Shown here: piece by piece, positions 1-64,000 of the stretch | How the letters are laid out: the number at the start of each line of letters is the position of its first letter | Numbering within the stretch: position 1 is the stretch's first letter | NCBI GenBank assembly: GCA_039962225.1 | Contig: JAMPKV010000010.1 | Coordinates: forward strand, 186,001 to 250,000 | Length of the DNA: 64,000 nucleotides | DNA from: Microcoleus sp. AS-A8 | GTDB lineage: Bacteria; Cyanobacteriota; Cyanobacteriia; Cyanobacteriales; Coleofasciculaceae | Direction: 5' to 3' | The notes under the pieces: model-generated | What the model was told of the DNA's origin: nothing | What the model saw: only the letters and a program-made list of their open reading frames with translations | Database searches by the model: none | Made by a program: the position numbers and the translations under genes

Positions 1-389
1 TGCTGTAACACCTCTTGCCGTTGGCAGATATCCTCTCCATATTTGCCTAACATAATCCTTAATAGCATTCGACCTAAACAGAAAGAAGCTCGCCAAGAAA
101 ACACAGCATCCTGTCGATCAATATGACTGTGTTCAAACAGAAAATGTCCGGTCAATCCTATTAACTGAGTTAGCGGTAAGCCCAACAGTAACCAGAAGTT
201 TTGCAACTTCCAAGTCAAAAAGAGCAAGCCGTAAAAAAAGAGGATTCCCACAACATGGAGAGCGACATTAATTGGGTGCTGGTGTTTGAGGACAAAAATA
301 TCCCAGTAGTCTGTAAACGGATGATCCAAAATTTGGTCGTTAATCCGATTTCTCAATTTCTGCTGGAGAGTAGGATTGAGGTTACTCAT
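1..389 (-). CDS. Mpo1-like (DUF962) membrane protein, 3' part beyond window
   Basis: The reading frame starts at ATG 389 on the minus strand and runs without a stop to the window edge (129 codons seen). The N-terminal part has a short soluble stretch, then a motif HQHPINVALH, two hydrophobic segments, and GHFLFEHSHID. This H-x2-P-x-N-x3-H plus GHxxxE arrangement resembles the Mpo1/DUF962 family, whose yeast member is an iron-dependent dioxygenase of 2-hydroxy fatty acids at the ER membrane. It begins 13 bases after the stop of the amidohydrolase gene, so it is very likely the last visible gene of the same minus-strand operon. Family assignment rests on motif memory only. A fatty-acid hydroxylase-like membrane protein is the main alternative. 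Confidence 0.55.
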   Translation of the reverse strand, partial: MSNLNPTLQQKLRNRINDQILDHPFTDYWDIFVLKHQHPINVALHVVGILFFYGLLFLTWKLQNFWLLLGLPLTQLIGLTGHFLFEHSHIDRQDAVFSWRASFCLGRMLLRIMLGKYGEDICQRQEVLQ

Positions 390-402
390 AGGGTATCTTC
401 AG

Positions 403-2112
403 TTAAAGTATGGGAGACAAAACGGTTCCCAGTTGTTCGCGCCCCAGTCGTTCACTGACTTGACCCCGATGAACAACCTGAATCCCATTAATATAAACAG
501 TTTGCACGATATCATCTGACCCACGCTTGACCCTACGAGGTTCCCCATCCAAGACTGGATCTGATATTTCCACTTGTGGGCTGATTGGCTGGTTCAAGGC
601 TTGCGGATTGAGTAAAACCAAATCGGCTTTAGCCCCAATTTTGAGGACTCCGGTATCGAGACGAAACCAGTTAGCAGGTTCTCCGGTGACGCGGTAGATA
701 GCCGTTTCAGGGGGCAGGAAATGAGTAGTAACAGCTTGTTTGAGCAAAGATAAGGCTCCATCATAGTAGCCGAGGTTACGGACATGGGCACCCGCATCCG
801 TAAAACCGGGCAAGATATAGGGGTGCTGCATCAGAGCTAGACGGGGTTCTAAGCGATCGTTGGCTCCCGTAGCAACCCAGCCGATATCCGTGTCGTAGTG
901 ATGCAACGCCTGGATGAAGAAATCCACCGGATCTTGTTGCTTTTGGCGGGCAACTTCGGCAAAGCTCAACCCCTGCCAGTGGGTTTCAGGACAGCGGACA
1001 ATTTCCATCAATTCCAACTGACGATGGAATGACTTACGCCACGGATTGCTCCATTCCTGTCGAAACTGGCGACGGAAACGTTTAGATTGCCACAGTTGTT
1101 GCCGTTCTTGTCGAGATTCACAGCTATTGAGTTGTGCGCCGGTGGAAAATTCTTCAAATAATGGCGTGACTGGGCCATCGGAGTAAATCGTGAAGGGTTC
1201 GGTGAGCGTTTGAAAGCGCACATTGCCCCTGAGAATCCGGTTCCAGATGAACAGGAGAGGGGAAAATATTCGCCATAGTTTGCGATCGTGTACGGCATCT
1301 AAAGCTGAGAGGACAGTTAGGCGCAGGGGTCGTTGCCCAATGCCTGAACCCATGCGGATAATATCAAAAAAGGAAGCCAGTCGCTGTAAATTAGGGGTGA
1401 CTTGAAAAACTAAATCCCGTTGCCGACAAAGATTGGCTAGCATGGCGTATTCACCTAGTTTGGCGTGTTGCGAGGGAATGGTGCAGCCCCGCCATTCTCC
1501 GCTCATCCGATGCCAAGGAAACATATCAATTGAAATGCCAACAAATCCCGCATCTAAAGCATCTGCGGCTATTTGTTGCATGATTTTTCGTTCAGTTCTT
1601 GAGGGCTGAACCGTCAGACTGCGTTCTAATCCCATGACATGGGCGCGTAAGGCACTATGCCCAAACAAAGGGGCAACATTGGGGCCAAGTGGCAAGTGTT
1701 GCAAATGGTTCAAATATTCGGCTGGTGTATGCCAAGAAAGCGACTGTTTCAGCCATTTCTCAATCAGCCGATGGGAAAGCGTCTCCACCCTCTGAAAAAT
1801 ATCTGCCAGCATTTGGGGTTTCCCAACGGCAACAGACAAGCTACAGTTGCCAATGACAACGCTGGTAACGCCATGACGAACGGATTCACTCAGCCCCGGT
1901 GCAATCTCTAACTCTAGATCGTAGTGGGTGTGGATATCGATAAATCCTGGCGTTACCCACAGTCCGGAAGCATCTACTACTTCACGGGCATTGTTAGGTA
2001 ATGAGGGGGCGAGCGCAACAATTCGACCATTTTGAATGCCAATATCCCCACGAACAGGCGCAGAGCCTAAACCATCGAAAATTAACCCGTTTTGAATCAG
2101 CAAATCCAGCAT
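403..2112 (-). CDS. N-acyl-D-amino-acid deacylase-type amidohydrolase
   Basis: A 569-residue protein of the amidohydrolase superfamily, D-aminoacylase/Amidohydro_3 branch. The metal-binding HxH motif is in GFIDIHTHYDLE (His61, His63). The C-terminal GFTDAGAHVRNLGYYDG carries the late conserved Asp, and the last 80 residues form the usual small beta-sandwich (DLVLLNP, VYINGIQV). Family members hydrolyse N-acyl-D-amino acids, hydantoins or dipeptide-like amides with zinc. The length is slightly above the usual 480-550. It starts 15 bases after the glycosyltransferase stop and is followed after 13 bases by the Mpo1-like gene. The operon suggests turnover or editing of an acylated cell-surface or lipid molecule, but the substrate cannot be read from sequence. 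Confidence 0.85.
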   Translation of the reverse strand: MLDLLIQNGLIFDGLGSAPVRGDIGIQNGRIVALAPSLPNNAREVVDASGLWVTPGFIDIHTHYDLELEIAPGLSESVRHGVTSVVIGNCSLSVAVGKPQMLADIFQRVETLSHRLIEKWLKQSLSWHTPAEYLNHLQHLPLGPNVAPLFGHSALRAHVMGLERSLTVQPSRTERKIMQQIAADALDAGFVGISIDMFPWHRMSGEWRGCTIPSQHAKLGEYAMLANLCRQRDLVFQVTPNLQRLASFFDIIRMGSGIGQRPLRLTVLSALDAVHDRKLWRIFSPLLFIWNRILRGNVRFQTLTEPFTIYSDGPVTPLFEEFSTGAQLNSCESRQERQQLWQSKRFRRQFRQEWSNPWRKSFHRQLELMEIVRCPETHWQGLSFAEVARQKQQDPVDFFIQALHHYDTDIGWVATGANDRLEPRLALMQHPYILPGFTDAGAHVRNLGYYDGALSLLKQAVTTHFLPPETAIYRVTGEPANWFRLDTGVLKIGAKADLVLLNPQALNQPISPQVEISDPVLDGEPRRVKRGSDDIVQTVYINGIQVVHRGQVSERLGREQLGTVLSPIL

Positions 2113-2127
2113 GATTCTTTATTTCCC

Positions 2128-3414
2128 TCACACAGTTCGACCGCGATGCTCAGTCTTAATCCAATTCAATTTCTGTGGTTTTATACACAGGCTTAAAGCT
2201 GTCACAATCATCACTGGAATCCAATGCACCATGTAGAGAGAACCCTGGATAGTTGCCCACAGCAAAGACCATCCCCGTAATTTTTGATGTTGGTAAAGTC
2301 CGGCAATAAAACCAACCGTTACAATGAGGCTGAGTAGTGTCTGAAGTGGAAATAAAAGCGGATGATGGTTGTAAAAGATTGTCCAAAGCAAGTCAGGAAT
2401 GAGGGCGAGAGGTAGCAGGAATTGCAATAGAAAAAACAACATTAGATCGAGTTCTTTCGTCAAACCTAATGCAAGAATTTGGGGGAAATAATCCAGGTGA
2501 CGCTGATAGCCACCTTCCGCCCAACGACAGTGTTGATGCCAAAGCGCTCTCCAGGTTGTTACCCCTTCTTCCTGAATGGCTGGAACTGTGACAAACTCAA
2601 TTTCAGTACCTACTAAATAAAGTTTGAAGCACAAATCTAAATCATCAATTGTGTCTTCGCTCCAACCCTTACACTTTTCTAGCATTTCCCGACGCACTAA
2701 CATACCATTGCCCCGAAGCTCAGACATTCCTCCGACAGCAATTCGATGGGTTTGCAGATAAGCATCACAACTCATTTCCATCTGCTGGCAACGAGTTAAG
2801 AAATTGGTATCTGCATTCGAGATCGCTTTTCGCGCCTGCACCGCACCAATTGCCCTCTTCTGAAACAGAGGTACGGTTTGCCGCAGAAAATTGGCAGAAA
2901 GTTGAGCATCGGCATCGCAAATAAGCACAATCTCGCCCTGCGTGAAGGGAAAAACTGCATTGAGTGCCCCGGATTTACCTCCTTTTGATTCCCGTCGATG
3001 AACCTGTAACCCCGAAAATTGAGTTTGTAATTTCCTCAAAATTTGGGGGGTTTCATCAGTACTGCCGTCATCCACAATCCAGATATCCAGATGAGTGCTG
3101 GGATAGTTCAGGCAAAATAGGCTATGAACCACATCGGGCAAGACGGCGCTTTCATTTTTAGCGGGAACCAGAATCGAGACTTTGGGCAAATCGGCATCAC
3201 CCTCTACCCTGGGAGCGATCGCTTTTGCCATGAGCATCCGTAGCGTTTGAATCGTCAGGACTGCCGTTAATCCCACAATGAGCCACTGCGTTTGGGGTTG
3301 CCAGTGGAGCAAACTGACGAAACCCCAGACAAGTAGAACCACGAGGGTGGCTTTGAGGCGGCGATCGCGATGAACACTGACATTGTTACTTAGCGAATAG
3401 GGAGTTCTTCTCAC
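2128..3414 (-). CDS. Family 2 glycosyltransferase, membrane-bound, processive type
   Basis: I start this gene at GTG 3414, which shares its first base with the TAG stop of the upstream gene (TAGTG) and gives 428 residues. The longer open frame to 3519 lies inside the upstream gene and lacks protein-like sequence. Two N-terminal membrane segments precede a GT-A domain with VSILVPAKNE, WIVDDGSTD, DAD (about 167-169), IDDLDL (about 256-261) and QHCRW (about 294-298), the Q-x2-R-W motif of processive synthases such as PgaC, NodC or cellulose synthase. Three to four membrane segments follow. The donor sugar and product are unknown. It is co-transcribed with a deacylase-like enzyme, which suggests envelope glycan or glycolipid chemistry (inference). 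Confidence 0.88.
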   Translation of the reverse strand: MRRTPYSLSNNVSVHRDRRLKATLVVLLVWGFVSLLHWQPQTQWLIVGLTAVLTIQTLRMLMAKAIAPRVEGDADLPKVSILVPAKNESAVLPDVVHSLFCLNYPSTHLDIWIVDDGSTDETPQILRKLQTQFSGLQVHRRESKGGKSGALNAVFPFTQGEIVLICDADAQLSANFLRQTVPLFQKRAIGAVQARKAISNADTNFLTRCQQMEMSCDAYLQTHRIAVGGMSELRGNGMLVRREMLEKCKGWSEDTIDDLDLCFKLYLVGTEIEFVTVPAIQEEGVTTWRALWHQHCRWAEGGYQRHLDYFPQILALGLTKELDLMLFFLLQFLLPLALIPDLLWTIFYNHHPLLFPLQTLLSLIVTVGFIAGLYQHQKLRGWSLLWATIQGSLYMVHWIPVMIVTALSLCIKPQKLNWIKTEHRGRTV

Positions 3415-4061
3415 TAGATTTGCTCTACTTTCTCCATTTCTGGCTGAGCCTTGCGACGCCACAACAGCATCGTGACTGCCCCTAGCAGGATACCGCCCAC
3501 TCCTGCCGCAACCGCCCAAAGACGACCGGCTTGCTGGGCACCCATTAACACGGGATTATCCAGCAGGTTGGAAGAAAAATGCAGTGATTGAATAGTCCAA
3601 TTCCCCTGAAACTTTTGCAGCACGGCTGTCCATCGCATCGCCATCGTGGGTTTATTGCCATCTTTAAAATAAAATGTTGCGTTCGCATCTCCGTAGGAAA
3701 TGGCGGTTTCCGGGGAGAGAAACGTTCTGGGAGTATCCACCTTCGCCTCCATTTTGATGTCTTTAATCGAACTGGAGAACTGTTGATTCCAATACTTCTC
3801 AAACTCAGGCACTTTATGAAAAACTCGGTTATCAACCGTGGTAATCGTGAAGCTTGGATGCAAGTAAGGTTCAATTTTGGAAAAATCGCGAGTGTTAAGC
3901 GCTTGCAGAGCCATTTCCCGCGTGCGGATAATTGCATTAACCTCCTGTTGGTTAACATCAGCCCAAGCACATAGGGGTACATTCCAAATTGCCAGCAGGA
4001 GTAAAGCGACCCCAAGTATTTGACTGCATCGGTATCTGATTGACCGTTTGTGTTTTGTCAT
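3414..4061 (-). CDS. NTF2-like domain protein with signal peptide and C-terminal anchor
   Basis: A 215-residue protein. An N-terminal basic/hydrophobic stretch (about 1-33, ending AWA) looks like a signal peptide. Residues about 37-165 look like an NTF2/SnoaL/DUF4440 fold: helix VNAIIRTREMALQALNTRD, then HPSFTITTVDN and a W-rich last strand (WTAVLQKFQGNWTIQSLHFS). Residues about 180-200 form a membrane helix followed by WRRK and an acidic tail. It is likely anchored in the cytoplasmic membrane with the domain outside. It is the first gene of the four-gene minus operon and overlaps the glycosyltransferase by one base. NTF2-like domains often bind small ligands; catalysis is not indicated. Confidence 0.65.
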   Translation of the reverse strand: MTKHKRSIRYRCSQILGVALLLLAIWNVPLCAWADVNQQEVNAIIRTREMALQALNTRDFSKIEPYLHPSFTITTVDNRVFHKVPEFEKYWNQQFSSSIKDIKMEAKVDTPRTFLSPETAISYGDANATFYFKDGNKPTMAMRWTAVLQKFQGNWTIQSLHFSSNLLDNPVLMGAQQAGRLWAVAAGVGGILLGAVTMLLWRRKAQPEMEKVEQI

Positions 4062-4402
4062 TTATTCCTTGCCTTGCTGCCGATAATCAGGAATTAAATA
4101 ACTTCCAATTATACCAATGAGTTTAATATTTGCTATATACAAATATAGTATTTCCATTTGAGATGTAAACAATAACGAACAACAGAGGCTCAGAGAACAC
4201 AGAGGAGAGAGAATAGAGAATTTCACATCTCAAATACAAACGCTATATTTCCAAGAAATTCTCAAAGCAGATACGATCAAGATAAGCCAACTCCAAGAAA
4301 AAATGTTTTCCTAAGGACAGCCTATAAAGCTGCACATGATTTGACGGCTGATGGTCTAGCGAAATCTAGATTTGAACAATACTATGGACAAAGCAGACAT
4401 CA
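4062..4402. other. Divergent intergenic region upstream of the oxygenase cluster
   Basis: This gene-free stretch separates the minus operon from the plus-strand oxygenase cluster, so promoters for both must lie here. It is AT-rich and contains the inverted-repeat element at 4141-4250. Between the arms is a purine-rich run with CAGAGG-type units. I see no convincing sigma-70 pair and no RNA gene. Confidence 0.6.
4141..4250. repeat. Inverted-repeat (MITE-like) element, about 110 bp
   Basis: Arms at 4141-4166 and 4225-4250 are imperfect inverted repeats of 26 bases. The inner 11 bases (ATTTGAGATGT against ACATCTCAAAT) and outer 7 bases (AAATATA against TATATTT) match exactly, with 8 unmatched bases in the same place in each arm. 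The 58-base centre is purine-rich. It could be a small non-autonomous element or a regulatory hairpin upstream of the oxygenase cluster. Confidence 0.5.
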
Positions 4403-5134
4403 ATGCCTATGCAGGCGCGACTGGTTGAAGTTCAACAATTGCTTGGGAGCGATCGCAACGCCATGTACTCCCTTCTCAATACCCATTTTGATGGAGTCAA
4501 TCCAGAACTATTTGAAACTGACCTAGAGCAGAAAAACTGGGTTATTCTCTTAGAAGATAAGGAAACAAAAACGCTCAAAGGCTTTTCCACCTTATTGGTT
4601 TACGAAACCCAGTTTGAGGGAGAAGTCCTGAGTGTCGTCTATTCTGGAGATACCATTGTAGACCCCAGTGCTTGGTCGAGTTCGCTCTTGCCTCGTGCCT
4701 GGATTGCCTCAATTCATTTTTTACGGGACAAGTATGCCAACGGCAAACTCTACTGGCTGCTCATTTCTTCCGGTTATCGTACCTACCGCTTTTTACCCAT
4801 TTTTTGGAAAGAGTTTTATCCTTGCTATGATACCCCCACGCCTCCCCGCATCCAGGCACTCATGCAATTCCTAGCTCACACCCATTTCGGCAATTGCTAT
4901 GACGAAAGCGCTGGAGTGGTTCGCTTTCCCCATCCCCAGGTTCTTCGAGAGAACTTGTGTGGCATACCTCAAGAACGGCTGAAAGATTCCCATATCCGTT
5001 TCTTTCAAACTAAAAATCCCGGCTATGAACAGGGAGATGAATTAGTCTGTTTGACAGAGATTAAGGAAGAAAATCTGACTAAAGCAGGTCGGCGCATGTG
5101 GTTTGCAGAAGCTTCCTTAGGAGTTGCGTCATGA
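4403..5134 (+). CDS. GNAT-like acyltransferase, first gene of oxygenase cluster
   Basis: A 243-residue soluble protein. The N-terminal half reads like a GNAT fold: a first helix (AMYSLLNTHFDGV), a strand with VILLEDKETKTLKGFSTLLV, then VVYSGDTIVDPSAW and a helix LLPRAWIASIHFLRD. The C-terminal half has no recognisable motif, and the usual acetyl-CoA signature R-x2-G-x-G/A is not obvious, so the acyl donor and even catalysis are uncertain. An in-frame TGA at 4373 limits the start; ATG 4403 or 4409 are both possible. Its stop overlaps the start of the Rieske gene in an ATGA at 5131. Position suggests it acylates or tailors a pathway intermediate (inference). Confidence 0.6.
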   Translation: MPMQARLVEVQQLLGSDRNAMYSLLNTHFDGVNPELFETDLEQKNWVILLEDKETKTLKGFSTLLVYETQFEGEVLSVVYSGDTIVDPSAWSSSLLPRAWIASIHFLRDKYANGKLYWLLISSGYRTYRFLPIFWKEFYPCYDTPTPPRIQALMQFLAHTHFGNCYDESAGVVRFPHPQVLRENLCGIPQERLKDSHIRFFQTKNPGYEQGDELVCLTEIKEENLTKAGRRMWFAEASLGVAS

Positions 5135-6174
5135 GAATGAATGGGCATTCACAGGCGGTTCGTTCAACTCATAAAACCCAGATTTTTAACCAGGAAGACC
5201 GCTTTATTGAAGGGTGGTATTGGGCAATTCCCTCTAGTAAACTCAAGATTGGTCAGGTTAAACCCGTAACCTTGCTAGGACGAGAATTAGCGATTTACCG
5301 GGGAACGGATAGGAAGGTAGTGGCGCTAGATGCTTACTGTCCGCACATGGGCGCGCATCTGGCAGAAGGAAAGGTTGAGGGGTGCCGTATCCGCTGTTTT
5401 TTTCACAATTGGCAGTTTGACGAGCAAGGAAAGTGCGTCGATACGCCATCTGTGGGTAAACCCGTCCCAGTTACCGTGCAAACTTGGCCCACGGCGGAAC
5501 AGTACGGTATGGTTTGGGTATGGACGGGGGAAACGCCACAACAACCCGTACCTTATGTACCAGAACTCCAAGATGAAGAGTGCGATAAAGCTTTTGGTTC
5601 TCGCTTTGTGAAGAACTGTCATCCTAATGTGTTGCTGATTAATGCAATTGATGCTCATCACTTCAATACTGTTCATAACCTGCCTCTACAAATTGTGTTT
5701 GAGAAGCGGGAATTAAATCAGAACGCAATTACTTTTAGCAATAAAACTAGGGGTGGGGAAGAGTCATTTCTAATCAAACTCCTTCGCCCGTTATACAAAA
5801 ATGAAGTCACTTACAGTATGTGCTATTGGTACGGCAGCACAGGTACCGTCACCTTAGGGCCAGACTTCTTGCACTTTCATATTATGTTTGCACTGCGGCT
5901 GATTGAGGGAGGAAAGACTGAAGGCAAAACTATTATGATTACGCGCAAGCGTCCTGGCTTGGGCGGGTGGATTTTTAACCGAATTGTACTCTGGCTAACT
6001 CAGCAGGTAGGGAATTACTTTGCTAAGGGTGATACTCAAGTTTTTCAGACAATTAAGTTTGATTTGAAGACTCCTACTCAAGCAGATCGGTCGATTTTGC
6101 AGTTCCTTGAACACGTAGAGGGGCAAAAACCCTTGCTATGGGGTACGTGGGAGAGTGCTAAGGAGAAAGCATGA
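5131..6174 (+). CDS. Rieske non-heme iron oxygenase (PAO-like), cluster gene 2
   Basis: The chosen start is ATG 5131, in an ATGA overlap with the preceding stop and 10 bases after TAGGAG; this gives 347 residues. The Rieske [2Fe-2S] ligands are Cys70-P-His72 and Cys89-F-F-His92. The mononuclear iron site is Asp174-x2-His177-x4-His182 (NAIDAHHFNTVH). This is the two-domain alpha-subunit architecture of pheophorbide a oxygenase and related cyanobacterial enzymes, which hydroxylate or desaturate with O2 and two electrons. No reductase is encoded nearby; the ferredoxin at 8426 is a plausible donor. The C-terminus lacks the membrane segment of plant PAO. The substrate is unknown. Confidence 0.88.
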   Translation: MRMNGHSQAVRSTHKTQIFNQEDRFIEGWYWAIPSSKLKIGQVKPVTLLGRELAIYRGTDRKVVALDAYCPHMGAHLAEGKVEGCRIRCFFHNWQFDEQGKCVDTPSVGKPVPVTVQTWPTAEQYGMVWVWTGETPQQPVPYVPELQDEECDKAFGSRFVKNCHPNVLLINAIDAHHFNTVHNLPLQIVFEKRELNQNAITFSNKTRGGEESFLIKLLRPLYKNEVTYSMCYWYGSTGTVTLGPDFLHFHIMFALRLIEGGKTEGKTIMITRKRPGLGGWIFNRIVLWLTQQVGNYFAKGDTQVFQTIKFDLKTPTQADRSILQFLEHVEGQKPLLWGTWESAKEKA

Positions 6175-7163
6175 ACACTGAGAACTACAAAGTACAGTCA
6201 AAACCAATCGATCAGACAGTAGGGGAAAATGTAGATTTAAACACCTTCTTGCAACCCTTAGCATTTGGGACGGCAGGGTTCGATTTACCGCACGTCGGAG
6301 AAGCGAATAAGTTGGGATGTGTGCTATCTGCGGCACTGGGGCAACGGTTAGGCAATGCCTCATCTTCAGAACGTAGCAACACTCTCTATTGGAATGCGGA
6401 CTACTTCGGATTGCACAAGGTGAAGGTCTTTCAGGACTCAAGCTTAGAGGAACAGGCCGCAATTTTGCAAATTGCTAATCGAGGATTACTGGAAGAGGCA
6501 TATTTTGTCGAAAAAGCTGGCATGGGCTATATGGCAAAAATGGTGTTGCTGGCAGAAACGACAGAGGAACGGATGCTTTATAGTTTGTTTGCTGCGAATG
6601 AAGCAACCCATCTGAGTCAGATTAGTGCTTTCCTGCCCGATCGCCCTGTTGGTACGAACGATACATTTTTGCGCTTCCTAGCAGATTTAGTCGAGAGTCA
6701 GGATAAAACGGTGCTGCTGTTTACGATCCAGCTAGTACTGGAGGGGTGGGGGTTGAGTCATTATCGGAGTCTAGCTAAAGGTTGTTGCGATCGCACCCTC
6801 AGCCGACTCCTCACCGGGTTCCTGCAAGACGAAGCACGGCATCACGGGACTGGACTAATTCTATTTGAGCAAACATCGGTTTCCTCGCAAAGTCGAGCCG
6901 TCATTGTCGAGACACTCTTGTGCTTTTTGCAGATGATTCGCGTAGGCCCTCAGCGAGTGGTGGAAGCAATTGCTCAAGTCAAAGGGGATTTGGCGCGATC
7001 GCAAAAAATCCGCATCTTGGAAGAACTCGGCACCGAAATCCACAGTGGCACTCGACTGCATCTTCTGCGTTCTTTGATGCGAGGTGAAGCTGCTGAAGCG
7101 ATCGTGCAAGCACTAGAAGCAAGAGGAGCTTTTGAACCTCTTCCGGCAAGTCAGTGTGTATAG
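6171..7163 (+). CDS. Ferritin-like diiron carboxylate protein, cluster gene 3
   Basis: A 330-residue helical protein starting in an ATGA overlap with the Rieske gene and preceded by AAGGAG. Four helices supply a two-fold diiron pattern: Glu109/Glu114 (LLEEAYFVEK), Glu144-x2-His147 (NEATH), Glu191 (LVLEGWGLSHY) and Glu221-x2-His224 (QDEARHH). This 2x(E...ExxH) layout is that of ferritin-like diiron oxygenases and oxidases. The last 90 residues are helical without a motif. It is longer than ferritin or rubrerythrin and is not a ribonucleotide reductase. I infer an O2-using tailoring enzyme in the same pathway as the two flanking oxygenases; the reaction is unknown. Confidence 0.7.
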   Translation: MNTENYKVQSKPIDQTVGENVDLNTFLQPLAFGTAGFDLPHVGEANKLGCVLSAALGQRLGNASSSERSNTLYWNADYFGLHKVKVFQDSSLEEQAAILQIANRGLLEEAYFVEKAGMGYMAKMVLLAETTEERMLYSLFAANEATHLSQISAFLPDRPVGTNDTFLRFLADLVESQDKTVLLFTIQLVLEGWGLSHYRSLAKGCCDRTLSRLLTGFLQDEARHHGTGLILFEQTSVSSQSRAVIVETLLCFLQMIRVGPQRVVEAIAQVKGDLARSQKIRILEELGTEIHSGTRLHLLRSLMRGEAAEAIVQALEARGAFEPLPASQCV

Positions 7164-7257
7164 CTAAGGCTAGGAATAAACAACAAAAATTAGCTTGGAT
7201 TTGCCAATCCCCATAAAGACGGGAAAGGTATTAATTAACTCATAAAACTTAAATCAA

Positions 7258-8433
7258 ATGCTTAAGAATACTATATTAGAAAATCAGAAGATTTATAAAA
7301 AAATCCACCTCAACTATACGCGCAATAAGCAGCAAGATCATACGACTTTAATGGATGAAGCCTCCCAAGCTTTTTGTTATGAAGATTGCAAAGACGAATA
7401 TTGGAATCCAGAAGAATTTTCCCTGCTTTACGGAACTCCTGTTTGGGAACAGGCAAGTCCCAGTCAGAGAATCATTTTAAATCAACTCTATTGGGTAGCT
7501 TACTATTCCCAAATCGTTTCTGCTGAAATTGCTACTATCTTTTTTAACCAAACCAGTGCCGCCGGACTCTACGCGCAGGAAGATTTTCGCTTAGTTTGCG
7601 ACATGCTGGATTTAGAATCCATACAAGAACGCGCTCACATTCACGCCTTTAGAACAATTTCTAACCAAGTCGAAACAGCTTTATTTGGGCGGCACATTTT
7701 TACTTATGCCATGCGTGGCCCTTTTACCGAAACGATGATTTATGCGGATACCAATGCTCTGAAAACTGGGTGGAAAAAACTTCAACTCCATTGCTTCGGA
7801 CTCTTATCTTCAGATAATGCATTTCTCGCCTGCCAATACTTTACCGTGCGGGGCATACGAACGCTAAATGGCAAGTTAGTTCAGCATAAGCTGAGTAATT
7901 ATTATCAAAAACATCCCAACCCAGAAGATGCTCCCATTCCCGCCAAAATTTCCTATTACCACTTTATGGATGAGAGCTTTCATTTCAATAGTTCTACAAT
8001 TCTTTCCCATGAAGTTGTAAAATGCCTCAAGCCTCCTACAGCCTTTGAACAATTCGTGGCTAATTTGGGACTGCGGGGTTGTCAGAGAGATCATTACCAT
8101 TTTTCAGCAGCAATTAATGGTATTTTTTGGTACGATCCTGCACTTTACTCAGCGATTTATCAAGTACTGCGATCGCCCATCTTTAATATGGACGATCGCG
8201 AAGCCAAAGAAATGATGCAATTGTGCTTCACACAAGAGTCGGAAGGGTTACAGCGAAGTTGCCAAACCCATCAAGAAGCGATCGCATCCTACAAGGTTTA
8301 TCTAGAAAAAGTAGATTACGCCTGGAAGAGTAATCGAGAAATGTCCTTAATGAACTCCAACTCAATACCCCAATATCTCGCCACTCAAAAGAAAGCATTG
8401 ACGATGTTTGAGAGAGGCAAAACGTATGAGTGA
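7258..8433 (+). CDS. AurF-like diiron oxygenase, cluster gene 4
   Basis: A 391-residue protein with ligands Glu90, Glu124-x2-His127 (ERAH) and His235-x3-Glu239-x2-His242 (HFMDESFH). The H-x3-E-x2-H on the last ligand helix is the distinctive arrangement of AurF (p-aminobenzoate N-oxygenase), where it reads His223/Glu227/His230, and the spacing between the first two motifs is also very close (34 against 35). The fourth carboxylate (AurF Glu196) is not obvious; the matching helix reads FLACQYFTVRG. AurF-type enzymes oxidise amines to nitro or hydroxylamine groups, but relatives also act on carbon. A 94-base gap separates it from the upstream gene; no strong ribosome site is seen. Family call by motif only. 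Confidence 0.65.
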   Translation: MLKNTILENQKIYKKIHLNYTRNKQQDHTTLMDEASQAFCYEDCKDEYWNPEEFSLLYGTPVWEQASPSQRIILNQLYWVAYYSQIVSAEIATIFFNQTSAAGLYAQEDFRLVCDMLDLESIQERAHIHAFRTISNQVETALFGRHIFTYAMRGPFTETMIYADTNALKTGWKKLQLHCFGLLSSDNAFLACQYFTVRGIRTLNGKLVQHKLSNYYQKHPNPEDAPIPAKISYYHFMDESFHFNSSTILSHEVVKCLKPPTAFEQFVANLGLRGCQRDHYHFSAAINGIFWYDPALYSAIYQVLRSPIFNMDDREAKEMMQLCFTQESEGLQRSCQTHQEAIASYKVYLEKVDYAWKSNREMSLMNSNSIPQYLATQKKALTMFERGKTYE

Positions 8434-8719
8434 GCAACGATGCATTGTCTCTTTTCCAGCCACTAGCTATTCACCCATTACCCTAAAAGCGCATCAAAAA
8501 TTGTCAGAACATCTTACAGTCCAAAATTCTCCAGTACTGTTTGGTTGTCGCACTGGCATTTGCGGAACTTGCCTCGTTTTAGTGAACGGCGAAACCTCAC
8601 CACCAAGTGCAGAGGAACGAGAAGTACTAGAAGTGCTAGCACCAGAACATACTAATGCCAGACTTGCCTGCCAGCTAGAACTTACAAGCAATTTAGAAAT
8701 TACACACTTAAAAGAATGA
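8426..8719 (+). CDS. 2Fe-2S ferredoxin, cluster gene 5
   Basis: A 97-residue plant-type [2Fe-2S] ferredoxin with ligands Cys41-x4-Cys46-x2-Cys49 and Cys82. ATG 8426 is preferred over the upstream in-frame ATG 8408 because it follows GAGAGG and leaves an 8-base overlap with the preceding stop. Compared with photosynthetic PetF it has a shorter, less acidic C-terminus and a diverged N-terminal strand, so it is probably a dedicated carrier. Its place between the AurF-like gene and the second Rieske gene suggests it delivers electrons to the cluster's oxygenases, taking them from the cell's ferredoxin-NADP reductase or photosystem I (inference). Confidence 0.88.
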   Translation: MSEQRCIVSFPATSYSPITLKAHQKLSEHLTVQNSPVLFGCRTGICGTCLVLVNGETSPPSAEEREVLEVLAPEHTNARLACQLELTSNLEITHLKE

Positions 8720-8870
8720 ACAAACCAGTATAAACCCCAAAATATTATTGCCATTTCCATCTATAAATCCCCTCAAAAACTCTGCGCTATTCTGCGCTTT
8801 ACTCCGCGCTCCTCTGCCTTAAAAAAATACATTATCCCCATACAAACCAATTCGATATAACCCATCCAAA
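8720..8870. repeat. Short spacer with CTCTGCG-type tandem repeat
   Basis: This 151-base gap inside the cluster holds three imperfect copies of a CT-rich unit (CTCTGCGCTATT, TCTGCGCTTTA, CTCCGCGCTCCTCTGCC) at about 8781-8818. The complementary unit (CAGAGG) recurs inside the element at 4141-4250. This is a short tandemly repeated repetitive sequence of the kind common in filamentous cyanobacteria. Confidence 0.55.
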
Positions 8871-9893
8871 ATGAAATTCGAGGATTTCTGGTACATCGTG
8901 GCACTCAGCGAAAAACTCCGATCAAATAAAGTTTTACAACGCACAGTATTAGGGGAATGGTTAGCAGTATTTCGAGGCGAAGATGGAAAAGTGGTGGCAT
9001 TGCGCGATCGCTGTATGCATCGTAACAGTCGCCTCTCTTGTGGTACAGTCCGCCAAGGGAAAATTCAGTGTCCCTATCATGGATGGGTATACGACCATAC
9101 TGGAAAAGTTTTGGCAGTTCCTTCAGAAGGAAAAGATTTCAAGCCTCTCTCTACTCGTCGAGCCAAATGTTACCCGACTAGGGAACAAGACGGATATATT
9201 TACGTACAACTCAGCGATAACAAGAGCGAAGAATTTGAACCCTTTGCCATGCCGCACTATCAGGAACCTGGATGGGAAACGGTGCGAGTAATTAACCGCT
9301 TTCGCAACAATGTAACGAACTGTGCCGAGAATTTCATCGACATTCCGCACACCGCTTTTGTCCATCCCGGTGTATTTCGTACTTCCCGTCAGCAACCGAT
9401 CAAAATGAGCGTAGAACGTCGTAATGGTTCGACGTTTGTGGAGTATCACAACGAAACAACTAATTTGGGATGGTACTCTCGCTTTCTGAATGGGAAAGGA
9501 TATGAAATTCGGCATACAGATAGTTTTCACATGCCAAATATTACCAGTGTGGAGTACGATATGGGATTGCATCGACGACTTTTCATCACCAGTCAATCCA
9601 TTCCTGAAACGGAGAACTCGACGCTGGTTTATACAGATGTGACCTATAACTATGGCATCTGGAATAAAATTGCTCGTCCCTTTGTGCGCTGGACGGCACA
9701 GCATATTATTCGTCAGGATGTCAAAATTTTAGATGTTCAAGGGGAAGCGATCGCAAAATATGGTTCCCACTTTACCAACACTCCCGCCGATACCATCCAC
9801 GTTTTTGTTGAGTCGATTCGTAACAAAATCGCCGCAGGAGAAGACCCTAGAAAACTTCCCGAACAATCGGTTGAAATCACATTTTGGGTATAA
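8871..9893 (+). CDS. Second Rieske non-heme iron oxygenase, cluster gene 6
   Basis: A 340-residue Rieske oxygenase only distantly like the first one. The cluster ligands are Cys48-M-His50 and Cys67-P-Y-His70; the iron site is Asp157-x2-His160-x4-His165 in ENFIDIPHTAFVH. Tight Rieske spacing and the FYWYxVA-type start (DFWYIVALSEKL) place it with single-component alpha subunits such as vanillate demethylase or cyanobacterial homologues. Two dissimilar Rieske enzymes in one transcription unit imply two separate oxidation steps or substrates. The downstream hydroxylase gene overlaps its 3' end. The start has no clear ribosome site, but the first residues match the family. Confidence 0.87.
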   Translation: MKFEDFWYIVALSEKLRSNKVLQRTVLGEWLAVFRGEDGKVVALRDRCMHRNSRLSCGTVRQGKIQCPYHGWVYDHTGKVLAVPSEGKDFKPLSTRRAKCYPTREQDGYIYVQLSDNKSEEFEPFAMPHYQEPGWETVRVINRFRNNVTNCAENFIDIPHTAFVHPGVFRTSRQQPIKMSVERRNGSTFVEYHNETTNLGWYSRFLNGKGYEIRHTDSFHMPNITSVEYDMGLHRRLFITSQSIPETENSTLVYTDVTYNYGIWNKIARPFVRWTAQHIIRQDVKILDVQGEAIAKYGSHFTNTPADTIHVFVESIRNKIAAGEDPRKLPEQSVEITFWV

Positions 9894-10636
9894 AAAAAGT
9901 GGAAAATATATTAATTTTTGCGGCCTTTACAGTATTAATAGGACTCACCATTGCTCATAAACCCAGTTGGGCAAAGTTACGCACAAAAAGCCGTGAAGAC
10001 TGGATTTTAGATGGGTTGGGTTTGCTGGTTCAAGGATTGCTCATTCCGATTCTTCAGATTGCGGTGGTTTATCAGCTATATCGGTACTTCCTACCCTTGC
10101 CGCAGGGATGCTTACATTTGCCTCAGGTTGCAACTTTCCTACTCAGTTTCATCTTGGTAGATTACCTCTACTACTGGAACCATCGCTGTTTACATAGTCG
10201 CTGGTTCTGGCATTTGCATCAGGTTCATCATACTGTCACGGATATGGATGTCCTGGGAACTTCCCGCAATTCCCTGTGGACAAGTTTTCTGATTATCTAC
10301 CTATGGATACATGCGCTGTTTCTCTACCTGTTGCATGACTCCACTGGATATCTTATAGGAGTTAGTATCACCGCAGCGTTAGATCTATGGCGGCACAGTC
10401 AATTAGCGATCGCACCTCAAAGTGGGCTTTTTCGCTTACTATCACCCTGGCTGATTTTGCCCCAAGATCATGCTTGGCATCATGCCAGCGATTCGGGTTG
10501 CAGGAATTACGGGGCAAATTTGAAAATCTGGGACAAATTACATGGAACTTACTATAACTGTGATGCCCCCCCTGCTTCTCTGGGTATTCAGACTACATTG
10601 ACCCTGACTCAAAAGCTACTCTATCCCCTAACATGA
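9884..10636 (+). CDS. Sterol desaturase/fatty acid hydroxylase family membrane oxygenase, cluster gene 7
   Basis: A 250-residue integral membrane protein with the histidine boxes His100-x3-His104, His112-x2-His115-His116 and His196-x2-His199-His200 of the FA_hydroxylase/sterol desaturase superfamily. Four to five hydrophobic segments are visible. The open frame uses TTG 9884 (10-base overlap with the Rieske stop) or GTG 9899. Family members hydroxylate or desaturate lipid, sterol, carotenoid or wax substrates at a diiron site in the membrane. This is the strongest hint that the cluster's substrate or product is lipophilic. It ends in an ATGA overlap with the acyltransferase gene. Confidence 0.88.
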   Translation: MGIKKVENILIFAAFTVLIGLTIAHKPSWAKLRTKSREDWILDGLGLLVQGLLIPILQIAVVYQLYRYFLPLPQGCLHLPQVATFLLSFILVDYLYYWNHRCLHSRWFWHLHQVHHTVTDMDVLGTSRNSLWTSFLIIYLWIHALFLYLLHDSTGYLIGVSITAALDLWRHSQLAIAPQSGLFRLLSPWLILPQDHAWHHASDSGCRNYGANLKIWDKLHGTYYNCDAPPASLGIQTTLTLTQKLLYPLT

Positions 10637-11310
10637 CGCTCCTGAGTAAAATCCTTGCCTACTTTTCTACCCTAATCATCCTGCTAACCATAGCCTCTTT
10701 CCTCTATCTGTGCGCTCATCCAGGGTTGGTCGGCGTGGGACTATTGCTGTTTTTCTTATACGGGTTTCCTGTGCTGATTTATCGCCTCCATCAGCGCTTC
10801 TATCCCGTCGAGGAAGGCATTAGCTATCTGTGCGGTAACGAGTATAGCCCTTGGTGGGGTAGCCATCAAATTCAGGTAATTTATATCGCCGTTCCGGCAT
10901 TGGAAGCCGTGCTACGACTCATTCCCGGTGCTTTTTCCTTGTGGTTGCGCCTCTGGGGGGCAAAAGTGGGTCAAAACGTATACTGGACACCTGGACTGGA
11001 AATTGCGGATCGGGGATTGTTGGAAATTGGCGATCGCGCTGTCTTTGGTCATCACATTGGCATCTACCCCCACATCATCAAACCCCGCAAACAAGACTTA
11101 ATGTTGTACGTCAAAAAAGTCAAGATTGGCAGTGATGTTTTCCTGGGGGCAGGTTCTCATTTTGGCCCCGGCGTTGTCGTCCCAGATGGCACTTATCTAC
11201 CTGTCGCCACTAACCTTTATCCTAATCAAGAAGCGAAATCATGCGCTGGTTCATCAAACTCTTTGAGCAACTTCTCGCCCCAAGCGCTGAACGCTTCCGA
11301 GACGCTTTAA
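10633..11310 (+). CDS. Hexapeptide-repeat (left-handed beta-helix) acyltransferase, membrane-anchored, cluster gene 8
   Basis: A 225-residue protein. Two N-terminal membrane helices (about 8-50) precede VEEGISYLCGNEYSPWWG and a left-handed beta-helix of hexapeptide units from about 105 (GAKVGQNVYWTPG, LEIGDRAVFGHHIGIYPH, VKIGSDVFLGAGSHFGPGV). The His pair in FGHHIG is a plausible catalytic site. Such proteins O- or N-acetylate or acylate small substrates. The last 22 residues (serine/asparagine-rich) overlap the GH3 gene by 70 bases and look like read-through rather than conserved fold. It starts in an ATGA overlap with the hydroxylase gene, so translational coupling is likely. Confidence 0.78.
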   Translation: MTLLSKILAYFSTLIILLTIASFLYLCAHPGLVGVGLLLFFLYGFPVLIYRLHQRFYPVEEGISYLCGNEYSPWWGSHQIQVIYIAVPALEAVLRLIPGAFSLWLRLWGAKVGQNVYWTPGLEIADRGLLEIGDRAVFGHHIGIYPHIIKPRKQDLMLYVKKVKIGSDVFLGAGSHFGPGVVVPDGTYLPVATNLYPNQEAKSCAGSSNSLSNFSPQALNASETL

Positions 11311-12941
11311 AACATCCCGAAAAGGCTCAAAAACGAGTGCAGCAGGAAATTTGCGATCGCCTTATCAAGAGCGAGTACGGCAAGTACCTGGGCATTCGCT
11401 CTCTCCAAGCTTGGCAACAAGTTCCGATTGTTGACTACGACGACCTCAAACCCTGGATTGATGGAGTAGGGGGACACAGCAGCAGGGGGACAGAGGGTAA
11501 ATCAATCACTCATCCATTACAGGCGCAACTCACTAGCGAACCCATCCTTTTTTACGAAAAAACCTCTGGAAGTCGCAGTGCCGCCAAATTGATACCCTAC
11601 ACCAAATCCCTGCGGCGTTCCTTTAATCACATGTTTTGTGTTTGGGCGCATGACCTAATCCGCAATGGCCCTGCTTTTTCAACAGGTAAAATTTACTTCT
11701 GCATTTCTCCCCAGTTCCAATACTGTTCGGATAAGACTGACCTAACCCCCCTAGCCCTCCTCACTAAAGCTCCGGTTCCCTACGAGGGAAGGGGGGAGTT
11801 AGACGCCCCTCTCCTACAAGGAGAGGGGTTGGGGGAGAGGTTAACCGAGAATGCCCCTAATCTCGATCATTCATCCTTACAAGATGACTCCGAATACCTC
11901 GATCGCTGGTTGAGGTGGCTGCTTCATCCCTTTCTAATTTCTCCTGGCTTAGTGCATCAGTTGAGAACGGCAGAGGAGTTTAAGCGGCAGTTATGTCTTG
12001 CCTTACTGCAAGCAGAAAAGCTAGAAACCATTTCAATTTGGAGTCCTACTTTTCTCAAGATTCATCTCAATTACATCCAAACGCACCGCACAGAGTTGCG
12101 GCAGTCGTTGAAAATATCCGCAGAACGCGATCGCCTACTGTGCGAACCGGAAATTCCTTGGACGAAACTGTGGCCTGAGTTGAAGCTAATTTCCTGCTGG
12201 GATAGCGCCTGCGCCGCCGATCCAGCTCAAGTTCTACATGATCTATTTCCGGGTGTCATGGTGCAGGGTAAAGGACTTTTAGCCACAGAAGCGCCGATGA
12301 CGATTCCCCTAATTGCCGCACAAGGATGCGTTCCCGTACTGGATGAAGTGTTCTTTGAGTTTGAGGATGAATCGGGGGAAATTTATCTGCTGCAAGACCT
12401 GCAAATTGGACAGGAATACACCATCATTCTTTCGCAAAAGGGAGGGCTTTACCGCTATCGAATTGGCGATCGCGTGCGTGTTACCCATTACTACCTCAAT
12501 ACCCCATGCCTGGAATTTTTAGGGCGCGATTCCTCCATCAGTGATTTAGTAGGTGAAAAGCTACACGAAGAATTTGTCAGCGAGGCACTCAAAGAATTAG
12601 CGTTAGAAGGCACATCGTTTCAGTGCTTAGTGCCTACGATAATTCCGGAAGCGCATTATATTCTCTTACTGGATAAGGTGAATACACCTACTAATGCGAT
12701 TGCTGAGCAATTAGAACAATTCCTACATCAGTCTCCCCACTATCGCCATGCCCGACTGCTCGGTCAACTCTCTTCAGTTCAGGTTTTAGTCTCTCAGCAA
12801 ATACCTGAAATATTGACCAGCCAACGAATAGCGTCTGGGAAAAAGTGGGGAGATATTAAACACTCGCTTTTGTGCGAGCGACCGATTGAAGAAGACTTAC
12901 TGGTCAGGTTGAAGCAAGCCGATTCTTTGCAACAATCTTAA
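11241..12941 (+). CDS. GH3 family acyl-acid amido synthetase-like enzyme, cluster gene 9
   Basis: A 566-residue member of the GH3 auxin-responsive promoter family, ATP-dependent enzymes that adenylate a carboxylate and join it to an amino acid. Visible motifs are the phosphate-binding YEKTSGSRSAAK (105-116), GLLATEAPM (345-353) and YRYRIGD (404-410), then LEFLGRDSSISDLVGEKL. Bacterial substrates are mostly unknown. Two stretches do not look like GH3 protein: residues about 76-87 and about 167-205, encoded by low-complexity DNA and by a dispersed palindromic repeat; both keep the frame. It closes the cluster; no terminator hairpin is obvious after it. Amide-bond formation to a cluster-made acid is a reasonable inference. 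Confidence 0.85.
   Translation: MRWFIKLFEQLLAPSAERFRDALKHPEKAQKRVQQEICDRLIKSEYGKYLGIRSLQAWQQVPIVDYDDLKPWIDGVGGHSSRGTEGKSITHPLQAQLTSEPILFYEKTSGSRSAAKLIPYTKSLRRSFNHMFCVWAHDLIRNGPAFSTGKIYFCISPQFQYCSDKTDLTPLALLTKAPVPYEGRGELDAPLLQGEGLGERLTENAPNLDHSSLQDDSEYLDRWLRWLLHPFLISPGLVHQLRTAEEFKRQLCLALLQAEKLETISIWSPTFLKIHLNYIQTHRTELRQSLKISAERDRLLCEPEIPWTKLWPELKLISCWDSACAADPAQVLHDLFPGVMVQGKGLLATEAPMTIPLIAAQGCVPVLDEVFFEFEDESGEIYLLQDLQIGQEYTIILSQKGGLYRYRIGDRVRVTHYYLNTPCLEFLGRDSSISDLVGEKLHEEFVSEALKELALEGTSFQCLVPTIIPEAHYILLLDKVNTPTNAIAEQLEQFLHQSPHYRHARLLGQLSSVQVLVSQQIPEILTSQRIASGKKWGDIKHSLLCERPIEEDLLVRLKQADSLQQS
11738..11855 (+). repeat. Dispersed palindromic repeat inserted in frame in the GH3 gene
   Basis: This segment contains, at 11756-11776, a 21-base stretch that is the exact reverse complement of 24330-24350 and 24400-24420. 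It also contains a short hairpin (TCTCCTACAAGGAGA, around 11812-11828) that recurs at about 19866-19882. It codes for a G/L/P-rich insertion between otherwise GH3-like sequence and has no stop codon. Confidence 0.8.
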
Positions 12942-13156
12942 CTTAAGTGATTTAACGACACTTCACTCCTTTATACCAAATGGACAGTGATTATTTGACT
13001 AATTAATGTTGATTACCTGAACTCAAGTAACATTTTTTTGAAAAAGACTTCTCTCCCCTGGCGACATGCTTCTTCGGCAGTTTTCATAAAGCAATGAAAA
13101 GGCAATGAAAAATAATCAAAAATGTCGCGAGAAGGTGGAGTATCCACCCCATTAGG
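12942..13156. other. Spacer between convergent units
   Basis: An AT-rich spacer between the end of the oxygenase cluster and the minus-strand DUF1294 gene. It contains two close copies of GCAATGAAAA (about 13092 and 13103). No hairpin with a T-run and no small gene were seen. Confidence 0.4.
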
Positions 13157-13408
13157 TTAAGTTATTATACTGTTTCCCAAAAACAGCCAAATCAACCAAA
13201 CGATGTAGTGAATCATGACAATCGCCCAAAATTTAGCCTGATACGACCTCTTACTACTTTTGTGTCGAAGTCTTCGTTGGGCTACAAATCCACCCAACCA
13301 TCCACCTGCAAATTCACACAGATGCAGTGTGTTCTCTGATGTTCTCCAGCCCCCTCGTTTGGCACGAGACTTGTCATCAGCGTACAGGACAAAGGTCAGT
13401 AGACTCAT
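13157..13408 (-). CDS. DUF1294 small membrane protein
   Basis: An 83-residue protein with the DUF1294 pattern: an N-terminal segment ending YADDKSRAKRGGWRTSENTLHL, then GGWLGGFVAQRRLRHKSSKRSYQ, then a hydrophobic C-terminal helix. The function is unknown; in many bacteria this domain is fused to a cold-shock domain, which is absent here. ATG 13408 lies on the stop codon of the decayed PIN reading frame (TGA 13405-13407), so a deletion probably joined the two. That raises a small doubt about the natural N-terminus, but the protein-like sequence begins at this ATG. Confidence 0.75.
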   Translation of the reverse strand: MSLLTFVLYADDKSRAKRGGWRTSENTLHLCEFAGGWLGGFVAQRRLRHKSSKRSYQAKFWAIVMIHYIVWLIWLFLGNSIIT

Positions 13409-13700
13409 TGCAGGGTAACAAAATCTGCAATGGAACTTTGCAACGCTTGCCGAAGTACTTCATCCGTTACGCTGGCAACTTGAATACGCTGTAGTAACCT
13501 CGATAGCAGTTCCCGTGCTGCTTCACTACCATTTGACGGCGTAAGATGTAGAAAATATTGGTGACTGCATGACCTGAAACATACCCCTGTACTTGTTCCT
13601 GCGTCACTGTATTTAATGCTTGTGCAGAAGCAATCACAAACGGTTGGCGTTGCGATAAAACATCCAGCAATACATCGCTATCAAACAGCACCCGCTTCAA
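13405..13700 (-). pseudogene. PIN-domain toxin, frameshifted and C-terminally truncated
   Basis: Reading from ATG 13700 gives KRVLFDSDVLLDVLSQRQPF, the PIN start with Asp acidic residues, then an HAVTNIFYILRRQM segment. After residue about 45 the frame turns to nonsense (stop at 13467). Shifting by one base at 13529-13530 restores PIN-like sequence: SEAARELLSRLLQRIQVASV then TDEVLRQALQSSIADF. Adding one G to the GG run would repair it (QMGSEAAREL). Even repaired, the frame stops at 13405 in the DUF1294 start, so the usual last third with its acidic residues is missing. PIN toxins are VapC-like ribonucleases; this one should be inactive. Confidence 0.8.
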
Positions 13701-13945
13701 CTATATTTCTCCTCTAGATAATCTACATAGGATTCTGTGGAATAGTCTGTATGTAGCTGAATCGAACCGATTAGGCTTTGAGTCCAAGGATCAAGATTAG
13801 TCAAAGGCTGTGTCGTTGCACTAGGTGAAATAGATGACAACGTTTCTTGTTGGAGCGATGCCAACACGGATTGAACTAAACGCCAGCGATCGCTAATTGG
13901 TAATTGCAACGCCTGCTTTTGCAATTCCTGCAATGTCATTAGCAT
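13697..13945 (-). CDS. Antitoxin partner of the decayed PIN toxin
   Basis: An 82-residue protein overlapping the PIN start by four bases, the typical order of antitoxin before toxin. The N-terminus (LQELQKQALQLPISDRWRLV) is the helical segment seen in cyanobacterial addiction-module antitoxins with a leucine-rich start; the C-terminus ends YSTESYVDYLEEKYS, which would wrap the toxin. It is intact although its toxin is broken, as expected when toxin loss is tolerated first. It probably represses its own promoter upstream of 13945 (family knowledge). Confidence 0.65.
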   Translation of the reverse strand: MLMTLQELQKQALQLPISDRWRLVQSVLASLQQETLSSISPSATTQPLTNLDPWTQSLIGSIQLHTDYSTESYVDYLEEKYS

Positions 13946-14041
13946 TCTCTCCCTTTAAGCTCTCTCTACTAATTGTAATGATGACAGTGACTTTAAGATG
14001 TCAATGAGCTTTTGACTGTGCCTCTAGCGATCGCGCTCTTG

Positions 14042-14767
14042 TTACTCCGATAGCTGCTCCACAAATACGGTATGTTCTGCTGCTGCCAACCCTTCTTGCA
14101 ACACAGCTAGCACTCGCCCCATATTCCCAGCCAATAGGTCATTCGTTGCCAACCACAAACCTGGAAACACTTGACTCCGAATCACCCCATTTTCATCGAT
14201 TGGCAGTAAAACATACTCTCCCTCTTGTAAATAAAACCAATCCAGTCTCTGCTCAAACACTTGCCAAACGATATATTCTCTAATCCCATTGCGACGATAG
14301 GCACGTTTTTTATCACCCAAATCGATCGCTGCACTACTCGCTGCAATCTCTGCCACCAACTCCGGTGCCCCCTCTATATAATCATCGTCACTCAGCCGCG
14401 CTTGACCTCCAGCTTGTTCTTCAATCAGCAACACTGCATCGGGTTGGGGTTCATTGTCTAAATCTAAACGAACGGTGGGTTCAATCCCCAACTCAATACC
14501 CGGTGTTGCAACCTTGTAAGTCCACAACCAACCCGTCAAATCTCCGTGAGGTTGACCATGACTTCTAAAACGCAATGCAGCAGGCACGTAGACAACTCCT
14601 TCAATTAGTTCAGCCTTCCTGAGATGGGGCATGGCATTGTAGCGCCGCTCATATTCATAGCGATTTAAGCGATCGCCACTTTCGAGTGGTGGAATGGGCA
14701 AGGGTTGTTGTTGAGGAGGTGTTTTGACCATTGCTTGTGTGTGGAGTCGGGTTTCTTGCCGGGTCAT
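14042..14767 (-). CDS. Uma2 family (DUF820) putative endonuclease
   Basis: A 241-residue Uma2 protein with a PD-(D/E)xK-like core: PQPDAVLLIEE, GAPELVAEIAASSAAIDLGDKKRAYRRNGIREYIVW, then WFYLQEGEYVLLP. The conserved Asp of PDA, Glu of VAEI and Lys of KKRAYRR are present. The family is greatly expanded in cyanobacteria and linked to mobile DNA, but its biological role is unproved. The N-terminus is proline- and glutamine-rich (TPPQQQPLPIPPLESGDRL). It stands alone, upstream of the antitoxin/PIN genes on the same strand with a 96-base gap. Confidence 0.82.
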   Translation of the reverse strand: MTRQETRLHTQAMVKTPPQQQPLPIPPLESGDRLNRYEYERRYNAMPHLRKAELIEGVVYVPAALRFRSHGQPHGDLTGWLWTYKVATPGIELGIEPTVRLDLDNEPQPDAVLLIEEQAGGQARLSDDDYIEGAPELVAEIAASSAAIDLGDKKRAYRRNGIREYIVWQVFEQRLDWFYLQEGEYVLLPIDENGVIRSQVFPGLWLATNDLLAGNMGRVLAVLQEGLAAAEHTVFVEQLSE

Positions 14768-15016
14768 CCTCCGATCATATCGGCTATCGCATTGGAGATA
14801 TGACCCTTGTGAGATGCCAGTAATTCAGATACGCGACTTCTTGGAGAAGTCGGGTTGAAGGAACAGTTGCGGGGAGGGGTTTCAAGTATTTATGTAAGAG
14901 GTCTAATGTGGAATAGCTGATAACGCAACAGAAAACCCCAGCACATCACAACTGGGGTGTTTATATGAAATATCTCGTTCTTGTCTAGTCAAAACTTAAC
15001 GGGTGGATGGCTTGGC
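14768..15016. other. Spacer upstream of the Uma2 gene holding a terminator
   Basis: The only clear structure is the hairpin at 14932-14961. The region also carries a CT-poor stretch with GAAGTCGGG repeats near 14845, which code for nothing recognisable. Confidence 0.4.
14932..14961 (-). terminator. Rho-independent terminator after the ssl1498-like gene
   Basis: The stem ACCCCAG (minus strand, from 14958 down) pairs with CTGGGGT (down to 14935) and is followed by TTTT on the minus strand. It lies 56 bases after the stop of the ssl1498-like gene; the plus-strand T-run is weak (GTTT). Confidence 0.75.
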
Positions 15017-15187
15017 TCAACTCACCGCAAATGTCGTCCAAATCAATAAACTTACGAATACAACCGCTATGGCTCCTTGCAGGGCATATCTTTGCTGTTC
15101 CCACACGGCTGGATATTCGGCGCAATACACCTTGGTTTCAGGAGCGTAGTTGTTCAGGATGCCTCGTTCGTTAACGGTGGTGTACAT
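15017..15187 (-). CDS. ssl1498-type light-harvesting-like small protein
   Basis: A 56-residue protein that starts MYTTVNERGILNNYAPETKV, continues with EYPAVWEQQRYALQGAIAVV and ends in a single hydrophobic helix. This matches the cyanobacterial ssl1498 family, related to high-light-inducible proteins (HLIPs) but lacking the full chlorophyll-binding motif. AAGGA lies 8-12 bases before ATG 15187 and a terminator follows the stop, so it is a monocistronic gene. It is probably a thylakoid membrane protein linked to stress or photosystem assembly; the exact role is unknown. The Glu-x-Tyr-Pro and Gln-rich turn are the diagnostic features. Confidence 0.85.
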   Translation of the reverse strand: MYTTVNERGILNNYAPETKVYCAEYPAVWEQQRYALQGAIAVVFVSLLIWTTFAVS

Positions 15188-15289
15188 ATCACTTTCCTTG
15201 CTAAATATTTCTTTATGTAAATTAATGTAACAGAAAATTTACATAAATGCAAGGGGTAGGCTATCTGTCCTTTGACACAAAAAATCAGC

Positions 15290-15345
15290 TCGGTAAGGCA
15301 CCGCCTTGAGTAGCTGCGTTACACTTCGTTAACGCATCCTACAGA
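15290..15345. repeat. Palindromic repeat of the GCGTTA/TAACGC type
   Basis: GCGTTACACTTCGTTAACGC around 15322-15341 is a short inverted repeat. Similar fragments (TTAACGCACCCTA) occur at about 24239-24252, and GACGCACCCTAC at about 62737. This looks like a dispersed REP-type element. Confidence 0.55.
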
Positions 15346-15375
15346 TTGAAGATTTACTGGATAAATCAGCTCTTA

Positions 15376-15765
15376 ATGGACATTCTCCAAATTCTCAAAG
15401 AGGACTATCAACGCTTCCCAGTTGACCAAACCTACAGCATCTATGCGCCCGATGTCTTCTTTAAAGACCCCATGAACCAGTTCCAGGGCATAGAACGTTA
15501 CAAGCAAATGATTGGTTTTATCAACACCTGGTTTGGCGCTCCCAAACTGGATCTGTTGGAGATTCATCGGTTAGGAGACACGATTAAGACGCGCTGGACA
15601 CTGAGCTGGACAACCCCTCTACCTTGGCGTCCGCGAATTTCCATCCCCGGCTGGAGTGAACTAAAGCTTAATGCCGATGAACTGATTATTTCCCATATTG
15701 ACTACTGGGACTGCTCTCGTTTGGATGTGCTAAAACAGCACCTGCCGTTCCCAGAAAAAAATTAA
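15376..15765 (+). CDS. DUF2358 (SnoaL/NTF2-like) protein
   Basis: The frame opens at 15346, but ATG 15376 ([17 protein letters not shown]) matches the family start and gives 129 residues. DUF2358 proteins are common in cyanobacteria and plastids: a [23 protein letters not shown] segment, then FQGIERYK and WTLSW, and a final [15 protein letters not shown]. The fold is NTF2-like. No catalytic role is established. It precedes the Get3-like gene by 64 bases on the same strand and could be co-transcribed with it. Confidence 0.8.
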
Positions 15766-15829
15766 AGAGATAATAAATAATGTAAATACTTATGAGGCAG
15801 ACGCAAACCCTTGTGTCGCAAGATCATCC

Positions 15830-17011
15830 ATGCGTGTAATTCTTATGACTGGCAAAGGCGGAGTCGGCAAGACTTCTGTTGCCGCTGCTACGGGACTCCG
15901 TTGTGCTGAACTGGGTTATCGAACACTCGTTCTCAGTACCGACCCCGCTCACTCTCTGGCAGATAGCTTTGATCTCGAACTGAGCCATGAACCTCAATTA
16001 GTTCGTCCAAACCTGTGGGGAGCCGAACTCGATGCTCTAATGGAATTGGAAGGGAACTGGGGTGCTGTTAAGCGATATATTACCCAGGTTCTGCAAGCAC
16101 GGGGATTAGATGGCGTTCAGGCAGAAGAATTAGCCATTCTTCCCGGCATGGATGAGATTTTCGGACTCGTGCGGATGAAACGTCATTATGACGAAAATGA
16201 GTACGACGTTTTGATTATTGACTCTGCTCCTACGGGTACAGCTTTGCGATTACTCAGCTTACCGGAAGTTAGTGGTTGGTATATGCGCCGCTTTTACAAG
16301 CCGCTACAAAGTATATCGGTGGCACTGAGGCCATTGGTTGAACCCTTTTGGAAACCGATTGCGGGTTTTTCCTTACCTGATAAAGAGGTGATGAATGCTC
16401 CATATGAGTTCTACGAGCAAATTGAAGCACTAGAGAAGATACTCACGGACAACACCCAAACGTCGGTGCGTTTAGTCACTAATCCCGAAAAAATGGTGAT
16501 TAAAGAATCGTTACGCGCTCATGCCTATTTGAGCTTGTACAACGTCGCCACCGATTTAGTCATCGCCAATCGGATTATTCCCGACCAAGTGACTGACCCC
16601 TTCTTTCAGCGCTGGAAGGAAAATCAACAGCAGCACCGCCAGGAAATTCATGAAAACTTCCATCCACTACCGGTGAAAGAAGTTCCCCTCTATTCCGAAG
16701 AGATGTGTGGTCTAGAGGCTTTGGAGCGGCTGAAGGAAACACTCTATGCTTCAGAAGACCCTACTCAGGTCTATTACAAGGAAAATACAATTAGGGTGGT
16801 ACAAAACGACAATCAATACAGTCTGGAACTCTACCTACCCGGTATCCCAAAAGACCAAATCCAGCTAACCAAAACGGGCGATGAACTCAACGTGCGAATT
16901 GGCAATCATCGACGTAACTTAGTGCTCCCTCAAGCCTTAGCCGCCTTGCAACCTTCTGGAGCCAAGATGGAGGAAGATTATCTCAAAATTAAGTTTGCTG
17001 CTAGTGTCTAA
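15830..17011 (+). CDS. Get3/ArsA-type ATPase with C-terminal HSP20-like domain
   Basis: A 393-residue deviant-Walker ATPase: [15 protein letters not shown] (residues 8-22), switch I region [13 protein letters not shown] (about 37-49), [16 protein letters not shown] (about 126-141). The C-terminal 80 residues (from [11 protein letters not shown]) form an alpha-crystallin-like beta-sandwich ([15 protein letters not shown]), the ArsA_HSP20 arrangement found in cyanobacterial and plastid homologues. TRC40/Get3 proteins target tail-anchored membrane proteins; cyanobacterial members have not been tied to arsenite. The Get3 CxxC zinc pair is absent. It appears intact, with normal length. Confidence 0.88.
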
Positions 17012-17328
17012 GGGGTAGTTTGGCAAAGCTAAGCGATCGCATCAAGCGGGATTCAGCAGCCTTCAGTGAACCTCTGGGGAAATGTTGTTGTAGGGGTACG
17101 ATATCATCGTGCCCTTATTCTATAAGTTTTTATTATCTCACACTCACGGCAAAATGTAGAACTCTGGGTAGAACTTCCCTGATTCAACAAGACTCTTGTT
17201 AGCATTGGTATAGCTTAGCGTGAATTTATGGTTACAAAAATCCCATTTAATTTGTATTAATGTATACTTATATTTAATAAAAACAAAAAAATGAAATAAT
17301 TCTCTAAATTGAGAGGCAAATAACAGGC
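17012..17328. other. Spacer upstream of the ABC1 kinase gene
   Basis: A 317-base gap that becomes AT-rich from about 17230 (TGTATACTTATATTTAATAAAAAC), where a promoter for the kinase gene is expected. A HIP1 octamer lies at 17034. No hairpin or small gene was seen. Confidence 0.4.
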
Positions 17329-19050
17329 GTGAGTCAGCTAAACCAAGTTTTTCCTGCTCAGGGGTTGAGGGAACCACTCAGACGCTACGACGCAAAAACG
17401 ATCAGACGATATTACCGCTCCCGACCTTGGGCAGGCATTGGTCGTGCCCTCACCATCATCTGGTCTTTTGCCACATTCATTTTCAGTCTCAAATGGGATG
17501 ACTGGCGTAATCAAACAGAGCGTAACAAGTTTAAACGAGCCGCTCAGCTCCGGCAAATCCTCACTCGCCTAGGGCCAACCTTTATTAAAGTGGGGCAAGC
17601 TCTCTCCACACGCCCTGACTTAGTGCGGAAAGACTTTTTAGACGAACTAATTAAGTTACAAGACCAACTACCGCCCTTTGATAATGCTCTCGCCTTCTCA
17701 ATCATTGAAGCCGAGTTGGGACAACCTGTAACAGAATTATTTAGCGAAATTTCCTCCAACCCGGTTGCCGCCGCCAGTCTCGGACAAGTGTATCGAGCTT
17801 TTCTGCACACTGGCGAAGAAGTGGCAGTTAAGGTGCAGCGCCCGAATTTGCTCCCGACTCTAACCTTAGACCTTTATTTGATGCGCTGGGCAGCGGGTTG
17901 GCTTTCTCCCTGGCTACCCCTGAATTTAGGGCATGACCTGACGTTAATTGTTGATGAATTCGGCATCAAATTATTTGAAGAAATCGATTACATTAACGAA
18001 GGACGCAACGCGGAAAAATTTGCCCACAACTTCCGCGATGATTCAACGGTCAAAGTCCCCCTGATTTACTGGCGCTACAGTACTGTGCGAGTCCTCACTT
18101 TAGAGTGGATTCATGGCTTTAAGTTAACGGATACCGCTAGTATTCGCGCCGCTGGACTGGATCGCGACCAAATCATTCAAGTCGGTGTGATTTCGGGTCT
18201 GCGTCAACTATTGGAACATGGCTTTTTCCATGCCGATCCGCATCCTGGCAACCTGTTTGCCCTACCGGATGGGCGCATGGCGTATATTGACTTTGGCATG
18301 ATGGATCAGCTAGAGCAATATACAAAAGAAACGATCGCCGCATCCATCGTTCATCTGATTAATAAAGACTACACTGAATTAGCGAAGAACTTTGTCAAAC
18401 TCGGCTTTTTAACCCCAGATACAGATATTACGCCCATTATTCCAGCCTTAGAAGTGGTGCTGGGAGAAGCGATGGGTGAAAGTGTGCGGAACTTCAACTT
18501 CAAAACCATTACCGATCAATTCTCGGAGTTGATGTACGACTATCCGTTCCGTGTACCCGCGAAGTTTGCTTTAATTATCCGTTCGTTGGTGACTCAAGAA
18601 GGCTTAGCGCTAACGTTGAATCCTAATTTCAAAATCGTTGAGGTATCTTACCCCTATGTGGCGCGGCGTCTGCTTACGGGTGAATCCCCAGAAATGCGGC
18701 GGCATCTGATTGAAGTATTGTTCAAAGATGAGAAATTCCAATGGGAGCGGTTGGAGAATATGATTGCGATCGCTCGTTCTGACAACAACTTCGATTTACT
18801 ACCCACGGCTCAATTAGGGTTGCAGTTTCTTCTCTCCGAAGAAGGTCAGTTTTTGCGGCGTCAACTTCTTCTCGCGTTAACTGAAGATGACCGACTCCAC
18901 ACACAAGAAGTTCAACGTCTTTGGAATTTGGTTAAAGATGACTTGAAACCAGGGCGTTTGTTCAATGTAGCTTTGAATTCTCTGACTGAACTTTCCATCG
19001 AAGGCGTAGCCTCAATTTTACCGCTGGCTACTATCCTGAAAAGTGAATAG
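17329..19050 (+). CDS. ABC1/AarF/UbiB family atypical kinase
   Basis: A 573-residue ABC1 family protein starting at GTG 17329. Diagnostic motifs are TFIKVGQALSTRPDL (KxGQ), the alanine-rich loop AAASLGQVYRA replacing the usual glycine loop, VAVKVQRP, ELIDYINEGRNAE-type ExD, HADPHPGNLF and YIDFGMM. The C-terminus has hydrophobic helices (LLVTQEGLALTLNP, LEHGFF). Family members control ubiquinone or plastoquinone and prenylquinone metabolism in membranes; cyanobacteria carry several paralogues. It is monocistronic here as far as can be seen. The exact paralogue is not resolvable by reading. Confidence 0.92.
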   Translation: MSQLNQVFPAQGLREPLRRYDAKTIRRYYRSRPWAGIGRALTIIWSFATFIFSLKWDDWRNQTERNKFKRAAQLRQILTRLGPTFIKVGQALSTRPDLVRKDFLDELIKLQDQLPPFDNALAFSIIEAELGQPVTELFSEISSNPVAAASLGQVYRAFLHTGEEVAVKVQRPNLLPTLTLDLYLMRWAAGWLSPWLPLNLGHDLTLIVDEFGIKLFEEIDYINEGRNAEKFAHNFRDDSTVKVPLIYWRYSTVRVLTLEWIHGFKLTDTASIRAAGLDRDQIIQVGVISGLRQLLEHGFFHADPHPGNLFALPDGRMAYIDFGMMDQLEQYTKETIAASIVHLINKDYTELAKNFVKLGFLTPDTDITPIIPALEVVLGEAMGESVRNFNFKTITDQFSELMYDYPFRVPAKFALIIRSLVTQEGLALTLNPNFKIVEVSYPYVARRLLTGESPEMRRHLIEVLFKDEKFQWERLENMIAIARSDNNFDLLPTAQLGLQFLLSEEGQFLRRQLLLALTEDDRLHTQEVQRLWNLVKDDLKPGRLFNVALNSLTELSIEGVASILPLATILKSE

Positions 19051-19331
19051 TTGTTATTTTCGACAGCAAAGAAGCAAGGGGTGTTAACAGCCTCTGTTTC
19101 TTCATCTATGCATCCTCTTTTTATTAACAATCAAATCGGGCTACGAGAGACATTCATTAACATAACTCCGCCTCTCCCCTGCCCCCAATCTCTCCCTCCT
19201 CCAATCCCTCACTCATGTTTTTTAAGAGGAGATTTCGGATAGGCTATTAGTAGCTGATCAAGGCTGAGTCATCGTACCCTTTGTGTTTTAAAATCTGTCC
19301 GTATCTTCCTGAATACTAATAGGAGTGCTTC

Positions 19332-19703
19332 GTGTATAGCTTTCCAGAACCGCCATATTTTTTGTTGATTTTCGGTTTGTTTGCTGGCCTGACCTCTGGT
19401 GCCGCGTTTGAAGCTACGCTTAAACAAAAAGTCCGAGAATGGTCGAAAAACCGTTCCACGCGTACCCTAGCTCAAATGAAAGGCGTCCAGTTACAAATGC
19501 CGTTTCTGGGAATTGGAGCTGGAATTTGTGTCTTTCTCGCGGCTGGATTAGAGATATTTGGCTTTCCCTGGTGGTTGTCGTATTCTATCTCGCTACCTCT
19601 CACGCTATTTATTAGCCTCCTCGTTTGGTCGCAATTGGGTAAACTTTTGAATCAATTAGAGCAAGGTGGCTCAAAAGCCTTAGATTTAGATTCAATCACT
19701 TAA
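19332..19703 (+). CDS. Conserved small membrane protein
   Basis: A 123-residue protein starting at GTG 19332, eight bases after AGGAG. Three hydrophobic segments are visible: about 8-27, about 55-75 and about 78-98. A basic soluble loop LKQKVREWSKNRSTRTLAQMK lies between the first two. I do not recognise the family, although the pattern resembles conserved cyanobacterial inner-membrane proteins of unknown function. A 281-base region of C/T-rich sequence separates it from the kinase gene, so it likely has its own promoter. No catalytic motif is evident. Confidence 0.65.
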   Translation: MYSFPEPPYFLLIFGLFAGLTSGAAFEATLKQKVREWSKNRSTRTLAQMKGVQLQMPFLGIGAGICVFLAAGLEIFGFPWWLSYSISLPLTLFISLLVWSQLGKLLNQLEQGGSKALDLDSIT

Positions 19704-20010
19704 TCAATAGCCGATTACAGCTCACCTTCTGCACCCTCAACCAACAGTTACTCTGGAAACATAGCAGTTCTCAGTTGTATGGAGTACATCAGAATAACCT
19801 AACCCCCTACCTCGTCATCCTCACATAAGAGTTCCGGTCGCTCCGGTTCCTACCTCTCCCGACGCCTCTCCTACAAGGAGAGGGAAAAGGAATAATGTTT
19901 TTAACTGGAAGGGGAGTAAGAATCAAAGCCTCTCTCCTTTTAGGAGAGAGGTTTTCCAGAGAGGTCACAAGAGTGTACATAATGCCATCGAGAAGGGCTA
20001 TAGTAACCTG
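19704..20010. repeat. Palindromic repeat cluster between convergent genes
   Basis: This gap contains a diverged copy of the repeat family found in the GH3 gene (TTCCGGT and CTCTCCTACAAGGAGAG, about 19830-19885). It also contains a perfect 10-base stem with a 3-base loop at 19929-19951 (CCTCTCTCCT/AGGAGAGAGG) followed by TTTT, which could end transcription of the upstream gene. Confidence 0.65.
19929..19955 (+). terminator. Hairpin plus T-run
   Basis: A perfect 10-bp stem (19929-19938 with 19942-19951), TTT loop, then TTTT at 19952-19955. It lies 226 bases beyond the small membrane protein gene and is built from repeat DNA, so terminator function is possible but not certain. Confidence 0.45.
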
Positions 20011-20478
20011 TTAGGGTGTGGAATGTGGGTTGCTTCTCTCACTAGTGTTGGCAGAACGAAACGCCTCAATTTGATCAATTTTTGCCATTAGCGCGATGTA
20101 GGAGGGGGCGCTATAGCAGCAATTCGTCATCGGATCGAATGCTTGCCAATTTTGTGCTTGGCAAATAAACCAATCTCGATATTTTCCGTTGCCATCAAAG
20201 TCGCCTTCCAGCATCATCCAGTCGCCCCCCAATGCAAAACCCGCATTGAGTTTTTCCAGTTCAGGATAGAGCCATTCTTTTAACTGCTGTAAATCCCAAA
20301 AGACGCCCGGATGCCAGTAATCGCTCAGGCAGCTAGAAACTTCGACTCGATAACCCTGCTCAACTCGATAAATCCGGGCTTCAATGTCATCTAGAGGAAT
20401 AACCTGAACAACTCTTGTATTCACTTGTGCAACATCCACTCGTTTCTCTAGGATAGAGCTTTCAAGTTTCCTCGCCAC
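20011..20478 (-). CDS. Unknown protein coupled to the ABC permease
   Basis: I do not recognise this family. The open frame extends to 20688, but its first 70 residues are only the permease gene in another frame. GTG 20478 (155 residues, overlapping the permease stop) or GTG 20439 are the likely starts. Visible features are VVQVIPLDDIEARIYRVEQG, LSDYWHPGVFWDLQQLKEWL, a D-x-D-G-N-x-K segment (EGDFDGNGKYRDWF) that could be a calcium loop, and FDPMTNCCYSAPSYIALMAK. It appears soluble. The overlap suggests translation coupling with the permease; a role in the same transport process cannot be claimed. Confidence 0.6.
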   Translation of the reverse strand: MARKLESSILEKRVDVAQVNTRVVQVIPLDDIEARIYRVEQGYRVEVSSCLSDYWHPGVFWDLQQLKEWLYPELEKLNAGFALGGDWMMLEGDFDGNGKYRDWFICQAQNWQAFDPMTNCCYSAPSYIALMAKIDQIEAFRSANTSERSNPHSTP

Positions 20479-21358
20479 TCGTTTTGAGTTGTAGATAAAC
20501 CAGCACCAGTGTAAAGCTGAGCAACACTGTAGCCGCAGCAGCAGCGTAGCCAAAATCAAACAGAGCAAAGGCTTGTTCGTAAATGTAGTAAACCAGTACA
20601 TTGGTGGAGTTAAGAGGCCCACCGCCCGTGATGATATAAACCTGCTCGAAACTCCGTAACGTAAAAATTGCTGTAGTAATGGTGGCAAAAATTAAGGTAG
20701 GCCGCAATCCTGGAAGGGTAATGTACCAGAATTTTTGCCAAGAATTCGCACCATCTAATTCAGCCGCTTCATAGCGACTCGGAGGAATGGCTTGGAGTCC
20801 TGCTAGGAATACCACCATGTTAAAACCGAGCTGTTTCCAACTGCTTAATAAAATCAGGATTGGCATAGCCCAAGTGGTACTGCCTAGCCAGGGAATCGAT
20901 GCAAAACCCAGAGAATTTAGCAATGCATTCATGGGGCCTTCGGTTTGAAAGAGCCAGCGAAACCCTAGTCCAACGGCGACTAGAGAGGTAATGGACGGAA
21001 TGAAATAAGCGGTTCGCAGCAGTCCCCGCAGAGCCAACGACTGATTTAGTAACACGGCTAATCCCAAGGGGATAATCAGACTGGGAAGGACGGTGGCAAG
21101 GGTGAAATAAAGGGTATTGCCGAGAACTTGCCAAAAATCGGGGTCGAGTACTAGGCGGAGATAGTTTCTCAAACCGACCCCATGGATACCTGTTGAGGTG
21201 AAACTTCCGGTAGTAAAGCTGAGGTAAACCAGATAAGCAATGGGCCACAGCAGGAATAATCCGAGGAGAAGCAGGGCGGGGGCTAAGAAAATCCAGGCGG
21301 CGATAGCATCATTATCTAGCCACTGATGCTGAGGGGAAGGCTTAGTATTATTCGTCAT
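20462..21358 (-). CDS. Carbohydrate ABC transporter permease, MalF/UgpA type
   Basis: A 298-residue inner-membrane permease with six hydrophobic segments and the EAA loop EAAELDGANSWQKFWYITLPGLRP that docks on the ATPase subunit. The N-terminal AIAAWIFLAPALLLLGLFLLWPIAY and LSFTTGS are typical of MalF/UgpA-type subunits for sugars or glycerol phosphate. Normal systems have a second permease, a binding protein and an ATPase; none of these is adjacent here (20011 gene on one side, divergent exoprotein gene on the other). It therefore depends on partners elsewhere. Sequence is intact. Confidence 0.92.
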   Translation of the reverse strand: MTNNTKPSPQHQWLDNDAIAAWIFLAPALLLLGLFLLWPIAYLVYLSFTTGSFTSTGIHGVGLRNYLRLVLDPDFWQVLGNTLYFTLATVLPSLIIPLGLAVLLNQSLALRGLLRTAYFIPSITSLVAVGLGFRWLFQTEGPMNALLNSLGFASIPWLGSTTWAMPILILLSSWKQLGFNMVVFLAGLQAIPPSRYEAAELDGANSWQKFWYITLPGLRPTLIFATITTAIFTLRSFEQVYIITGGGPLNSTNVLVYYIYEQAFALFDFGYAAAAATVLLSFTLVLVYLQLKTSGEET

Positions 21359-21706
21359 GGAATTAGTTATTTATTATCTGTTGAAGGAATAACAAGTGGC
21401 CAATGGATTAGCCGATGAGTAACTTTCGTTTAATTAATCTGAAGTTTTTTAATATAAACTTCCTGTAAGTCTTGATATTTTAGAAATAATTGCTATTTTT
21501 ACCTATATAATCCCTGTCCATCTACACGAGTGCTTCAAAAAGCTTAAAGGGTTATTTATCCGTATTTGAAACGCTTTTAACATTCCGTAAAACCTGAACG
21601 TTTCTCCACATTTTCCCCAATAGCTGATTAAAGAAATTTTATTAGACATTTATTGTCGATTTAGCCCCCATAGCGGTATTTATGACTCGATTACTTGAAA
21701 AACGCC
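21359..21706. promoter_or_regulatory. Divergent AT-rich promoter region
   Basis: A 348-base gap between divergent genes. A consensus -10 hexamer TATAAT lies at 21506-21511 on the plus strand without an obvious -35 at standard distance. It probably holds promoters for the permease (minus) and the exoprotein (plus); no operator is recognisable. Confidence 0.35.
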
Positions 21707-24196
21707 ATGTTGAAACAAACTTCTCTCAACACAATCTTCCAACTTGACGGCGGTTCTGAACCCGTTTCACTCGAATTTACCCTCAGCGATTCCGAAGCAG
21801 ATTTTGTCAATGAAGTCGGTGTTTTTGCAGTCGATGATGACTTAGGCACTATCGATGGTATAGCCCCCGGCACTCCAGAATACCTCGCTGCTGCCCTCGG
21901 TCGGAGAAACCTCATTTTCTCCGCCCTTGCCAACTCAACCTTTCCCAAATCAGTCTCCAAACGTCAACTTAGCTTTGAGAGCAACACGAGGCTAGGATTT
22001 TACCTGGTGTCGAACAGTACCACAGATAACGTCTTGGCTGATTTGGCAGCCGGACTTACCCCAGCGAATGTCTTTTTTGCCCATGCTAATGCCAATGCCA
22101 ATGGGTTCAACTATTCGCAAGTATTAGAATTTAACAGCAGCACCCTTACCCTAGCGTGGGAAGACCAGTTCGGAGGCGGTGACTTCGACCTCAACGACTT
22201 AGTGCTGAGAGTACAAGTAACGAATACCCCACCGACGCCAGAAACAGCGTTGCAAGGAGAGCGAGAACTTATTGATTTAGGCAGCAAGTCGGGTTTAATT
22301 CCTGTCAATATTGAGGTGAATCGAGACGCTGCCTTTAACAACAGCTTTGGATTTTATGCGATTGATGACTCCACAGGACGCATTGGCAATCTGAATCCAG
22401 GGGATGGTGGGTATGCCGAAGCCGCGATTAGAAATCGAGTGGACTACAGCCAAGGAATACTAGGGGAAGCACTGCTGGCACCTTTTTTCATTGCTAATAA
22501 CACTCCAGAAAACTTCCTTGCTCAAAACCCCTCCAATCAGCCGGAGCAGGAGTCATTGGCTTACTTTTCTTTTCTCAACGCCAACCCCGACGGCATTGAC
22601 CACATCCGCCTGCTAGGGGACAACACCTTTGCCTTTGAAGATTTATACGGTGGAGGGGATTTTGACTATAACGATTTAGTCATTCAGCTCAGTTTTACCA
22701 ACCCCAACAACCCAACAACGCCAACACCAACACCAACACCAACGCCAACACCAACGCCAACGCCAACGCCAACGCCAACGCCAACGCCAACGCCAACGCC
22801 AACTCCTGGTGAAATTCGAGGTACGGTGTGGAATGATATCAACGGGAATGGTTTACGCAACACGGGCGAACTGGGACTGACCGGCTGGACGGTCTTTCTA
22901 GACCAAAACCAGAATGGTCTGCTTGATGTGGGTGAACTATCCACCACGACAGACGCTAATGGGAATTATGCCTTCACGACCCTAATTCCAGGAACCTATA
23001 CGGTTGCTCAAGTGTTGCAAACGGGATGGCAGTCAACGTTTCCTGTTCCCAATCTTCAGACCGTTAACCTCAATGATGGTCAGAGTGTTACGGATGTTAA
23101 CGTTGGGAATCGTTCTATCTTAGAGCAACTCCAACTGACACTGACACCTCTAGTGACGGGGCTGACCAATCCACTCGATATTACTCATGCAGGTGATGGT
23201 AGCGATCGCATGTTTGTTGTAGAACAAGGAGGTCGCATCCGGATTATCCAAAATGGCAATTTGTCGGCGACGCCGTTCCTCGATATCTCCAATCGCATCA
23301 GTGCTGGAGGTGAACGTGGTTTACTGGGCTTGGCTTTCCCCCCTAACTACGCGAGTAAAGGTTACTTCTACGTCAACTACACCAATACAGTTGGCGATAC
23401 CGTGATAGCTCGCTATCGCCTCACCAACAATCCCAACGTCGCCGACCCCAATTCGGAAGAGATTATCTTAACGGTTCCACAGCCCTTCGCTAACCACAAT
23501 GGTGGACAACTAGCGTTTGGCCCGGATGGTTACCTCTACATTGCTCTAGGTGATGGAGGGGGTGCTGGAGACCCTCAAAACAATGCCCAGAACCCCCAAT
23601 CCTTGTTGGGTAAGATGCTACGCATTGATGTGGAATCGGGAGGAGTACCCTATGCTATCCCTGCCACTAATCCCTTTGTCGCGACCACCGACCCCAATAA
23701 CCTGTATCGTGATGAAATTTGGGCGCTGGGTTTGCGTAACCCTTGGCGTTTCTCCTTTGATCGCATAACGGGTGACCTTTTCATTGGCGATGTGGGACAG
23801 AATGCGATCGAAGAGATTGACTTTCAATCGGCGACTAGTCAGGGTGGCGAAAACTATGGCTGGAACATCATGGAAGGGTCTACTCGTTACAACAATAACC
23901 CTGGTGACATAACAGGCTTTGTAATCCCTGTAGCAGAGTACGACCATTCACTGGGAGAGTCTGTTACTGGTGGAATGGTGTACCGAGGTCTGAGTGAGCC
24001 GAGTCTGCAAGGCGTATATTTATACGGGGATTTCATTAGTGGACGCATCTGGGGGTTAAGGCCAAATAGTGCTGGATGGGAAAACGCGGTTCTTCTCGAT
24101 ACCCCTTACTTCATTTCTACCTTTGGCGAAGACCAAGCGGGTAACTTGTACCTGGCCGACTACACAAATGGCGGTATTTATAGCATTTCTGTTTAG
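21707..24196 (+). CDS. Modular exoprotein: two DUF4114 domains, TP-repeat linker, SdrD-like domain, PQQ-dependent sugar dehydrogenase
   Basis: About 829 residues from ATG 21707 (TTG 21695 is also open). Two DUF4114 domains end in the calcium-type motifs DFDLNDLV (about residue 160) and DFDYNDLV (about 320). A threonine-proline linker (about 334-366) leads to an SdrD B-like domain (VWNDINGNGLRNTGE, about 368-455). Residues about 478-828 form a six-bladed soluble aldose/sorbosone dehydrogenase with GLLGLAFPPNY, NHNGGQLAFGPDGYLY (the His is the catalytic base in soluble glucose dehydrogenase), GDGGGAGDPQNNAQNP and LGLRNPWRFSFD. No classical signal peptide is seen, so type I-like export is possible. 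It would oxidise sugars or surface glycans outside the cell if PQQ is available. Confidence 0.88.
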   Translation: MLKQTSLNTIFQLDGGSEPVSLEFTLSDSEADFVNEVGVFAVDDDLGTIDGIAPGTPEYLAAALGRRNLIFSALANSTFPKSVSKRQLSFESNTRLGFYLVSNSTTDNVLADLAAGLTPANVFFAHANANANGFNYSQVLEFNSSTLTLAWEDQFGGGDFDLNDLVLRVQVTNTPPTPETALQGERELIDLGSKSGLIPVNIEVNRDAAFNNSFGFYAIDDSTGRIGNLNPGDGGYAEAAIRNRVDYSQGILGEALLAPFFIANNTPENFLAQNPSNQPEQESLAYFSFLNANPDGIDHIRLLGDNTFAFEDLYGGGDFDYNDLVIQLSFTNPNNPTTPTPTPTPTPTPTPTPTPTPTPTPTPTPTPGEIRGTVWNDINGNGLRNTGELGLTGWTVFLDQNQNGLLDVGELSTTTDANGNYAFTTLIPGTYTVAQVLQTGWQSTFPVPNLQTVNLNDGQSVTDVNVGNRSILEQLQLTLTPLVTGLTNPLDITHAGDGSDRMFVVEQGGRIRIIQNGNLSATPFLDISNRISAGGERGLLGLAFPPNYASKGYFYVNYTNTVGDTVIARYRLTNNPNVADPNSEEIILTVPQPFANHNGGQLAFGPDGYLYIALGDGGGAGDPQNNAQNPQSLLGKMLRIDVESGGVPYAIPATNPFVATTDPNNLYRDEIWALGLRNPWRFSFDRITGDLFIGDVGQNAIEEIDFQSATSQGGENYGWNIMEGSTRYNNNPGDITGFVIPVAEYDHSLGESVTGGMVYRGLSEPSLQGVYLYGDFISGRIWGLRPNSAGWENAVLLDTPYFISTFGEDQAGNLYLADYTNGGIYSISV
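22721..22804 (+). repeat. Hexanucleotide microsatellite (CCAACR)14 coding for TP repeats
   Basis: Fourteen tandem CCAACA/CCAACG units inside the exoprotein gene code for the Thr-Pro linker. Unit length is a multiple of three, so slippage changes linker length without breaking the frame. Confidence 0.9.
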
Positions 24197-24622
24197 CGGT
24201 AACCCAGTATCCTGTTTGAAAAGGGTACATTACACCGCATTAACGCACCCTATAAATTAGGGTATTCGCTCTATTAAGATTCATGGCACTGACTTAAGAA
24301 TTTCTTAGCTCACCAAGGAACCCTTGTGCACCGGAGCTTTAGTGAGGAGGTCTGGGGGAGGCACGTGCGCTAACGCGCCCCGCTTCGCTATCGTCCCCCA
24401 CCGGAGCTTTAGTGAGGAGGGGGTTTGGGGGGAAACCCCCCAATCTGGGTTTTTCCAACAAACGATCACTTGTTCCTTAAGTCAGTGACATTCCTACCTA
24501 AGATAGTGCGATCGCATCATCCAGCAATAGCTTGTGAGAAAAACCTCGCCTTGTTCAGGAGCCGGTTTAATCGGGAATCGGCGATACTGGAGCAACCGAT
24601 AATATCCAGCTAATTCCGGAGA
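24197..24622. repeat. Repeat-rich intergenic region with duplicated 22-mer
   Basis: The same 22 bases occur at 24329-24350 and 24399-24420; 21 of them recur in reverse complement inside the GH3 gene. Between the copies is a GC-rich stretch with GTGCGCTAACGCGCC. After the second copy a hairpin (GGGTTT, G6, AAACCC; about 24418-24441) is formed. A REP-like TTAACGCACCCTA lies at about 24240. No gene is seen. Confidence 0.8.
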
Positions 24623-25627
24623 ATGACTGCCATGAGGAATCCTGTATTCAACCCTCCCAAGCTGCTGGCGAAATTCTCCGCCCTAAGCCAATGGATGGCA
24701 TACAGCCTATTCTTAGGGCTACTCACGTCCACGAGCAACAGTGCGATCGCCCTACCCGCCAAGTTACCGTTAGTCGCTCAATCTCAACGCACTCCTACAA
24801 CCAACACGGTACAAACCCAATTACAGGGACGATGGCAAGCTAAAGACCCAGTTTCAGGTCAGAAGCTGACACTGATTTTCACAGCAGACAACAAACTCTT
24901 TATTCTGTTGCCATTCGGCTCTGGTGCTCCTGTGGCGATGCCTTTCGGATACCGCATCAATTCCACCCCTAAACCCATGCATCTGGATGTGATAATAGCA
25001 GAGTCTAATCAAACTGTATTGACAATTTTTGAGTTAAATGATAAAAGTCAACTCCGCCTGCAATTAGCTGATACAAACCCCGGACAACCTAGACCAACCG
25101 CTTTTACAGCAAATGCAGACTTATTACAGAAGATTTCTGAGGAGGCAACATTGCCCCCAGATGTTATAACGGCTGCCGACATGGAGACGCAAAGCGAACA
25201 AATTATCGCTGACTTTAAGAGACAAACCCAGGAAGCGCGAGAATCTGAAGGTAAAGCCAATATCGATGCAATGAGCCGCGCCCAACAGGCTTTTAAACTC
25301 GAATATGATAAATTTGCGACCAAAATTGAGAATTTAGGTGTTGGGATTCCACCAGAAACAGACAATTATAGCTACCGGATTGTACCGCAAGGCAACCAAA
25401 CCCAAAGTGTGATGATCACAGCTCGCTCCAAGCGCCCTGAACTGAGAAGCTACACCAGTGCTGTGTTTGTCGTCAAAAGTGCGACGAATGAGGTACTGAT
25501 CATTACAGGGATGTGTGAAACAGATAAACCCTCATCCATACCACCAGCGATGCCAGCGACTCCTAGACAGAGTACGGATGAAATTAAATGCCCTGTTGGT
25601 TCCCGCAACGTGGGGCCAAAAAGATGA
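24623..25627 (+). CDS. Secreted protein with type IV pilin-like G/H domain
   Basis: A 334-residue protein with a signal-peptide-like start (hydrophobic about 26-50, then ALPAKLPLVAQ). Residues about 60-160 form a beta-rich domain (LQGRWQAKDPVSGQKLTLIF). The C-terminal part (RAQQAFKLEYDKFATKIENL then GIPPETDNYSYRI and AVFVVKSATNEVLIITGMCE) matches the type IV pilin-like G/H domain of cyanobacterial minor-pilin or pilin-derived proteins. The N-terminal prepilin cleavage motif is not present, so this is probably a pilin-fold periplasmic or outer-surface protein rather than a pilus subunit. Alternative start ATG 24632 is possible. Confidence 0.7.
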   Translation: MTAMRNPVFNPPKLLAKFSALSQWMAYSLFLGLLTSTSNSAIALPAKLPLVAQSQRTPTTNTVQTQLQGRWQAKDPVSGQKLTLIFTADNKLFILLPFGSGAPVAMPFGYRINSTPKPMHLDVIIAESNQTVLTIFELNDKSQLRLQLADTNPGQPRPTAFTANADLLQKISEEATLPPDVITAADMETQSEQIIADFKRQTQEARESEGKANIDAMSRAQQAFKLEYDKFATKIENLGVGIPPETDNYSYRIVPQGNQTQSVMITARSKRPELRSYTSAVFVVKSATNEVLIITGMCETDKPSSIPPAMPATPRQSTDEIKCPVGSRNVGPKR

Positions 25628-25748
25628 TCATTTTTGAATTCAAAGCTTAAGTTCATCGGCTATTTCTTCTGCTTAGAGCAATCCCACTCCACTTCTAGTT
25701 GATAATTAACCAAGTAGCGCCCTAGATTTAGCGATCGCTCTTTGGTTC

Positions 25749-26408
25749 ATGACTTCTCATCTCGCATCTGCTAACTCCATACCTAGCTTGGTTTCCCCTG
25801 CCATTCCTCTCGACTCAATGGCGGATTCTTCATCTGCTGGCTCCCCCATGAAACTGGGAATCATGGCATCTGGAAGTGGCAGTAATTTTGAGGCCATTGC
25901 TCAAGCCATCAAAGACGGGCAACTCAATGCCCAAATTCAAGTCTTAATTTACAATAATCCCGGTATCAAGGCCGTAGAAAGAGCTGAACGTTGGGGTGTT
26001 CCTTCGGTACTGCTCAATCATCGAGACTACAAACGCCGAGAAGAGTTAGACACGGCTATTGTCGAAGTGTTGCAGCACTACCAAGTAGATTGGGTGGTGA
26101 TGGCAGGCTGGATGCGAATTGTCACACCTGTGTTAATTAACGCCTTCCCTGACAAAATCATCAATATCCATCCCAGTTTATTACCCAGTTTTAAGGGCGC
26201 TCACGCGATAGAAAAAGCCCTAGAGGCGGGTGTGAAAATTACCGGCTGTACAGTACATTTGGTGTGCCCGGAAGTGGATAGTGGCCCAATTTTGGTACAA
26301 GCCGCCGTCCCGGTGTTGCCAGAGGATACACCAGAAACTCTTCATGCTCGCATTCAAGTTCAAGAACATCGAATCTTACCCCAAGCGATCAGCTTGCTGG
26401 TGCCTTAG
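25749..26408 (+). CDS. purN: Phosphoribosylglycinamide formyltransferase
   Basis: A 219-residue GAR transformylase, third step of purine synthesis, using 10-formyltetrahydrofolate. Core motifs: KLGIMASGSGSNFEAIAQ, VLIYNNPG, NIHPSLLPSFKGAHAIEKAL with the catalytic Asn/His, GCTVHLVCPEVDSGPI with the catalytic Asp. The first 33 residues are a serine/proline-rich extension typical of cyanobacterial PurN; ATG 25848 would give the minimal enzyme. It stands alone between the pilin-like gene and the convergent CPBP gene. Confidence 0.95.
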   Translation: MTSHLASANSIPSLVSPAIPLDSMADSSSAGSPMKLGIMASGSGSNFEAIAQAIKDGQLNAQIQVLIYNNPGIKAVERAERWGVPSVLLNHRDYKRREELDTAIVEVLQHYQVDWVVMAGWMRIVTPVLINAFPDKIINIHPSLLPSFKGAHAIEKALEAGVKITGCTVHLVCPEVDSGPILVQAAVPVLPEDTPETLHARIQVQEHRILPQAISLLVP

Positions 26409-26539
26409 GAAATCGCGCAGCTTGCCGTAAGTAACACCCTGGTAGCACGTTAGCCAAATAGCGATTGATATTGAACAGCGGTTAGCTTAGTACTCCACTA
26501 AACTTTCGCTTATGTAAGACAAGAAGCCTCTGAACACAG

Positions 26540-27133
26540 CTAGGCTTCAGCTTGTTTGTGATCAAGTTTCCACAGATAACTTGAAAGCAAATTGGTAACA
26601 ATATGAGCCACAATCGGCACGAGTAAATTCCCCGTTGCCAGGGCGCTAAATCCCAACAGTAGCCCTACAGCGGTTGCCCAAACGACATAAGGCCATTGTT
26701 GTGGCCCACTCAAATGTAAAATACCAAATAGCAGGCTGGAAGCAACAACCCCAGTTGTATTCAACCCAACAGCAGGCAGCATCACGCCCCGAAACAATAA
26801 CTCTTCACTCATCCCAGGTAGCAACCCCAGCCAAATTAAGTCGGGTAAGACTAATGGCTTCAGCACCATTTGCAGGTAGTAATCCGCACTGTGGCGATAA
26901 GCAGGCCACAGACGATAGACTAAACTACTTAACACCGTAATACCCAGCGCTAAACCCAGCCCTAGGAGTAACGCTTCAGCCGTGCCATGTAGGGGCAAAA
27001 GTGTAACGGAACCCAAGTGCAGCCAAAGCTTGGCAACGAATAATAAGACAAGAGCTGTTACCCCCATAGCGATTAACACTTGGGTGCGGGTTAGGGGTTC
27101 CAATTCAGGTTCATCTGGAAGCTGGTTTGCCAC
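26540..27133 (-). CDS. CPBP family intramembrane glutamic protease
   Basis: A membrane protease of the CAAX/Abi (CPBP) family. The EExxxR motif is in GMSEELLFRGVMLP; the second motif is FGILHLSGPQQWPYVVWA, and the third H is in VPIVAHIVTNLLS. I prefer GTG 27133 (197 residues, VANQLPDEPELEPLTRTQ), which overlaps the DUF3326 3' end by 23 bases; ATG 27196 would add residues that merely mirror DUF3326 coding. It has about six to seven hydrophobic segments. Family members cleave prenylated or membrane peptides; some confer bacteriocin self-immunity. It is the last gene of the 64-residue ORF/DUF3326 unit. Confidence 0.85.
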   Translation of the reverse strand: MANQLPDEPELEPLTRTQVLIAMGVTALVLLFVAKLWLHLGSVTLLPLHGTAEALLLGLGLALGITVLSSLVYRLWPAYRHSADYYLQMVLKPLVLPDLIWLGLLPGMSEELLFRGVMLPAVGLNTTGVVASSLLFGILHLSGPQQWPYVVWATAVGLLLGFSALATGNLLVPIVAHIVTNLLSSYLWKLDHKQAEA

Positions 27134-28232
27134 GAACAGATAAGCAATGCAAAGAGGATAGGGATGGGCTGAGAGCCTCAGCACTGATACCGGCACGATG
27201 AGCGACTAAAACGCCCAGTGCCTCTAAATATGAGTTTACTCTGATTGCTTGAATACCCAAATCTTCTGGGGAGACTTGCATGGAGGTTTGGTTTCCCTCA
27301 ACCGCAATAATCTGAGTTCGTGACTGGCGGCTTAAACTGAGTAAAGCACTGCCACCACAGGCGCTTGCCGGGACAACAACCGCATCTACGTCCGACGCCC
27401 AAATATCTCCGGGTCGAGAGGTAAAGTTTTGTGTCGGGATTGAAAATTGGGAATTGGGGTTTTGACGTTCCACGAACTGAGGGGCACGACTCAATCCCAC
27501 CAGAACACAAGGTAAGAAGGTATAGCCCAATTCTTCGGCTGCGGAGCGAGGGGATAAGTCGGGGTCGAGGGGTAGGGGCATCAGTGCCGGAGCATGGGCA
27601 CAAGGTACTTGAAAGGTGCGAACAATCAGGTGACTGATCACCGCTTCAGCACCGGCAAGGGGGTCTACTCCCTGTCCATGACGATACGCTTGCAATGCCT
27701 CACTACCTAGGTCATCCGGGAAACGGGCAACCACGGCTATCGCATCTGCTTTGGCTTGCTCAATCAGTACTTCAGCCGATCGCAACAAACTATCAGGATT
27801 GCCAATTGTACCCCAACTTGCCCCGGATGCAGCGGTTCGCAGCTCCACGTTTAAGGGGGCATCTGTTATTACATAATCTGTTAGGCTCAACCCCAGTGTG
27901 GCTCTGGCGGCATCTGCTACTTGGAGGTGTCGCAGGCGCAATTCCGGTTCAATTCCTTGGTCGAGAATTAACCCCACGCGATTCTGATGTATCGGTTGCA
28001 ATCCGATGCACCCAGAAGCGAATTTGTCAAGAGCGTACCCTTCCACATAGAGGGCGTTGGGTAAGTTCCAGTAGAGTTGGGCACCATTGAGGACATTGGG
28101 GTGGGTGATCAGGCGATCGCAGATTGCCGAGATGGCTCTAGCTACGGGTAGGGCATCCCCCGCATAGCCGCCAATCGCCGCCCCAACGCCTGTAGGAACA
28201 ATTAAGACAACGGTGTAAGGACGTTGAATCAC
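27111..28232 (-). CDS. DUF3326 protein of cyanobacteria and plastid lineages
   Basis: A 373-residue protein of unknown function. It starts TVVLIVPTGVGAAIGGYAGD and contains NVLNGAQLYWNLPNALYVEGYALD and VVPASACGGSALLSLSR, the DUF3326 pattern. No catalytic site is known. It starts at GTG 28232, overlapping the upstream small ORF by a GTGA, and overlaps the CPBP gene at its end, forming a three-gene unit. Residues around 258-270 (NPNSQFSIPTQNF) are encoded by a stretch of AATTGGGAATTGGGG-type repeat DNA (27431-27468) and look like an in-frame insertion. Otherwise intact. Confidence 0.85.
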   Translation of the reverse strand: MIQRPYTVVLIVPTGVGAAIGGYAGDALPVARAISAICDRLITHPNVLNGAQLYWNLPNALYVEGYALDKFASGCIGLQPIHQNRVGLILDQGIEPELRLRHLQVADAARATLGLSLTDYVITDAPLNVELRTAASGASWGTIGNPDSLLRSAEVLIEQAKADAIAVVARFPDDLGSEALQAYRHGQGVDPLAGAEAVISHLIVRTFQVPCAHAPALMPLPLDPDLSPRSAAEELGYTFLPCVLVGLSRAPQFVERQNPNSQFSIPTQNFTSRPGDIWASDVDAVVVPASACGGSALLSLSRQSRTQIIAVEGNQTSMQVSPEDLGIQAIRVNSYLEALGVLVAHRAGISAEALSPSLSSLHCLSVRGKPASR

Positions 28233-28423
28233 AAGGCAGCAGTGGTATCAGATTCAACGGTGACAATCGCCTCTACTTGGGCAATTTGGCGATCGCTATC
28301 CACGCGAGTCACCGCCCAACGTAGCGGTTCCCCTCGTTTTTGCAATTCTGCCTCAATTTCTTGCTGTAGCTGTACAGGTGTCTCTTGGAGGTTAATTTCT
28401 GCGGTAATGAAGTGAGTTGTCAT
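28229..28423 (-). CDS. Small conserved-looking protein ahead of DUF3326
   Basis: A 64-residue acidic protein, MTTHFITAEINLQETPVQLQ onward, ending VEAIVTVESDTTAAL. Alternating hydrophobic residues suggest a small alpha/beta fold: strand, helix (PVQLQQEIEAELQKRG), then strands WAVTRVD and QVEAIVTVE. Its stop overlaps the GTG start of DUF3326 (GTGA), the main evidence that it is real. I do not recognise a family. It likely works with or stabilises the DUF3326 protein, but this is only inferred from coupling. Confidence 0.65.
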   Translation of the reverse strand: MTTHFITAEINLQETPVQLQQEIEAELQKRGEPLRWAVTRVDSDRQIAQVEAIVTVESDTTAAL

Positions 28424-28633
28424 AGGTGCTGGTTCAAAGACTATGACTCATATTACCGTTCGAGTGCTAAGCTGTGCTCTCAAAAAAACATCGCCTAGCC
28501 CCTGGGGGTTATCAACTGGGAACCCCCTTAGCGGACAATTTTGGCAACAACTTCTGCATAAGTTCCATCAAACTAGGAGATATATCTTAACTAAGCAAGC
28601 AATCCTCTACCTTGCCCTTTGAGGATTTTACCC

Positions 28634-29863
28634 ATGCAACCCGGAAAAATCAGCATCAGTGTTCTCATCGCTCTACTCGCTGCTACCACCACCGCATTCG
28701 CTCCTAATTTTCCACGGTCTTTGGCAGCACCACCTGCACTGGCTCAAGCCTCAGCAGGTCGGAAAGCGGAAGCAGATCGACTGCGAGAACAAGGCAAACA
28801 GGAGTATAGAACCAGTCAATTTCCAGCGGCTTTACAGTCTTATCAACAGGCATTGACTATCTACAAGAAGATAGGCGATCTCACTGGAGAAAGCAGAACT
28901 CTGTTAAGTTTAGGCAATACTTACTGGTATTTAGGACAATACCAGCAAGCCATTGAATCTTATCAGCAAGCACGGGCGATGGCACGAGACATCCGTGATC
29001 GCCATGGGGAAATCTTAACCCTGTCAGGTCTGGGTTATGCTTATTTTGCCCTAGACCAATACCAACAAGCGATTGACTATTATCAGCAAGCACGGGTGAT
29101 TGCGCTAGACATCGGTGATCGCTATGGGGAAGCTGAGTCTGTTAGAGGTCTAGGTCAGACTTACGAATCTTTAGGACAATACCAGCAGGCCATCAAATAC
29201 TATGGGCAGTCGGTAGCCATTGCCAGGGACATCGGTGAGCGCAGTGAGGAAGTTTTTTCCCTCATCAATTTAGGTAATGCTCACTGGTATCTGAGACAAG
29301 ACCAGAAAGCGCTTGAGTATTATCAGCAGGCACGGGTGATTGCACGAGACATCGGCGATCGCAATGGGGAAGCCATGTCTTTGGGAGGTTTGGGCAACAC
29401 GTACAGTAGCCTAGGGCAATACCAGCGAGCGATCAAGTACCAGCAGCAGTGGCTGGACATTGCACGGGAAATCGGTCAACGCTCTGAAGAATCTAGGGCT
29501 TTGGTTAATCTAGGTATTGCTTACGATAAGCTTGGACAATACCAGTCAGCGCTTAATTCTTATCAGCAGGCATTGAAAATTCAACGAGAAATTGGTGATC
29601 GTGACTCTGAAAGCCTAACTCTCAGTAATCTCGGTGAACTACTAGCCAAACAAAACCAACTAGAACAAGCCATTACCTTCTACAAACAATCTGTCGATGT
29701 CAGAGAAGAGATTCGGCGAAATATCCGAGCGCTATCCAAAAAACAGCAAGACTCTTATACCGACACCATTGCGGGTACCTATCGCGCTTTAGCAGACTTA
29801 CTCTTCAAACAAGGCCGAATTTCGGAAGCGCAAGAAGTCCTTGATTTACTCAAAGTCCAGTAA
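28634..29863 (+). CDS. Secreted TPR protein, remnant of a TPR-CHAT protein
   Basis: ATG 28634 follows GAGGA and begins a signal peptide (hydrophobic to about 30, then PPALAQ), giving 409 residues. About seven 40-residue TPR units follow, each with a DIGDR or DIRDR turn and YQQAI/YQQAR (kinesin-light-chain type). The C-terminal RNIRALSKKQQDSYTDTI through LFKQGRISEAQEVLDLLKVQ is the segment that in TPR-CHAT proteins continues as E-L-x-x-Y-L into the CHAT peptidase. Here TAA replaces that Glu, and reading on gives LEGYLNNIRGSHTAH, still family-like, before similarity ends. The CHAT domain is gone. The TPR part may still act as a periplasmic scaffold. Confidence 0.85.
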   Translation: MQPGKISISVLIALLAATTTAFAPNFPRSLAAPPALAQASAGRKAEADRLREQGKQEYRTSQFPAALQSYQQALTIYKKIGDLTGESRTLLSLGNTYWYLGQYQQAIESYQQARAMARDIRDRHGEILTLSGLGYAYFALDQYQQAIDYYQQARVIALDIGDRYGEAESVRGLGQTYESLGQYQQAIKYYGQSVAIARDIGERSEEVFSLINLGNAHWYLRQDQKALEYYQQARVIARDIGDRNGEAMSLGGLGNTYSSLGQYQRAIKYQQQWLDIAREIGQRSEESRALVNLGIAYDKLGQYQSALNSYQQALKIQREIGDRDSESLTLSNLGELLAKQNQLEQAITFYKQSVDVREEIRRNIRALSKKQQDSYTDTIAGTYRALADLLFKQGRISEAQEVLDLLKVQ

Positions 29864-29906
29864 CTCGAAGGCTATTTAAACAACATCCGAGGCAGTCACA
29901 CTGCTC
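29864..29906 (+). pseudogene. Residual TPR-CHAT linker after the stop
   Basis: In the same frame after TAA 29861-29863, the codons read LEGYLNNIRGSHTA, matching the family's linker between TPR and CHAT. No CHAT-like sequence follows; the next gene is a trypsin-like protease. Confidence 0.6.
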
Positions 29907-30053
29907 ATCTAAGAGCCAGTTGCATTCAAACGTATCACTTTCGGTTTCTCTTACCTCAGAGTCCTGGAGTGAGTTGTCATTTTGGCGGTGTAAAGGCTAT
30001 GCATGAGGTTGGTCTTTAATATTATCAACCAAGACGGACGGAGTACCTGTCGT

Positions 30054-31001
30054 ATGCGAAAAACTGGGTTAAAAAACACACTACTTGCCGCTCTAGGGTT
30101 AGGATTAGCGCTGGGAGCAAACGTGGCACAAGCGGTGATTTTTGACCGAAATGGCAATAAGTTACCCGATAGCGAGGTTAACTCTTCAAAGGTCAATTGG
30201 GAACTTTTATCCGTTGAAAAAGGCAAACAATATAGCGGTATTGGTTTGCTTGAGCAAAGCTCCTTTGGAATTTGTACGGCATTTTTCTTAGATACTCAAG
30301 GGGCCAATCAATCACCCGCTTATGCCGTAACCAATGGTCATTGCTATGATGGTTCTAGCTTTCCCAAACCGCAAGAAGTCCTTATTAATCAGCCTTCTAA
30401 TTTAGTTTTTAAGTTGAATTATTTTAAAGATGGACTCAATCGGGTTCGTTCAGTTCGGGTAAGGCGGGTTGTTTATGCAACGATGAAAGGAACTGACATA
30501 ACAGTTTTGGAACTGGATACGTCTTTTAAACAATTGGTGAAAGAGGGATTTATTCCTTTGAAAATTGAGCCAGTTCCTGCTCCTGTAGGAGAGCCTGTCG
30601 AGATTGTTGGGATTCCGCTCAATGGTGTGGAACCTTCTCGGAGTTTTCTTCACCGAGCGGTTTGCGAAATTGGACAGTCGGCTAATGTACGAGAAGATGT
30701 TTATCAGTGGGAGAAATCGATTCGCAATCGTTGTAGCTTGGTAGGGGGAATGTCAGGCTCTCCTGTTGTCTCTCTCCAAAGTAATGGCGTGGTTGCGATC
30801 GCTAATACGGGTGTCGATGATAACGCTCTATCGCAACCTGAGTGCAGTCTCAATCGTCCCTGCGAGATAACCAGGGAGGGCAAGATTACTACCTTGGCTA
30901 AAGAAAATTACGCCCAAAGAGTGAATGATATCCCTTCATGTTTTGATCGGAGGGGAATTTTTAATTTGGATCTTTCCTCTTGTCGGTTAGAAAAGCCATA
31001 A
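30054..31001 (+). CDS. Secreted trypsin-like serine protease
   Basis: ATG 30054 (MRKTGLKNTLLAALGLGLAL then GANVAQA) begins a clear signal peptide, so I prefer it to ATG 30003; the protein then has 315 residues. The catalytic triad is His in AVTNGHCYD, Asp in GTDITVLELD and Ser in GGMSGSPVVS, a chymotrypsin/S1 fold. Cysteines in FGICTAF and NGHC and again in VCEIG and NRCSL suggest disulfides, in line with periplasmic or extracellular location. It lies downstream of the truncated TPR gene in the same orientation (190-base gap). The substrate is unknown. Confidence 0.87.
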   Translation: MRKTGLKNTLLAALGLGLALGANVAQAVIFDRNGNKLPDSEVNSSKVNWELLSVEKGKQYSGIGLLEQSSFGICTAFFLDTQGANQSPAYAVTNGHCYDGSSFPKPQEVLINQPSNLVFKLNYFKDGLNRVRSVRVRRVVYATMKGTDITVLELDTSFKQLVKEGFIPLKIEPVPAPVGEPVEIVGIPLNGVEPSRSFLHRAVCEIGQSANVREDVYQWEKSIRNRCSLVGGMSGSPVVSLQSNGVVAIANTGVDDNALSQPECSLNRPCEITREGKITTLAKENYAQRVNDIPSCFDRRGIFNLDLSSCRLEKP

Positions 31002-31057
31002 ACTAAGGTTATTCGCGTAGCGTTCCCCGTACTTTGAAGCCGAACTCAACGGGTAGA

Positions 31058-31090
31058 GGTAGGTTGAAGGTGAAGGCGCATCAACCTACC
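31058..31090. terminator. Hairpin between convergent protease and ferredoxin genes
   Basis: GGTAGGTTGA (31058-31067) and TCAACCTACC (31081-31090) form a perfect 10-bp stem with a 13-base loop. No T-run follows, so a bidirectional terminator is only possible; the sequence belongs to the GGTTGAA repeat family seen in the atp operon spacers. Confidence 0.45.
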
Positions 31091-31131
31091 AACGTTCAAC
31101 CTATCAATTTGCCAATTTGTCAACGGTTCCC

Positions 31132-31452
31132 CTATTGAGGCTGACCAAACTGGCGATCGTACACTTCATCTTCTTTCTCTGTCTCAATCTTCAGATTAGA
31201 GCGGGGATACGCCACACACAACAGTGCGTAACCTTCAGCTTGGAGTTCTGGACTCAAACCCATACCCTCGCTCTGCTCTACCGTTCCTTCCAGAAGTTGA
31301 GCGGCACAAGTGGTACATACTCCCGCATTGCAGGAACTGGGTAAGTCGATTCCAGCAGTGGAGGCAGCACGAAGGATTTGTTTATCCTCTGGAATCTCTA
31401 TGGTGTGAGTCGTGCCTTGGTGGTGAATTTCAACCGTGTAAGTCTTGGGCAT
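31132..31452 (-). CDS. Plant-type 2Fe-2S ferredoxin
   Basis: A 106-residue ferredoxin with Cys-x4-Cys-x2-Cys (SSCNAGVCTTCA) and the fourth Cys in ALLCVAYP; cysteines are spaced as in PetF-like proteins. It has a short C-terminal tail (KEDEVYDRQFGQPQ) typical of a cyanobacterial PetF paralogue. It transfers electrons from photosystem I to reductases and oxygenases. It is divergent from the atp operon: its start at 31452 is 231 bases before atp1, so the shared spacer holds both promoters. Confidence 0.92.
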   Translation of the reverse strand: MPKTYTVEIHHQGTTHTIEIPEDKQILRAASTAGIDLPSSCNAGVCTTCAAQLLEGTVEQSEGMGLSPELQAEGYALLCVAYPRSNLKIETEKEDEVYDRQFGQPQ

Positions 31453-31683
31453 TGCGTAAGTTCTGGGCTTGACACTTTTAATCCCCAGGTTGGGGAACTG
31501 GACTTGAACCTGCTTATTTTACCGCCGTCTGGCATCTCTAGACTCCAAGGCTTGGGCGGGTTCCCCTGCACAAATTCATGAAGATCAACAATAGGAGCCA
31601 AGATTGAGAGTTTATCGAATTGCGACGGAATTTCTCATTCTCTGTCATTTAGGAAATTTTAAGTATTGTTACCGGTACGTGAT

Positions 31684-32193
31684 ATGATTACCTACTGTGA
31701 AGCTCGTTTGCTAAGAGCTCCATTTCTGGACTGGCTGTTGCTGCGACCCGTGAACTTGTCAGACGACTCCCCTCAACCAACCCCGGTAATGGAAGAACTG
31801 CCTCAAGGGAGTTCTCCATCCCCCGAAAATAATTCCTCAATGCAAGAGTACTACCAACTCAAACAAACATTGGTGTTGGTCACGCTTAGCATAACTGGGA
31901 TTGTTTTTATCTGTGTCTGGTTTTTTTACTCACTTGACATTGCTCTGAATTATTTGATCGGGGCGTGCACAGGTATGGTTTACTTGAGAATGTTGGCTAA
32001 AGACGTTGAGCGGCTAGGCCAACAAAAAAGCCGTCCGAGTCCTGCCCGGTTCGCGCTTTTTATTGGGCTATTTATCGTGGCTACTCGGTGGCAACGATTG
32101 CAGATTTTGCCCATATTTTTAGGTTTTCTGACTTACAAAGCCGCACTCATCGTCTATGTGCTGCAAAGCACCTTATTTCCTACGTCTAAGTAG
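31684..32193 (+). CDS. atp1: ATP synthase protein I
   Basis: The first gene of the ATP synthase operon. The conserved core [20 protein letters not shown], then [32 protein letters not shown], is the cyanobacterial Atp1 family with four membrane segments, thought to help assemble the c-ring. The start is uncertain: TTG 31666, ATG 31684 (169 residues) or an internal ATG 31789 are open; the family core begins about 20 residues after the last of these. The extra N-terminal residues are proline/serine-rich and poorly conserved in the family. Confidence 0.85.
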
Positions 32194-32253
32194 GTTAAGT
32201 AGTCAGTCAGTTGAACTTTTCGCCCTCTCTAGATGTATGGGGAAATCTCCGGA

Positions 32254-32997
32254 ATGGAAATGTTAGATGGTTTGAGCGTTCTGAATTCTTTCCCCCTTGC
32301 TGAATTAGAAGTTGGCAAGCATTTATACTGGCACATTGGCAACCTAAAAGTACATGGGCAGGTTTTCATTACTTCTTGGGTTGTAATTGCTATTCTCATC
32401 ACGGCTTCAATTGCAGCATCTCGCAATATCCAACGAATTCCAAGCGGAATCCAGAATTTTATGGAGTATGCCTTGGAATTCTTGCGGGATTTGGCAAAAA
32501 ATCAGATAGGGGAAAAAGAATATCGTCCTTGGGTTCCTTTCGTAGGCACTCTATTTCTGTTCATTTTTGTGGCAAATTGGTCTGGGGCGCTTGTGCCTTG
32601 GAAGGTGATTCATCTCCCAGAAGGTGAGTTAGCCTCTCCCACCAGCGACATCAATACAACCGTTGCCTTTGCACTTCTGACATCTTTGGCGTACTTCTAC
32701 GCCGGGATTAGCAAGAAGGGTGTCGTGAAGTACTTTGCAGGTTATGCCCAACCTACGCCAATTCTTCTGCCTTTCCGGGTTTTAGAAGATTTCACGAAGC
32801 CCCTCTCGCTCAGCTTCCGTCTGTTCGGAAATATTCTAGCGGATGAACTGGTGGTCGGAGTGCTGGTGCTGTTGGTTCCCCTCTTTGTCCCTCTCCCTGT
32901 AATGGCACTAGGCTTATTTACGAGTGCTATTCAAGCGTTAATTTTTGCAACTCTAGCTGCCGCCTACATCGGAGAGGCACTTGAGGAGCATCACTAG
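32254..32997 (+). CDS. atpI: ATP synthase F0 subunit a
   Basis: Proton-channel subunit a (called atpB in E. coli, atpI in plants). Start ATG 32254 matches the usual [11 protein letters not shown] beginning; the open frame extends to 32233. Segments include [27 protein letters not shown], and the helix with the essential Arg in [20 protein letters not shown], which faces the c-ring Glu. Five or six membrane helices, 247 residues, normal length. It lies 60 bases after atp1. Confidence 0.96.
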
Positions 32998-33033
32998 TGA
33001 AGTTGAAGGCTTCATCAGTGCAAGTTCATTTAA

Positions 33034-33366
<333 letters not shown>

Positions 33367-33503
33367 AACTTTATCCCAGCACTTAGGCTTTCGCAATAAC
33401 CTGCCTAAGCTGAGTGCTGGGAAAATTTTCGACAACCCGTACTAAAGGTATCCCCATCCCAACTGAGTAGCTGACCTTTTTTAAGCTGTGGGATCTGAAA
33501 ATC

Positions 33504-34004
33504 ATGATGACACATTGGACAATTCTACTGGCTGTCGAAGCCGCTGAAGCCACTGCCAAAGAAGGGGGGTTGTTTGATTTTGACGCCACCCTGCCCTTAA
33601 TGGCGTTGCAATTTATACTCTTGGTGGTGGTGTTGAATGCGGTATTCTACAAACCGTTGAGCAAGGCCATTGACGATCGCGATGATTATCTCCGTAAAAA
33701 CTTGCTTGAAGCACGCGAACGTCTAACCAAAGCGGAAAAACTGGCTCAGCAGTATGAGCAGGAGCTAGCAGAAACTCGCCGCAAGTCTCAAGCCACAATT
33801 GCCGCTGCACAAGCAGATGCTCAAAAAATTGCGGCTGAAAAAATGGCTCAAGCTCAAGGGGAAGCTCAAGTTCAACGAGAGCAGGCCGCCCAGGAAATCG
33901 AACAGCAAAAAGCAGAGGCACTCTCCTCGCTTGAACAACAAGTGGATGCTCTAAGCCGACAAATTATAGAGAAGCTTTTGGGACCCGAACTGGTCAATCG
34001 ATAA
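33504..34004 (+). CDS. atpG: ATP synthase F0 subunit b'
   Basis: A 166-residue peripheral stalk subunit b' (atpG or atpF2 by cyanobacterial convention). One membrane helix ([24 protein letters not shown]) then a long coiled coil rich in Ala, Glu and Gln, ending [14 protein letters not shown]. Cyanobacteria and chloroplasts use a b/b' heterodimer rather than two identical b subunits, and the two genes are adjacent here. Starts MMTHW; the second Met is an alternative. Confidence 0.95.
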
Positions 34005-34401
34005 GCATCGCCTTGGCTGAGGTTAAGCGTAGAACTCCGCTTTTGAGTGATTGGGTGTTGTGGATATGGCGGTGTGAGAGTGGCAATTTTTAGGTATATA
34101 GAAGCTTGACGCAAGCAAGGGCAAGCAACTTCTTAATCTTAGTCTTCGGCAACAGCTTTTCCATCGATCCACAAAGCCAACGCTCTGGCGGGAACCCCCT
34201 AAGTTCAAGTTCGCGATTGCTTTACGAATGAGTCCTGTCGAAAAATTCGCTCCCGCTGCGAGTCTTAACTTCCAGTGGGTTTAGAGAATCAGGCTCTCTC
34301 AAGCCTCAAAATAATGAATCCCAAGGTTTTTGGCAGCGTCCTAGCTGTTGGCTGGAAACACCAGTCGCAGTATTAGCAATACTCAGTCTTCGCAGTTGTA
34401 T
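34005..34401. other. Unusually long spacer between subunit b' and b genes
   Basis: A 397-base gap within the ATP synthase operon. It contains no gene I can support. A short direct repeat (GCAAGCAAGGGCAAGCAA, 34112-34129) and a GCGGGAACCCCC stretch are present. A minus-strand frame coding for MEKLLPKTKIKKLLALACVK is of unknown origin. Confidence 0.5.
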
Positions 34402-34959
34402 ATGGCTATTATGAGTACTTTCTCATTCCTGGCTACCGCAGCGGCAGAACTCGCAGCGGAAGGTGGTTCAGAAGGTGGTTTTGGTTTAAACACAAACATT
34501 TTAGAAACCAACCTGATTAACCTCGTGATTATCATAGGGGTGCTATTTTTCTTTGGGCGTAAATTTTTAGGCAAGACCCTCTCTGAGAGACGCTCAAAAA
34601 TTGAAGAAGCGATTCAAGAGGCTCAGAAACGACAGAAAGATGCAGCCGCATCCTTAGCCGATGCTCAACAAAAATTGGCACAAGCTCAGGCAGAAGCAGA
34701 ACGAATTCGAGCGGCAGCCGAAGAAAATGCCCAGGCTGCAAAAGCCGCCATTTTAGAAGCGTCGCGTCAAGATGTCGAACGCCTGAGAGAATCAGCCGTT
34801 CAGGATTTGAACACCGAAAGAGAAAAAGCGATCGCGGAGCTTCGGGTACGAGTTGCTGCCATGGCAATGCAGCGCGTCGAAGTACAGCTTAAAGAGCGCT
34901 TAGATGACCACGCTCAACAAACGTTAATTGACCGCAGCATCGCTACAATTGGGAGGTAG
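34402..34959 (+). CDS. atpF: ATP synthase F0 subunit b
   Basis: The second peripheral stalk subunit. ATG 34402 ([16 protein letters not shown]) gives 185 residues; the open frame to TTG 34348 adds non-conserved residues. The membrane helix follows [20 protein letters not shown] ([11 protein letters not shown] at its end), then a coiled coil with Ala/Glu/Gln heptads to the C-terminus. It sits only 3 bases before atpD, so those two are tightly coupled, while the spacer before atpF is unusually long. Confidence 0.95.
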
Positions 34960-34962
34960 ATC

Positions 34963-35514
34963 GTGAAAGGTGGCTCATTAAGTGCGGAGGTATATCAGCC
35001 TTACGCCGAAGCATTGATGTCTATCGCTCAGGCTAATAACCTCACAGAGCGAATCGGGGAAGACATTGCTGGCTTACTCAATCTCTTGAAAGAATCTCAA
35101 GAGTTACAGCAGTTTTTAGGCAATCCGATTGTGAAAGCCGAAGACAAAAAAGCTGTACTCAGACAGATTGGTGGTGAGCAATTTCATCAGTACACGAATA
35201 ATTTTTTGAATTTCTTGGTTGATCGGCGGCGCGTCCTGTTTTTGGAAGGAATTTGCCAGCAGTACCAAGCGCTCCTGCGGAAGTTGAATCAAACCGTTCT
35301 CGCTGAAGTCACTTCAGCCGTAGAACTGACGGAAGAACAACAGCAGGCCGTTCGTGAAAAAGTCAGGTCGATGACAAGTGCCCATCAAGTGGAACTGGAT
35401 ACAAAAATTGACCCCGATTTAATTGGTGGTGTGATTATTAAAGTCGGTTCTCAGTTAATCGATGCCAGTCTCCGAGGGCAAATTCGCCGCATTGGTCTGC
35501 GCTTGAGTAGCTAA
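34963..35514 (+). CDS. atpD: ATP synthase F1 delta subunit
   Basis: A 183-residue OSCP/delta subunit joining the peripheral stalk to the alpha subunits (atpH in E. coli). The start is GTG 34963. Motifs: YQPYAEALMSIAQ at the N-terminus, then NFLNFLVDRRRVLFL and DLIGGVIIKVGSQLIDASLRGQIRRI at the C-terminus, the family's signature. Intact and of normal length. A repeat-rich 136-base spacer follows before atpA. Confidence 0.95.
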   Translation: MKGGSLSAEVYQPYAEALMSIAQANNLTERIGEDIAGLLNLLKESQELQQFLGNPIVKAEDKKAVLRQIGGEQFHQYTNNFLNFLVDRRRVLFLEGICQQYQALLRKLNQTVLAEVTSAVELTEEQQQAVREKVRSMTSAHQVELDTKIDPDLIGGVIIKVGSQLIDASLRGQIRRIGLRLSS

Positions 35515-35534
35515 GGGTTGTCGGTAAATCGGTT

Positions 35535-37168
<1,634 letters not shown>

Positions 37169-37174
37169 TCGCTT

Positions 37175-37345
37175 GAAGGTTGAACGCTAGCCGATTGAAG
37201 GTGACAAAACAAGGTTGAAGGTTGAAGGTGACAAAACAAGGTTGAAAGTTAGAACCTTCAGCTTTCGACTTTCAATCGGCAAATCAACCTTCAACTCCAA
37301 CTTTCAACCTTCAACTCAACTTTCAACCTTCAATCTGTTCACCTC
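37175..37345. repeat. Inverted arrays of GGTTGAA/TTCAACC between atpA and atpC
   Basis: The left half carries repeated GTTGAAGGT units, including a duplicated GATTGAAGGTGACAAAACA-type block at about 37194 and 37224. The right half carries the complementary TTCAACCTTCAAC units. Transcribed, the halves can pair into a long stem-loop inside the operon message. Confidence 0.8.
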
Positions 37346-37354
37346 AACCCCGAT

Positions 37355-38305
37355 ATGGCCAATCTAAAATTTATTCGCGATCGCATTCTGTCGGTCAAAA
37401 ATACGAAAAAAATTACTGAGGCGATGCGCCTCGTTGCCGCGGCCAAAGTCCGTCGCGCCCAACAACAGGTGACCGCCACCCGCCCCTTTGCCGACCGCTT
37501 GGCACAAGTTCTCTACGGCTTACAGAACCGTCTGCGGTTTGAAGACGTTGACTTACCCCTGCTCAAACAACGGGAAGTCAAGACTGTCGGATTGTTGGTG
37601 ATCTCAGGAGATCGCGGTCTTTGTGGCGCTTACAACAGCAACGTCATCCGTCGTGCTGAAAACCGCGCGAAGGAATTACAGCAGGAAAATCTGGATTACA
37701 AATACGTCCTCGTGGGACGCAAAGCCTCTCAGTACTTACAGCGCCGCGACCAGCCCATTAGTGCTAAATACACTGGCTTGGAGCAGATTCCTACCGCCGC
37801 TGAAGCCTCAATGATTGCTGATGAACTGCTCTCTCTGTTCCTCTCACAATCCGTAGACCGGGTTGAACTGGTTTACACCAAGTTTGTCTCCTTGATTAGT
37901 TCTCGTCCAGTGGTTCAAACCCTGCTGCCCTTGACGGCACAAGGACTAGAAGCACAAGATGATGAAATCTTCAGGCTGACAAGTCGTGGAGGCAACTTTG
38001 AGGTCACACGGGAGAAAGTCGCACCTCAAGTCACTCCCTTCCCCCGTGACATGATCTTTGAACAAGACCCAGTGCAAATTCTGGATGCCTTGTTGCCTCT
38101 CTATTTGAACAACCAGTTACTGCGGGCGCTGCAAGAGTCAGCCGCTAGTGAATTGGCGGCCCGGATGACGGCGATGAACAACGCCAGTGATAACGCCAGC
38201 GATCTGATTAGCAGCTTAACCCTGTCTTACAACAAGGCACGGCAGGCGTCGATCACGCAGGAAATTCTGGAAGTTGTGGGTGGTGCCGAAGCACTGAGTG
38301 GCTAA
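37355..38305 (+). CDS. atpC: ATP synthase F1 gamma subunit
   Basis: A 316-residue gamma subunit, the central rotor shaft. [20 protein letters not shown] is the N-terminal helix; [16 protein letters not shown] is the family signature; the C-terminal helix reads [18 protein letters not shown] and [22 protein letters not shown]. It contains the cyanobacterial insertion (about 195-235) without the two regulatory cysteines of plant gamma. It is the last gene before the terminator at 38343. Confidence 0.97.
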
Positions 38306-38342
38306 ATTCAGGTTTCACATTCTTTAAATGTCAAACATGGCA

Positions 38343-38371
38343 AGCGTCTGGCTAGGTTCAGACGCTTTTTT
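38343..38371 (+). terminator. Rho-independent terminator of the atp operon
   Basis: AGCGTCTG (38343-38350) pairs with CAGACGCT (38359-38366), an 8-bp perfect stem with an 8-base loop, followed by six T. It lies 38 bases after the atpC stop. Confidence 0.93.
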
Positions 38372-38552
38372 ATATGTCTTTATCAAGGTTTTAGATATTA
38401 CTCTAACCGCAATTCGGTGGACTAATTCCGATTGGAATAGTTGTACAACTTCTCAGTCTCTTACTGATAAAGCAAAAGGCTATTTTTTATACATTAAGCG
38501 ACTACTGTATAATGACGGAGATTTCTGGCAAAGGCGCTGAGGAATATAACCG

Positions 38553-39119
38553 ATGAACACTAAATTTTTATTACTGTCAGCTTTATCGAGTCTGCTGCTT
38601 GGTGGATATCCAGTCATTCAATCCGTTCGAGCCGAACAGCTATTTCTAGTTCAACAGCAACAATGGGAACAAATCTCTTCGTCTGAAGGAGGGTTTACGG
38701 TTTTAATGCCTGTGGCACCCACTCAGAACCGACAAACGACTGATGGAAATAAGGTATCGCTTGATGCAAATTTGTTCACGGCTTCGTTAGAAGAAGGCAA
38801 GATAAAATATAGTGTTTCTTATACAAATTTCCCGGAGGATATCGCTCAGCTTCCTCCTGAGTTTATTTTGGATAGCTTATCTTCTCGTTTTACAAGTGAT
38901 CGCAAACTCAAACTCATTCATCAGCAAGATATCCGTTTAGAACAATACTCTGGTAAAGAGTTTAAGTTTGAAGCTCCTGGCGGCAAGATAGTTAACTATC
39001 GAACTTATTTAGTCAAACAACGCTTATACCAATTAACTACAGAAATTCCCAAAGATAGAGAAAGTTCGTTGTCTGCTGATGTTGAAAAATTTATGACTTC
39101 ATTTCAGTTAGTGAAATAA
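38553..39119 (+). CDS. Secreted protein of unknown function
   Basis: A 188-residue protein with a signal peptide (MNTKFLLLSALSSLLLGGYP ending SVRA) and GAGGAA before the ATG. The mature part is a beta-rich domain, WEQISSSEGGFTVLMPVAPTQ to the end (VEKFMTSFQLVK), a pattern found in cyanobacterial secreted proteins with no known function. It has its own promoter region after the atp terminator. No enzymatic motif is seen. Confidence 0.7.
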   Translation: MNTKFLLLSALSSLLLGGYPVIQSVRAEQLFLVQQQQWEQISSSEGGFTVLMPVAPTQNRQTTDGNKVSLDANLFTASLEEGKIKYSVSYTNFPEDIAQLPPEFILDSLSSRFTSDRKLKLIHQQDIRLEQYSGKEFKFEAPGGKIVNYRTYLVKQRLYQLTTEIPKDRESSLSADVEKFMTSFQLVK

Positions 39120-39243
39120 AAAGTCACATGAGTGGTATGGGTATTCTGTCTGCCCTGCCCCTCTAACTGTTCGTGTTATCTACTCTACAAGAAGTTGTAC
39201 TTCCTAATTTAGATACGTCTTGAATTGCGATTCTATTTAACAT
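39120..39243. other. Spacer between convergent genes
   Basis: A 124-base gap between the secreted-protein gene and the CHAT reading frame. No hairpin or gene was seen. Confidence 0.3.
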
Positions 39244-40365
39244 TTACTCGGCTTCTCCAATTAGGGTAAAGGCTGCCCAATTTCTAGGATTAGGATGTTG
39301 CTTCATAGTGGTCAGCATTGCCTGTCGTAAGGCTTGTGCTTTATCGAGTTTGCGCTGTTGAATATTCGTATAAAATTCAGTCATCAAGGATGCCGTAGGT
39401 GCATCGGGTACAGCCCACAAAGAGACAATTACACTAGAAACTCCGGCAGAAATTAAAGAGCGAGAAAGTCCAACTACGCCATCACCTGTAATGCGTCCTC
39501 GTCCAGTATCGCAGGCACTCAAAACGACTAATTCAGCATTTAATTTAAGGTCGAGGATTTCTTCAGCTGTGAGTAAACCGTTACCCCCCTCCTGTCCCCC
39601 CTTGCCAAGGGAGGATGATAAGGAATCGGGAGTAAGAGCAATTGCACTGCCAATTCCTCGAATATCATCGAGTAAGCCGTGAGTGGCTAAATGAATGATT
39701 CGCGCTTTGGGCAGAAGTTGCTTAACGGCTGATTCTGTAGCTTGGTTGCCGATGAGAGGTTGGGTGTTGAGGAGGGGGGCAATGGCTTTTGCTTCTGCTT
39801 CTGCACCGGGAAGCGGGGCTAGCGGTTGCGGTTTTTCCCCAGGATACGGCGGTACGCTGGGCATGGTAGGATTTCCGACAACGAGAGCATCATTTGCTGG
39901 TAAGGGCGTTAGCGAAGCCATGCCCAAGGCTATAGGGGCGTTCACTCCTACCCGTTGGCGTTGTTTGCGGGTTAGCTCTAGGACTTGAATGGAGGGAGCG
40001 GTTAGGATAGTGTGTTTCTCAATCAGGTATTTGCCTTGCTCATCTTTGAGTGCTGGGAACGGAACCAGAAACAACGAGCTTTGCGGCATAAAGATGACAC
40101 GGGCTTCTGGATTAGTAGGGAGCAAATCTGCGATCGGTTCGATCAGGATTTGATGGAGTTGCTGTAATCGATTTGTTTGAGTGGCTTCATCCACTTTGGA
40201 AACTGCGACTAAACCCCCAGCCCTGACACCAATAGATTCGCGGCTAGTGGTGACTAGTTCTGCTAGAGAAGTATTTTCTTTCTGCCACAGGGGTTTGAGG
40301 TCGCTACGATGAAACGTGATTTCACCTGTAGGCTTGATTACCCAAATATAGAGTTCTGTTTCTTT
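39244..40365 (-). pseudogene. CHAT (caspase-like) domain, separated from its TPR half by an in-frame stop
   Basis: This 373-codon continuation is in the same frame as the TPR gene upstream. Reading past TAA 40366-40368 gives KETELYIWVIKPTGEITFHR and onward with no further stop to 39244. The CHAT catalytic pair is intact: His in HLATHGLLDD and Cys in VVLSACDTGRG. Also present are AELVVLSACD, GVVGLSRSLISAGVSSVIVS and WAVPDAPTASLMTEFY. If translated alone it would start at GTG 40194. A repeat-like insertion (SSSLGKGGQEGGNG, 39583-39625) lies inside. The intact motif suggests either a recent mutation, readthrough, or a split but active pair. Confidence 0.85.
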
Positions 40366-41913
40366 TTATCCTTCTTTACCCTTAATCTTGAAGTCATCAT
40401 AAATAATTGAATATTCAACGAGAGTGGCATTTTGCTGTTTGGCGATTTGTTGCAGCAACTCGATAGTGGGTGGAGTGATGGCGGACTTGTCTGAGTTAGA
40501 TTTTGTAGCGTTACGCAAGGCTATTAGCTCTACAAACGCCCTGGTACGTCCCCGTTCAGCAATTTCTAGAGCAGCATTAGGGTTATTCTGGGCGATGAGG
40601 ACTTGTTGTAAAACGCGGTAGGTGCGAGCTTGCTGTTCAAAAATTGAGACTTTGTAAGCATCATTGTCACCCAATCGTTCCCTTAGAGATTCCCTAGTCT
40701 CAATTCCAGCGCGGAGGGTTCTTTCTGCCTCCGACAGATTGCCTTCTTTGAAGAGAGCAAGTCCTAGATTGTTAAGAGCTATCCCTTCCCCGTCCTTATC
40801 GTCAATTTTCTGTGCGATCGCTAAATTCTGCTGGTGGTACTCAATCGCTTTAGGGAAATTTCCCAGCCCACGGTAAGCATTTCCCAGATTTCCCAGAACA
40901 GTCCCCTCACCCCAAGGATCTTTGATTTCGCGTGCGATCGCTAAACTCTGCTGGTGGTAGTCAATCGCTCTAGGGTAATCTCCTAGAGCCTGGTAAGCAT
41001 TGCCCAAATTCGAGAGAGCATTCCTCTCCCCCAGACGGTCTTTAATTTCTTGTGCAATGACTAAATGCTGCTGGTGGTACTCAATCGCTTTAGGATAATC
41101 TCCCAAGGAACGGTAAGCATTTCCCAGATTTCCTAGAGATGCTCCCTCACCCCCAGGGTCATTGATTTCGCGTGCGATCGCTAAACGCTGCTGATGGTAT
41201 TCAATCGCTTTAGGGTAATCTCCCAGAGCCTGGTAAGCAATTCCCAGATTCGAGAGAGAACGGCTCTCACCTAGACGGTCTTCGATTTGTCGTTTGATGG
41301 CTAAACTCTGCTGCTGGTACTCAATCGCTTTGGCGTAATCTCCCAGGGATTCGTAAGCAAGTCCCAGGCTGCCTAGAGATGCTCCCTTACCCCCAGGGTC
41401 ATTGATTTCGCGTGCGATCGCTAAACTCTGCTGCTGGTACTCAATCGCTTTGGTGTAATCGCCCAAGGATTCGTAAGCACTTCCCAGATTTCCCAGAGCA
41501 TTCCCCTCAACTAAGCGGTCTTTAATTTCTCTGCCGATGGCTAAACTCTGCTTGTAGTAGTCAATCGCTTTGGTGTAATTTCCTAGGTTATAGTAAGCAA
41601 CTCCCAGATTGCCCAGAGTCTTCCCCTCACCTACACGGTCTTTGATTTCCTGGTAGATTGTCAATGCCTGTTCCCAAGACTTTACTGCTGCCTCAACTTG
41701 ACCCGTCTGAGCCTGCTCAATACCTTGCTTTCGCAGTCGGCCTGCTTCTGCTTTCCGTGCATCTGGAGTTTGAGCCAAAACCTGGGAATTGTGACTTTTA
41801 GACTTTGGATTTTGGATTAATTGCCCTAAAACTGGAAATCCAAAATCGACATTCACAAGAGTTGCCAGGGCGGTAATGACACCAGTAAGTCCAATTCTAT
41901 AGAGACGCATCAT
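40366..41913 (-). CDS. Secreted TPR protein, N-terminal half of a TPR-CHAT protein
   Basis: A 515-residue protein: hydrophobic start (about 1-25, MMRLYRIGLTGVITALATLV), then about eight 40-residue TPR units with the EIKDR/EINDPGGEG turn and YQQSLAIA/YHQQ helices, then a helical FVELIALRNATKSNSDKSA domain and LLQQIAKQQNATLVEYSIIY, the linker that leads into CHAT. The stop TAA is where GEKE-type sequence would continue (GKEG-stop-KETELYIW). CHAT peptidases with TPR sensors are caspase-like regulators; in several bacteria they control programmed death or gasdermin-like pores. An insertion from repeat-like DNA (41781-41822, NPKSKSHNSQ) is near the signal peptide. Confidence 0.85.
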   Translation of the reverse strand: MMRLYRIGLTGVITALATLVNVDFGFPVLGQLIQNPKSKSHNSQVLAQTPDARKAEAGRLRKQGIEQAQTGQVEAAVKSWEQALTIYQEIKDRVGEGKTLGNLGVAYYNLGNYTKAIDYYKQSLAIGREIKDRLVEGNALGNLGSAYESLGDYTKAIEYQQQSLAIAREINDPGGKGASLGSLGLAYESLGDYAKAIEYQQQSLAIKRQIEDRLGESRSLSNLGIAYQALGDYPKAIEYHQQRLAIAREINDPGGEGASLGNLGNAYRSLGDYPKAIEYHQQHLVIAQEIKDRLGERNALSNLGNAYQALGDYPRAIDYHQQSLAIAREIKDPWGEGTVLGNLGNAYRGLGNFPKAIEYHQQNLAIAQKIDDKDGEGIALNNLGLALFKEGNLSEAERTLRAGIETRESLRERLGDNDAYKVSIFEQQARTYRVLQQVLIAQNNPNAALEIAERGRTRAFVELIALRNATKSNSDKSAITPPTIELLQQIAKQQNATLVEYSIIYDDFKIKGKEG

Positions 41914-42036
41914 TAATTGGAGGATAGGGATTGCAGCAAGTCATTCATTGGTAATATACCTCTCACCCGCTTCCAGTTATGCAGTCAACCTGAATTCAAC
42001 CCTAGAATAAAAGCGTGATGCCGACTTTGTGTTACC
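41914..42036. other. Divergent spacer
   Basis: A 123-base spacer between the TPR-CHAT gene (minus) and the second Uma2 gene (plus). Promoters for both are expected, but no clear elements were recognised. Confidence 0.3.
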
Positions 42037-42801
42037 ATGACAGCCACTTCTCCCACAGCCCAAACTACCCCAATCATTTACCCTAGTGCCGATGGTGAAC
42101 CTGTGGCAGAAACCTACGATCATCTTTATGCCATTCTGACCACTCTAGAAGTTCTCAAACAATACTTAGCAGGTCGTCAAGCAACTGTTCTAGCCAACCA
42201 ATTCCTTTATTATGCTCAGGGATTTCCAAAAGTACGAACTGCCCCTGATGTCATGGTGATTTTCGATGTTGCTCCAGGTGGCAGGGACAACTACAAAACC
42301 TGGGAAGAAGGACAAGTGCCAGTGGTAATTTTTGAAATGACTTCTCCAGGCACAAAAGACCAAGATAAGACATTTAAAAAAACCTTGTACGAGCAGCTAG
42401 GTGTTCAAGAATATTGGCTATTTGACCCTAAAGGAGAATGGATACCCGAAAAATTGCAAGGATATCGCCTGCGGGGAGATACCTACACACCTATAACAGA
42501 TAGTCGCAGCGAACCCTTACAACTTCGGTTAGCCGTTGAAGAAAAAGTGATTGGCTTTTACCGAGAGGATACTGGAGAAAAATTACTAATTCCTGATGAA
42601 CTAGTGGCAACACTCAAGCAGGAAACCCAAGCACGATTGTTAGCAGAGTCACAAGCTGAACAAGAACGTCAACGAGCCGAACAAGAACGTCAACGAGCTG
42701 AACAAGAACGTCAACAACGGGAATTAGCTCAACAACAGCTTGCTGAAATGGAAGCAATCCTCGATCGCTACCGAGAACGTTTTGGAGAATTACCTGAGTA
42801 A
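42037..42801 (+). CDS. Uma2 family (DUF820) protein with C-terminal coiled coil
   Basis: A 254-residue Uma2 protein: TAPDVMVIFDVAPG, VPVVIFEMTSPGTKDQDKTFKKTLYEQLGVQEYWLFDP contain the conserved Asp, Glu and Lys of the putative nuclease site. The last 55 residues are a charged coiled coil with repeats of EQERQRA, ending DRYRERFGELPE. The shorter Uma2 at 14042 lacks the coiled coil. Role unknown; many cyanobacterial genomes carry dozens of copies. Confidence 0.82.
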   Translation: MTATSPTAQTTPIIYPSADGEPVAETYDHLYAILTTLEVLKQYLAGRQATVLANQFLYYAQGFPKVRTAPDVMVIFDVAPGGRDNYKTWEEGQVPVVIFEMTSPGTKDQDKTFKKTLYEQLGVQEYWLFDPKGEWIPEKLQGYRLRGDTYTPITDSRSEPLQLRLAVEEKVIGFYREDTGEKLLIPDELVATLKQETQARLLAESQAEQERQRAEQERQRAEQERQQRELAQQQLAEMEAILDRYRERFGELPE

Positions 42802-42836
42802 GGTCTAATTTGGAAATACAGATTTTAGATAGGGGT

Positions 42837-42902
42837 GTAGGGGCGGTTTTAGTAGTTTAATGTTGATTCTATCAATAACTTTTTGACAAATCCCGCCCCT
42901 AC
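42837..42902. terminator. Inverted repeat between convergent genes
   Basis: GTAGGGGCGG (42837-42846) and CCGCCCCTAC (42893-42902) form a perfect 10-bp stem with a 46-base loop; A-rich sequence follows. The same TAGGGGCG/CGCCCCTA core forms the hairpin at 56270. This may be a repeat element acting as a bidirectional terminator. Confidence 0.5.
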
Positions 42903-42921
42903 AAAAAATAATGTAAATTAT

Positions 42922-44121
42922 TCAACCGTCATGGGGTGTCAACATAATTAACTGTTGATTAAGGAGCGATCGCACTCCTTCCAACCCTAAATTTACCTCT
43001 GGTAAAATTTGTCTCACGCTTCGAGATTCAACAGTATTCGCATCACAAGCTTGCAGAAATTGAAATTCATTTTCTGATAAATTAATAATCTGATAATCGT
43101 AATTAAAAACACACTGACTCGGCCATCCGTCCATGCAAGAATTTCGCTCAGGGATTGCCGCTAAAAGAGCCTCATCTGATGACCAATCGCTCTTAACTAA
43201 GGGAGAGCGTCCCAGGAAAAATTCGTAATGGCTGATGTCTGGATCTAACAGTTCAATGAAGCGATAACGTTCACGAGTCCCTAACCCTTTCGCCCGTTCC
43301 ATTAATTCCGGGTTCTTGCCGACGAGCCGCTCCAACTGCCAGTATTGGGGATTAGAAAAGCCGATAAACTCTAAACCAGAAGCATCAATTAATTCAAACA
43401 GTGTTTCAATGTTGTAGTCAATCTCTTGGGGATGAACGTACATATCCGCAAAGTTGGCATCCCGCTGATTTTCCAACGACCAACGTTCTTTTTCTCGTTT
43501 GACTAAACGATTATTTTCCGGTAAAGATTCAAACAATTGACGACCAACCTTCACACCGTCTTGGTAGTCGCCTCGCTGGTTACCCTGAACAAGTGCGATC
43601 GCTTTTTGCATCAGTTGGATTTCCCACCGTCCCAACTCCGCATAGACAAAAATATGCATCAAGCCGCCGGGAGCTAGCTTTGCCGCCAAAGACTGAATCC
43701 CTCGAATCGGGTCAGGCAAATGATGCAAGACTCCAACGCAGTTAATCAGATCGAACTCGCCTTCGAGCTTGTCGGCGTCATATAAACTCAAGTGATGAAA
43801 TTCAACGCGATCAGCACCTGAGCGACGGCAGCGTTCCCGTGCGACCTCCAAAGCCCCTCCACTCAAATCAATTCCCACCACAGACGCCTGAGGATTGAGG
43901 TGAACCAAATACTCTGTCCCGACACCCGTACCACACCCGGCATCGAGAATCCGCACGTCCTGCCTTGGCGGTTTTTGACCTGTGCAAAAGCTGTAAGCCG
44001 CTAACCAATTCCAGCGCCAGTTGTACCCAGGAGGTGGTTCATCGAGTAAAGGTTCTGGTGGAAAAGGGTAAGTATCGTAAAGCCGCTGAACGGCAGTGCT
44101 AGTGTCTTGCTCGGTATGCAT
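42922..44121 (-). CDS. Class I SAM-dependent methyltransferase
   Basis: A 399-residue protein. The N-terminal part LYDTYPFPPEPL leads into a Rossmann methyltransferase: VRILDAGCGTGVGTEYL (motif I), VVGIDLSGGALEVAR, then DLINCVGVLHHLPDP and LAPGGLMHIFVY. The C-terminal 200 residues (from about 220, ANFADMYVHPQEIDYNIETL) are an added helical domain. This PFPP-type N-terminus with a methyltransferase core is a cyanobacterial family; the substrate is unknown. It is isolated, divergent from the phycobilisome genes. Confidence 0.83.
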   Translation of the reverse strand: MHTEQDTSTAVQRLYDTYPFPPEPLLDEPPPGYNWRWNWLAAYSFCTGQKPPRQDVRILDAGCGTGVGTEYLVHLNPQASVVGIDLSGGALEVARERCRRSGADRVEFHHLSLYDADKLEGEFDLINCVGVLHHLPDPIRGIQSLAAKLAPGGLMHIFVYAELGRWEIQLMQKAIALVQGNQRGDYQDGVKVGRQLFESLPENNRLVKREKERWSLENQRDANFADMYVHPQEIDYNIETLFELIDASGLEFIGFSNPQYWQLERLVGKNPELMERAKGLGTRERYRFIELLDPDISHYEFFLGRSPLVKSDWSSDEALLAAIPERNSCMDGWPSQCVFNYDYQIINLSENEFQFLQACDANTVESRSVRQILPEVNLGLEGVRSLLNQQLIMLTPHDG

Positions 44122-47842
<3,721 letters not shown>

Positions 47843-48427
47843 CCTCGCTCTAAAGTCTCGCCTTCCTACGTGAGCCAAACCTAATGGGTTCAGCGCTCCG
47901 TTTGCATGAATCCGCTGACTATCTTCTCCTCTGAAGCGGTGTAAAGCCGTTCAGAGGAGCTTTTCTCAGGGCAAAGGACACGAGACCAGCAAGGAAGAAG
48001 GCAGGAGGATAGGGAGCCAGGGAAGGGCAGACAAGGGAATTGCTCAGCTCAGCTTTCCACGTCTGTTCTCCCTAACAATCCCGCTCTGTATGTCTCCAAG
48101 TCAGAGGAATCGTTACCGTTCCTCCCCATCTTGGTGTCTGTCGGACTTCCCGAAATCTGAGGAAGAATATTACAAAATATTAAGATACCGAGAAGAATGT
48201 GAACAATCTGTCGCAGAATATTTGCGGTAGGTCGCTGTATCACTGACTAATGTATCGCTGATAGCTTCAACGAAGCGTAAGAATACTTAAGAAATTTTAG
48301 GAGTTGTGGTTTAAGCCACCCTGAAAACGGATTAAGTGCAGCACATTCGCTCAAGTGAACTAGCGATCGAGAAGGCGAATGCCAGTTTAAACACACCTGG
48401 TTAAATTTTTCTGGAGGAATCCTATCG
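47843..48427. other. Spacer between apcE and apcA
   Basis: 585 bases without a gene. It begins with the terminator-like hairpin at 47926-47964. The remainder, including AT-rich sequence near 48160-48300 (AATATTACAAAATATTAAGA), is likely to hold the strong apcA promoter and a leader; a GGAGGAA ribosome site precedes ATG 48428. Confidence 0.55.
47926..47964 (+). terminator. Hairpin with T-run after apcE
   Basis: CTCCTCTGAA (47926-47935) pairs with TTCAGAGGAG (47950-47959), extended inward by CGG/CCG, and is followed by CTTTTC. It can end or attenuate apcE transcription before apcA. Confidence 0.8.
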
Positions 48428-48913
48428 ATGAGTATCGTCACGAAATCTATCGTGAATGCAGACGCTGAGGCACGTTATCTGAGCCCTGGCGAACTAGAGC
48501 GGATCAAAGCGTTTGTTACCTCTGGTGAGCGTCGCCTCCGCATCGCTCAAGCTCTGACTGACTCTCGCGAACGCCTTGTTAAGCAAGCGGGTGACGCGCT
48601 GTTCCAGAAGCGTCCTGATATTGTTTCCCCGGGTGGCAACGCCTACGGTGAGGAAATGACCGCTACTTGCTTACGTGATATGGACTACTACCTACGCCTA
48701 GTCACCTACGGAATCGTCTCTGGTGATGTCACCCCCATTGAAGAAATTGGTTTGGTTGGCGTCCGTGAAATGTACAAGTCTTTGGGTACCCCCATCGATG
48801 CAGTTGCAGAAGGCGTTCGGGCGATGAAGAATGCCGCTACTTCCATGATGTCTGGTGACGATGCCTCCGAAGCTGGCTCTTACTTCGACTATGTGATTGG
48901 AGGCTTGCAGTAG
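48428..48913 (+). CDS. apcA: Allophycocyanin alpha subunit
   Basis: A 161-residue phycobiliprotein; [20 protein letters not shown] start and the bilin-attachment Cys81 in [12 protein letters not shown] are the allophycocyanin alpha signature. Binds one phycocyanobilin and forms core trimers with ApcB. Strong ribosome site GGAGGAA. The apcB gene follows 83 bases later, so apcA-apcB are surely one unit. Confidence 0.98.
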
Positions 48914-48996
48914 GGTAAGATCCCTACTGTTCCAGACGCGAAACCGCGCATCTGTGCAAAGGATTCAAGAGACTAGGTGAAATAGGAAATCGGATA

Positions 48997-49482
48997 ATGC
49001 AAGACGCAATTACCTCTGTTATTAACTCTTCTGACGTTCAAGGTAAATACTTGGATAGTTCCGCCCTGGATAAGCTTAAGGGCTATTTCAGCACAGGCGA
49101 ACTGCGGGTTCGTGCGGCTACCACCATCAGCGCTAACGCTTCCACGATTGTTAAGGAAGCCGTTGCCAAGTCCTTGCTGTACTCGGATATCACCCGTCCA
49201 GGCGGCAACATGTACACCACCCGCCGCTATGCCGCTTGTATCCGTGACTTGGACTACTATCTGCGTTACGCTACCTATGCGATGTTGGCCGGTGACCCCT
49301 CCATCCTCGATGAGCGCGTACTCAACGGTTTGAAGGAAACCTACAACTCTTTGGGCGTTCCTGTTGGCGCAACCGTTCAAGCTATCCAAGCTATGAAAGA
49401 AGTCACCGCCAGCTTGGTTGGTGCTGATGCTGGTAAGGAAATGGGCGTCTATTTTGATTACATCAGCTCTGGTTTAAGCTAA
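48997..49482 (+). CDS. apcB: Allophycocyanin beta subunit
   Basis: A 161-residue phycobiliprotein; [20 protein letters not shown] start, and Cys81 in [18 protein letters not shown] carries the bilin. Asn71 of GGNMYTT is the site methylated by CpcM in beta subunits. Partner of ApcA in the phycobilisome core. Confidence 0.98.
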
Positions 49483-49894
49483 GTATTCTCTTAGTTAATT
49501 TCTGAGCTTGTAATTGGTTGTCTACTTAAGGTTTGGGAAGTCACTTGTGAGTGCTAGCTTGTTAGAGGCGAGTCTTGCTGAGATCTTTGTAAAGCAGATG
49601 AGTTTTGACGGTCTAGTATTGACGATTGACTCCCAACCTTTGTTGTGTTAAAGAATAACGGCTTCAAGTTTCACCGTTGTGGTGCAGCCTAATGTGATGT
49701 AGCCAAAGCTTGAGGAAAGCGTTTCAAGTGGCGTGCAAGATGACTAACGCTGAGGCTGAGTTTTCATCACCACGAACCCAAGAATTTTGCAAATTGCAAT
49801 AGCGAACGCCTTAGGCGGTGTGCTACGCGCAATCGCTTCAAAAACTGAATTGAAATTTAAAATTTCTTAACCCATCCACAGGAGAAACAAACCC
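49483..49894. other. Spacer between apcB and apcC
   Basis: 412 bases without a gene. No strong terminator hairpin is seen, so apcC may be read through from apcAB or from an internal promoter. A CGAACGCC...GGCGGTGTGCTACGCGC stretch near 49801-49831 is repeat-like. AGGAG precedes the apcC ATG. Confidence 0.45.
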
Positions 49895-50098
49895 ATGCGA
49901 ATGTTTAAAGTGACGGCGTGCGTTCCTAGCCAAACCCGAATCAGAACGCAGCGGGAATTACAAAATACCTATTTCACGAAACTGGTTCCCTACGATAGCT
50001 GGTTTCGTGAGCAGCAACGGATTATGAAAATGGGCGGCAAAATCGTTAAGGTGGAACTCGCCACAGGTAAACCCGGTACCAATACGGGTCTGCTCTAA
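49895..50098 (+). CDS. apcC: Phycobilisome small core linker
   Basis: A 67-residue core linker (Lc7.8): MRMFKVTACVPSQTRIRTQR, then ELQNTYFTKLVPYDSWFREQ and the basic KMGGKIVKVELATGKPGTNT. Caps and stabilises allophycocyanin trimers at core cylinder ends. Preceded by AGGAG; terminator follows after 30 bases. Confidence 0.97.
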   Translation: MRMFKVTACVPSQTRIRTQRELQNTYFTKLVPYDSWFREQQRIMKMGGKIVKVELATGKPGTNTGLL

Positions 50099-50132
50099 TT
50101 CGGGAAAAACGGATTTCGCTCAGGGAAGAGTA

Positions 50133-50160
50133 GGGGGTTGCCAAGCCCCCCTTTTTTATT
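50133..50160 (+). terminator. Rho-independent terminator of the apc genes
   Basis: GGGGG (50133-50137) and CCCCC (50146-50151) with inner TT/AA pairing form the stem; a six-T run follows immediately. Located 35 bases after apcC. Confidence 0.9.
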
Positions 50161-50296
50161 AAAATGCCGGATCAAAGCCAAGGATAGGCGAATCTTTTGA
50201 GCAGGAATTAGCTATTCTTGATTCAGTGACGTTAGTGTTGTTTACAGTCAAACCGCTGTTCAAAAGCTCTGCGTTGTTGTTAGGGATTAAATATTC

Positions 50297-51508
50297 GTGA
50301 CTCTACGCGATCTGATTTTCTTTGTTAATCCCTCCGCACAAGAATGGGCGCTGAATGCCCGGTTGTTGAAGTGGCTAACGTTTGTGTGGATGTTTATCGG
50401 CTTAGCCGTGCTGTTTTCGGCGTCTTTTCCGAGTGCAGATGCTGAGTTTGGCGATGGGCTGTATTACTTCAAGCGGCAGCTAATTTGGGTGGCGTTAGGA
50501 TTGATCGGGTTTAACTTGGTGGTGCGATCGCCCCTGCGTTATACCCTGAACATAGCTCACTGGTTTGTGATCACGCTGTTGGTGTTTCTGTTCATCACCC
50601 TGCTTCCGGGTGTCGGCACTACCGTTAATGGTGCAACTCGATGGATAGCCATTGGCCCTGTGCCCCTACAACCTTCAGAGTTAATTAAACCCTTTTTGGT
50701 ACTACAGAGTGCCCGAATTTTTGGGCAGTGGAAGCGAATTCACGGTCGAGTACGCTTGTTCTGGCTGGGAATTTTTGTTCTCGTGCTTCTGGGAATTCTG
50801 CTACAGCCGAATCTCAGTACTACAGCCTTGTGCGGTATGACATTGTGGCTCATCGCCTTGGCGGCAGGATTGCCTTATTCCTATCTGGGAGGAACAGCAT
50901 TAGGCGGTTTAATGCTCGGTTTTATCAGTCTTAGCCTCAAAGAATACCAACGGCGTCGGGTGATGTCGTTCCTCAATCCTTGGTCTGACCCGATGAACGA
51001 TGGCTACCAACTGGTTCAAAGCCTGCTGGCGGTTGGTTCGGGTGGCACTTGGGGTTCTGGGTTTGGGCTATCGCAACAAAAGCTGTTTTATTTACCGATT
51101 CAGTACACCGATTTTATCTTTGCCGTATTTGCTGAAGAATTTGGCTTCGCGGGTAGTGTGTTGATGCTGGGGCTGATCATGACTTACGCGACGGTGGCGG
51201 TTAGGGTGGCGTTAAAGGCGCGAAATACGGTTCATCAGCTCATTGCGATCGGAGCCATGATTTTGATTGTGGGGCAGTCGTTGTTAAATATTGGTGTCGC
51301 TACTGGCGTTCTACCAACAACGGGTTTACCGTTTCCCTTCTTTAGTTATGGCGGCAATTCCATGATTGCCAGTTTGGTGGCAGCAGGACTGCTGATTCGG
51401 GTGGCACGAGAAAGTAGTGAGGCGGAGGTTGTGCCTATACAACCGAATCCCCCGTCGGCAGCAGAACGGCGACGGCAAAGGCGGCAGAAACCACAGGTAC
51501 AACGGTAA
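50297..51508 (+). CDS. ftsW: Cell division protein, peptidoglycan polymerase FtsW
   Basis: A 403-residue SEDS protein. Ten hydrophobic segments; signature elements GATRWIAIGPVPLQPSELIKPF, VQSLLAVGSGGTWGSGFG, TDFIFAVFAEEFGFAG and TGLPFPFFSYGGNSM. FtsW polymerises lipid II into septal peptidoglycan together with FtsI; RodA is the alternative, but the overall form (N-terminal soluble tail with PSAQEWALNARLLKW) fits cyanobacterial FtsW. Starts at GTG 50297. The basic C-terminal tail (RRRQRRQKPQVQR) is cytoplasmic. Confidence 0.92.
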   Translation: MTLRDLIFFVNPSAQEWALNARLLKWLTFVWMFIGLAVLFSASFPSADAEFGDGLYYFKRQLIWVALGLIGFNLVVRSPLRYTLNIAHWFVITLLVFLFITLLPGVGTTVNGATRWIAIGPVPLQPSELIKPFLVLQSARIFGQWKRIHGRVRLFWLGIFVLVLLGILLQPNLSTTALCGMTLWLIALAAGLPYSYLGGTALGGLMLGFISLSLKEYQRRRVMSFLNPWSDPMNDGYQLVQSLLAVGSGGTWGSGFGLSQQKLFYLPIQYTDFIFAVFAEEFGFAGSVLMLGLIMTYATVAVRVALKARNTVHQLIAIGAMILIVGQSLLNIGVATGVLPTTGLPFPFFSYGGNSMIASLVAAGLLIRVARESSEAEVVPIQPNPPSAAERRRQRRQKPQVQR

Positions 51509-51659
51509 CTAACTGCAAATAGGCTAGAGACGCTAGACCAGCGAGCGATCGTTACTGATGATAGGAATGATGGGCGATCGCGTACCCTGCGCTCTCTTAT
51601 CGAGCAATATGGGTGAAGCAAAGGAAATGCGATCGCATCCATACAAATCCACCGTTACT

Positions 51660-53342
51660 CTACAAGCGCCAAACTTTCTTGAGGATACCAATCAGCTCTT
51701 TCTGTCGCCGCTCGATTACTTCTGGATTCCATTCCTGTTCATTCAGAACTTGGGTTGTTAGCGCAAAGGGTGAAATGCCTGTTTTAGTGGTGAAATACTT
51801 CTGCTTTTTGATCTCAAAGTCATAGTTTTGTGCCTGAGTGTTTTTCCAACAGGAGAGCAAAACTAAATTTCCTAGACGGTGTACATATCTTTCCCGTTCT
51901 TCCAGGCTGGGGAAGCATTTCACCCACACACTGTCAGGAGCTGGATTTTTCGGTAACACATGCTCGACAGTAATGTTAGAGAAGTTATACGCAGCTTCAC
52001 CTTCTGAAAGAGCCGCGTCTAAACGCAGCAAGACATAGAGACGAATCTTTTTCATCAGGTATAGGTCACCATCCAACATATTGAGAAGAGTATTCTTTTC
52101 TTCAGACATAATCTGAAGAGGAGAATCAGGCGTGTACAAATCTGCCCCACTCTCGATGACATTTAGCAAGCGACCATAACGTTCAATGCGTTCATTAATA
52201 TTTGCCCGTCGAATCATTAAACCAGCAGCAAGGCGTTCTAAATCGGTAAAAAATTGCACCAGTTGGTCGGGGTGATTTTGATTACGGGATAGGAATAGAA
52301 TGGCTGGCGGTATCCAGTCAGAATTATCGATCTGGTTTAACTGTTTAAACAGTTTATTGACTTCTTCGGCACGTTGTTCACTTTGATAGCTTGCATTTTT
52401 GATATCGTAAAAAGCATCAGCCAAAGGACGCAAAACTTTATCAATGAAATGCTGAGGATTATCAGAGGGTTTAACATGTTCGCGGATTCCATTGATTACG
52501 CTGCCACTAAGTTTTGCCTTACGGTAAATCATGCGGATGTGAGTAAAGAGGTCTTTGAACACTTCGCGACCCAACTCTTCCTGAATATCTTCCCACTTAG
52601 ACGTGAAGGCTTTCCTTTGTTCTTGAGGAATTTTTCCAATAATCTCAGCCTTTAAGATGTCCGTAAGTGAAAGATCTAAGCCCCGTTCATTCATTACAGA
52701 AAATATCCGATATGCCGAGTCCAAGTCTGGCGTTGAGACTATAACCAAGAAACATCGGTTAATGATGAACTGCCCCAGACGAACTCGCTGAGAATCGGAA
52801 AATTCTTGTAATCGATTAATGAACAATAGGGCGTTATCTTTAATATTTTTCTGGCTATCCGAAAGTGCAGCCGAGTTTAAATTTTTGAGGTTAGCGATAC
52901 CACCTTCATCCTGAATGTATTCCTTGAAAAAGGCTGCATCTCGCTCCGCTAAAGTCAAACGGTAACGGTTAGGAATGTCAAGGAACGGGTCACTTTCTTC
53001 GTAGAGCAACTTAGTTATAGCATTGGCAAATTTAGTTAATACCAACGTCCGCAGAGCTGAAAGCAGTATTGTGAGAGTGGACAAACGTTGCTGACCATCC
53101 ACAACTTCCGCATCTGGTTTATCTCCCTTTATTAATACAATGCTTCCCAGAAAGTAGGGGTTTACCTGATCAATCGGTTCTTTACCATCTCCCAATGCTG
53201 TGAGCAAGTCTTCAATCAGTTCTCCAGCTTGCTCGGTAGTCCATGCATAGGGACGCTGATATAGGGGGATGGTGAAGACAAAGTCATTGCTAAATACTTT
53301 ATGGATGGGATACTCAGTAGCCTGAATTTTGACGAGACTCAT
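51660..53342 (-). CDS. Single-chain GmrSD-like DUF262/DUF1524 protein, likely phage defence
   Basis: A 560-residue protein (start ATG 53342; 53348 also open). The DUF262 domain carries IPLYQRPYAW and VVDGQQRLST (the ParB-like NTPase motif). The C-terminal DUF1524 has the HNH-type EHVLPKNP near residue 460, then RLGNLVLLSCWKNTQAQN. Fusion of both is the GmrSD type IV restriction architecture (cleaving modified phage DNA), also used by BrxU and SspE. It lies alone between ftsW and bioF with no visible modification partner. The family makes DNA-modification-dependent defence likely; specificity is unknown. Confidence 0.85.
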   Translation of the reverse strand: MSLVKIQATEYPIHKVFSNDFVFTIPLYQRPYAWTTEQAGELIEDLLTALGDGKEPIDQVNPYFLGSIVLIKGDKPDAEVVDGQQRLSTLTILLSALRTLVLTKFANAITKLLYEESDPFLDIPNRYRLTLAERDAAFFKEYIQDEGGIANLKNLNSAALSDSQKNIKDNALLFINRLQEFSDSQRVRLGQFIINRCFLVIVSTPDLDSAYRIFSVMNERGLDLSLTDILKAEIIGKIPQEQRKAFTSKWEDIQEELGREVFKDLFTHIRMIYRKAKLSGSVINGIREHVKPSDNPQHFIDKVLRPLADAFYDIKNASYQSEQRAEEVNKLFKQLNQIDNSDWIPPAILFLSRNQNHPDQLVQFFTDLERLAAGLMIRRANINERIERYGRLLNVIESGADLYTPDSPLQIMSEEKNTLLNMLDGDLYLMKKIRLYVLLRLDAALSEGEAAYNFSNITVEHVLPKNPAPDSVWVKCFPSLEERERYVHRLGNLVLLSCWKNTQAQNYDFEIKKQKYFTTKTGISPFALTTQVLNEQEWNPEVIERRQKELIGILKKVWRL

Positions 53343-53436
53343 GCACAACTCCTTTTGTGGGCTTAGATGGCAACAGTTTCTCTAACTTTAGTCTTCCTTG
53401 TTCTAGCAAAAGTTGCTCTGTCCGTCTTGCTTTGAG

Positions 53437-54612
53437 TCATTCAGTCCAAGCGATCGCACTCAAAACATCTACTAGTTTCTGCAAGTGCTCGAGTTCGTGA
53501 GTTGCCATCACCGAGAGGCGAATTCGACTGGTGGGAACCGTAGGAGGACGGATAGCTGGGGCAAAAATTCCAGCATCTTTCAGCTTGTTTCCAACCTTAA
53601 GAGCATCGGTTGCACTTGCCAATTGAATGCAAAGGATGGGCGACTCGGAGGGTAACAGTTTGAGATGAGGTAGTTTCTGAGTGATTAACTGCTTGAGGGT
53701 TTCCACATTGTGATGGAGTTGGGTACGGCGTTCCGCTTCTTGTTGGACAATCTGAATGGCGGCTAAGGCGGCAGCCGTGTCAGCCGGGGATAAAGCCGTG
53801 GTGTAAATCCAACTGGGGGCGCGATTTCGCAGGAAGTCAATGAGAGTCGCTGAACCCGCCACATATCCCCCTAAACTGCCTAAGGCTTTACTTAAGGTGC
53901 CCACTTGAATCAGGGGTTTTCCGGTACAGCCGAAGTGTTCCACACATCCAGCACCCGTGCCTCCCAATACTCCCGTCGCATGAGCCTCATCTACGAGCAC
54001 CATACAACTAAATTTTTCAGCGAGTTCCAAGATCTCTGGCAATGGACAAACGTCACCATCCATGCTGAAAACGCTGTCGGTGGTAATTAGGCAACGGCGG
54101 TAGTGTTGTCGGTATTGAGTTAGCTGGCTGTTTAAATCTTCAATATCCGCGTGAGCATAGTCCACAACAACTGCACCGCTCAAAATTGCCCCATTTTTCA
54201 GGCTGGAGTGATTGTACTGATCGGCTAAAATTAAATCCCGCTTCCCCATTAAAGCGGCGATGGTGCCTAAGTTCGCCAGATACCCGGAACTGAATACGAG
54301 AGCATCTTCGGTTTGTTTGAGGGATGCGATCGCATTTTCCAATTCTCGATGCAGTTTCCGATGTCCGCTCAGCAATCGAGAGCCTGTGCTACCTGTACCA
54401 TATTCTTGAGTCGCTGCGATCGCCGCTTGAATCAGACGCTCATCCCCCGCCAACCCTAGATAGTCGTTACTGGCAAAATTAATCACTTCGCGTCCTTCCA
54501 GTTGCACAATGGCACCGGAGCGACTTTGGATGGTTTGCACCGAGCGATACCAATCAGCTTTGTGGATGGTTATGAGAGATTGTTCTATCCAGTGGTATGA
54601 ATCGGTTAGCAT
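53437..54612 (-). CDS. bioF: 8-amino-7-oxononanoate synthase
   Basis: A 391-residue alpha-oxoamine synthase. [15 protein letters not shown] start motif, [29 protein letters not shown] with Asp208 for the pyridine ring and the PLP Lys242 in [13 protein letters not shown]. Catalyses condensation of pimeloyl-CoA/ACP with alanine, first step of biotin ring formation. The alternative within the superfamily (serine palmitoyltransferase, KBL) is less likely given the [12 protein letters not shown] and C-terminal [20 protein letters not shown] 25-base gap follows the small gene at 54638. Confidence 0.9.
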
Positions 54613-54637
54613 CAGCGTCAGTCAGCATTGAGCATAA

Positions 54638-54883
54638 TCAGGATTCTGGTTCTGGGGAAGTCTCTGTTTCTGGGGGAATCTCGGTATATTCAATTTCAGC
54701 ACTGTTACCTTTAACTGGCGGTAATCGTTCCACTAAGCCCATTTCAAAGGCAACATCTGGCAATTCACCCACGATATATTTTCCGGGCTGAAACAATCCC
54801 CCAGGGGTAAAACACATCTGTCGGAGTTGAACAACTTCACCAGGGGCAAACATTCCCCTGAACATTTTGCGCTCAAGTCCCAT
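54638..54883 (-). CDS. Small protein upstream of bioF
   Basis: An 81-residue soluble protein (MGLERKMFRGMFAPGEVVQL onward, PGGLFQPGKYIVGELPD) with an acidic, proline-rich tail PPETETSPEPES. The compact beta-rich core is protein-like. It precedes bioF by 25 bases on the same strand, so co-transcription is likely, but no family or biotin role can be claimed. Confidence 0.6.
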   Translation of the reverse strand: MGLERKMFRGMFAPGEVVQLRQMCFTPGGLFQPGKYIVGELPDVAFEMGLVERLPPVKGNSAEIEYTEIPPETETSPEPES

Positions 54884-55002
54884 AATTCCCTCTCGTGCCT
54901 CAATCTCGATACTCTTTAATTCTAAATATTCAACAACATTAATTCAAGGTTCCCATCCGTCTTGAGGAGCAATCCGGGTTATTTAATATTCATGATTATT
55001 AG
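54884..55002. other. Spacer
   Basis: AT-rich sequence between the small minus-strand gene and the GNAT remnant; no feature recognised. Confidence 0.3.
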
Positions 55003-55335
55003 CATAAATGCCAAGGAGAATTTTGGATTGCTTTAGATAATTATCAAGGGGTTAACACCATTGAACTGTTAGACATGGGTTATCATCAAGCCGCGCCTCA
55101 TAAATTCTTTATACGTAAAGATTATAGACGAAAAAATATTGGAGTTGGTCAGCGACTTGTCGATAGCCTTTTAAATTGGGCTAAAGCTCAATCCATTCAG
55201 ATCATTTATCCAGGAACAACAGAAGCCTATAAAAACGCTCAGCAATTTTAGGAAAAAATCCTTTTATCGAAGTGACACAGCCAATTTTACCCAATAGTTT
55301 GTCTTTGGTAAAATTAGATACAAAATTCATAAAGA
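55003..55335 (+). pseudogene. Decayed GNAT N-acetyltransferase
   Basis: The plus-strand frame from 55003 gives QGEFWIALDNYQGVNTIELL, then FFIRKDYRRKNIGVGQRLVD, which is the GNAT acetyl-CoA motif (R-x-x-x-I-G-V-G), then SIQIIYPGTTEAYKNAQQF. A stop (TAG at about 55249) interrupts; shifting one frame gives LGKNPFIEVTQPILPNSLSL, then KLDTKF, the family's C-terminal strand. The N-terminal beta strands and start codon are missing (in-frame TAG at 55000). So both an N-terminal loss and a frameshift are present. Confidence 0.8.
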
Positions 55336-55567
55336 TGAGCTGTGTAGGCGTGGCTTTCAAGAGGGCGATAGCTCCCCTTCGATTAGCTTTTATACAAGCC
55401 TAGCTACCAATTAAGAAATTTAGGATTGCCAAAAATTTATTCTCTAATTGTGGTAATTATAAGAGAGCCTTGGGATGCCTTAGCCAAGTCATAACGAAGC
55501 GGTAGCGACCTGAGAATAATTAGTACTAGCACTTGTCGATAGCTGCCGTTTATAATATTAGTAACTA
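55336..55567. other. Spacer upstream of the 151-residue gene
   Basis: AT-rich sequence, with GTAGGCGTGGCTTTCAAGAGGGCGATAG directly after the GNAT remnant. No gene or hairpin was recognised. Confidence 0.3.
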
Positions 55568-56023
55568 ATGTCAGACACTCCTCAATATTTTCTCTCTTCA
55601 GATAAACCCGTAGTCGAGAAAAAAGGAATCATGAAGACCCTCAAAGAAATCCAAGAAATTGCGTTGGACATGTCACTGAGATTTGAAGATCCGCAATCGG
55701 TAAAGCTTCAAATCAAGCGGATTACATTCGCTCAAAAGCAACTTCGATCTATCAAGAAAGAACTCAATGCAACGCTACGCGATATTAACCAGCAAACCTC
55801 TCAGTCTAAGGCTGATAGTATTTTCTCTGGTGGCTTAGATATTTTCGGAGAGCGTAAGTGGGCGGGAAAAGTGAGGATAGCGACTCGACGCGCCATTGCC
55901 CGAAAAAAGCAAGCCGCACAACAGCCTTATCTTGAGCTAAAAGAAGCGATTGATGATTTTATCTTGGAAGGCGATAGATTAAAGCTAATGGCAGAAGAAT
56001 ATCTCCTTAGCCATCAGCGGTAG
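55568..56023 (+). CDS. Helical protein of unknown function
   Basis: A 151-residue mostly alpha-helical, charged protein: MKTLKEIQEIALDMSLRFED, KRITFAQKQLRSIKKELNAT, then a glycine-rich link (FSGGLDIFGERKWAGKVRI), ARRAIARKKQAAQQPYLELK and a final helix. ATG 55568 is likely, though ATG 55631 (MKTLKE) is an alternative. I do not recognise a family; a coiled-coil or small-molecule binding scaffold is likely. Confidence 0.55.
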   Translation: MSDTPQYFLSSDKPVVEKKGIMKTLKEIQEIALDMSLRFEDPQSVKLQIKRITFAQKQLRSIKKELNATLRDINQQTSQSKADSIFSGGLDIFGERKWAGKVRIATRRAIARKKQAAQQPYLELKEAIDDFILEGDRLKLMAEEYLLSHQR

Positions 56024-56418
56024 GAAAGGAGTCACAGGATTTTTCTCACAAGTAAACTTGAGGGAAATGAAGATTAATGTGTAGTGCTTGGTTTTAATTA
56101 ATTTTAATCTGTTACCAGGGAATTAATTCCTTGGCGAGTGTTACTGATTAAGCTGAGCCACATCTAGGCAAGCACTATCATTAGTGTTCAAACTTTTCTA
56201 GGATGGGCATCCTGCCCGTCCTGCTCATGCTAGTTAAATATAAAATAGCTGATTAACAATTGGTAAAACAATAGGGGCGATCGCTTTCTGTAATCGCCCC
56301 TATTTAATCCGTATCGCTTTTATACAGAATACCAAGTTGCATTCATCCGTAGCACATTCATTTTTGCCGCGTCTTGGCGTCTGCTTGAATTATTAAGTTT
56401 GAACGCAACTGCGTCTAA
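56024..56418. other. Convergent spacer with hairpin repeat
   Basis: A 395-base region between convergent genes. It contains the inverted repeat at 56270-56304 and a palindromic GATGGGCATCCTGCCCGTCC at about 56202-56221. No gene. Confidence 0.5.
56270..56304. terminator. Inverted repeat between convergent genes
   Basis: AATAGGGGCGAT (56270-56281) pairs with ATCGCCCCTATT (56293-56304), a perfect 12-bp stem and 11-base loop containing CGCTTTC. A weak T/A-run lies on each side (TTAATC; GTTTTACC on minus). It is probably a bidirectional terminator for the convergent TPR and unknown genes, and shares its core with 42837-42902. Confidence 0.65.
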
Positions 56419-57909
56419 CTACGGCTGAAGCTTTTTAATTGTCTCTACTATTTCCTGAGAAGATTTAACATCCCCTTGCTCCTGGAAAAGTTTCGCGGCG
56501 GCTTGTAAATCCTCGATCGCTTTTTGCTTGTCCCCAAAACGGCTGTAAGCGAAACCTCGACAGGTAAGCGTCGTGGCATCATTCCCATTCATTTGCAAGA
56601 CGTGATTAAAATCTGCAATGGCTCCCGGAAAGTCTCCTATCTGAAGCTTTTCTACCCCTTGATGATAGTAATCTTTCGGCGTTTGTCCAACTGTAACCGC
56701 TGGTGTTGATTGTAAAGATGACTGGTTATTCAAAGAGAGATTTTTAGCCGTTTCTAAATCCTCTAATGCACCTTCGTAGTCTCTCAGAGCAGAACGAACA
56801 GTACTGCGTCGGTTGTAGGCTTCAAGATGATTGGGGTCGAGATTTAATACTTGATTAAACGCATTGAGTGCTGCGTGATAATCCCCGGATTCATATCTCA
56901 GATTACCCTGGAGCATCAAACCTTGGATCAGTTGCTGATTTTCATCCTCTACAGCACCCAATTCCTGGCTAAAAGCCGGAGCCATTTGACTAAAAAATGC
57001 CTTCGCCGAAACGGAATCGAGATGCAGCGCTTGGTCAAAATCTTCCAGACTTCCCCAATTATCACCCACTTGCAAACGGGTATAACCCCGGTTGAGGTAA
57101 GCTTGTGTATAGTTAGGATTCAGTTTTAGGGCTTCGTTAAAATCTGCGATCGCCTCTTGATATTCTCCCAACCCGATGCGATTTAACCCTCGGTTAAAGT
57201 AACCTTCGGCAAGATTGGGATTAATGTTTAAAGCTTGGTTATAATCTTCCATGGCTTTTGGATAATCTTCTAATTCAAAATGAGCCATACCTCGGTATAG
57301 GTAGGCTTTAGGTAAATTGGGATTAATATTCAGAGCTGCATTGCAATCTGCGATCGCTTCCTGATAATCCGCTAATTCCACACGCAGTGGAATTCGATTC
57401 AAATAAGTTTTGATATGCTTAGCATCAATCTGCAACGCTTGGTTATAATCCTGCATGGCTCCCCAGCGATCGCCTAAAACAGCACGGACAAAACCTCGCT
57501 CATTGTAAGCCTCTGCATTGTGAGGATTAACCCGCAACACTTGGCTATAATCATTGATTGCTCCGAGATAATCGCCCTTCTTATAGCGACTCATCCCTCG
57601 ATAATAGTAAACCTCGGCAAAATCAGCATTGAACCGCAAAGCTTGGTTAAAGTCTTGAATAGCACCGCGATAATCCCCGCGATGAAATTTATTGAGTCCT
57701 TGCTTAAAAGATTCCGAGGCTTCTAGAGTTACCACTCCTGTAATCGCCGGCTTCATTGGCAGCGCTAGAGGCTCTAAAGAGTTGCCTGCAACCGCTTGCT
57801 GTTGACTCGCTAAATCCAATTCTTCCGTCAGGCTAGAAAAATTCCTGGACACTCTCCCCTTCCCTGATAAAACCATGATGTCGTTTTGTCGCTCATTGTC
57901 GCTGCTCAT
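56419..57909 (-). CDS. TPR repeat protein, classic 34-residue type
   Basis: A 496-residue protein with about eleven TPR units of the 34-residue type (for example YYYRGMSRYKKGDYLGAIND and AYNERGFVRAVLGD), two spans per group, ending in AIEDLQAAAKLFQEQGD. No signal peptide or membrane segment; an N-terminal 60-residue low-complexity region precedes the repeats. TPR arrays are protein-protein scaffolds. It is different from the CHAT-linked TPRs in this window. Neighbours give no partner. Confidence 0.88.
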   Translation of the reverse strand: MSSDNERQNDIMVLSGKGRVSRNFSSLTEELDLASQQQAVAGNSLEPLALPMKPAITGVVTLEASESFKQGLNKFHRGDYRGAIQDFNQALRFNADFAEVYYYRGMSRYKKGDYLGAINDYSQVLRVNPHNAEAYNERGFVRAVLGDRWGAMQDYNQALQIDAKHIKTYLNRIPLRVELADYQEAIADCNAALNINPNLPKAYLYRGMAHFELEDYPKAMEDYNQALNINPNLAEGYFNRGLNRIGLGEYQEAIADFNEALKLNPNYTQAYLNRGYTRLQVGDNWGSLEDFDQALHLDSVSAKAFFSQMAPAFSQELGAVEDENQQLIQGLMLQGNLRYESGDYHAALNAFNQVLNLDPNHLEAYNRRSTVRSALRDYEGALEDLETAKNLSLNNQSSLQSTPAVTVGQTPKDYYHQGVEKLQIGDFPGAIADFNHVLQMNGNDATTLTCRGFAYSRFGDKQKAIEDLQAAAKLFQEQGDVKSSQEIVETIKKLQP

Positions 57910-58226
57910 ATCCGCAAGCCCAACTTTTCCTCTCCTCTAGCTGTAAGTTTCATCGGAACCATCGGTTTATCCGGTAGAAACGCCATTTCCCCTAGACAGT
58001 TTTGTCCAGTCTCCCGTACAGTCATCACTGTAGTTGTTAGCGAAAAAACTCAACTGAAGGTTGTAGGATGAAGTCTGAAATTACCCCATCTCTCATCCAA
58101 TCTTCATCGTTTTGGGACAGCTCGCGAAAGATTCGCTAAATACCGTGAATGTCAACAGCTCCAAAGAGTTCCCATTACCCATTACCCGTCTTGAAGATAT
58201 GCAAGTTCCAGGCAAGACAGCTTATC
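57910..58226. other. Spacer between the TPR gene and the GT-C-like gene
   Basis: A 317-base gap upstream of the TPR gene and downstream of the membrane protein. It probably holds the TPR promoter (minus strand). No terminator hairpin with a T-run was recognised, and open frames here lack protein-like composition. Confidence 0.4.
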
Positions 58227-60074
58227 TTATCTCCCCTTTTGTTCGGTGATACAAGATGCCTGTAGAACCACTAAATCCGGGTTCTGAAAAACGGCACAGC
58301 GCTGTGCAACCCTGGGTAAAGCGGGGATAATCCCTTGCTCCCACTTGCTGCGAGCCTCGGCTGTAGCCGGAAATTGTTTCAGCCACCGACTATTGAGTTC
58401 AGGAGGTGGTTGCTTTTGGCTGGAATTAGGGTTGAGATAGGCGGCAAGGTACGATCGCTCTACAATCCAAAAATCAACACCATACTTCTGAATCAAGCCC
58501 TGCAATTGGTTGACATCGGGACTATATTGTGCAGCAAGCAAATCCGTCACGCGCTGACGAATCTGAGTGTAGTAACCCTGATGGTAAGGCAGAGCAGACT
58601 CCTGGGATACTAAAACTGAGCGATTGGTAAAGGTGGGTAAGTCATCGGTTACGGGTGCCAAAGATGCGATTAGGGTATCCTTCGGTTGCTGCGAGAAGAA
58701 CTTATACAGTTCTGGCATCTTCCCCTCCCGATAACCCGAAATACTGGGTAAGGGAACGCCCTTCAAATTCAACAAATTTAAGACAACGGGATAGGAAACC
58801 AGTGCAATACCTAAGAGTGCAGTTAAAGCCAGTGCCCTAAACTGTCGCCTTAAACGTTGGGTAGGAGTGCCGTCTTGTGCCCACCGGAAAAGAGCATCCA
58901 ACAGGATAATGAGTGCGATCGCACCCGCTAGAGCCGTTAAGAGGCGGAAACTATACTGCGTGTACCGACTGGGCAAATAAAGTTTAAACAGTAGGGCATG
59001 GGCGGCAAGAAACAAACCCAAAGAAACTACGCCAATTTCTGATAAAATCTGAATATTCTGGGTTACCCCTTTGACTAAAGGGAAACGAGACGGATGGCGT
59101 AGCTCGTAAAGCAACAACAGCGTCAAGCCCAAGAATAAGAGTGGTAAATAAAAGTAAGGCAAACGCGCCCACTCATAAGGAAATAAACCACTGCGATCGG
59201 CATAAAGCCAAAACTCGAAGGGACTATGGAGGAAAAAGCGCGATCGCCCTTCATCCGCAAACTCTGGCATCGTTCTCGCTTGGGCAACTGTGGTAGCAGG
59301 GCCAAAGGGAGAGGACTCCAAAGCTAGAGGTAATAAGACAAACAGTGTCACGCCTAAGCCCGTCGCACAGAAAAGATAATCCTGGCGATCCCTAGAAAGT
59401 CGCAGTTTTCCCTGTTCCCAGCGCCATAATCGTACAAACAGAACGCCAGCACTAATCAGCATCACCGAGGGATAAAATAAGCCTTGCAATGCCAGCGCCA
59501 CTAAACAAGGCAACAGGGAACGCCGCAGTAAATAGTAGACAAAAGCCAGAAATAGCGGATACAAAAACGCTCTAGCCGTACCCGAAACCAAGTCATCTTT
59601 CAGCCAAAGACTGTGGTTCAGCAATAACGTCGAAACAAATCCTGCCGCCGGGATAGGAAACAACTGTAGGCATATCCCAAAACAGTAGGCTGTGGCAATT
59701 AATCCCAGAACAATGGGCAACAATTTACTGAAGATAATCGGGTCAATTCCAATTGCAGCCGCTAGCTGATATATTGCCTTATAGCCCGGTTGTGCCACCG
59801 ATTGAAAATAATCGGCAATTAAATCCTGGGGAAACAACTCTGAGTCTAAAAACCGCCGCATCCAAAACACATGCTGCCTCGCATCATCTTGCACCACATA
59901 AGGGCTACTGAAGGCTTTTCGCAGTGCCATCAAGCCGAACATGGCAGCACAAGACAGACTTAAACTGAACCCAAAAATTACCTGAGGGCTGGACGTTTTA
60001 TCTGTCGGAGTCGTTAGCCATTGACGCAGGCGCGTTACCCAGTCTGAATCAGCAGATGGAATCATGGGAGTCAT
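58227..60074 (-). CDS. GT-C-like polytopic membrane glycosyltransferase
   Basis: A protein with about twelve hydrophobic segments (626 residues from ATG 60107; I favour ATG 60074, 615 residues). The first loop has VVQDDARQHVFWMRRF, the acidic DD motif of GT-C transferases that use polyprenyl-phosphate-linked sugars. A C-terminal soluble domain (about 450-626) contains YGVDFWIVERSYL. It probably adds a sugar to a surface polymer or protein in the periplasm. It is divergently transcribed from a GT2 synthase likely to make the lipid-linked donor, at a 45-75 base interval. Confidence 0.75.
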   Translation of the reverse strand: MTPMIPSADSDWVTRLRQWLTTPTDKTSSPQVIFGFSLSLSCAAMFGLMALRKAFSSPYVVQDDARQHVFWMRRFLDSELFPQDLIADYFQSVAQPGYKAIYQLAAAIGIDPIIFSKLLPIVLGLIATAYCFGICLQLFPIPAAGFVSTLLLNHSLWLKDDLVSGTARAFLYPLFLAFVYYLLRRSLLPCLVALALQGLFYPSVMLISAGVLFVRLWRWEQGKLRLSRDRQDYLFCATGLGVTLFVLLPLALESSPFGPATTVAQARTMPEFADEGRSRFFLHSPFEFWLYADRSGLFPYEWARLPYFYLPLLFLGLTLLLLYELRHPSRFPLVKGVTQNIQILSEIGVVSLGLFLAAHALLFKLYLPSRYTQYSFRLLTALAGAIALIILLDALFRWAQDGTPTQRLRRQFRALALTALLGIALVSYPVVLNLLNLKGVPLPSISGYREGKMPELYKFFSQQPKDTLIASLAPVTDDLPTFTNRSVLVSQESALPYHQGYYTQIRQRVTDLLAAQYSPDVNQLQGLIQKYGVDFWIVERSYLAAYLNPNSSQKQPPPELNSRWLKQFPATAEARSKWEQGIIPALPRVAQRCAVFQNPDLVVLQASCITEQKGR

Positions 60075-60118
60075 AACATCAGTTGTACTTTGAGCAATAC
60101 AATGCAACTCATGTCCTG

Positions 60119-61057
60119 ATGCTTGGAAAACAGCACATCATGCAGAAAAGCACACGGTTGGGTGAGGCATTTTCCCCCAAACGAGAACTGATAGAGGCGA
60201 CTTGTCCGGCTTTTTCGCTGGTACTCCCGGTGTATAACGAAGAGGAAGCGATCGCCTCAACCCTCGATGAACTTCAAACAATTCTACGCTCTACGGGTTG
60301 CGAATACGAGATTATAACCGTTAACGATGGTTCCACCGATCGCACTGGGGAGATTTTGTGCGATCGTCAAGATATTCGGCTAATTGAGCATCGTCGCAAT
60401 CGAGGATATGGTGCTGCACTCAAGACGGGAATTCGACATGCGAAGTATCCTTTAATCGTGATTACCGACGCCGATGGTACCTATCCGAATGAGCGAATTC
60501 CTCAATTAGTGAGTTTGACAACCCAAGCAGACATGGTTGTCGGTGCCAGAATTGGCGCGAATGTTCAATATCCAACCATCCGCAAAATCCCCAAATGGTT
60601 TCTCGTGAGATTTGCGGAATGGGTATCCCTCTCTTCCATCCCTGATTTGAATAGCGGAATGCGCGTATTTCGCAAAAGTGTGGTGGAAACCTTCCTCAAA
60701 ATTCTGCCCGATACTTTCAGTTTTACCACCACCATCACGATTGCCATGCTGACGAACAATTATATTGTTCATTACGAGCCGATTGATTATCGATATCGAA
60801 TTGGTAAAAGTAAGATTAAGCCTATTCGAGACACCTTGCGTTTTGTGCAATTAATTTTACGGACTGGCGTATACTTTGCTCCGTTGAGAGTGTTTTTACC
60901 TTGGGCAACTGTGTTTTTCTGCGGTTGCATGTTTACCCTGATTCAGGATATTTTCGTGCGCGAAGATTTAACAGAAAGAACACTTATTCTGTTTATCGCT
61001 GCCACTCAAACCGCCATGTTTGCCTTGTTAGCGGACATGATTGACAAACGAACTTGA
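60119..61057 (+). CDS. GT2 glycosyltransferase, DPM1/GtrB-like with C-terminal membrane helices
   Basis: Start ATG 60119 (312 residues; ATG 60140 gives 305). The GT2 core is FSLVLPVYNEEEAIASTLDE, EIITVNDGSTDRT, GYGAALKTGIRHAKYPLIVI, DADGTYP, VVGARI and DLNSGMRVF. Two C-terminal membrane helices (VFLPWATVFFCGCMF and LILFIAATQTAMFALLADM) give a GtrB/DPMS type, which transfers a sugar to polyprenyl phosphate. It is divergent from the GT-C-like gene, with which I infer a functional pair (GT2 makes donor, GT-C transfers). Confidence 0.87.
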   Translation: MLGKQHIMQKSTRLGEAFSPKRELIEATCPAFSLVLPVYNEEEAIASTLDELQTILRSTGCEYEIITVNDGSTDRTGEILCDRQDIRLIEHRRNRGYGAALKTGIRHAKYPLIVITDADGTYPNERIPQLVSLTTQADMVVGARIGANVQYPTIRKIPKWFLVRFAEWVSLSSIPDLNSGMRVFRKSVVETFLKILPDTFSFTTTITIAMLTNNYIVHYEPIDYRYRIGKSKIKPIRDTLRFVQLILRTGVYFAPLRVFLPWATVFFCGCMFTLIQDIFVREDLTERTLILFIAATQTAMFALLADMIDKRT

Positions 61058-61136
61058 TTAAATAAGAATGAAGTGTAAAAACTGTTAACGTAAGGACACA
61101 GAGTACCGTATTGAAAATCCATAATTCATACTTAGA

Positions 61137-62717
61137 TTGACCTTGCAATTGCCAACAAAGATTTGTATAAATTCAGCATTACAACAACTGACTTTCAATG
61201 CCGGATTGATACTGAAGCTAGTAGCACTGAGCCTAACAGGATTCGCGATTGATACTACTTTATTGACCAGCAAATCGGCTCATGCCTTAGCTTCCCAATC
61301 TCCAAATCTGCCTGTTGCCCAGAAAAACTCAACGACTGAATCAATCTGTCCTGCCCAATTAGGAACAGCGATTGAGGCAGTTATGAATCGTCCCCAATTC
61401 CGCCGTGCGCGTTGGGGTATTTTAGTGGAACCATTATCACCAGAAATCAGTGATCGCGCCCTTTATAATCTCAATGGCGATCGCTATTTTATCCCCGCTT
61501 CCAACACCAAGTTACTAACCACTGCTGCTGCTTTACTGGCACTAGGTTCAGACTATCGAATTCGTACCTCTGTTTATGAAGCCGATGAGGGTGTATTGCG
61601 AGTAATAGGACGCGGTGACCCCAGTATTACGAATGCTCAACTGAAAGACTTGGCACAACAGCTAAGGAGTCAGGAAATTCGTAACATTAAAAAACTCATT
61701 TTAGAGGATAGCTACCTGCAAGGGGATGTAGTCAATCCGACCTGGGAATGGGAAGATATCCAGTTCGATTACGGGACACCCGTGAATAGCTTAATATTGA
61801 ATCAAAATGCGGTAGAACTAACTTTATCACCCCAGCAACTCGGTCAACCGTTGCGCGTGAGTTGGTCTGATGCGATTGCATCGAGGCAGCGGAAAATTGC
61901 AAATCAATCTATGACGGCTGAAGTCGGAACGCCCAATTCTGTAACCATTACGGCTGTTTTAGGTCAATCCGTATTGTGGGTAAAAGGACAACTCCCTATT
62001 GATGCGAATCCCGAAACATTTGGCATGGCAATTCTTGACCCAGCCAATAATTTCTTACAGCACTTCCGGAATGCACTGGCATTAGAAGGAATTACCGTTC
62101 AGCAGGCATCTGTAATTTCTAAAATTAGCACAAATCAGAAACAAGAATTAGCCGCCATTGAATCTCCCCCCTTATCCCTTTTGGTATTCGAGACGAATCA
62201 GGAAAGTAATAATCTTTATGCTGAGGTGCTGTTGCGAACCTTACAAGTATCGGCTCAGCAATTGCCAGATACCAGTCCTAACCGCAACTCAGCGGATATA
62301 GGACTCCAACAACTGAAAGCCACTTTAACCGCGTTAGGAGTTGACCCGGAAAGCTATATTATCGTGGATGGTTCAGGACTATCTCGTCACAATTTAGTCA
62401 GCCCAAAAGCGATCGCACAAACCCTCCAGCTTATGGCAAAAACCCCGCAAGCTAGAGTTTACCAAGATTCCTTACCTGTTGCTGGCGTCAGTGGTACCCT
62501 GAAGAATCGTTTTCGCAATACAATGGCTCAAGGCAATATCCAAGCTAAAACCGGCAGTATGACCGGTGTTTCTGCATTATCCGGTTATCTGAATGTCCCT
62601 GGCTATCAACCCTTAGTTTTCAGTATCATGGTTAATCAATCGGAGCAATCTTTGACAACATTACGCCAAGGGATTGATGAAATTGTTTTGTTGCTAACTC
62701 GCCTACGTTCTTGTTAG
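61137..62717 (+). CDS. dacB: D-Ala-D-Ala carboxypeptidase/endopeptidase PBP4
   Basis: A 526-residue class C penicillin-binding protein of the PBP4/DacB (S13) family. The active-site Ser122-x2-Lys125 (PASNTKLLT), Ser357-x-Asn359 (ESNNLYAE) and Lys471-Thr-Gly473 (KTGSMTG) are intact, as is DGSGLSRHN. The N-terminal hydrophobic segment (about 22-45) is a signal peptide or anchor. It cleaves the terminal D-Ala of peptidoglycan stem peptides and may hydrolyse cross-links. The start codon is TTG 61137 in the open frame; a later ATG or GTG start would be possible. Region before the first motif is longer than in E. coli. Confidence 0.9.
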   Translation: MTLQLPTKICINSALQQLTFNAGLILKLVALSLTGFAIDTTLLTSKSAHALASQSPNLPVAQKNSTTESICPAQLGTAIEAVMNRPQFRRARWGILVEPLSPEISDRALYNLNGDRYFIPASNTKLLTTAAALLALGSDYRIRTSVYEADEGVLRVIGRGDPSITNAQLKDLAQQLRSQEIRNIKKLILEDSYLQGDVVNPTWEWEDIQFDYGTPVNSLILNQNAVELTLSPQQLGQPLRVSWSDAIASRQRKIANQSMTAEVGTPNSVTITAVLGQSVLWVKGQLPIDANPETFGMAILDPANNFLQHFRNALALEGITVQQASVISKISTNQKQELAAIESPPLSLLVFETNQESNNLYAEVLLRTLQVSAQQLPDTSPNRNSADIGLQQLKATLTALGVDPESYIIVDGSGLSRHNLVSPKAIAQTLQLMAKTPQARVYQDSLPVAGVSGTLKNRFRNTMAQGNIQAKTGSMTGVSALSGYLNVPGYQPLVFSIMVNQSEQSLTTLRQGIDEIVLLLTRLRSC

Positions 62718-62753
62718 GAATTGTCAGGTGCCTCGCGACGCACCCTACTACTT

Positions 62754-63218
62754 TTAATCCATTGGGTCGCAGCGGATTTCAATCATAAAGCCATCCGGGT
62801 CATAGAAATAAATTCCTCGTCCTGTAGGGCGCGAAAGGGGGCCATGGTCGATCAGAATTTGATTTTCTCGTAGCACTTCAACCGCTTGGTCAAATAACTC
62901 TGGCGCGATATCAAATGCTAAGTGATTGGCACGAGTAAAACCCCGTTTGGGGTCAGGGTCGGGTGGTACAAGTTCCGGTTCCCAAAACAAATCAATTACT
63001 GTGCCATCGGGAGTGACAAAGTTAGCCACTTTCCCCGCCGCGACTAACTCAACAAGGGTTTTTGGAACCTCCTCACCCTGTAGTTCGTGCAGACCAAGAA
63101 TAGTACCATAGAAGTGACGAGAAGCCTGCATATCATGTACATTCAAGGCAATGTGATGTACTCGACGTAAAGTTCCTAGGGCAAGGCGAGTTTTGAGACA
63201 ATCAGAGGTAGATACCAT
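62754..63218 (-). CDS. VOC (glyoxalase/dioxygenase fold) family protein
   Basis: A 154-residue VOC-fold protein. Metal-site His in VHHIALNVHD; Glu-like residues in IRCDPMD region (GFMIEIR) and His in TRANHLAFDI, so at least one metal-binding set is present. The C-terminal GRGIYFYDPDGFMIEIRCDP is the family signature. Members include glyoxalase I, fosfomycin resistance and extradiol dioxygenases; the reaction is unknown. Its N-terminus overlaps the end of the truncated DUF262 reading frame. Confidence 0.85.
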   Translation of the reverse strand: MVSTSDCLKTRLALGTLRRVHHIALNVHDMQASRHFYGTILGLHELQGEEVPKTLVELVAAGKVANFVTPDGTVIDLFWEPELVPPDPDPKRGFTRANHLAFDIAPELFDQAVEVLRENQILIDHGPLSRPTGRGIYFYDPDGFMIEIRCDPMD

Positions 63219-63669
63219 AACAAGAATTACTCAGTGGATAACTGTTAATACGGTCAAATATATTATTGATTATTGCTTCATCTGAAGATGGAACATACTC
63301 AACAGCAAATTGATATTTCCAAAAATCTTGCTTGACTTTTATATCCAAATATTTGAAGTATTTACCTCTAAGTCTTGTAATAGTTGCAGTTTCACTTACA
63401 GGAAATTTATTTTCAACAAATTCAAACAGAGTATATAACCTTTGTTTGCCATCAACAATACTAAATTTAGAGATGCCATCAGGAGTAATTTCTTGATACA
63501 AAAAAAATGCAGGTGCTGGATAACTATTAAGTACAGTATCAATAAAAAAATCTTTGTAATCTTGATTCCAAACGCTGCGTCTTTGATAGGCTGGATCGAG
63601 ATCGAGGAGATGTCTGGTGTAAATATCCCAAAACCAAGATACCGTTTGAAAATTGATTAGTCTACTCAT
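63202..63669 (-). pseudogene. DUF262 protein, truncated after the N-terminal domain
   Basis: A 155-residue fragment: DPAYQRRSVWNQDYKDFFID, ILTDGISKFSIVDGKQRLYT (DGxQR motif) and KYQFAVEYVPSSDEAIINNIFDRIN. In the family the last segment continues into the rest of DUF262, but here it turns into NSYPLSNSCYGIYL and ends at the VOC gene. So the C-terminal half of DUF262 is lost, and any DUF1524 too. It is a different subfamily from the full-length protein at 51660. The remnant is unlikely to be active. Confidence 0.7.
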
Positions 63670-63794
63670 CTAACTTTATCCATAATAGGGTTAGCTGTAA
63701 TCAATCCATACTTTGCATGATTTGGGTTTGATTGGTTCATGACTCATGTAGGATTATTCTAGCGATACCAATAAAGACAAGCTACTCAAGACGA
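63670..63794. other. Spacer
   Basis: A 125-base spacer between the DUF262 remnant and the ABC transporter tail. No feature recognised. Confidence 0.3.
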
Positions 63795-64000
63795 TCACCG
63801 ATTTGGTTTTACTGTCGGGTAGCCCAACATTTGGAAGTAGAGTCCCTGTCGGGCAAGGAGTTCGGCATGGGTGCCATCCTCAACAATCTCGCCCTCCTGC
63901 ATCACAAAAATCCGATCGCAGTCTACGGCAGTTTCCAGCCGATGCGTGACTAAAATGATGGTTCGAGAACGGCGTAGACGCTGGAGCGTCTCTATCACCC
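63795..64000 (-). CDS. ABC transporter ATP-binding/permease protein, C-terminal end only
   Basis: Partial; the gene continues beyond the right edge. Visible: RTIILVTHRLETAVDCDRIF with the H-loop His, VMQEGEIVEDGTHAELLARQ and GLYFQMLGYPTVKPNR. This is the last 67 residues of an ABC exporter-type ATPase (MsbA/LmrA/HlyB class). The Walker A and signature motif lie outside the window, so nothing further can be said. Confidence 0.88.
   Translation of the reverse strand, partial: VIETLQRLRRSRTIILVTHRLETAVDCDRIFVMQEGEIVEDGTHAELLARQGLYFQMLGYPTVKPNR

What the first reader, a model, noticed from the sequence alone, without database searches (positions are those of the whole stretch)
4403..12941. Nine-gene oxygenase-rich cluster with GNAT, ferredoxin, acyltransferase and GH3, no PKS/NRPS
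Seen: nine plus-strand genes with several translational overlaps. They encode two dissimilar Rieske oxygenases, a ferritin-like diiron protein, an AurF-like diiron protein, a fatty-acid/sterol hydroxylase, a dedicated 2Fe-2S ferredoxin, and GNAT, hexapeptide acyltransferase and GH3 adenylating enzymes. Known: each family catalyses O2-dependent oxidation, electron transfer or acyl/amide bond formation. Inference: an undescribed pathway making an oxidised, amidated or acylated lipophilic small molecule. I know of no characterised cluster of this composition.
Basis: partly seen in the sequence, partly recalled or inferred. Interest (0 to 1): 0.88.

Follow-up and report, generated by a model that had tools for sequence, protein, structure and literature searches.

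The report
Orphan cyanobacterial halogenase-like lipid cluster
A conserved set of about fourteen cyanobacterial genes, built round an enzyme related to known fatty-acid chlorinating enzymes, probably makes an oxidised and perhaps chlorinated fatty-acid amide; the cluster type was noticed in 2021, but its product is still unknown.

Summary
The nine genes are real, and their order is conserved at about 45-80% protein identity in some 20 genomes from 11 families of the phylum, including non-photosynthetic relatives. It has both signature motifs and 8 of 9 essential residues; the ninth (Glu) is Gln in all 22 sequences of its clade. (2) The unit is larger. A third Rieske oxygenase, an Mpo1-like 2-hydroxy-fatty-acid dioxygenase, a D-aminoacylase-like amidohydrolase, a GT2 glycosyltransferase and a SnoaL-like protein lie divergently upstream; four of these, profiled across 50 genomes, occur only with the cluster (e.g. 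Rieske 3: 19/21 versus 0/29). (3) The architecture is not undescribed: it is the orphan 'Rieske-containing' CylC class of Eusebio et al. 2021, with no known product. Newly seen here: a GH3 acyl-adenylating enzyme in all 21 genomes, although that paper found no substrate-activating enzyme; and a GNAT-GH3-hexapeptide core in photosystem-less relatives, in one case beside radical-SAM proteins instead of oxygenases. Most likely it makes an oxidised, possibly chlorinated fatty-acyl amide lipid. Halogenation and the product are inferred, not shown.

The parts
4403..5134 (+). Gene A: GNAT-fold N-acyltransferase, family without a Pfam model
   Evidence: AF2 model, Foldseek to AAC(2'), NatD, GNA1 and N-myristoyltransferase, E down to 2e-6; homologs in 32/386 genomes
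5098..6174 (+). Gene B: Rieske oxygenase 1 (KshA/SxtT-like)
   Evidence: PF00355 84 bits; PDB KshA 6e-23, SxtDIOX/SxtT; invariant C81xH83, C100xxH103, D185, H188, H193
6171..7163 (+). Gene C: ferritin-like putative diiron protein
   Evidence: Ferritin_2 22.4 bits, cut-off 24.7; E114, E144xxH147, E191, H197, E221xxH224 invariant in 26 sequences; AF2 model too poor to use
7258..8433 (+). Gene D: CylC/NocO-type dimetal-carboxylate halogenase homolog (Rieske clade)
   Evidence: PF11583 23 bits; E120xxQ123E124xxH127, H235xxD238E239xxH242, E90 present, NocO E252 position is Q209; clade support 100/100
8408..8719 (+). Gene E: plant-type [2Fe-2S] ferredoxin, likely electron donor
   Evidence: Fer2 33 bits; C47, C52, C55, C88 invariant in 20 sequences
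8871..9893 (+). Gene F: Rieske oxygenase 2 (VanA/DdmC-like)
   Evidence: PF00355 86 bits, VanA_C 44.7 bits; PDB DdmC 8e-22
9884..10636 (+). Gene G: membrane fatty-acid hydroxylase / sterol desaturase family
   Evidence: PF04116 86 bits; weak similarity to OlsE, 68 bits against cut-off 475
10633..11310 (+). Gene H: hexapeptide-repeat acyltransferase with hydrophobic N-terminal segment
   Evidence: Hexapep 24.4 bits, slightly below cut-off; WcaF-like; H147 invariant in 20 sequences
11241..12941 (+). Gene I: GH3 acyl-adenylating amido synthetase, with an in-frame dispersed-repeat insertion near 11740-11850
   Evidence: GH3_N/M/C all above cut-off; PDB GH3.12 and JAR1; ortholog in 21/21 cluster genomes versus 0/29
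3414..4061 (-). Accessory: SnoaL/NTF2-like protein
   Evidence: SnoaL_3 32.5 bits; present in 10/21 cluster genomes versus 0/29 others
2128..3519 (-). Accessory: membrane GT2 glycosyltransferase
   Evidence: Glyco_tranf_2_3 and Glyco_transf_21; linked at 65-74% identity in several relatives' loci, in different positions; not profiled across the 50 genomes
403..2112 (-). Accessory: D-aminoacylase / N-acyl-D-amino-acid deacylase-like amidohydrolase
   Evidence: Amidohydro_3 65 bits; PDB D-aminoacylase 1e-21 and N-acyl-D-Glu deacylase 9e-24; 12/21 versus 0/29
1..389 (-). Accessory: Mpo1-like 2-hydroxy-fatty-acid dioxygenase (its far end lies about 31 bases left of the window; the Rieske 3 gene follows at G000:C10:184881-185912, outside the window)
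   Evidence: PF06127 36.4 bits, cut-off 24; 12/21 versus 0/29; Rieske 3: 19/21 versus 0/29

Best explanation
This is a biosynthetic locus of the orphan 'Rieske-containing CylC' class. It most likely converts a long-chain fatty acid from central metabolism, without a carrier protein, into an oxidised and probably chlorinated fatty-acyl amide (N-acyl-amino-acid-like) lipid. Proposed steps, all inferred from family chemistry: the CylC-like diiron enzyme D, fed electrons by ferredoxin E, abstracts a hydrogen from an unactivated chain carbon and rebounds chloride; the Rieske enzymes B, F and Rieske 3, the membrane hydroxylase G and the ferritin-like C add hydroxyl or keto groups; the Mpo1-like enzyme may shorten a 2-hydroxy acid by one carbon; GH3 (I) adenylates the carboxylate and couples it to an amine or amino acid; GNAT (A) N-acylates; hexapeptide enzyme H O-acylates; GT2 and the amidohydrolase glycosylate or de-acylate the product. 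Shown here: gene content, conserved order, conserved catalytic residues, and strict co-occurrence with the cluster for the GH3, Rieske 3, Mpo1-like, amidohydrolase and SnoaL-like genes.
For: Conserved order A-B-C-D-(Rieske 3)-E-F-G-H-I in about 20 genomes. Partners co-occur even when unlinked: GH3 21/21 v 0/29, Rieske 3 19/21 v 0/29, amidohydrolase and Mpo1-like in the same 12/21 v 0/29, SnoaL 10/21 v 0/29. D has the halogenase motifs ExxQExxH and HxxDExxH and is about 30-40% identical to paralogs in FAAL-ACP-PKS-like settings, one of them confirmed by Pfam. NocO chlorinates a fatty-acyl chain using ferredoxin/reductase (PMC12101540). The Mpo1-like, FA_hydroxylase and GH3 families and, in a core-only relative, a fatty-acid desaturase next to GNAT-GH3 all point to fatty acyl substrates. 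A GH3 relative, OlsH, makes N-acyl ornithine (PMC12493201).
Against: D has Gln209 in place of NocO Glu252, and Ala at that residue kills NocO; I found no assay of any member of this clade. No amine substrate can be read from sequence. GH3 and the membrane hydroxylase fall far below the OlsH and OlsE cut-offs. Co-occurrence was tested against 29 control genomes not matched by phylogeny, though 15 of them share the main family, f6.
Confidence: 0.55

Rival explanations
1. Same lipid pathway, but D is a diiron oxygenase or desaturase, not a halogenase, so the product is oxidised but not chlorinated.
For: The residue at NocO E252 (AurF E196, CylC E283) is Gln in all 22 Rieske-clade proteins and Glu in all 9 comparison paralogs; E252A abolishes NocO activity. 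D seems to lack an insertion near residues 150-185 of the carrier-dependent paralogs, judged from its split matches to them. The branch between the two sets is long.
Against: Gln is a conservative change at a position predicted to lie outside the metal shell, leaves the proposed chloride site open, and was noted in a small subset of CylC homologs. The halogenase-specific Gln of QExxH is kept.
Confidence: 0.3
2. The substrate is an isoprenoid (sterol-like, hopanoid or carotenoid) rather than a fatty acid.
For: Rieske B and F are distantly similar to SdmA, and B to KshA; G is in the sterol desaturase superfamily.
Against: Scores are far below the SdmA cut-off (92 and 79 against 600); no terpene cyclase or synthase was seen among the annotated neighbours; Mpo1-like, GH3, CylC-like and the desaturase variant point to fatty acids.
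Confidence: 0.1
3. A catabolic island that degrades hydroxy fatty acids, N-acyl amino acids or aromatic xenobiotics.
For: Rieske oxygenases, a D-aminoacylase-like hydrolase and an Mpo1-like alpha-oxidation enzyme are typical of degradation.
Against: Three acyl- or amide-forming enzymes (GNAT, hexapeptide, GH3); the halogenase family; no beta-oxidation or ring-cleavage genes among those annotated; the core persists without oxygenases in photosystem-less relatives.
Confidence: 0.07

Closest known systems
'Rieske-containing' CylC biosynthetic gene clusters (Eusebio et al. 2021, PMC8406957)
   Same: Single CylC homolog, 2-4 Rieske proteins, sterol-desaturase family protein, acyltransferases, no carrier protein, no known product, with homologs of this CylC group also in Melainabacteria
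   Different: That paper reports no substrate-activating enzyme; here a GH3 gene accompanies every cluster. The Mpo1-like, amidohydrolase, GT2 and SnoaL genes and the E-to-Q clade signature are added here; the supplement of that paper was not readable
CylC / NocO dimetal-carboxylate halogenases (PMC12101540)
   Same: ExxQExxH and HxxDExxH motifs, first-helix Glu; NocO works with ferredoxin, and a ferredoxin gene follows D here
   Different: Gln for E252; no FAAL/ACP/PKS neighbours; shorter protein
OlsH/OlsI ornithine-lipid pathway (PMC12493201) and OlsE
   Same: GH3 enzyme forming a fatty acyl amide; membrane hydroxylase of the FA_hydroxylase superfamily
   Different: No OlsI recognised; scores far below the family cut-offs; many more oxygenases
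PriA-containing CylC clusters of Synechocystis (PMC8406957)
   Same: A-B-C-D block as in G076 and G093 here, with Rieske 3 and GH3 elsewhere in the genome
   Different: Other genes dispersed; the identity of G076/G093 as Synechocystis is a guess

Membership tests
Rieske-containing CylC gene clusters | single CylC homolog in the Rieske/PriA clade | tested here: met
   One D gene in the genome; D and its Rieske-context orthologs form one branch, 100/100
Rieske-containing CylC gene clusters | 2-4 Rieske-domain proteins | tested here: met
   Two in the window and a third at C10:184881-185912
Rieske-containing CylC gene clusters | sterol desaturase family protein | tested here: met
   PF04116, 86 bits
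Rieske-containing CylC gene clusters | no carrier protein or FAAL nearby | tested here: met
   No PP-binding or AMP-binding domain in the nine genes or the upstream genes; downstream genes judged from ORFs only. A GH3 adenylating enzyme is present
Dimetal-carboxylate halogenase (CylC/NocO) | ExxQExxH and HxxDExxH motifs | tested here: met
   E120/Q123/E124/H127 and H235/D238/E239/H242 invariant in 31 of 31 aligned (rows were chosen by the QExxH...HxxDExxH pattern, and every locus tried had it); motifs
Dimetal-carboxylate halogenase (CylC/NocO) | Glu at NocO 252 (published as the one non-absolute position of nine) | tested here: not met
   Q209 in D and all 22 clade members; published as Gln in a small subset
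Dimetal-carboxylate halogenase (CylC/NocO) | diiron cofactor and chlorination activity | not testable with these tools
   needs protein
AurF N-oxygenase | PF11583 above cut-off and Asp before the second-helix Glu | tested here: not met
   23.0 bits against 29.6; Gln123 instead of Asp
OlsH (GH3 lyso-ornithine lipid synthetase) | NCBIfam cut-off 620 bits | tested here: not met
   26.4 bits
OlsE (ornithine lipid hydroxylase) | NCBIfam cut-off 475 bits | tested here: not met
   68.2 bits
SdmA 4beta-methylsterol monooxygenase | NCBIfam cut-off 600 bits | tested here: not met
   92 and 78.6 bits
GH3 acyl-acid amido synthetase superfamily | three GH3 domains above cut-off | tested here: met
   85.5, 62.6 and 27.1 bits against 23.6
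GNAT superfamily | GNAT fold | tested here: met
   Foldseek best E 1.9e-6, 267 hits at E<=0.001; the 50 listed are overwhelmingly GNAT enzymes
Mpo1-like family | PF06127 above cut-off | tested here: met
   36.4 bits against 24; activity not testable

The most novel reading that the evidence does not exclude
An ancient, phylum-wide halogenated aminolipid of Cyanobacteria. A carrier-free subclade of diiron halogenases, marked by the Glu-to-Gln switch and partnered by GH3 activation, chlorinates free or amide-linked fatty chains, while photosystem-less relatives build a related lipid from the same GNAT-GH3-hexapeptide core with radical-SAM enzymes instead of oxygenases.
Probability: 0.25. Interest if true: 0.8.

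Novelty: new member of a known kind. Interest (0 to 1): 0.52.

Why it matters
This was the most abundant class of CylC-type clusters in the 2021 survey (36 of 95), yet no product is known. A carrier-free C-H halogenase would be a practical biocatalyst. The extended parts list (GH3 activation, Mpo1-like, amidohydrolase, third Rieske) and the Glu-to-Gln signature give concrete genes to delete and assay, and the broad distribution suggests a general lipid rather than a strain-specific compound.

Tried and rejected
Twin divergent promoters sharing a 14-mer (window 4142-4249) first looked like co-regulation of the two arms. The pair recurs elsewhere in the genome as a 74% identical element with the same inverted ends, so it is more likely a small repeat element, and it is absent from relatives. 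The AlphaFold model of ferritin-like C was too poor (pLDDT 50) to search. PDB sequence searches with D and with the A profile found nothing. Filing genes as OlsH, OlsE or SdmA was rejected by cut-offs. Plasmids hold only distant D homologs, 31-33%. No paper naming a product was found.
Full report
OBSERVATION. The window lies in a 7.75 Mb genome that has photosystem I genes, taken here as a cyanobacterium. All nine ORFs exist as stated, on one strand, with overlapping joints. Family scans support Rieske (two genes), fatty-acid hydroxylase, [2Fe-2S] ferredoxin and GH3; the ferritin-like, AurF-like and hexapeptide matches fall just under Pfam's cut-offs, and the GNAT has no family match. An AlphaFold model of the GNAT (pLDDT 78.5) matches GNAT-fold enzymes in the PDB. 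Catalytic residues of the main families are invariant across 12-34 orthologs.

CONSERVATION. A search of 386 genomes of the phylum found GNAT homologs in 32 and D homologs in 33, 21 of them close orthologs including the window's own. Reading up to 20 kb around the GNAT hits, plus named contigs (Hassallia, Plectonema, Spirirestis, Okeania, LEGE 07170 and others), shows the order A-B-C-D-E-F-G-H-I, complete or nearly so, in about 20 genomes. A third Rieske gene (N8) sits between D and E or just upstream of A in most relatives; in the window's genome it lies 1.1 kb to 0.1 kb left of the window. G004, G018 and G038 carry the cluster, rearranged or split, but have no psaA/psaB match (G038 is only 73% complete).

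EXTENDED UNIT. Upstream, on the minus strand, are a SnoaL-like protein, a GT2 glycosyltransferase, a D-aminoacylase-like amidohydrolase, an Mpo1-like protein and Rieske 3. Over 50 genomes (21 with D ortholog, 29 without): GH3 21/21 v 0/29, Rieske 3 19/21 v 0/29, amidohydrolase 12/21 v 0/29 (one copy degraded), Mpo1-like the same 12/21 v 0/29, SnoaL 10/21 v 0/29 (Fisher p from 1e-14 to 3e-5, not corrected for phylogeny). Orthologs were called by high identity (at least about 42%); one control, G062, has a shorter GH3 match at 40% that belongs to the distant GH3 group of the core-only relatives. In G197 and G093 the amidohydrolase and Mpo1-like genes are adjacent to each other but unlinked to the main cluster, so the association is not mere neighbourhood. 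GT2 was seen as a neighbour only, not profiled.

THE CENTRAL ENZYME. D matches AurF weakly. Its paralogs at about 30-40% identity lie in other genomes beside large and small genes laid out like PKS clusters; for one of them (L112) Pfam confirms an AMP-binding ligase, carrier protein, D paralog and type I PKS, the arrangement reported for CylC-type halogenases (PMC8406957). The published halogenase motifs ExxQExxH and HxxDExxH (PMC12101540, PMC12871659) are both present and invariant in all 31 aligned proteins, as is E90. The ninth residue essential in NocO, E252, aligns with Q209 of D and is Gln in all 22 Rieske-context proteins and Glu in the 9 others (the 22 rows include the window's protein twice, so 21 genomes); the two sets are separated by one fully supported branch. 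The NocO paper reports Gln at this position in a small subset of homologs and proposes that the shift of this residue opens a chloride site. So D is a CylC-family protein, and halogenation is likely but unproven.

PRIOR KNOWLEDGE. Eusebio et al. 2021 (PMC8406957) already define 'Rieske-containing' CylC clusters (36 of 95) with 2-4 Rieske proteins and a sterol desaturase, no known product and, they state, no substrate activation or carrier protein. New here, as far as the main text of that paper shows: GH3, an acyl-adenylating amido synthetase family, accompanies every cluster examined; the accessory genes; and the clade-wide E-to-Q switch tied to this architecture.

CORE AND ANAEROBIC-LOOKING VARIANT. 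In several relatives without psaA/psaB match (G013, G050, G053, G077, G100, G297) only GNAT and a distant GH3, with the hexapeptide gene in two, were found. In G297 they sit with two radical-SAM proteins and an amidohydrolase; in G062, a member of the window's own family, GNAT sits with a fatty-acid desaturase and GH3. This suggests that acyl/amide assembly is the core and the oxygenases are decoration. That reading is an inference from two loci scanned.

MECHANISM. I commit to a fatty-acyl amide lipid, oxidised and probably chlorinated; the order of steps is a guess from family chemistry. OlsH (PMC12493201) shows that bacterial GH3 enzymes can make N-acyl amino acids, but gene I fails the OlsH cut-off by far (26 against 620 bits), so it may work like OlsH but is not filed as OlsH.

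VERDICT. Real, conserved, and a new member of a known orphan class, with several added parts and a testable residue signature.

Noticed in passing
window 11740-11850: The GH3 gene carries an in-frame insertion of a dispersed palindromic repeat (about 45-50 codons; 32 other partial copies in the genome), which largely accounts for 566 aa against about 508 in orthologs.
   Followed up: partly
window 4142-4249: A 108-bp element with 28-bp inverted ends lies between the two divergent arms; a 74% identical copy is at G000:C1:621175-621288, so it looks like a MITE-like repeat whose ends mimic promoters.
   Followed up: yes
L070 5433-12491: In a photosystem-less relative the GNAT-GH3-hexapeptide core is flanked by two radical-SAM proteins and an Amidohydro_2 protein instead of oxygenases.
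   Followed up: partly
L107, L108, L115: G360, G076 and G093 hold a CylC-like protein (33-36% identical to D) outside this cluster; in G360 it is followed by a ferredoxin-like gene. The G360 copy keeps the Glu at the E252 position.
   Followed up: partly
L048 (G125) near 5018-5740: The amidohydrolase copy in G125 appears degraded: only the first 244 residues match, with stops.
   Followed up: no

Follow-up and report, generated by a model that had tools for sequence, protein, structure and literature searches.

A CylC-type diiron halogenase relative with a clade-wide active-site glutamine in a Rieske-containing gene cluster

A conserved gene cluster rich in oxygenases

The analyzed window, a 64,000-nucleotide stretch of the Microcoleus sp. 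AS-A8 genome (contig JAMPKV010000010.1, positions 186,001 to 250,000), contains a series of plus-strand genes (4403-12941) that overlap or lie closely spaced. Among them is a single open frame of 391 amino acids (7258-8433, +), termed P0001, which homologue searches, alignment, profile matching, and the literature point to as a CylC-type dimetal-carboxylate halogenase homologue of a "Rieske-cluster" subfamily. CylC-family diiron enzymes chlorinate unactivated carbons of fatty chains. Conservation of the neighboring genes was counted over 52 loci with full flanks.

The operon opens with an acyltransferase-like protein of weak GNAT similarity (4403-5134, +), which is conserved (44/52 full loci) yet almost without a family match: alone it has no Pfam match, and 4 of 21 relatives weakly match PF13527 (GNAT). 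It is followed by Rieske oxygenase A (5131-6174, +; PF00355, 84 bits; 51/52) and a second ferritin-like diiron protein (6171-7163, +; 50/52), the Pfam matches of which (Ferritin_2, MiaE) are all sub-threshold, Ferritin_2 reaching 22.4 bits for a cut-off of 24.7. This protein has no solved relative by sequence, its residues E114, E144xxH147, E191, and E221xxH224 are invariant, and it possibly represents a new oxygenase family. The end of the P0001 gene is overlapped by a gene for a 2Fe-2S ferredoxin (8408-8719, +, with an in-frame ATG at 8426; PF00111, 33.2 bits, cut-off 21), and a ferredoxin adjoins the CylC-type gene in 50 of the 52 full loci.

Further downstream lie Rieske oxygenase B, with a VanA-type C-terminal domain (8871-9893, +; PF00355, 86 bits; PF19112, 45 bits), and a membrane protein of the fatty-acid-hydroxylase/sterol-desaturase family (9884-10636, +; PF04116, 86 bits), each kept in 46/52 full loci; an OlsE-like model scores the latter at 68 bits, far under its cut-off. 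A left-handed beta-helix (hexapeptide) acyltransferase-like protein (10633-11310, +; 43/52), whose profile matches galactoside and maltose O-acetyltransferases, precedes a GH3-family acyl-acid-amido synthetase (11241-12941, +; 39/52). Members of the GH3 family couple amines to adenylated acyl groups (PMC12493201). The GH3 protein matches PF03321, PF23571, and PF23572 above cut-off, and its profile matches the structures of the amide synthetases JAR1 and GH3.12. An assignment as ornithine-lipid synthetase was rejected, as the OlsH model yields 26 bits where its cut-off is 620 and indicates the GH3 superfamily only. Apart from the GH3 protein, no adenylating enzyme was found in the cluster. Across 81 loci, a search for acyl-AMP ligase (FAAL) and acyl carrier protein (ACP) motifs came up empty: the eight sequences matching the AMP motif all proved to be GH3 proteins, and those resembling ACP were short antisense frames without ACP character.

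The divergent arm encodes a SnoaL-like protein (3414-4061, -; PF13474, 32.5 bits) and a family-2 glycosyltransferase (2128-3519, -; PF13641 and PF00535 above cut-off), both of which are also adjacent in loci L071 and L092, as well as an amidohydrolase (403-2112, -; PF07969, 65 bits) that lies beside the cluster in 14/52 full loci and in Elusimicrobia and Chloracidobacterium loci. An Mpo1-like gene of the 2-hydroxy fatty acid dioxygenase family (1-389, -) extends about 30 bases past the left window edge, and beyond it, outside the window, lies a third Rieske gene (-1119 to -88 relative to the window, -). The Mpo1-like gene occurs in 23 related loci and the third Rieske gene, which is common in such loci, in 57. 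At locus L105, the cluster is split into divergent halves, with the acyltransferase to the CylC-type gene on one strand and the ferredoxin to GH3 on the other.

With two Rieske genes in the window and one just to its left, a single CylC homologue, and a PF04116 protein, the P0001 locus falls into the "Rieske-containing" class of CylC clusters described by Eusebio et al. in 2021. In the accessible text of that survey (PMC8406957), this class is the commonest CylC context (36/95) and is tied to no product, and its absence of carrier proteins is already remarked upon. The class as described there shares with the P0001 cluster the single CylC homologue in a separate clade, two to four Rieske proteins, a sterol-desaturase/fatty-acid-hydroxylase protein, acyltransferases, and an occurrence mainly in Nostocales and Oscillatoriales with some non-cyanobacterial members; the comparison yielded no decisive difference. 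Our analysis adds to the class the GH3 amide synthetase, the Mpo1-like protein, and a clade-wide glutamine at position 209, none of which is discussed in the accessible survey text. A search of freely accessible later papers found no product of a Rieske cluster, no assayed enzyme of its clade, and no chlorinated product.

The same survey text describes PriA-containing CylC loci of Synechocystis. Loci L028 and L029 in our set encode Rieske oxygenase A and the ferritin-like protein along with the CylC-type protein, a pared-down form of the P0001 cluster set, with the remaining genes absent from the short stretch covered. They are probably the same locus type.

Family placement of P0001

Homologue searches retrieved close relatives of P0001 from many cyanobacteria, together with longer homologues of about 460-550 amino acids at approximately 30% identity. 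Of 17 loci encoding such longer CylC-type proteins, 14 have an acyl-AMP ligase motif in the vicinity, a neighborhood that the accessible text of PMC8406957 gives as the context of CylC-type halogenases. A profile of the P0001 family aligned with one built from 18 CylC-type proteins of these 17 loci (a reference set chosen by motif and context that does not include the CylC sequence itself) over 385 columns with an hhalign probability of 100% (E 3e-94). Compared to AurF-type proteins proper, represented by a thin alignment of 3 cyanobacterial sequences, the probability was 0.3%, i.e., no detectable profile similarity to AurF/CmlI. One of these three, L133, matches the CmlI-type structure 5HYG (E 5e-42) and AurF 3CHH (E 8e-37). 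A search of PDB sequences with P0001 and the family profile as queries returned nothing relevant.

Maximum-likelihood analysis places the P0001 family in one clade (support 98/96) beside other CylC-type proteins, and a single clade within it unites the members from Myxococcota, Planctomycetota, Elusimicrobiota, and Acidobacteriota. A reading of P0001 made from sequence alone had expected a match to the AurF family PF11583. This is indeed the only Pfam match, and it is shared by 45 of 46 relatives (best E 7e-7), but for P0001 it amounts to 23.0 bits and falls under the curated cut-off of 29.6. Judged by its sequence relationships, P0001 thus belongs to the CylC dimetal-carboxylate halogenase family, away from AurF proper, and joins there a subfamily of diiron halogenase relatives that is known but biochemically unexplored.

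Several further proteins were encountered alongside. L031 and L032 (L132) encode CylC-type proteins that share about 35% identity with P0001 and have glutamate at the position of residue 209; a ferredoxin-like match lies close by, and the other cluster genes are absent from the stretch covered. L115 carries a tandem pair of different CylC homologues (5339-8302) near a protein with an acyl-AMP ligase motif. A separate AurF-like lineage on a very long branch (L136:1045-2418 and L137:1348-2412), above the PF11583 cut-off, has the motifs EEYDH and HFMDEARH or HFIDEARH, in which glutamate, not aspartate or glutamine, precedes the ligand glutamate.

The predicted metal site

The sequence-only reading had noted an AurF-like arrangement of Glu90, Glu124-x2-His127, and His235-x3-Glu239-x2-His242, and this pattern holds up well. 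The six positions are fixed in an alignment of 46/46 homologues and invariant across 66 sequences comprising 44 family members and 22 more distant paralogues; this invariance indicates that the pattern is real and selected rather than a chance occurrence. E90 (7525-7527, +), the equivalent of AurF E101, is a predicted iron ligand. The ExxQExxH motif (7615-7638, +; residues 120-127, ESIQERAH) contributes the predicted ligands E124 and H127 and, in the second sphere, Q123, all three invariant in the 66 sequences. The HxxDExxH motif (7960-7983, +; residues 235-242, HFMDESFH), likewise invariant in this set, contributes the predicted ligands H235, E239, and H242 along with the second-sphere residue D238. 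Both motifs are present in 102/102 homologues. The alignments support a ferritin-like site with an AurF-like three-histidine arrangement, presumably occupied by two irons. The surroundings of this site differ as well, with F243-N244 next to H242 in place of two threonines.

The additional histidine on the last ligand helix, which the earlier reading took as diagnostic of N-oxygenation, loses this meaning, since the CylC dimetal halogenases are themselves defined by this three-histidine set (PMC12101540). In NocO, a homologue of CylC, nine residues are reported as essential, seven of them within QExxH and HxxDExxH (Wang et al. 2025, PMC12101540). P0001 shares with CylC and NocO both of these motifs, the E90 equivalent, and the second-sphere aspartate. 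It differs in its shorter length, its approximately 30% identity to CylC-type proteins, and a locus where GH3 stands in place of an acyl-AMP ligase or carrier protein motif. NocO was assayed with ferredoxin and ferredoxin reductase (PMC12101540), whereas a ferredoxin dependence of P0001 is suggested by the overlapping gene.

With AurF and CmlI (PDB 3CHH, 5HYG), P0001 has in common the ferritin-like diiron superfamily, the three-histidine pattern, and HxxDExxH. Q123, the residue preceding E124, stands at the position of AurF Asp135, which is replaced by glutamine in the halogenases (PMC12101540); the AurF relatives L133-L135 carry aspartate before the ligand glutamate (DEAYH, DEAGH, and DEGGH). 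According to a 2026 preprint, the combination of ExxQExxH and HxxDExxH separates these halogenases from AurF and its homologues, which are without the first motif (PMC12871659).

A clade-wide glutamine at position 209

The ninth active-site residue, NocO E252, corresponds in P0001 to a glutamine, a minority state that is fixed in the clade. Q209 (7882-7884, +; in the context GKLVQH) aligns with AurF E196 and corresponds through its spacing to NocO E252. This position is glutamine in 44/44 family members and glutamate in 22/22 paralogues. The paralogue glutamate lies 30 residues ahead of the HxxDExxH aspartate, the same spacing as AurF E196-D226 and NocO E252-D282 (PMC12101540), and the glutamate of L133, a true AurF/CmlI relative, also aligns with Q209. 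The loop between Q209 and the motif aspartate is one residue shorter in P0001 than in the glutamate-bearing paralogues. The earlier suspicion that a Glu196 equivalent is missing and that the iron site may differ there is borne out, but the segment FLACQYF to which it pointed is the wrong place: this column (Q193) varies between V, L, M, and Q among paralogues and was ruled out.

In NocO, Glu252 (AurF Glu196) is predicted to leave the metal sphere and thereby free a chloride site, and an E252A variant is inactive (PMC12101540). The accessible text of the same study mentions a small subset of homologues with glutamine at this position, which it still counts within the halogenase subfamily; plausibly, this subset is the Gln209 clade of P0001.

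Two genomes with a Gln209-type gene (G218 and G259) carry a second, glutamate-type CylC homologue (L130:6487-7692 and L131:5964-7217). No acyl-AMP ligase motif lies near these genes, which by eye adjoin an apparent ABC exporter and glycosyltransferase, neighbors that suggest a glycolipid.

Proposed role and alternative readings

We consider it somewhat probable that P0001 is a CylC-type diiron enzyme of the Rieske-cluster subfamily that performs ferredoxin-fed halogenation of an unactivated C-H bond in a carrier-free fatty chain. The reduced ferredoxin encoded by the overlapping gene would deliver electrons to the diiron site formed by E90, E124, H127, H235, E239, and H242, where O2 would be activated and a C-H bond of the unactivated fatty chain broken. 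The resulting carbon radical would recombine with a halide bound at the coordination position taken by Glu196 in AurF, for which Gln209 would provide no carboxylate. With GH3 present and no ACP or FAAL motif found in 81 loci, a free fatty acid or a GH3-made acyl amide is the probable substrate, and a carrier-bound acyl chain is disfavored. The product would be oxidized further by the other oxygenases of the cluster.

Halogenation is favored by the retention of the metal site and of the halogenase-specific glutamine, and by the inability of Gln209 to provide the carboxylate that AurF has at its seventh position. The same residue also feeds a competing interpretation, which we regard as possible though doubtful: the Gln209 subfamily may have the CylC fold, have lost or never had halide chemistry, and hydroxylate or desaturate a fatty chain in a pathway to a multiply oxidized lipid. 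The glutamate equivalent to Gln209 is essential in NocO (PMC12101540), so that the strict split between glutamine in the family (44/44) and glutamate in the paralogues (22/22) could mean another reaction. Moreover, six further oxygenase-type proteins are encoded in the cluster, and a context so full of hydroxylation-type enzymes does not require a halide step. The F243-N244 exchange beside H242 also counts against halogenation, as does the literature search, which found neither an assayed enzyme of the clade nor a chlorinated product. On the other hand, the rest of the metal-site residues are kept, as is the halogenase-specific Gln123, and the halogenase survey, in its accessible text, counts the small glutamine-bearing subset within the halogenase subfamily (PMC12101540). 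Of the C-H functionalizations that P0001 might catalyze, chlorination is the most likely and hydroxylation a possibility.

The proposal that P0001 converts an amine to a hydroxylamine, nitro, or azoxy group in the manner of AurF fares far worse. PF11583 as the sole Pfam match of P0001 and one seen in 45/46 relatives, the three-histidine ligand pattern, and the common ferritin-like superfamily would fit such an enzyme. However, the Pfam score lies under the cut-off, the comparison with the AurF-proper profile (3 sequences) fails, and glutamines stand in place of both AurF Asp135 and E196. Sequence, profile, and tree all place the protein with the CylC-type clade, the ExxQExxH motif that AurF lacks is present, and the neighbors are of lipid type, with no cluster gene pointing to amine N-oxidation. 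We therefore judge an AurF-like N-oxygenase very improbable; N-oxygenation by P0001 is unlikely, and the proposed amine-to-nitro chemistry is probably wrong. Least probable of all appears a non-catalytic or structural relative that binds metal without turnover: the literature search found no activity for any subfamily member, in keeping with such a role, but the first-sphere ligands are all invariant, including in homologues from four other phyla, and the gene co-occurs almost constantly with the ferredoxin and oxygenases.

Returning to halogenation, we tentatively suggest for the subfamily as a whole that the Gln209 clade may constitute a carrier-protein-independent branch of the diiron halogenase family, spread over cyanobacteria and at least four other phyla and using free fatty acids or acyl amides made by GH3 as substrates, in which the fixed glutamate-to-glutamine exchange would retune the site to bind halide or to carry out another C-H reaction. 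The Rieske-containing cluster class is common in cyanobacteria and reaches Myxococcota, Planctomycetota, Elusimicrobiota, and Acidobacteriota. If P0001 does halogenate with no need of a carrier protein, assays would be simpler than for CylC, and the natural glutamate/glutamine split at a single active-site position allows one to test directly what distinguishes halogenating from oxygenating diiron enzymes.

Follow-up and report, generated by a model that had tools for sequence, protein, structure and literature searches.

Palindromic mobile DNA in frame in a cyanobacterial GH3-family gene: a composite repeat, probably carried by a MITE, whose core recurs in urease and other enzyme genes

Palindromic repeats that insert in frame into protein-coding genes were first found in Rickettsia, where the Rickettsia palindromic elements (RPE; Ogata et al. 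2000), as recounted in two later articles (PMC2229807, PMC10969869), occur as in-frame inserts, and where a guanylate kinase bearing such an element is active (PMC2229807). In-frame intragenic REP families are known in several phyla, and GTAG REP families have been reported in cyanobacteria (PMC3733652). A 2024 review of MITEs treated a similar shaping of proteins in other prokaryotes as only conceivable (PMC10969869). The open-access literature yielded no report of the element described here, nor of in-frame inserts in cyanobacterial urease, an absence that carries little weight.

The window, a 64,000-nucleotide stretch of the genome of Microcoleus sp. AS-A8, encodes on its forward strand (11241-12941) a GH3-family protein of 566 amino acids, whose translation contains the N-terminal, central and C-terminal GH3 domains (Pfam PF03321, E 5e-24; PF23571, 3.7e-17; PF23572, 7e-6) and is matched by GH3 structures in the PDB. 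A repeat-derived insert occupies 11718-11852 of this gene, with GH3 domains still recognised on either side and the open frame unbroken from 11241 to 12941, insert included. The original prediction of an in-frame repeat that interrupts a GH3-like protein without a stop codon is thus borne out, although the extent then proposed, about 39 codons within 11738-11855, began too late and was too short; the insert runs from 11718 to about 11852, or roughly 40-48 codons.

The insert is composite, consisting of a palindromic core of about 90 nt (CCTAACCCC...GGGGGAGAGGT) within a MITE, and its parts are all read on the forward strand. The left inverted end of the MITE (CAATACTGTTCGGATAAG, 11718-11735) matches the family ends perfectly and starts at codon 160; the palindromic core (GACCTAACCCCCC...GGGGGAGAGGTT, 11739-11842) encodes DLTPLALLTKAPVPYEGRGELDAPLLQGEGLGER; and a putative, decayed right inverted end (AACCGAGAAT as against AACCGAACAGTATTG, 11843-11852) is placed by comparison with the right flanks of L118 and L122. 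The 21-mer CCTCCTCACTAAAGCTCCGGT lies at 11756-11776 and has two further copies between ORFs on the reverse strand (24330-24421), where, as had been claimed, the correspondence is exact: 11755-11776 and 24400-24421 are reverse complements of each other, and 24330-24350 stands in the same relation to the 21-nt core of 11755-11776. The second hairpin (CCCCTCTCCTACAAGGAGAGGGG, 11806-11828), likewise said to be shared, has an intergenic forward-strand copy, 11808-11827 and 19865-19884 forming an exact direct repeat of 20 nt. When counted in the 7.75-Mb genome, as the original prediction had proposed, the 21-mer has 14 exact copies and 75 at two mismatches or fewer, against none for the backward control, and is therefore repeated far above chance. 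A variant 21-mer class (TGTCCTCACTAAAGCTCCGGT) is frequent in the same genome, intermixed with CCTCCTCACTAAAGCTCCGGT, and is probably another repeat family that has this stretch in common. An Rfam search of the region returned one chance match only.

The affected loop, between CISPQ and DDSEYL, has 56 residues in the window protein, 51 in that of a sister species (91% amino acid identity) and 8-16 in the 28 insert-free homologues with a measurable loop, the alignment comprising 31 GH3 subfamily sequences. Because of this difference, the carriers can be said to have gained some 40-48 codons that are not native GH3 sequence. The long insert is found only in these two species and is absent from 29 of the 31 aligned subfamily members, and more distant GH3s also lack it, in agreement with the foreign origin first proposed, whose stated refutation, a shared amino-acid insert in homologues that lack the repeat, was looked for and not found. 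It is true that the GH3 loop varies in length and sequence across all homologues, which might suggest a native loop that resembles the repeats by chance or that was lost in other lineages; against this distribution, and with the same DNA dispersed through the same genome, intergenic copies included, that reading is scarcely credible. It is also very improbable that the gene is a decaying pseudogene whose frame has stayed open by luck. The frame is kept in two species, the indels between them are all in frame (5 and 9 codons), Pfam still detects GH3 domains before and after the insert, and dN/dS outside the insert is 0.19 (Nei-Gojobori, window species against sister species). The enzyme part of the gene is under purifying selection. 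The shorter of the two indels is a lack of five codons (TKAPV), part of the 21-mer site, inside the sister-species element (L010). Near codon 484, the same sister gene has an extra insert of nine residues (AIARRAVPK-like) that is absent from the window species. A second GH3 loop (window 11463-11520) is also longer in both carrier species (GVGGHSSRGTEGKSITHPLQ), and at this site L014 has an unrelated repeat-like insert (NPPQPPLKRGAE); as a dispersed repeat the second site was rejected, since the genome gave only the site itself and one weak partial match.

The intact frame, together with selection on the gene, suggests that the inserted peptide is translated, and a predicted tryptic peptide is GELDAPLLQGEGLGER. 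By the same Nei-Gojobori comparison, dN/dS within the insert is 0.41, a value drawn from 9 differences only, and the inserted peptide appears to be near-neutral. In the AlphaFold model, which is of moderate quality (mean pLDDT 68), residues 156-214 are unstructured between a strand at 150-153 and a helix from 216, with a pLDDT of about 25 that is due in part to the few homologues covering the insert; the peptide probably forms a long disordered loop.

Copies of the core have ACCTAACCCC...GGGGGAGAGGT in common and, taken over all copies, no shared sequence beyond it, and in most of them no common flank sequence extends past ACCT...AGGT. The core folds into an outer stem and two hairpins joined in a three-way junction, at -57 kcal/mol and a z of -2.9 for the window copy. 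In 82 copies, standard pairs fill 91.4% of pair cells, against 51-71% when the partner is slid as a control, and changes on both sides are seen at 13 of 33 pairs. A DNA search with the consensus core found matches in 15 of 19 genomes of the family, with a maximum of 52 in one, and an exact 29-mer of the core occurs in 71 stretches, all cyanobacterial, within a collection of 84,980 species; the genera concerned are Okeania, Coleofasciculus, Planktothrix, Nostoc, Calothrix, Anabaena and others. The core is thus widely dispersed in cyanobacteria. On a plasmid of Stanieria cyanosphaera, part of the element lies within an annotated cas10d (L410:3001-3038).

The inverted ends of the MITE (CAATACTGTTCGG / CCGAACAGTATTG) are paired in about 20 family copies; in the GH3 copy the left end alone is intact. 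The right-hand junction GAGAGGTTAACCGAACAGTAT occurs at 25 places in 291 genomes, compared with 3 for the reversed pattern. Paired-end units are mostly 74-125 nt long and have 10-bp target-site duplications, whose identity reaches at least 7/10 in 12 of 20 short pairs as against 1.3% of mismatched flanks; in a refined set, 14 family copies combine paired ends with a ten-bp duplication of at least 7/10, three of them perfect. A duplication of 10 bp is the length known from IS4-like elements. Within this small refined set, unit length plus 10 is divisible by three in all 6 copies that lie in open frames and in 5 of the 8 others. The NRPS copy in L095 lies in an open frame, has a unit plus 10 divisible by three and bears the duplication CGACAACACT/CGACAACACA. 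That NRPS ORF (L095:5693-10537) contains two element copies in different frames and orientations, one of them with a 9/10 target duplication. Because the same ends also enclose other interiors (L391, L392, L396, L276), the transposon is probably defined by its ends and not by its core. A search for a parent IS or transposase between CAATACTGTTCGG-CCGAACAGTATTG end pairs gave none that was convincing in about 1.7 Mb of DNA, five viral contigs and a plasmid collection.

The element has also entered many other genes. Among 63 copies sampled from DNA alone, 16 fall within an open frame that continues for about 60 codons or more both before and after the copy, against 46% of random positions in the same DNA, so that genes are avoided about two-fold but not excluded. 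Such open frames hold 45 of the 131 copies that are 65 nt or longer, in frames +0 (23), -2 (12), -1 (6), +2 (3) and +1 (1), a sample in which frame +0 is over-represented, some of the copies having been collected by a peptide search; copies in several frames and in both orientations rule out the use of a single frame. The sampling of copies was partly guided. Hosts supported by Pfam include urease alpha, NRPS condensation and adenylation domains, an NRPS reductase, a nitrite/sulfite reductase-like protein (NIR/SIR-like), asparagine synthase, type I restriction HsdR, a PKS, a PNKP ligase and CHAT proteins, and in a protein kinase the insert falls between HRDIKPEN and DFG. In the orthologues L099 and L112, from the two sister species, elements occupy the same site, and dS is 0.92 in the central hairpin against 0.20 in the flanks, as if a hairpin arm had been swapped. 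Elsewhere in the window, ORFs contain long arrays of in-frame direct repeats, the single repeat measuring 120, 120 and 102 nt (28877-29596, 40679-41698 and 57088-57664, respectively), a pattern typical of TPR-type proteins.

The urease alpha subunit provides the clearest contrast between enzyme and insert. Four genomes, which represent three genera of the family, have the core between KMKVQRG and DNFRAKRY of UreC, the UreC loop of the window species holds a rearranged core remnant, and the loops of other genomes hold a tandem GGACGGGCAAGATGCCCGTTCCACA-type repeat (two genomes) or a CCCCTAACCCCCC...AAGGGGG repeat (one genome). Outside this loop, UreC can be aligned over its full length to ureases of solved structure. 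With dN/dS at 0.02-0.06 the enzyme is strongly constrained, whereas the element, at 0.69-1.07, evolves near-neutrally. Because dS in the element is lower than in its flanks, recent arrival, conversion between copies or hairpin constraint is suggested. In the cyanobacteria compared, the KMKVQRG-DNFR loop hosts different dispersed repeats, one of them a tandem double (L282, L284, L285, L286, L283, L292, L290, L295).

How the insert reached the GH3 gene is best explained by transposition: a MITE very likely jumped into GH3, generating a 10-bp duplication, and was tolerated in a loop by virtue of its frame-compatible length. Insertion would duplicate 10 bp of target, and since unit and duplication together would be divisible by three and some frames of the core contain no stop, translation would carry on through the element. 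The peptide so added would form an extended, probably disordered loop that joins strand 150-153 to helix 216, and the enzyme core would keep its purifying selection while the insert diverged by in-frame indels and substitutions. The ancestral jump is read back from direct observations of the insertion, its frame, its conservation in the sister species, the ends and duplications of other family copies, and the selection on the enzyme; the right end and duplication of the GH3 copy appear to have decayed since. If this account is correct, an empty site should carry a single TCCCCAGTTC-like target. Weighing against it are the decayed right end (TTAACCGAGAAT), a best placement of the duplication that matches at 6 of 10 positions only and is thus not confidently placed, the missing parent transposase, and the many intragenic cores, as in UreC, that are without MITE ends. 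These last show that the core can reach a gene without the ends, and it may therefore also travel by itself along a different route.

A rather unlikely extension of that route is that the core is itself mobile, in the manner of REP/REPIN or small dispersed repeats, and that in GH3 it landed within an older MITE. The flanks of most cores, alike only up to ACCT...AGGT, the bare cores of UreC and the MITE ends around other interiors all favour such a sequence of events, yet no direct repeat was recognised around bare cores, and the core was near none of 13 loci with Y1-type transposase matches in three genomes, on which ground a RAYT/REP origin was rejected. Transposition of the whole MITE into GH3 is preferred, and different questions are what keeps the inserted peptides in place and whether the family is fitted to genes. 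Selection of the peptides for a function such as regulation or binding could be argued from copies that stay at one site across genera, as in the four UreC genomes, but is improbable given the difference in dN/dS between the UreC element and enzyme, the unrelated repeats that fill the same loop elsewhere, and the different frames and orientations, which give unrelated peptides. It is a speculative and doubtful idea that the MITE family keeps its unit plus 10-bp duplication at a multiple of three as an adaptation to survival in genes, the loops of urease alpha, GH3 and NRPS serving as recurrent landing pads where selfish DNA continually supplies new protein loops.

Regardless of the route of entry, these copies extend the passage of mobile DNA into coding sequence to free-living cyanobacteria, beyond the reduced genomes of Rickettsia. 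The hosts include assayable enzymes in which a strongly constrained enzyme is contrasted with a near-neutral inserted peptide, and because of that contrast selfish DNA as a source of protein becomes a testable proposition. On the practical side, inserted peptides can lead annotation and homology searches astray.

Among described systems are other small cyanobacterial repeats. In 2008, Elhai and colleagues reportedly described small dispersed repeats (SDRs) of 21-27 nt in cyanobacteria, and from their work and that of Zhou and colleagues in the same year, on SDRs and the Nezha MITE, some small cyanobacterial repeats are said to lie in minitransposons. The GH3 element resembles these as another small cyanobacterial repeat, a likeness by description only. 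With GTAG/CGTC REP families it shares short palindromes, some of them in frame within ORFs (PMC3733652), but it has no GTAG/CGTC foot, since the core ends in ACCT/AGGT and CTAC is found in loops only, and unlike GTAG REPs it has no RAYT (Y1) transposase neighbour at the 13 loci with Y1-type matches in three genomes. With bacterial MITEs such as ERIC and Correia it shares inverted ends, a target duplication and in-frame fusion to genes (Delihas, PMC2229807; PMC10969869), although the ends and the host phylum are other than those of ERIC and Correia and the composite interior contains a three-way junction. The likeness to Rickettsia that the original prediction drew holds for the way the element works, as it too is about 100-150 bp, palindromic and dispersed, lies in frame in many unrelated conserved genes as well as between genes, and encodes a peptide in its frame, but does not extend to common family. 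The 71 exact 29-mer stretches are cyanobacterial and not from Rickettsiales, the RPE sequences being set apart by host range and description, and unlike the RPE this cyanobacterial element has MITE ends with 10-bp duplications, is read in several frames and both orientations, and occupies sites reused by other repeats; the insert-bearing enzyme with a measured activity, guanylate kinase, belongs to the RPE. Thus the element works like the RPE but is a separate family, one that as a family has the terminal inverted repeats and 10-bp target-site duplication of a MITE, even though only the left end is intact in the GH3 copy.
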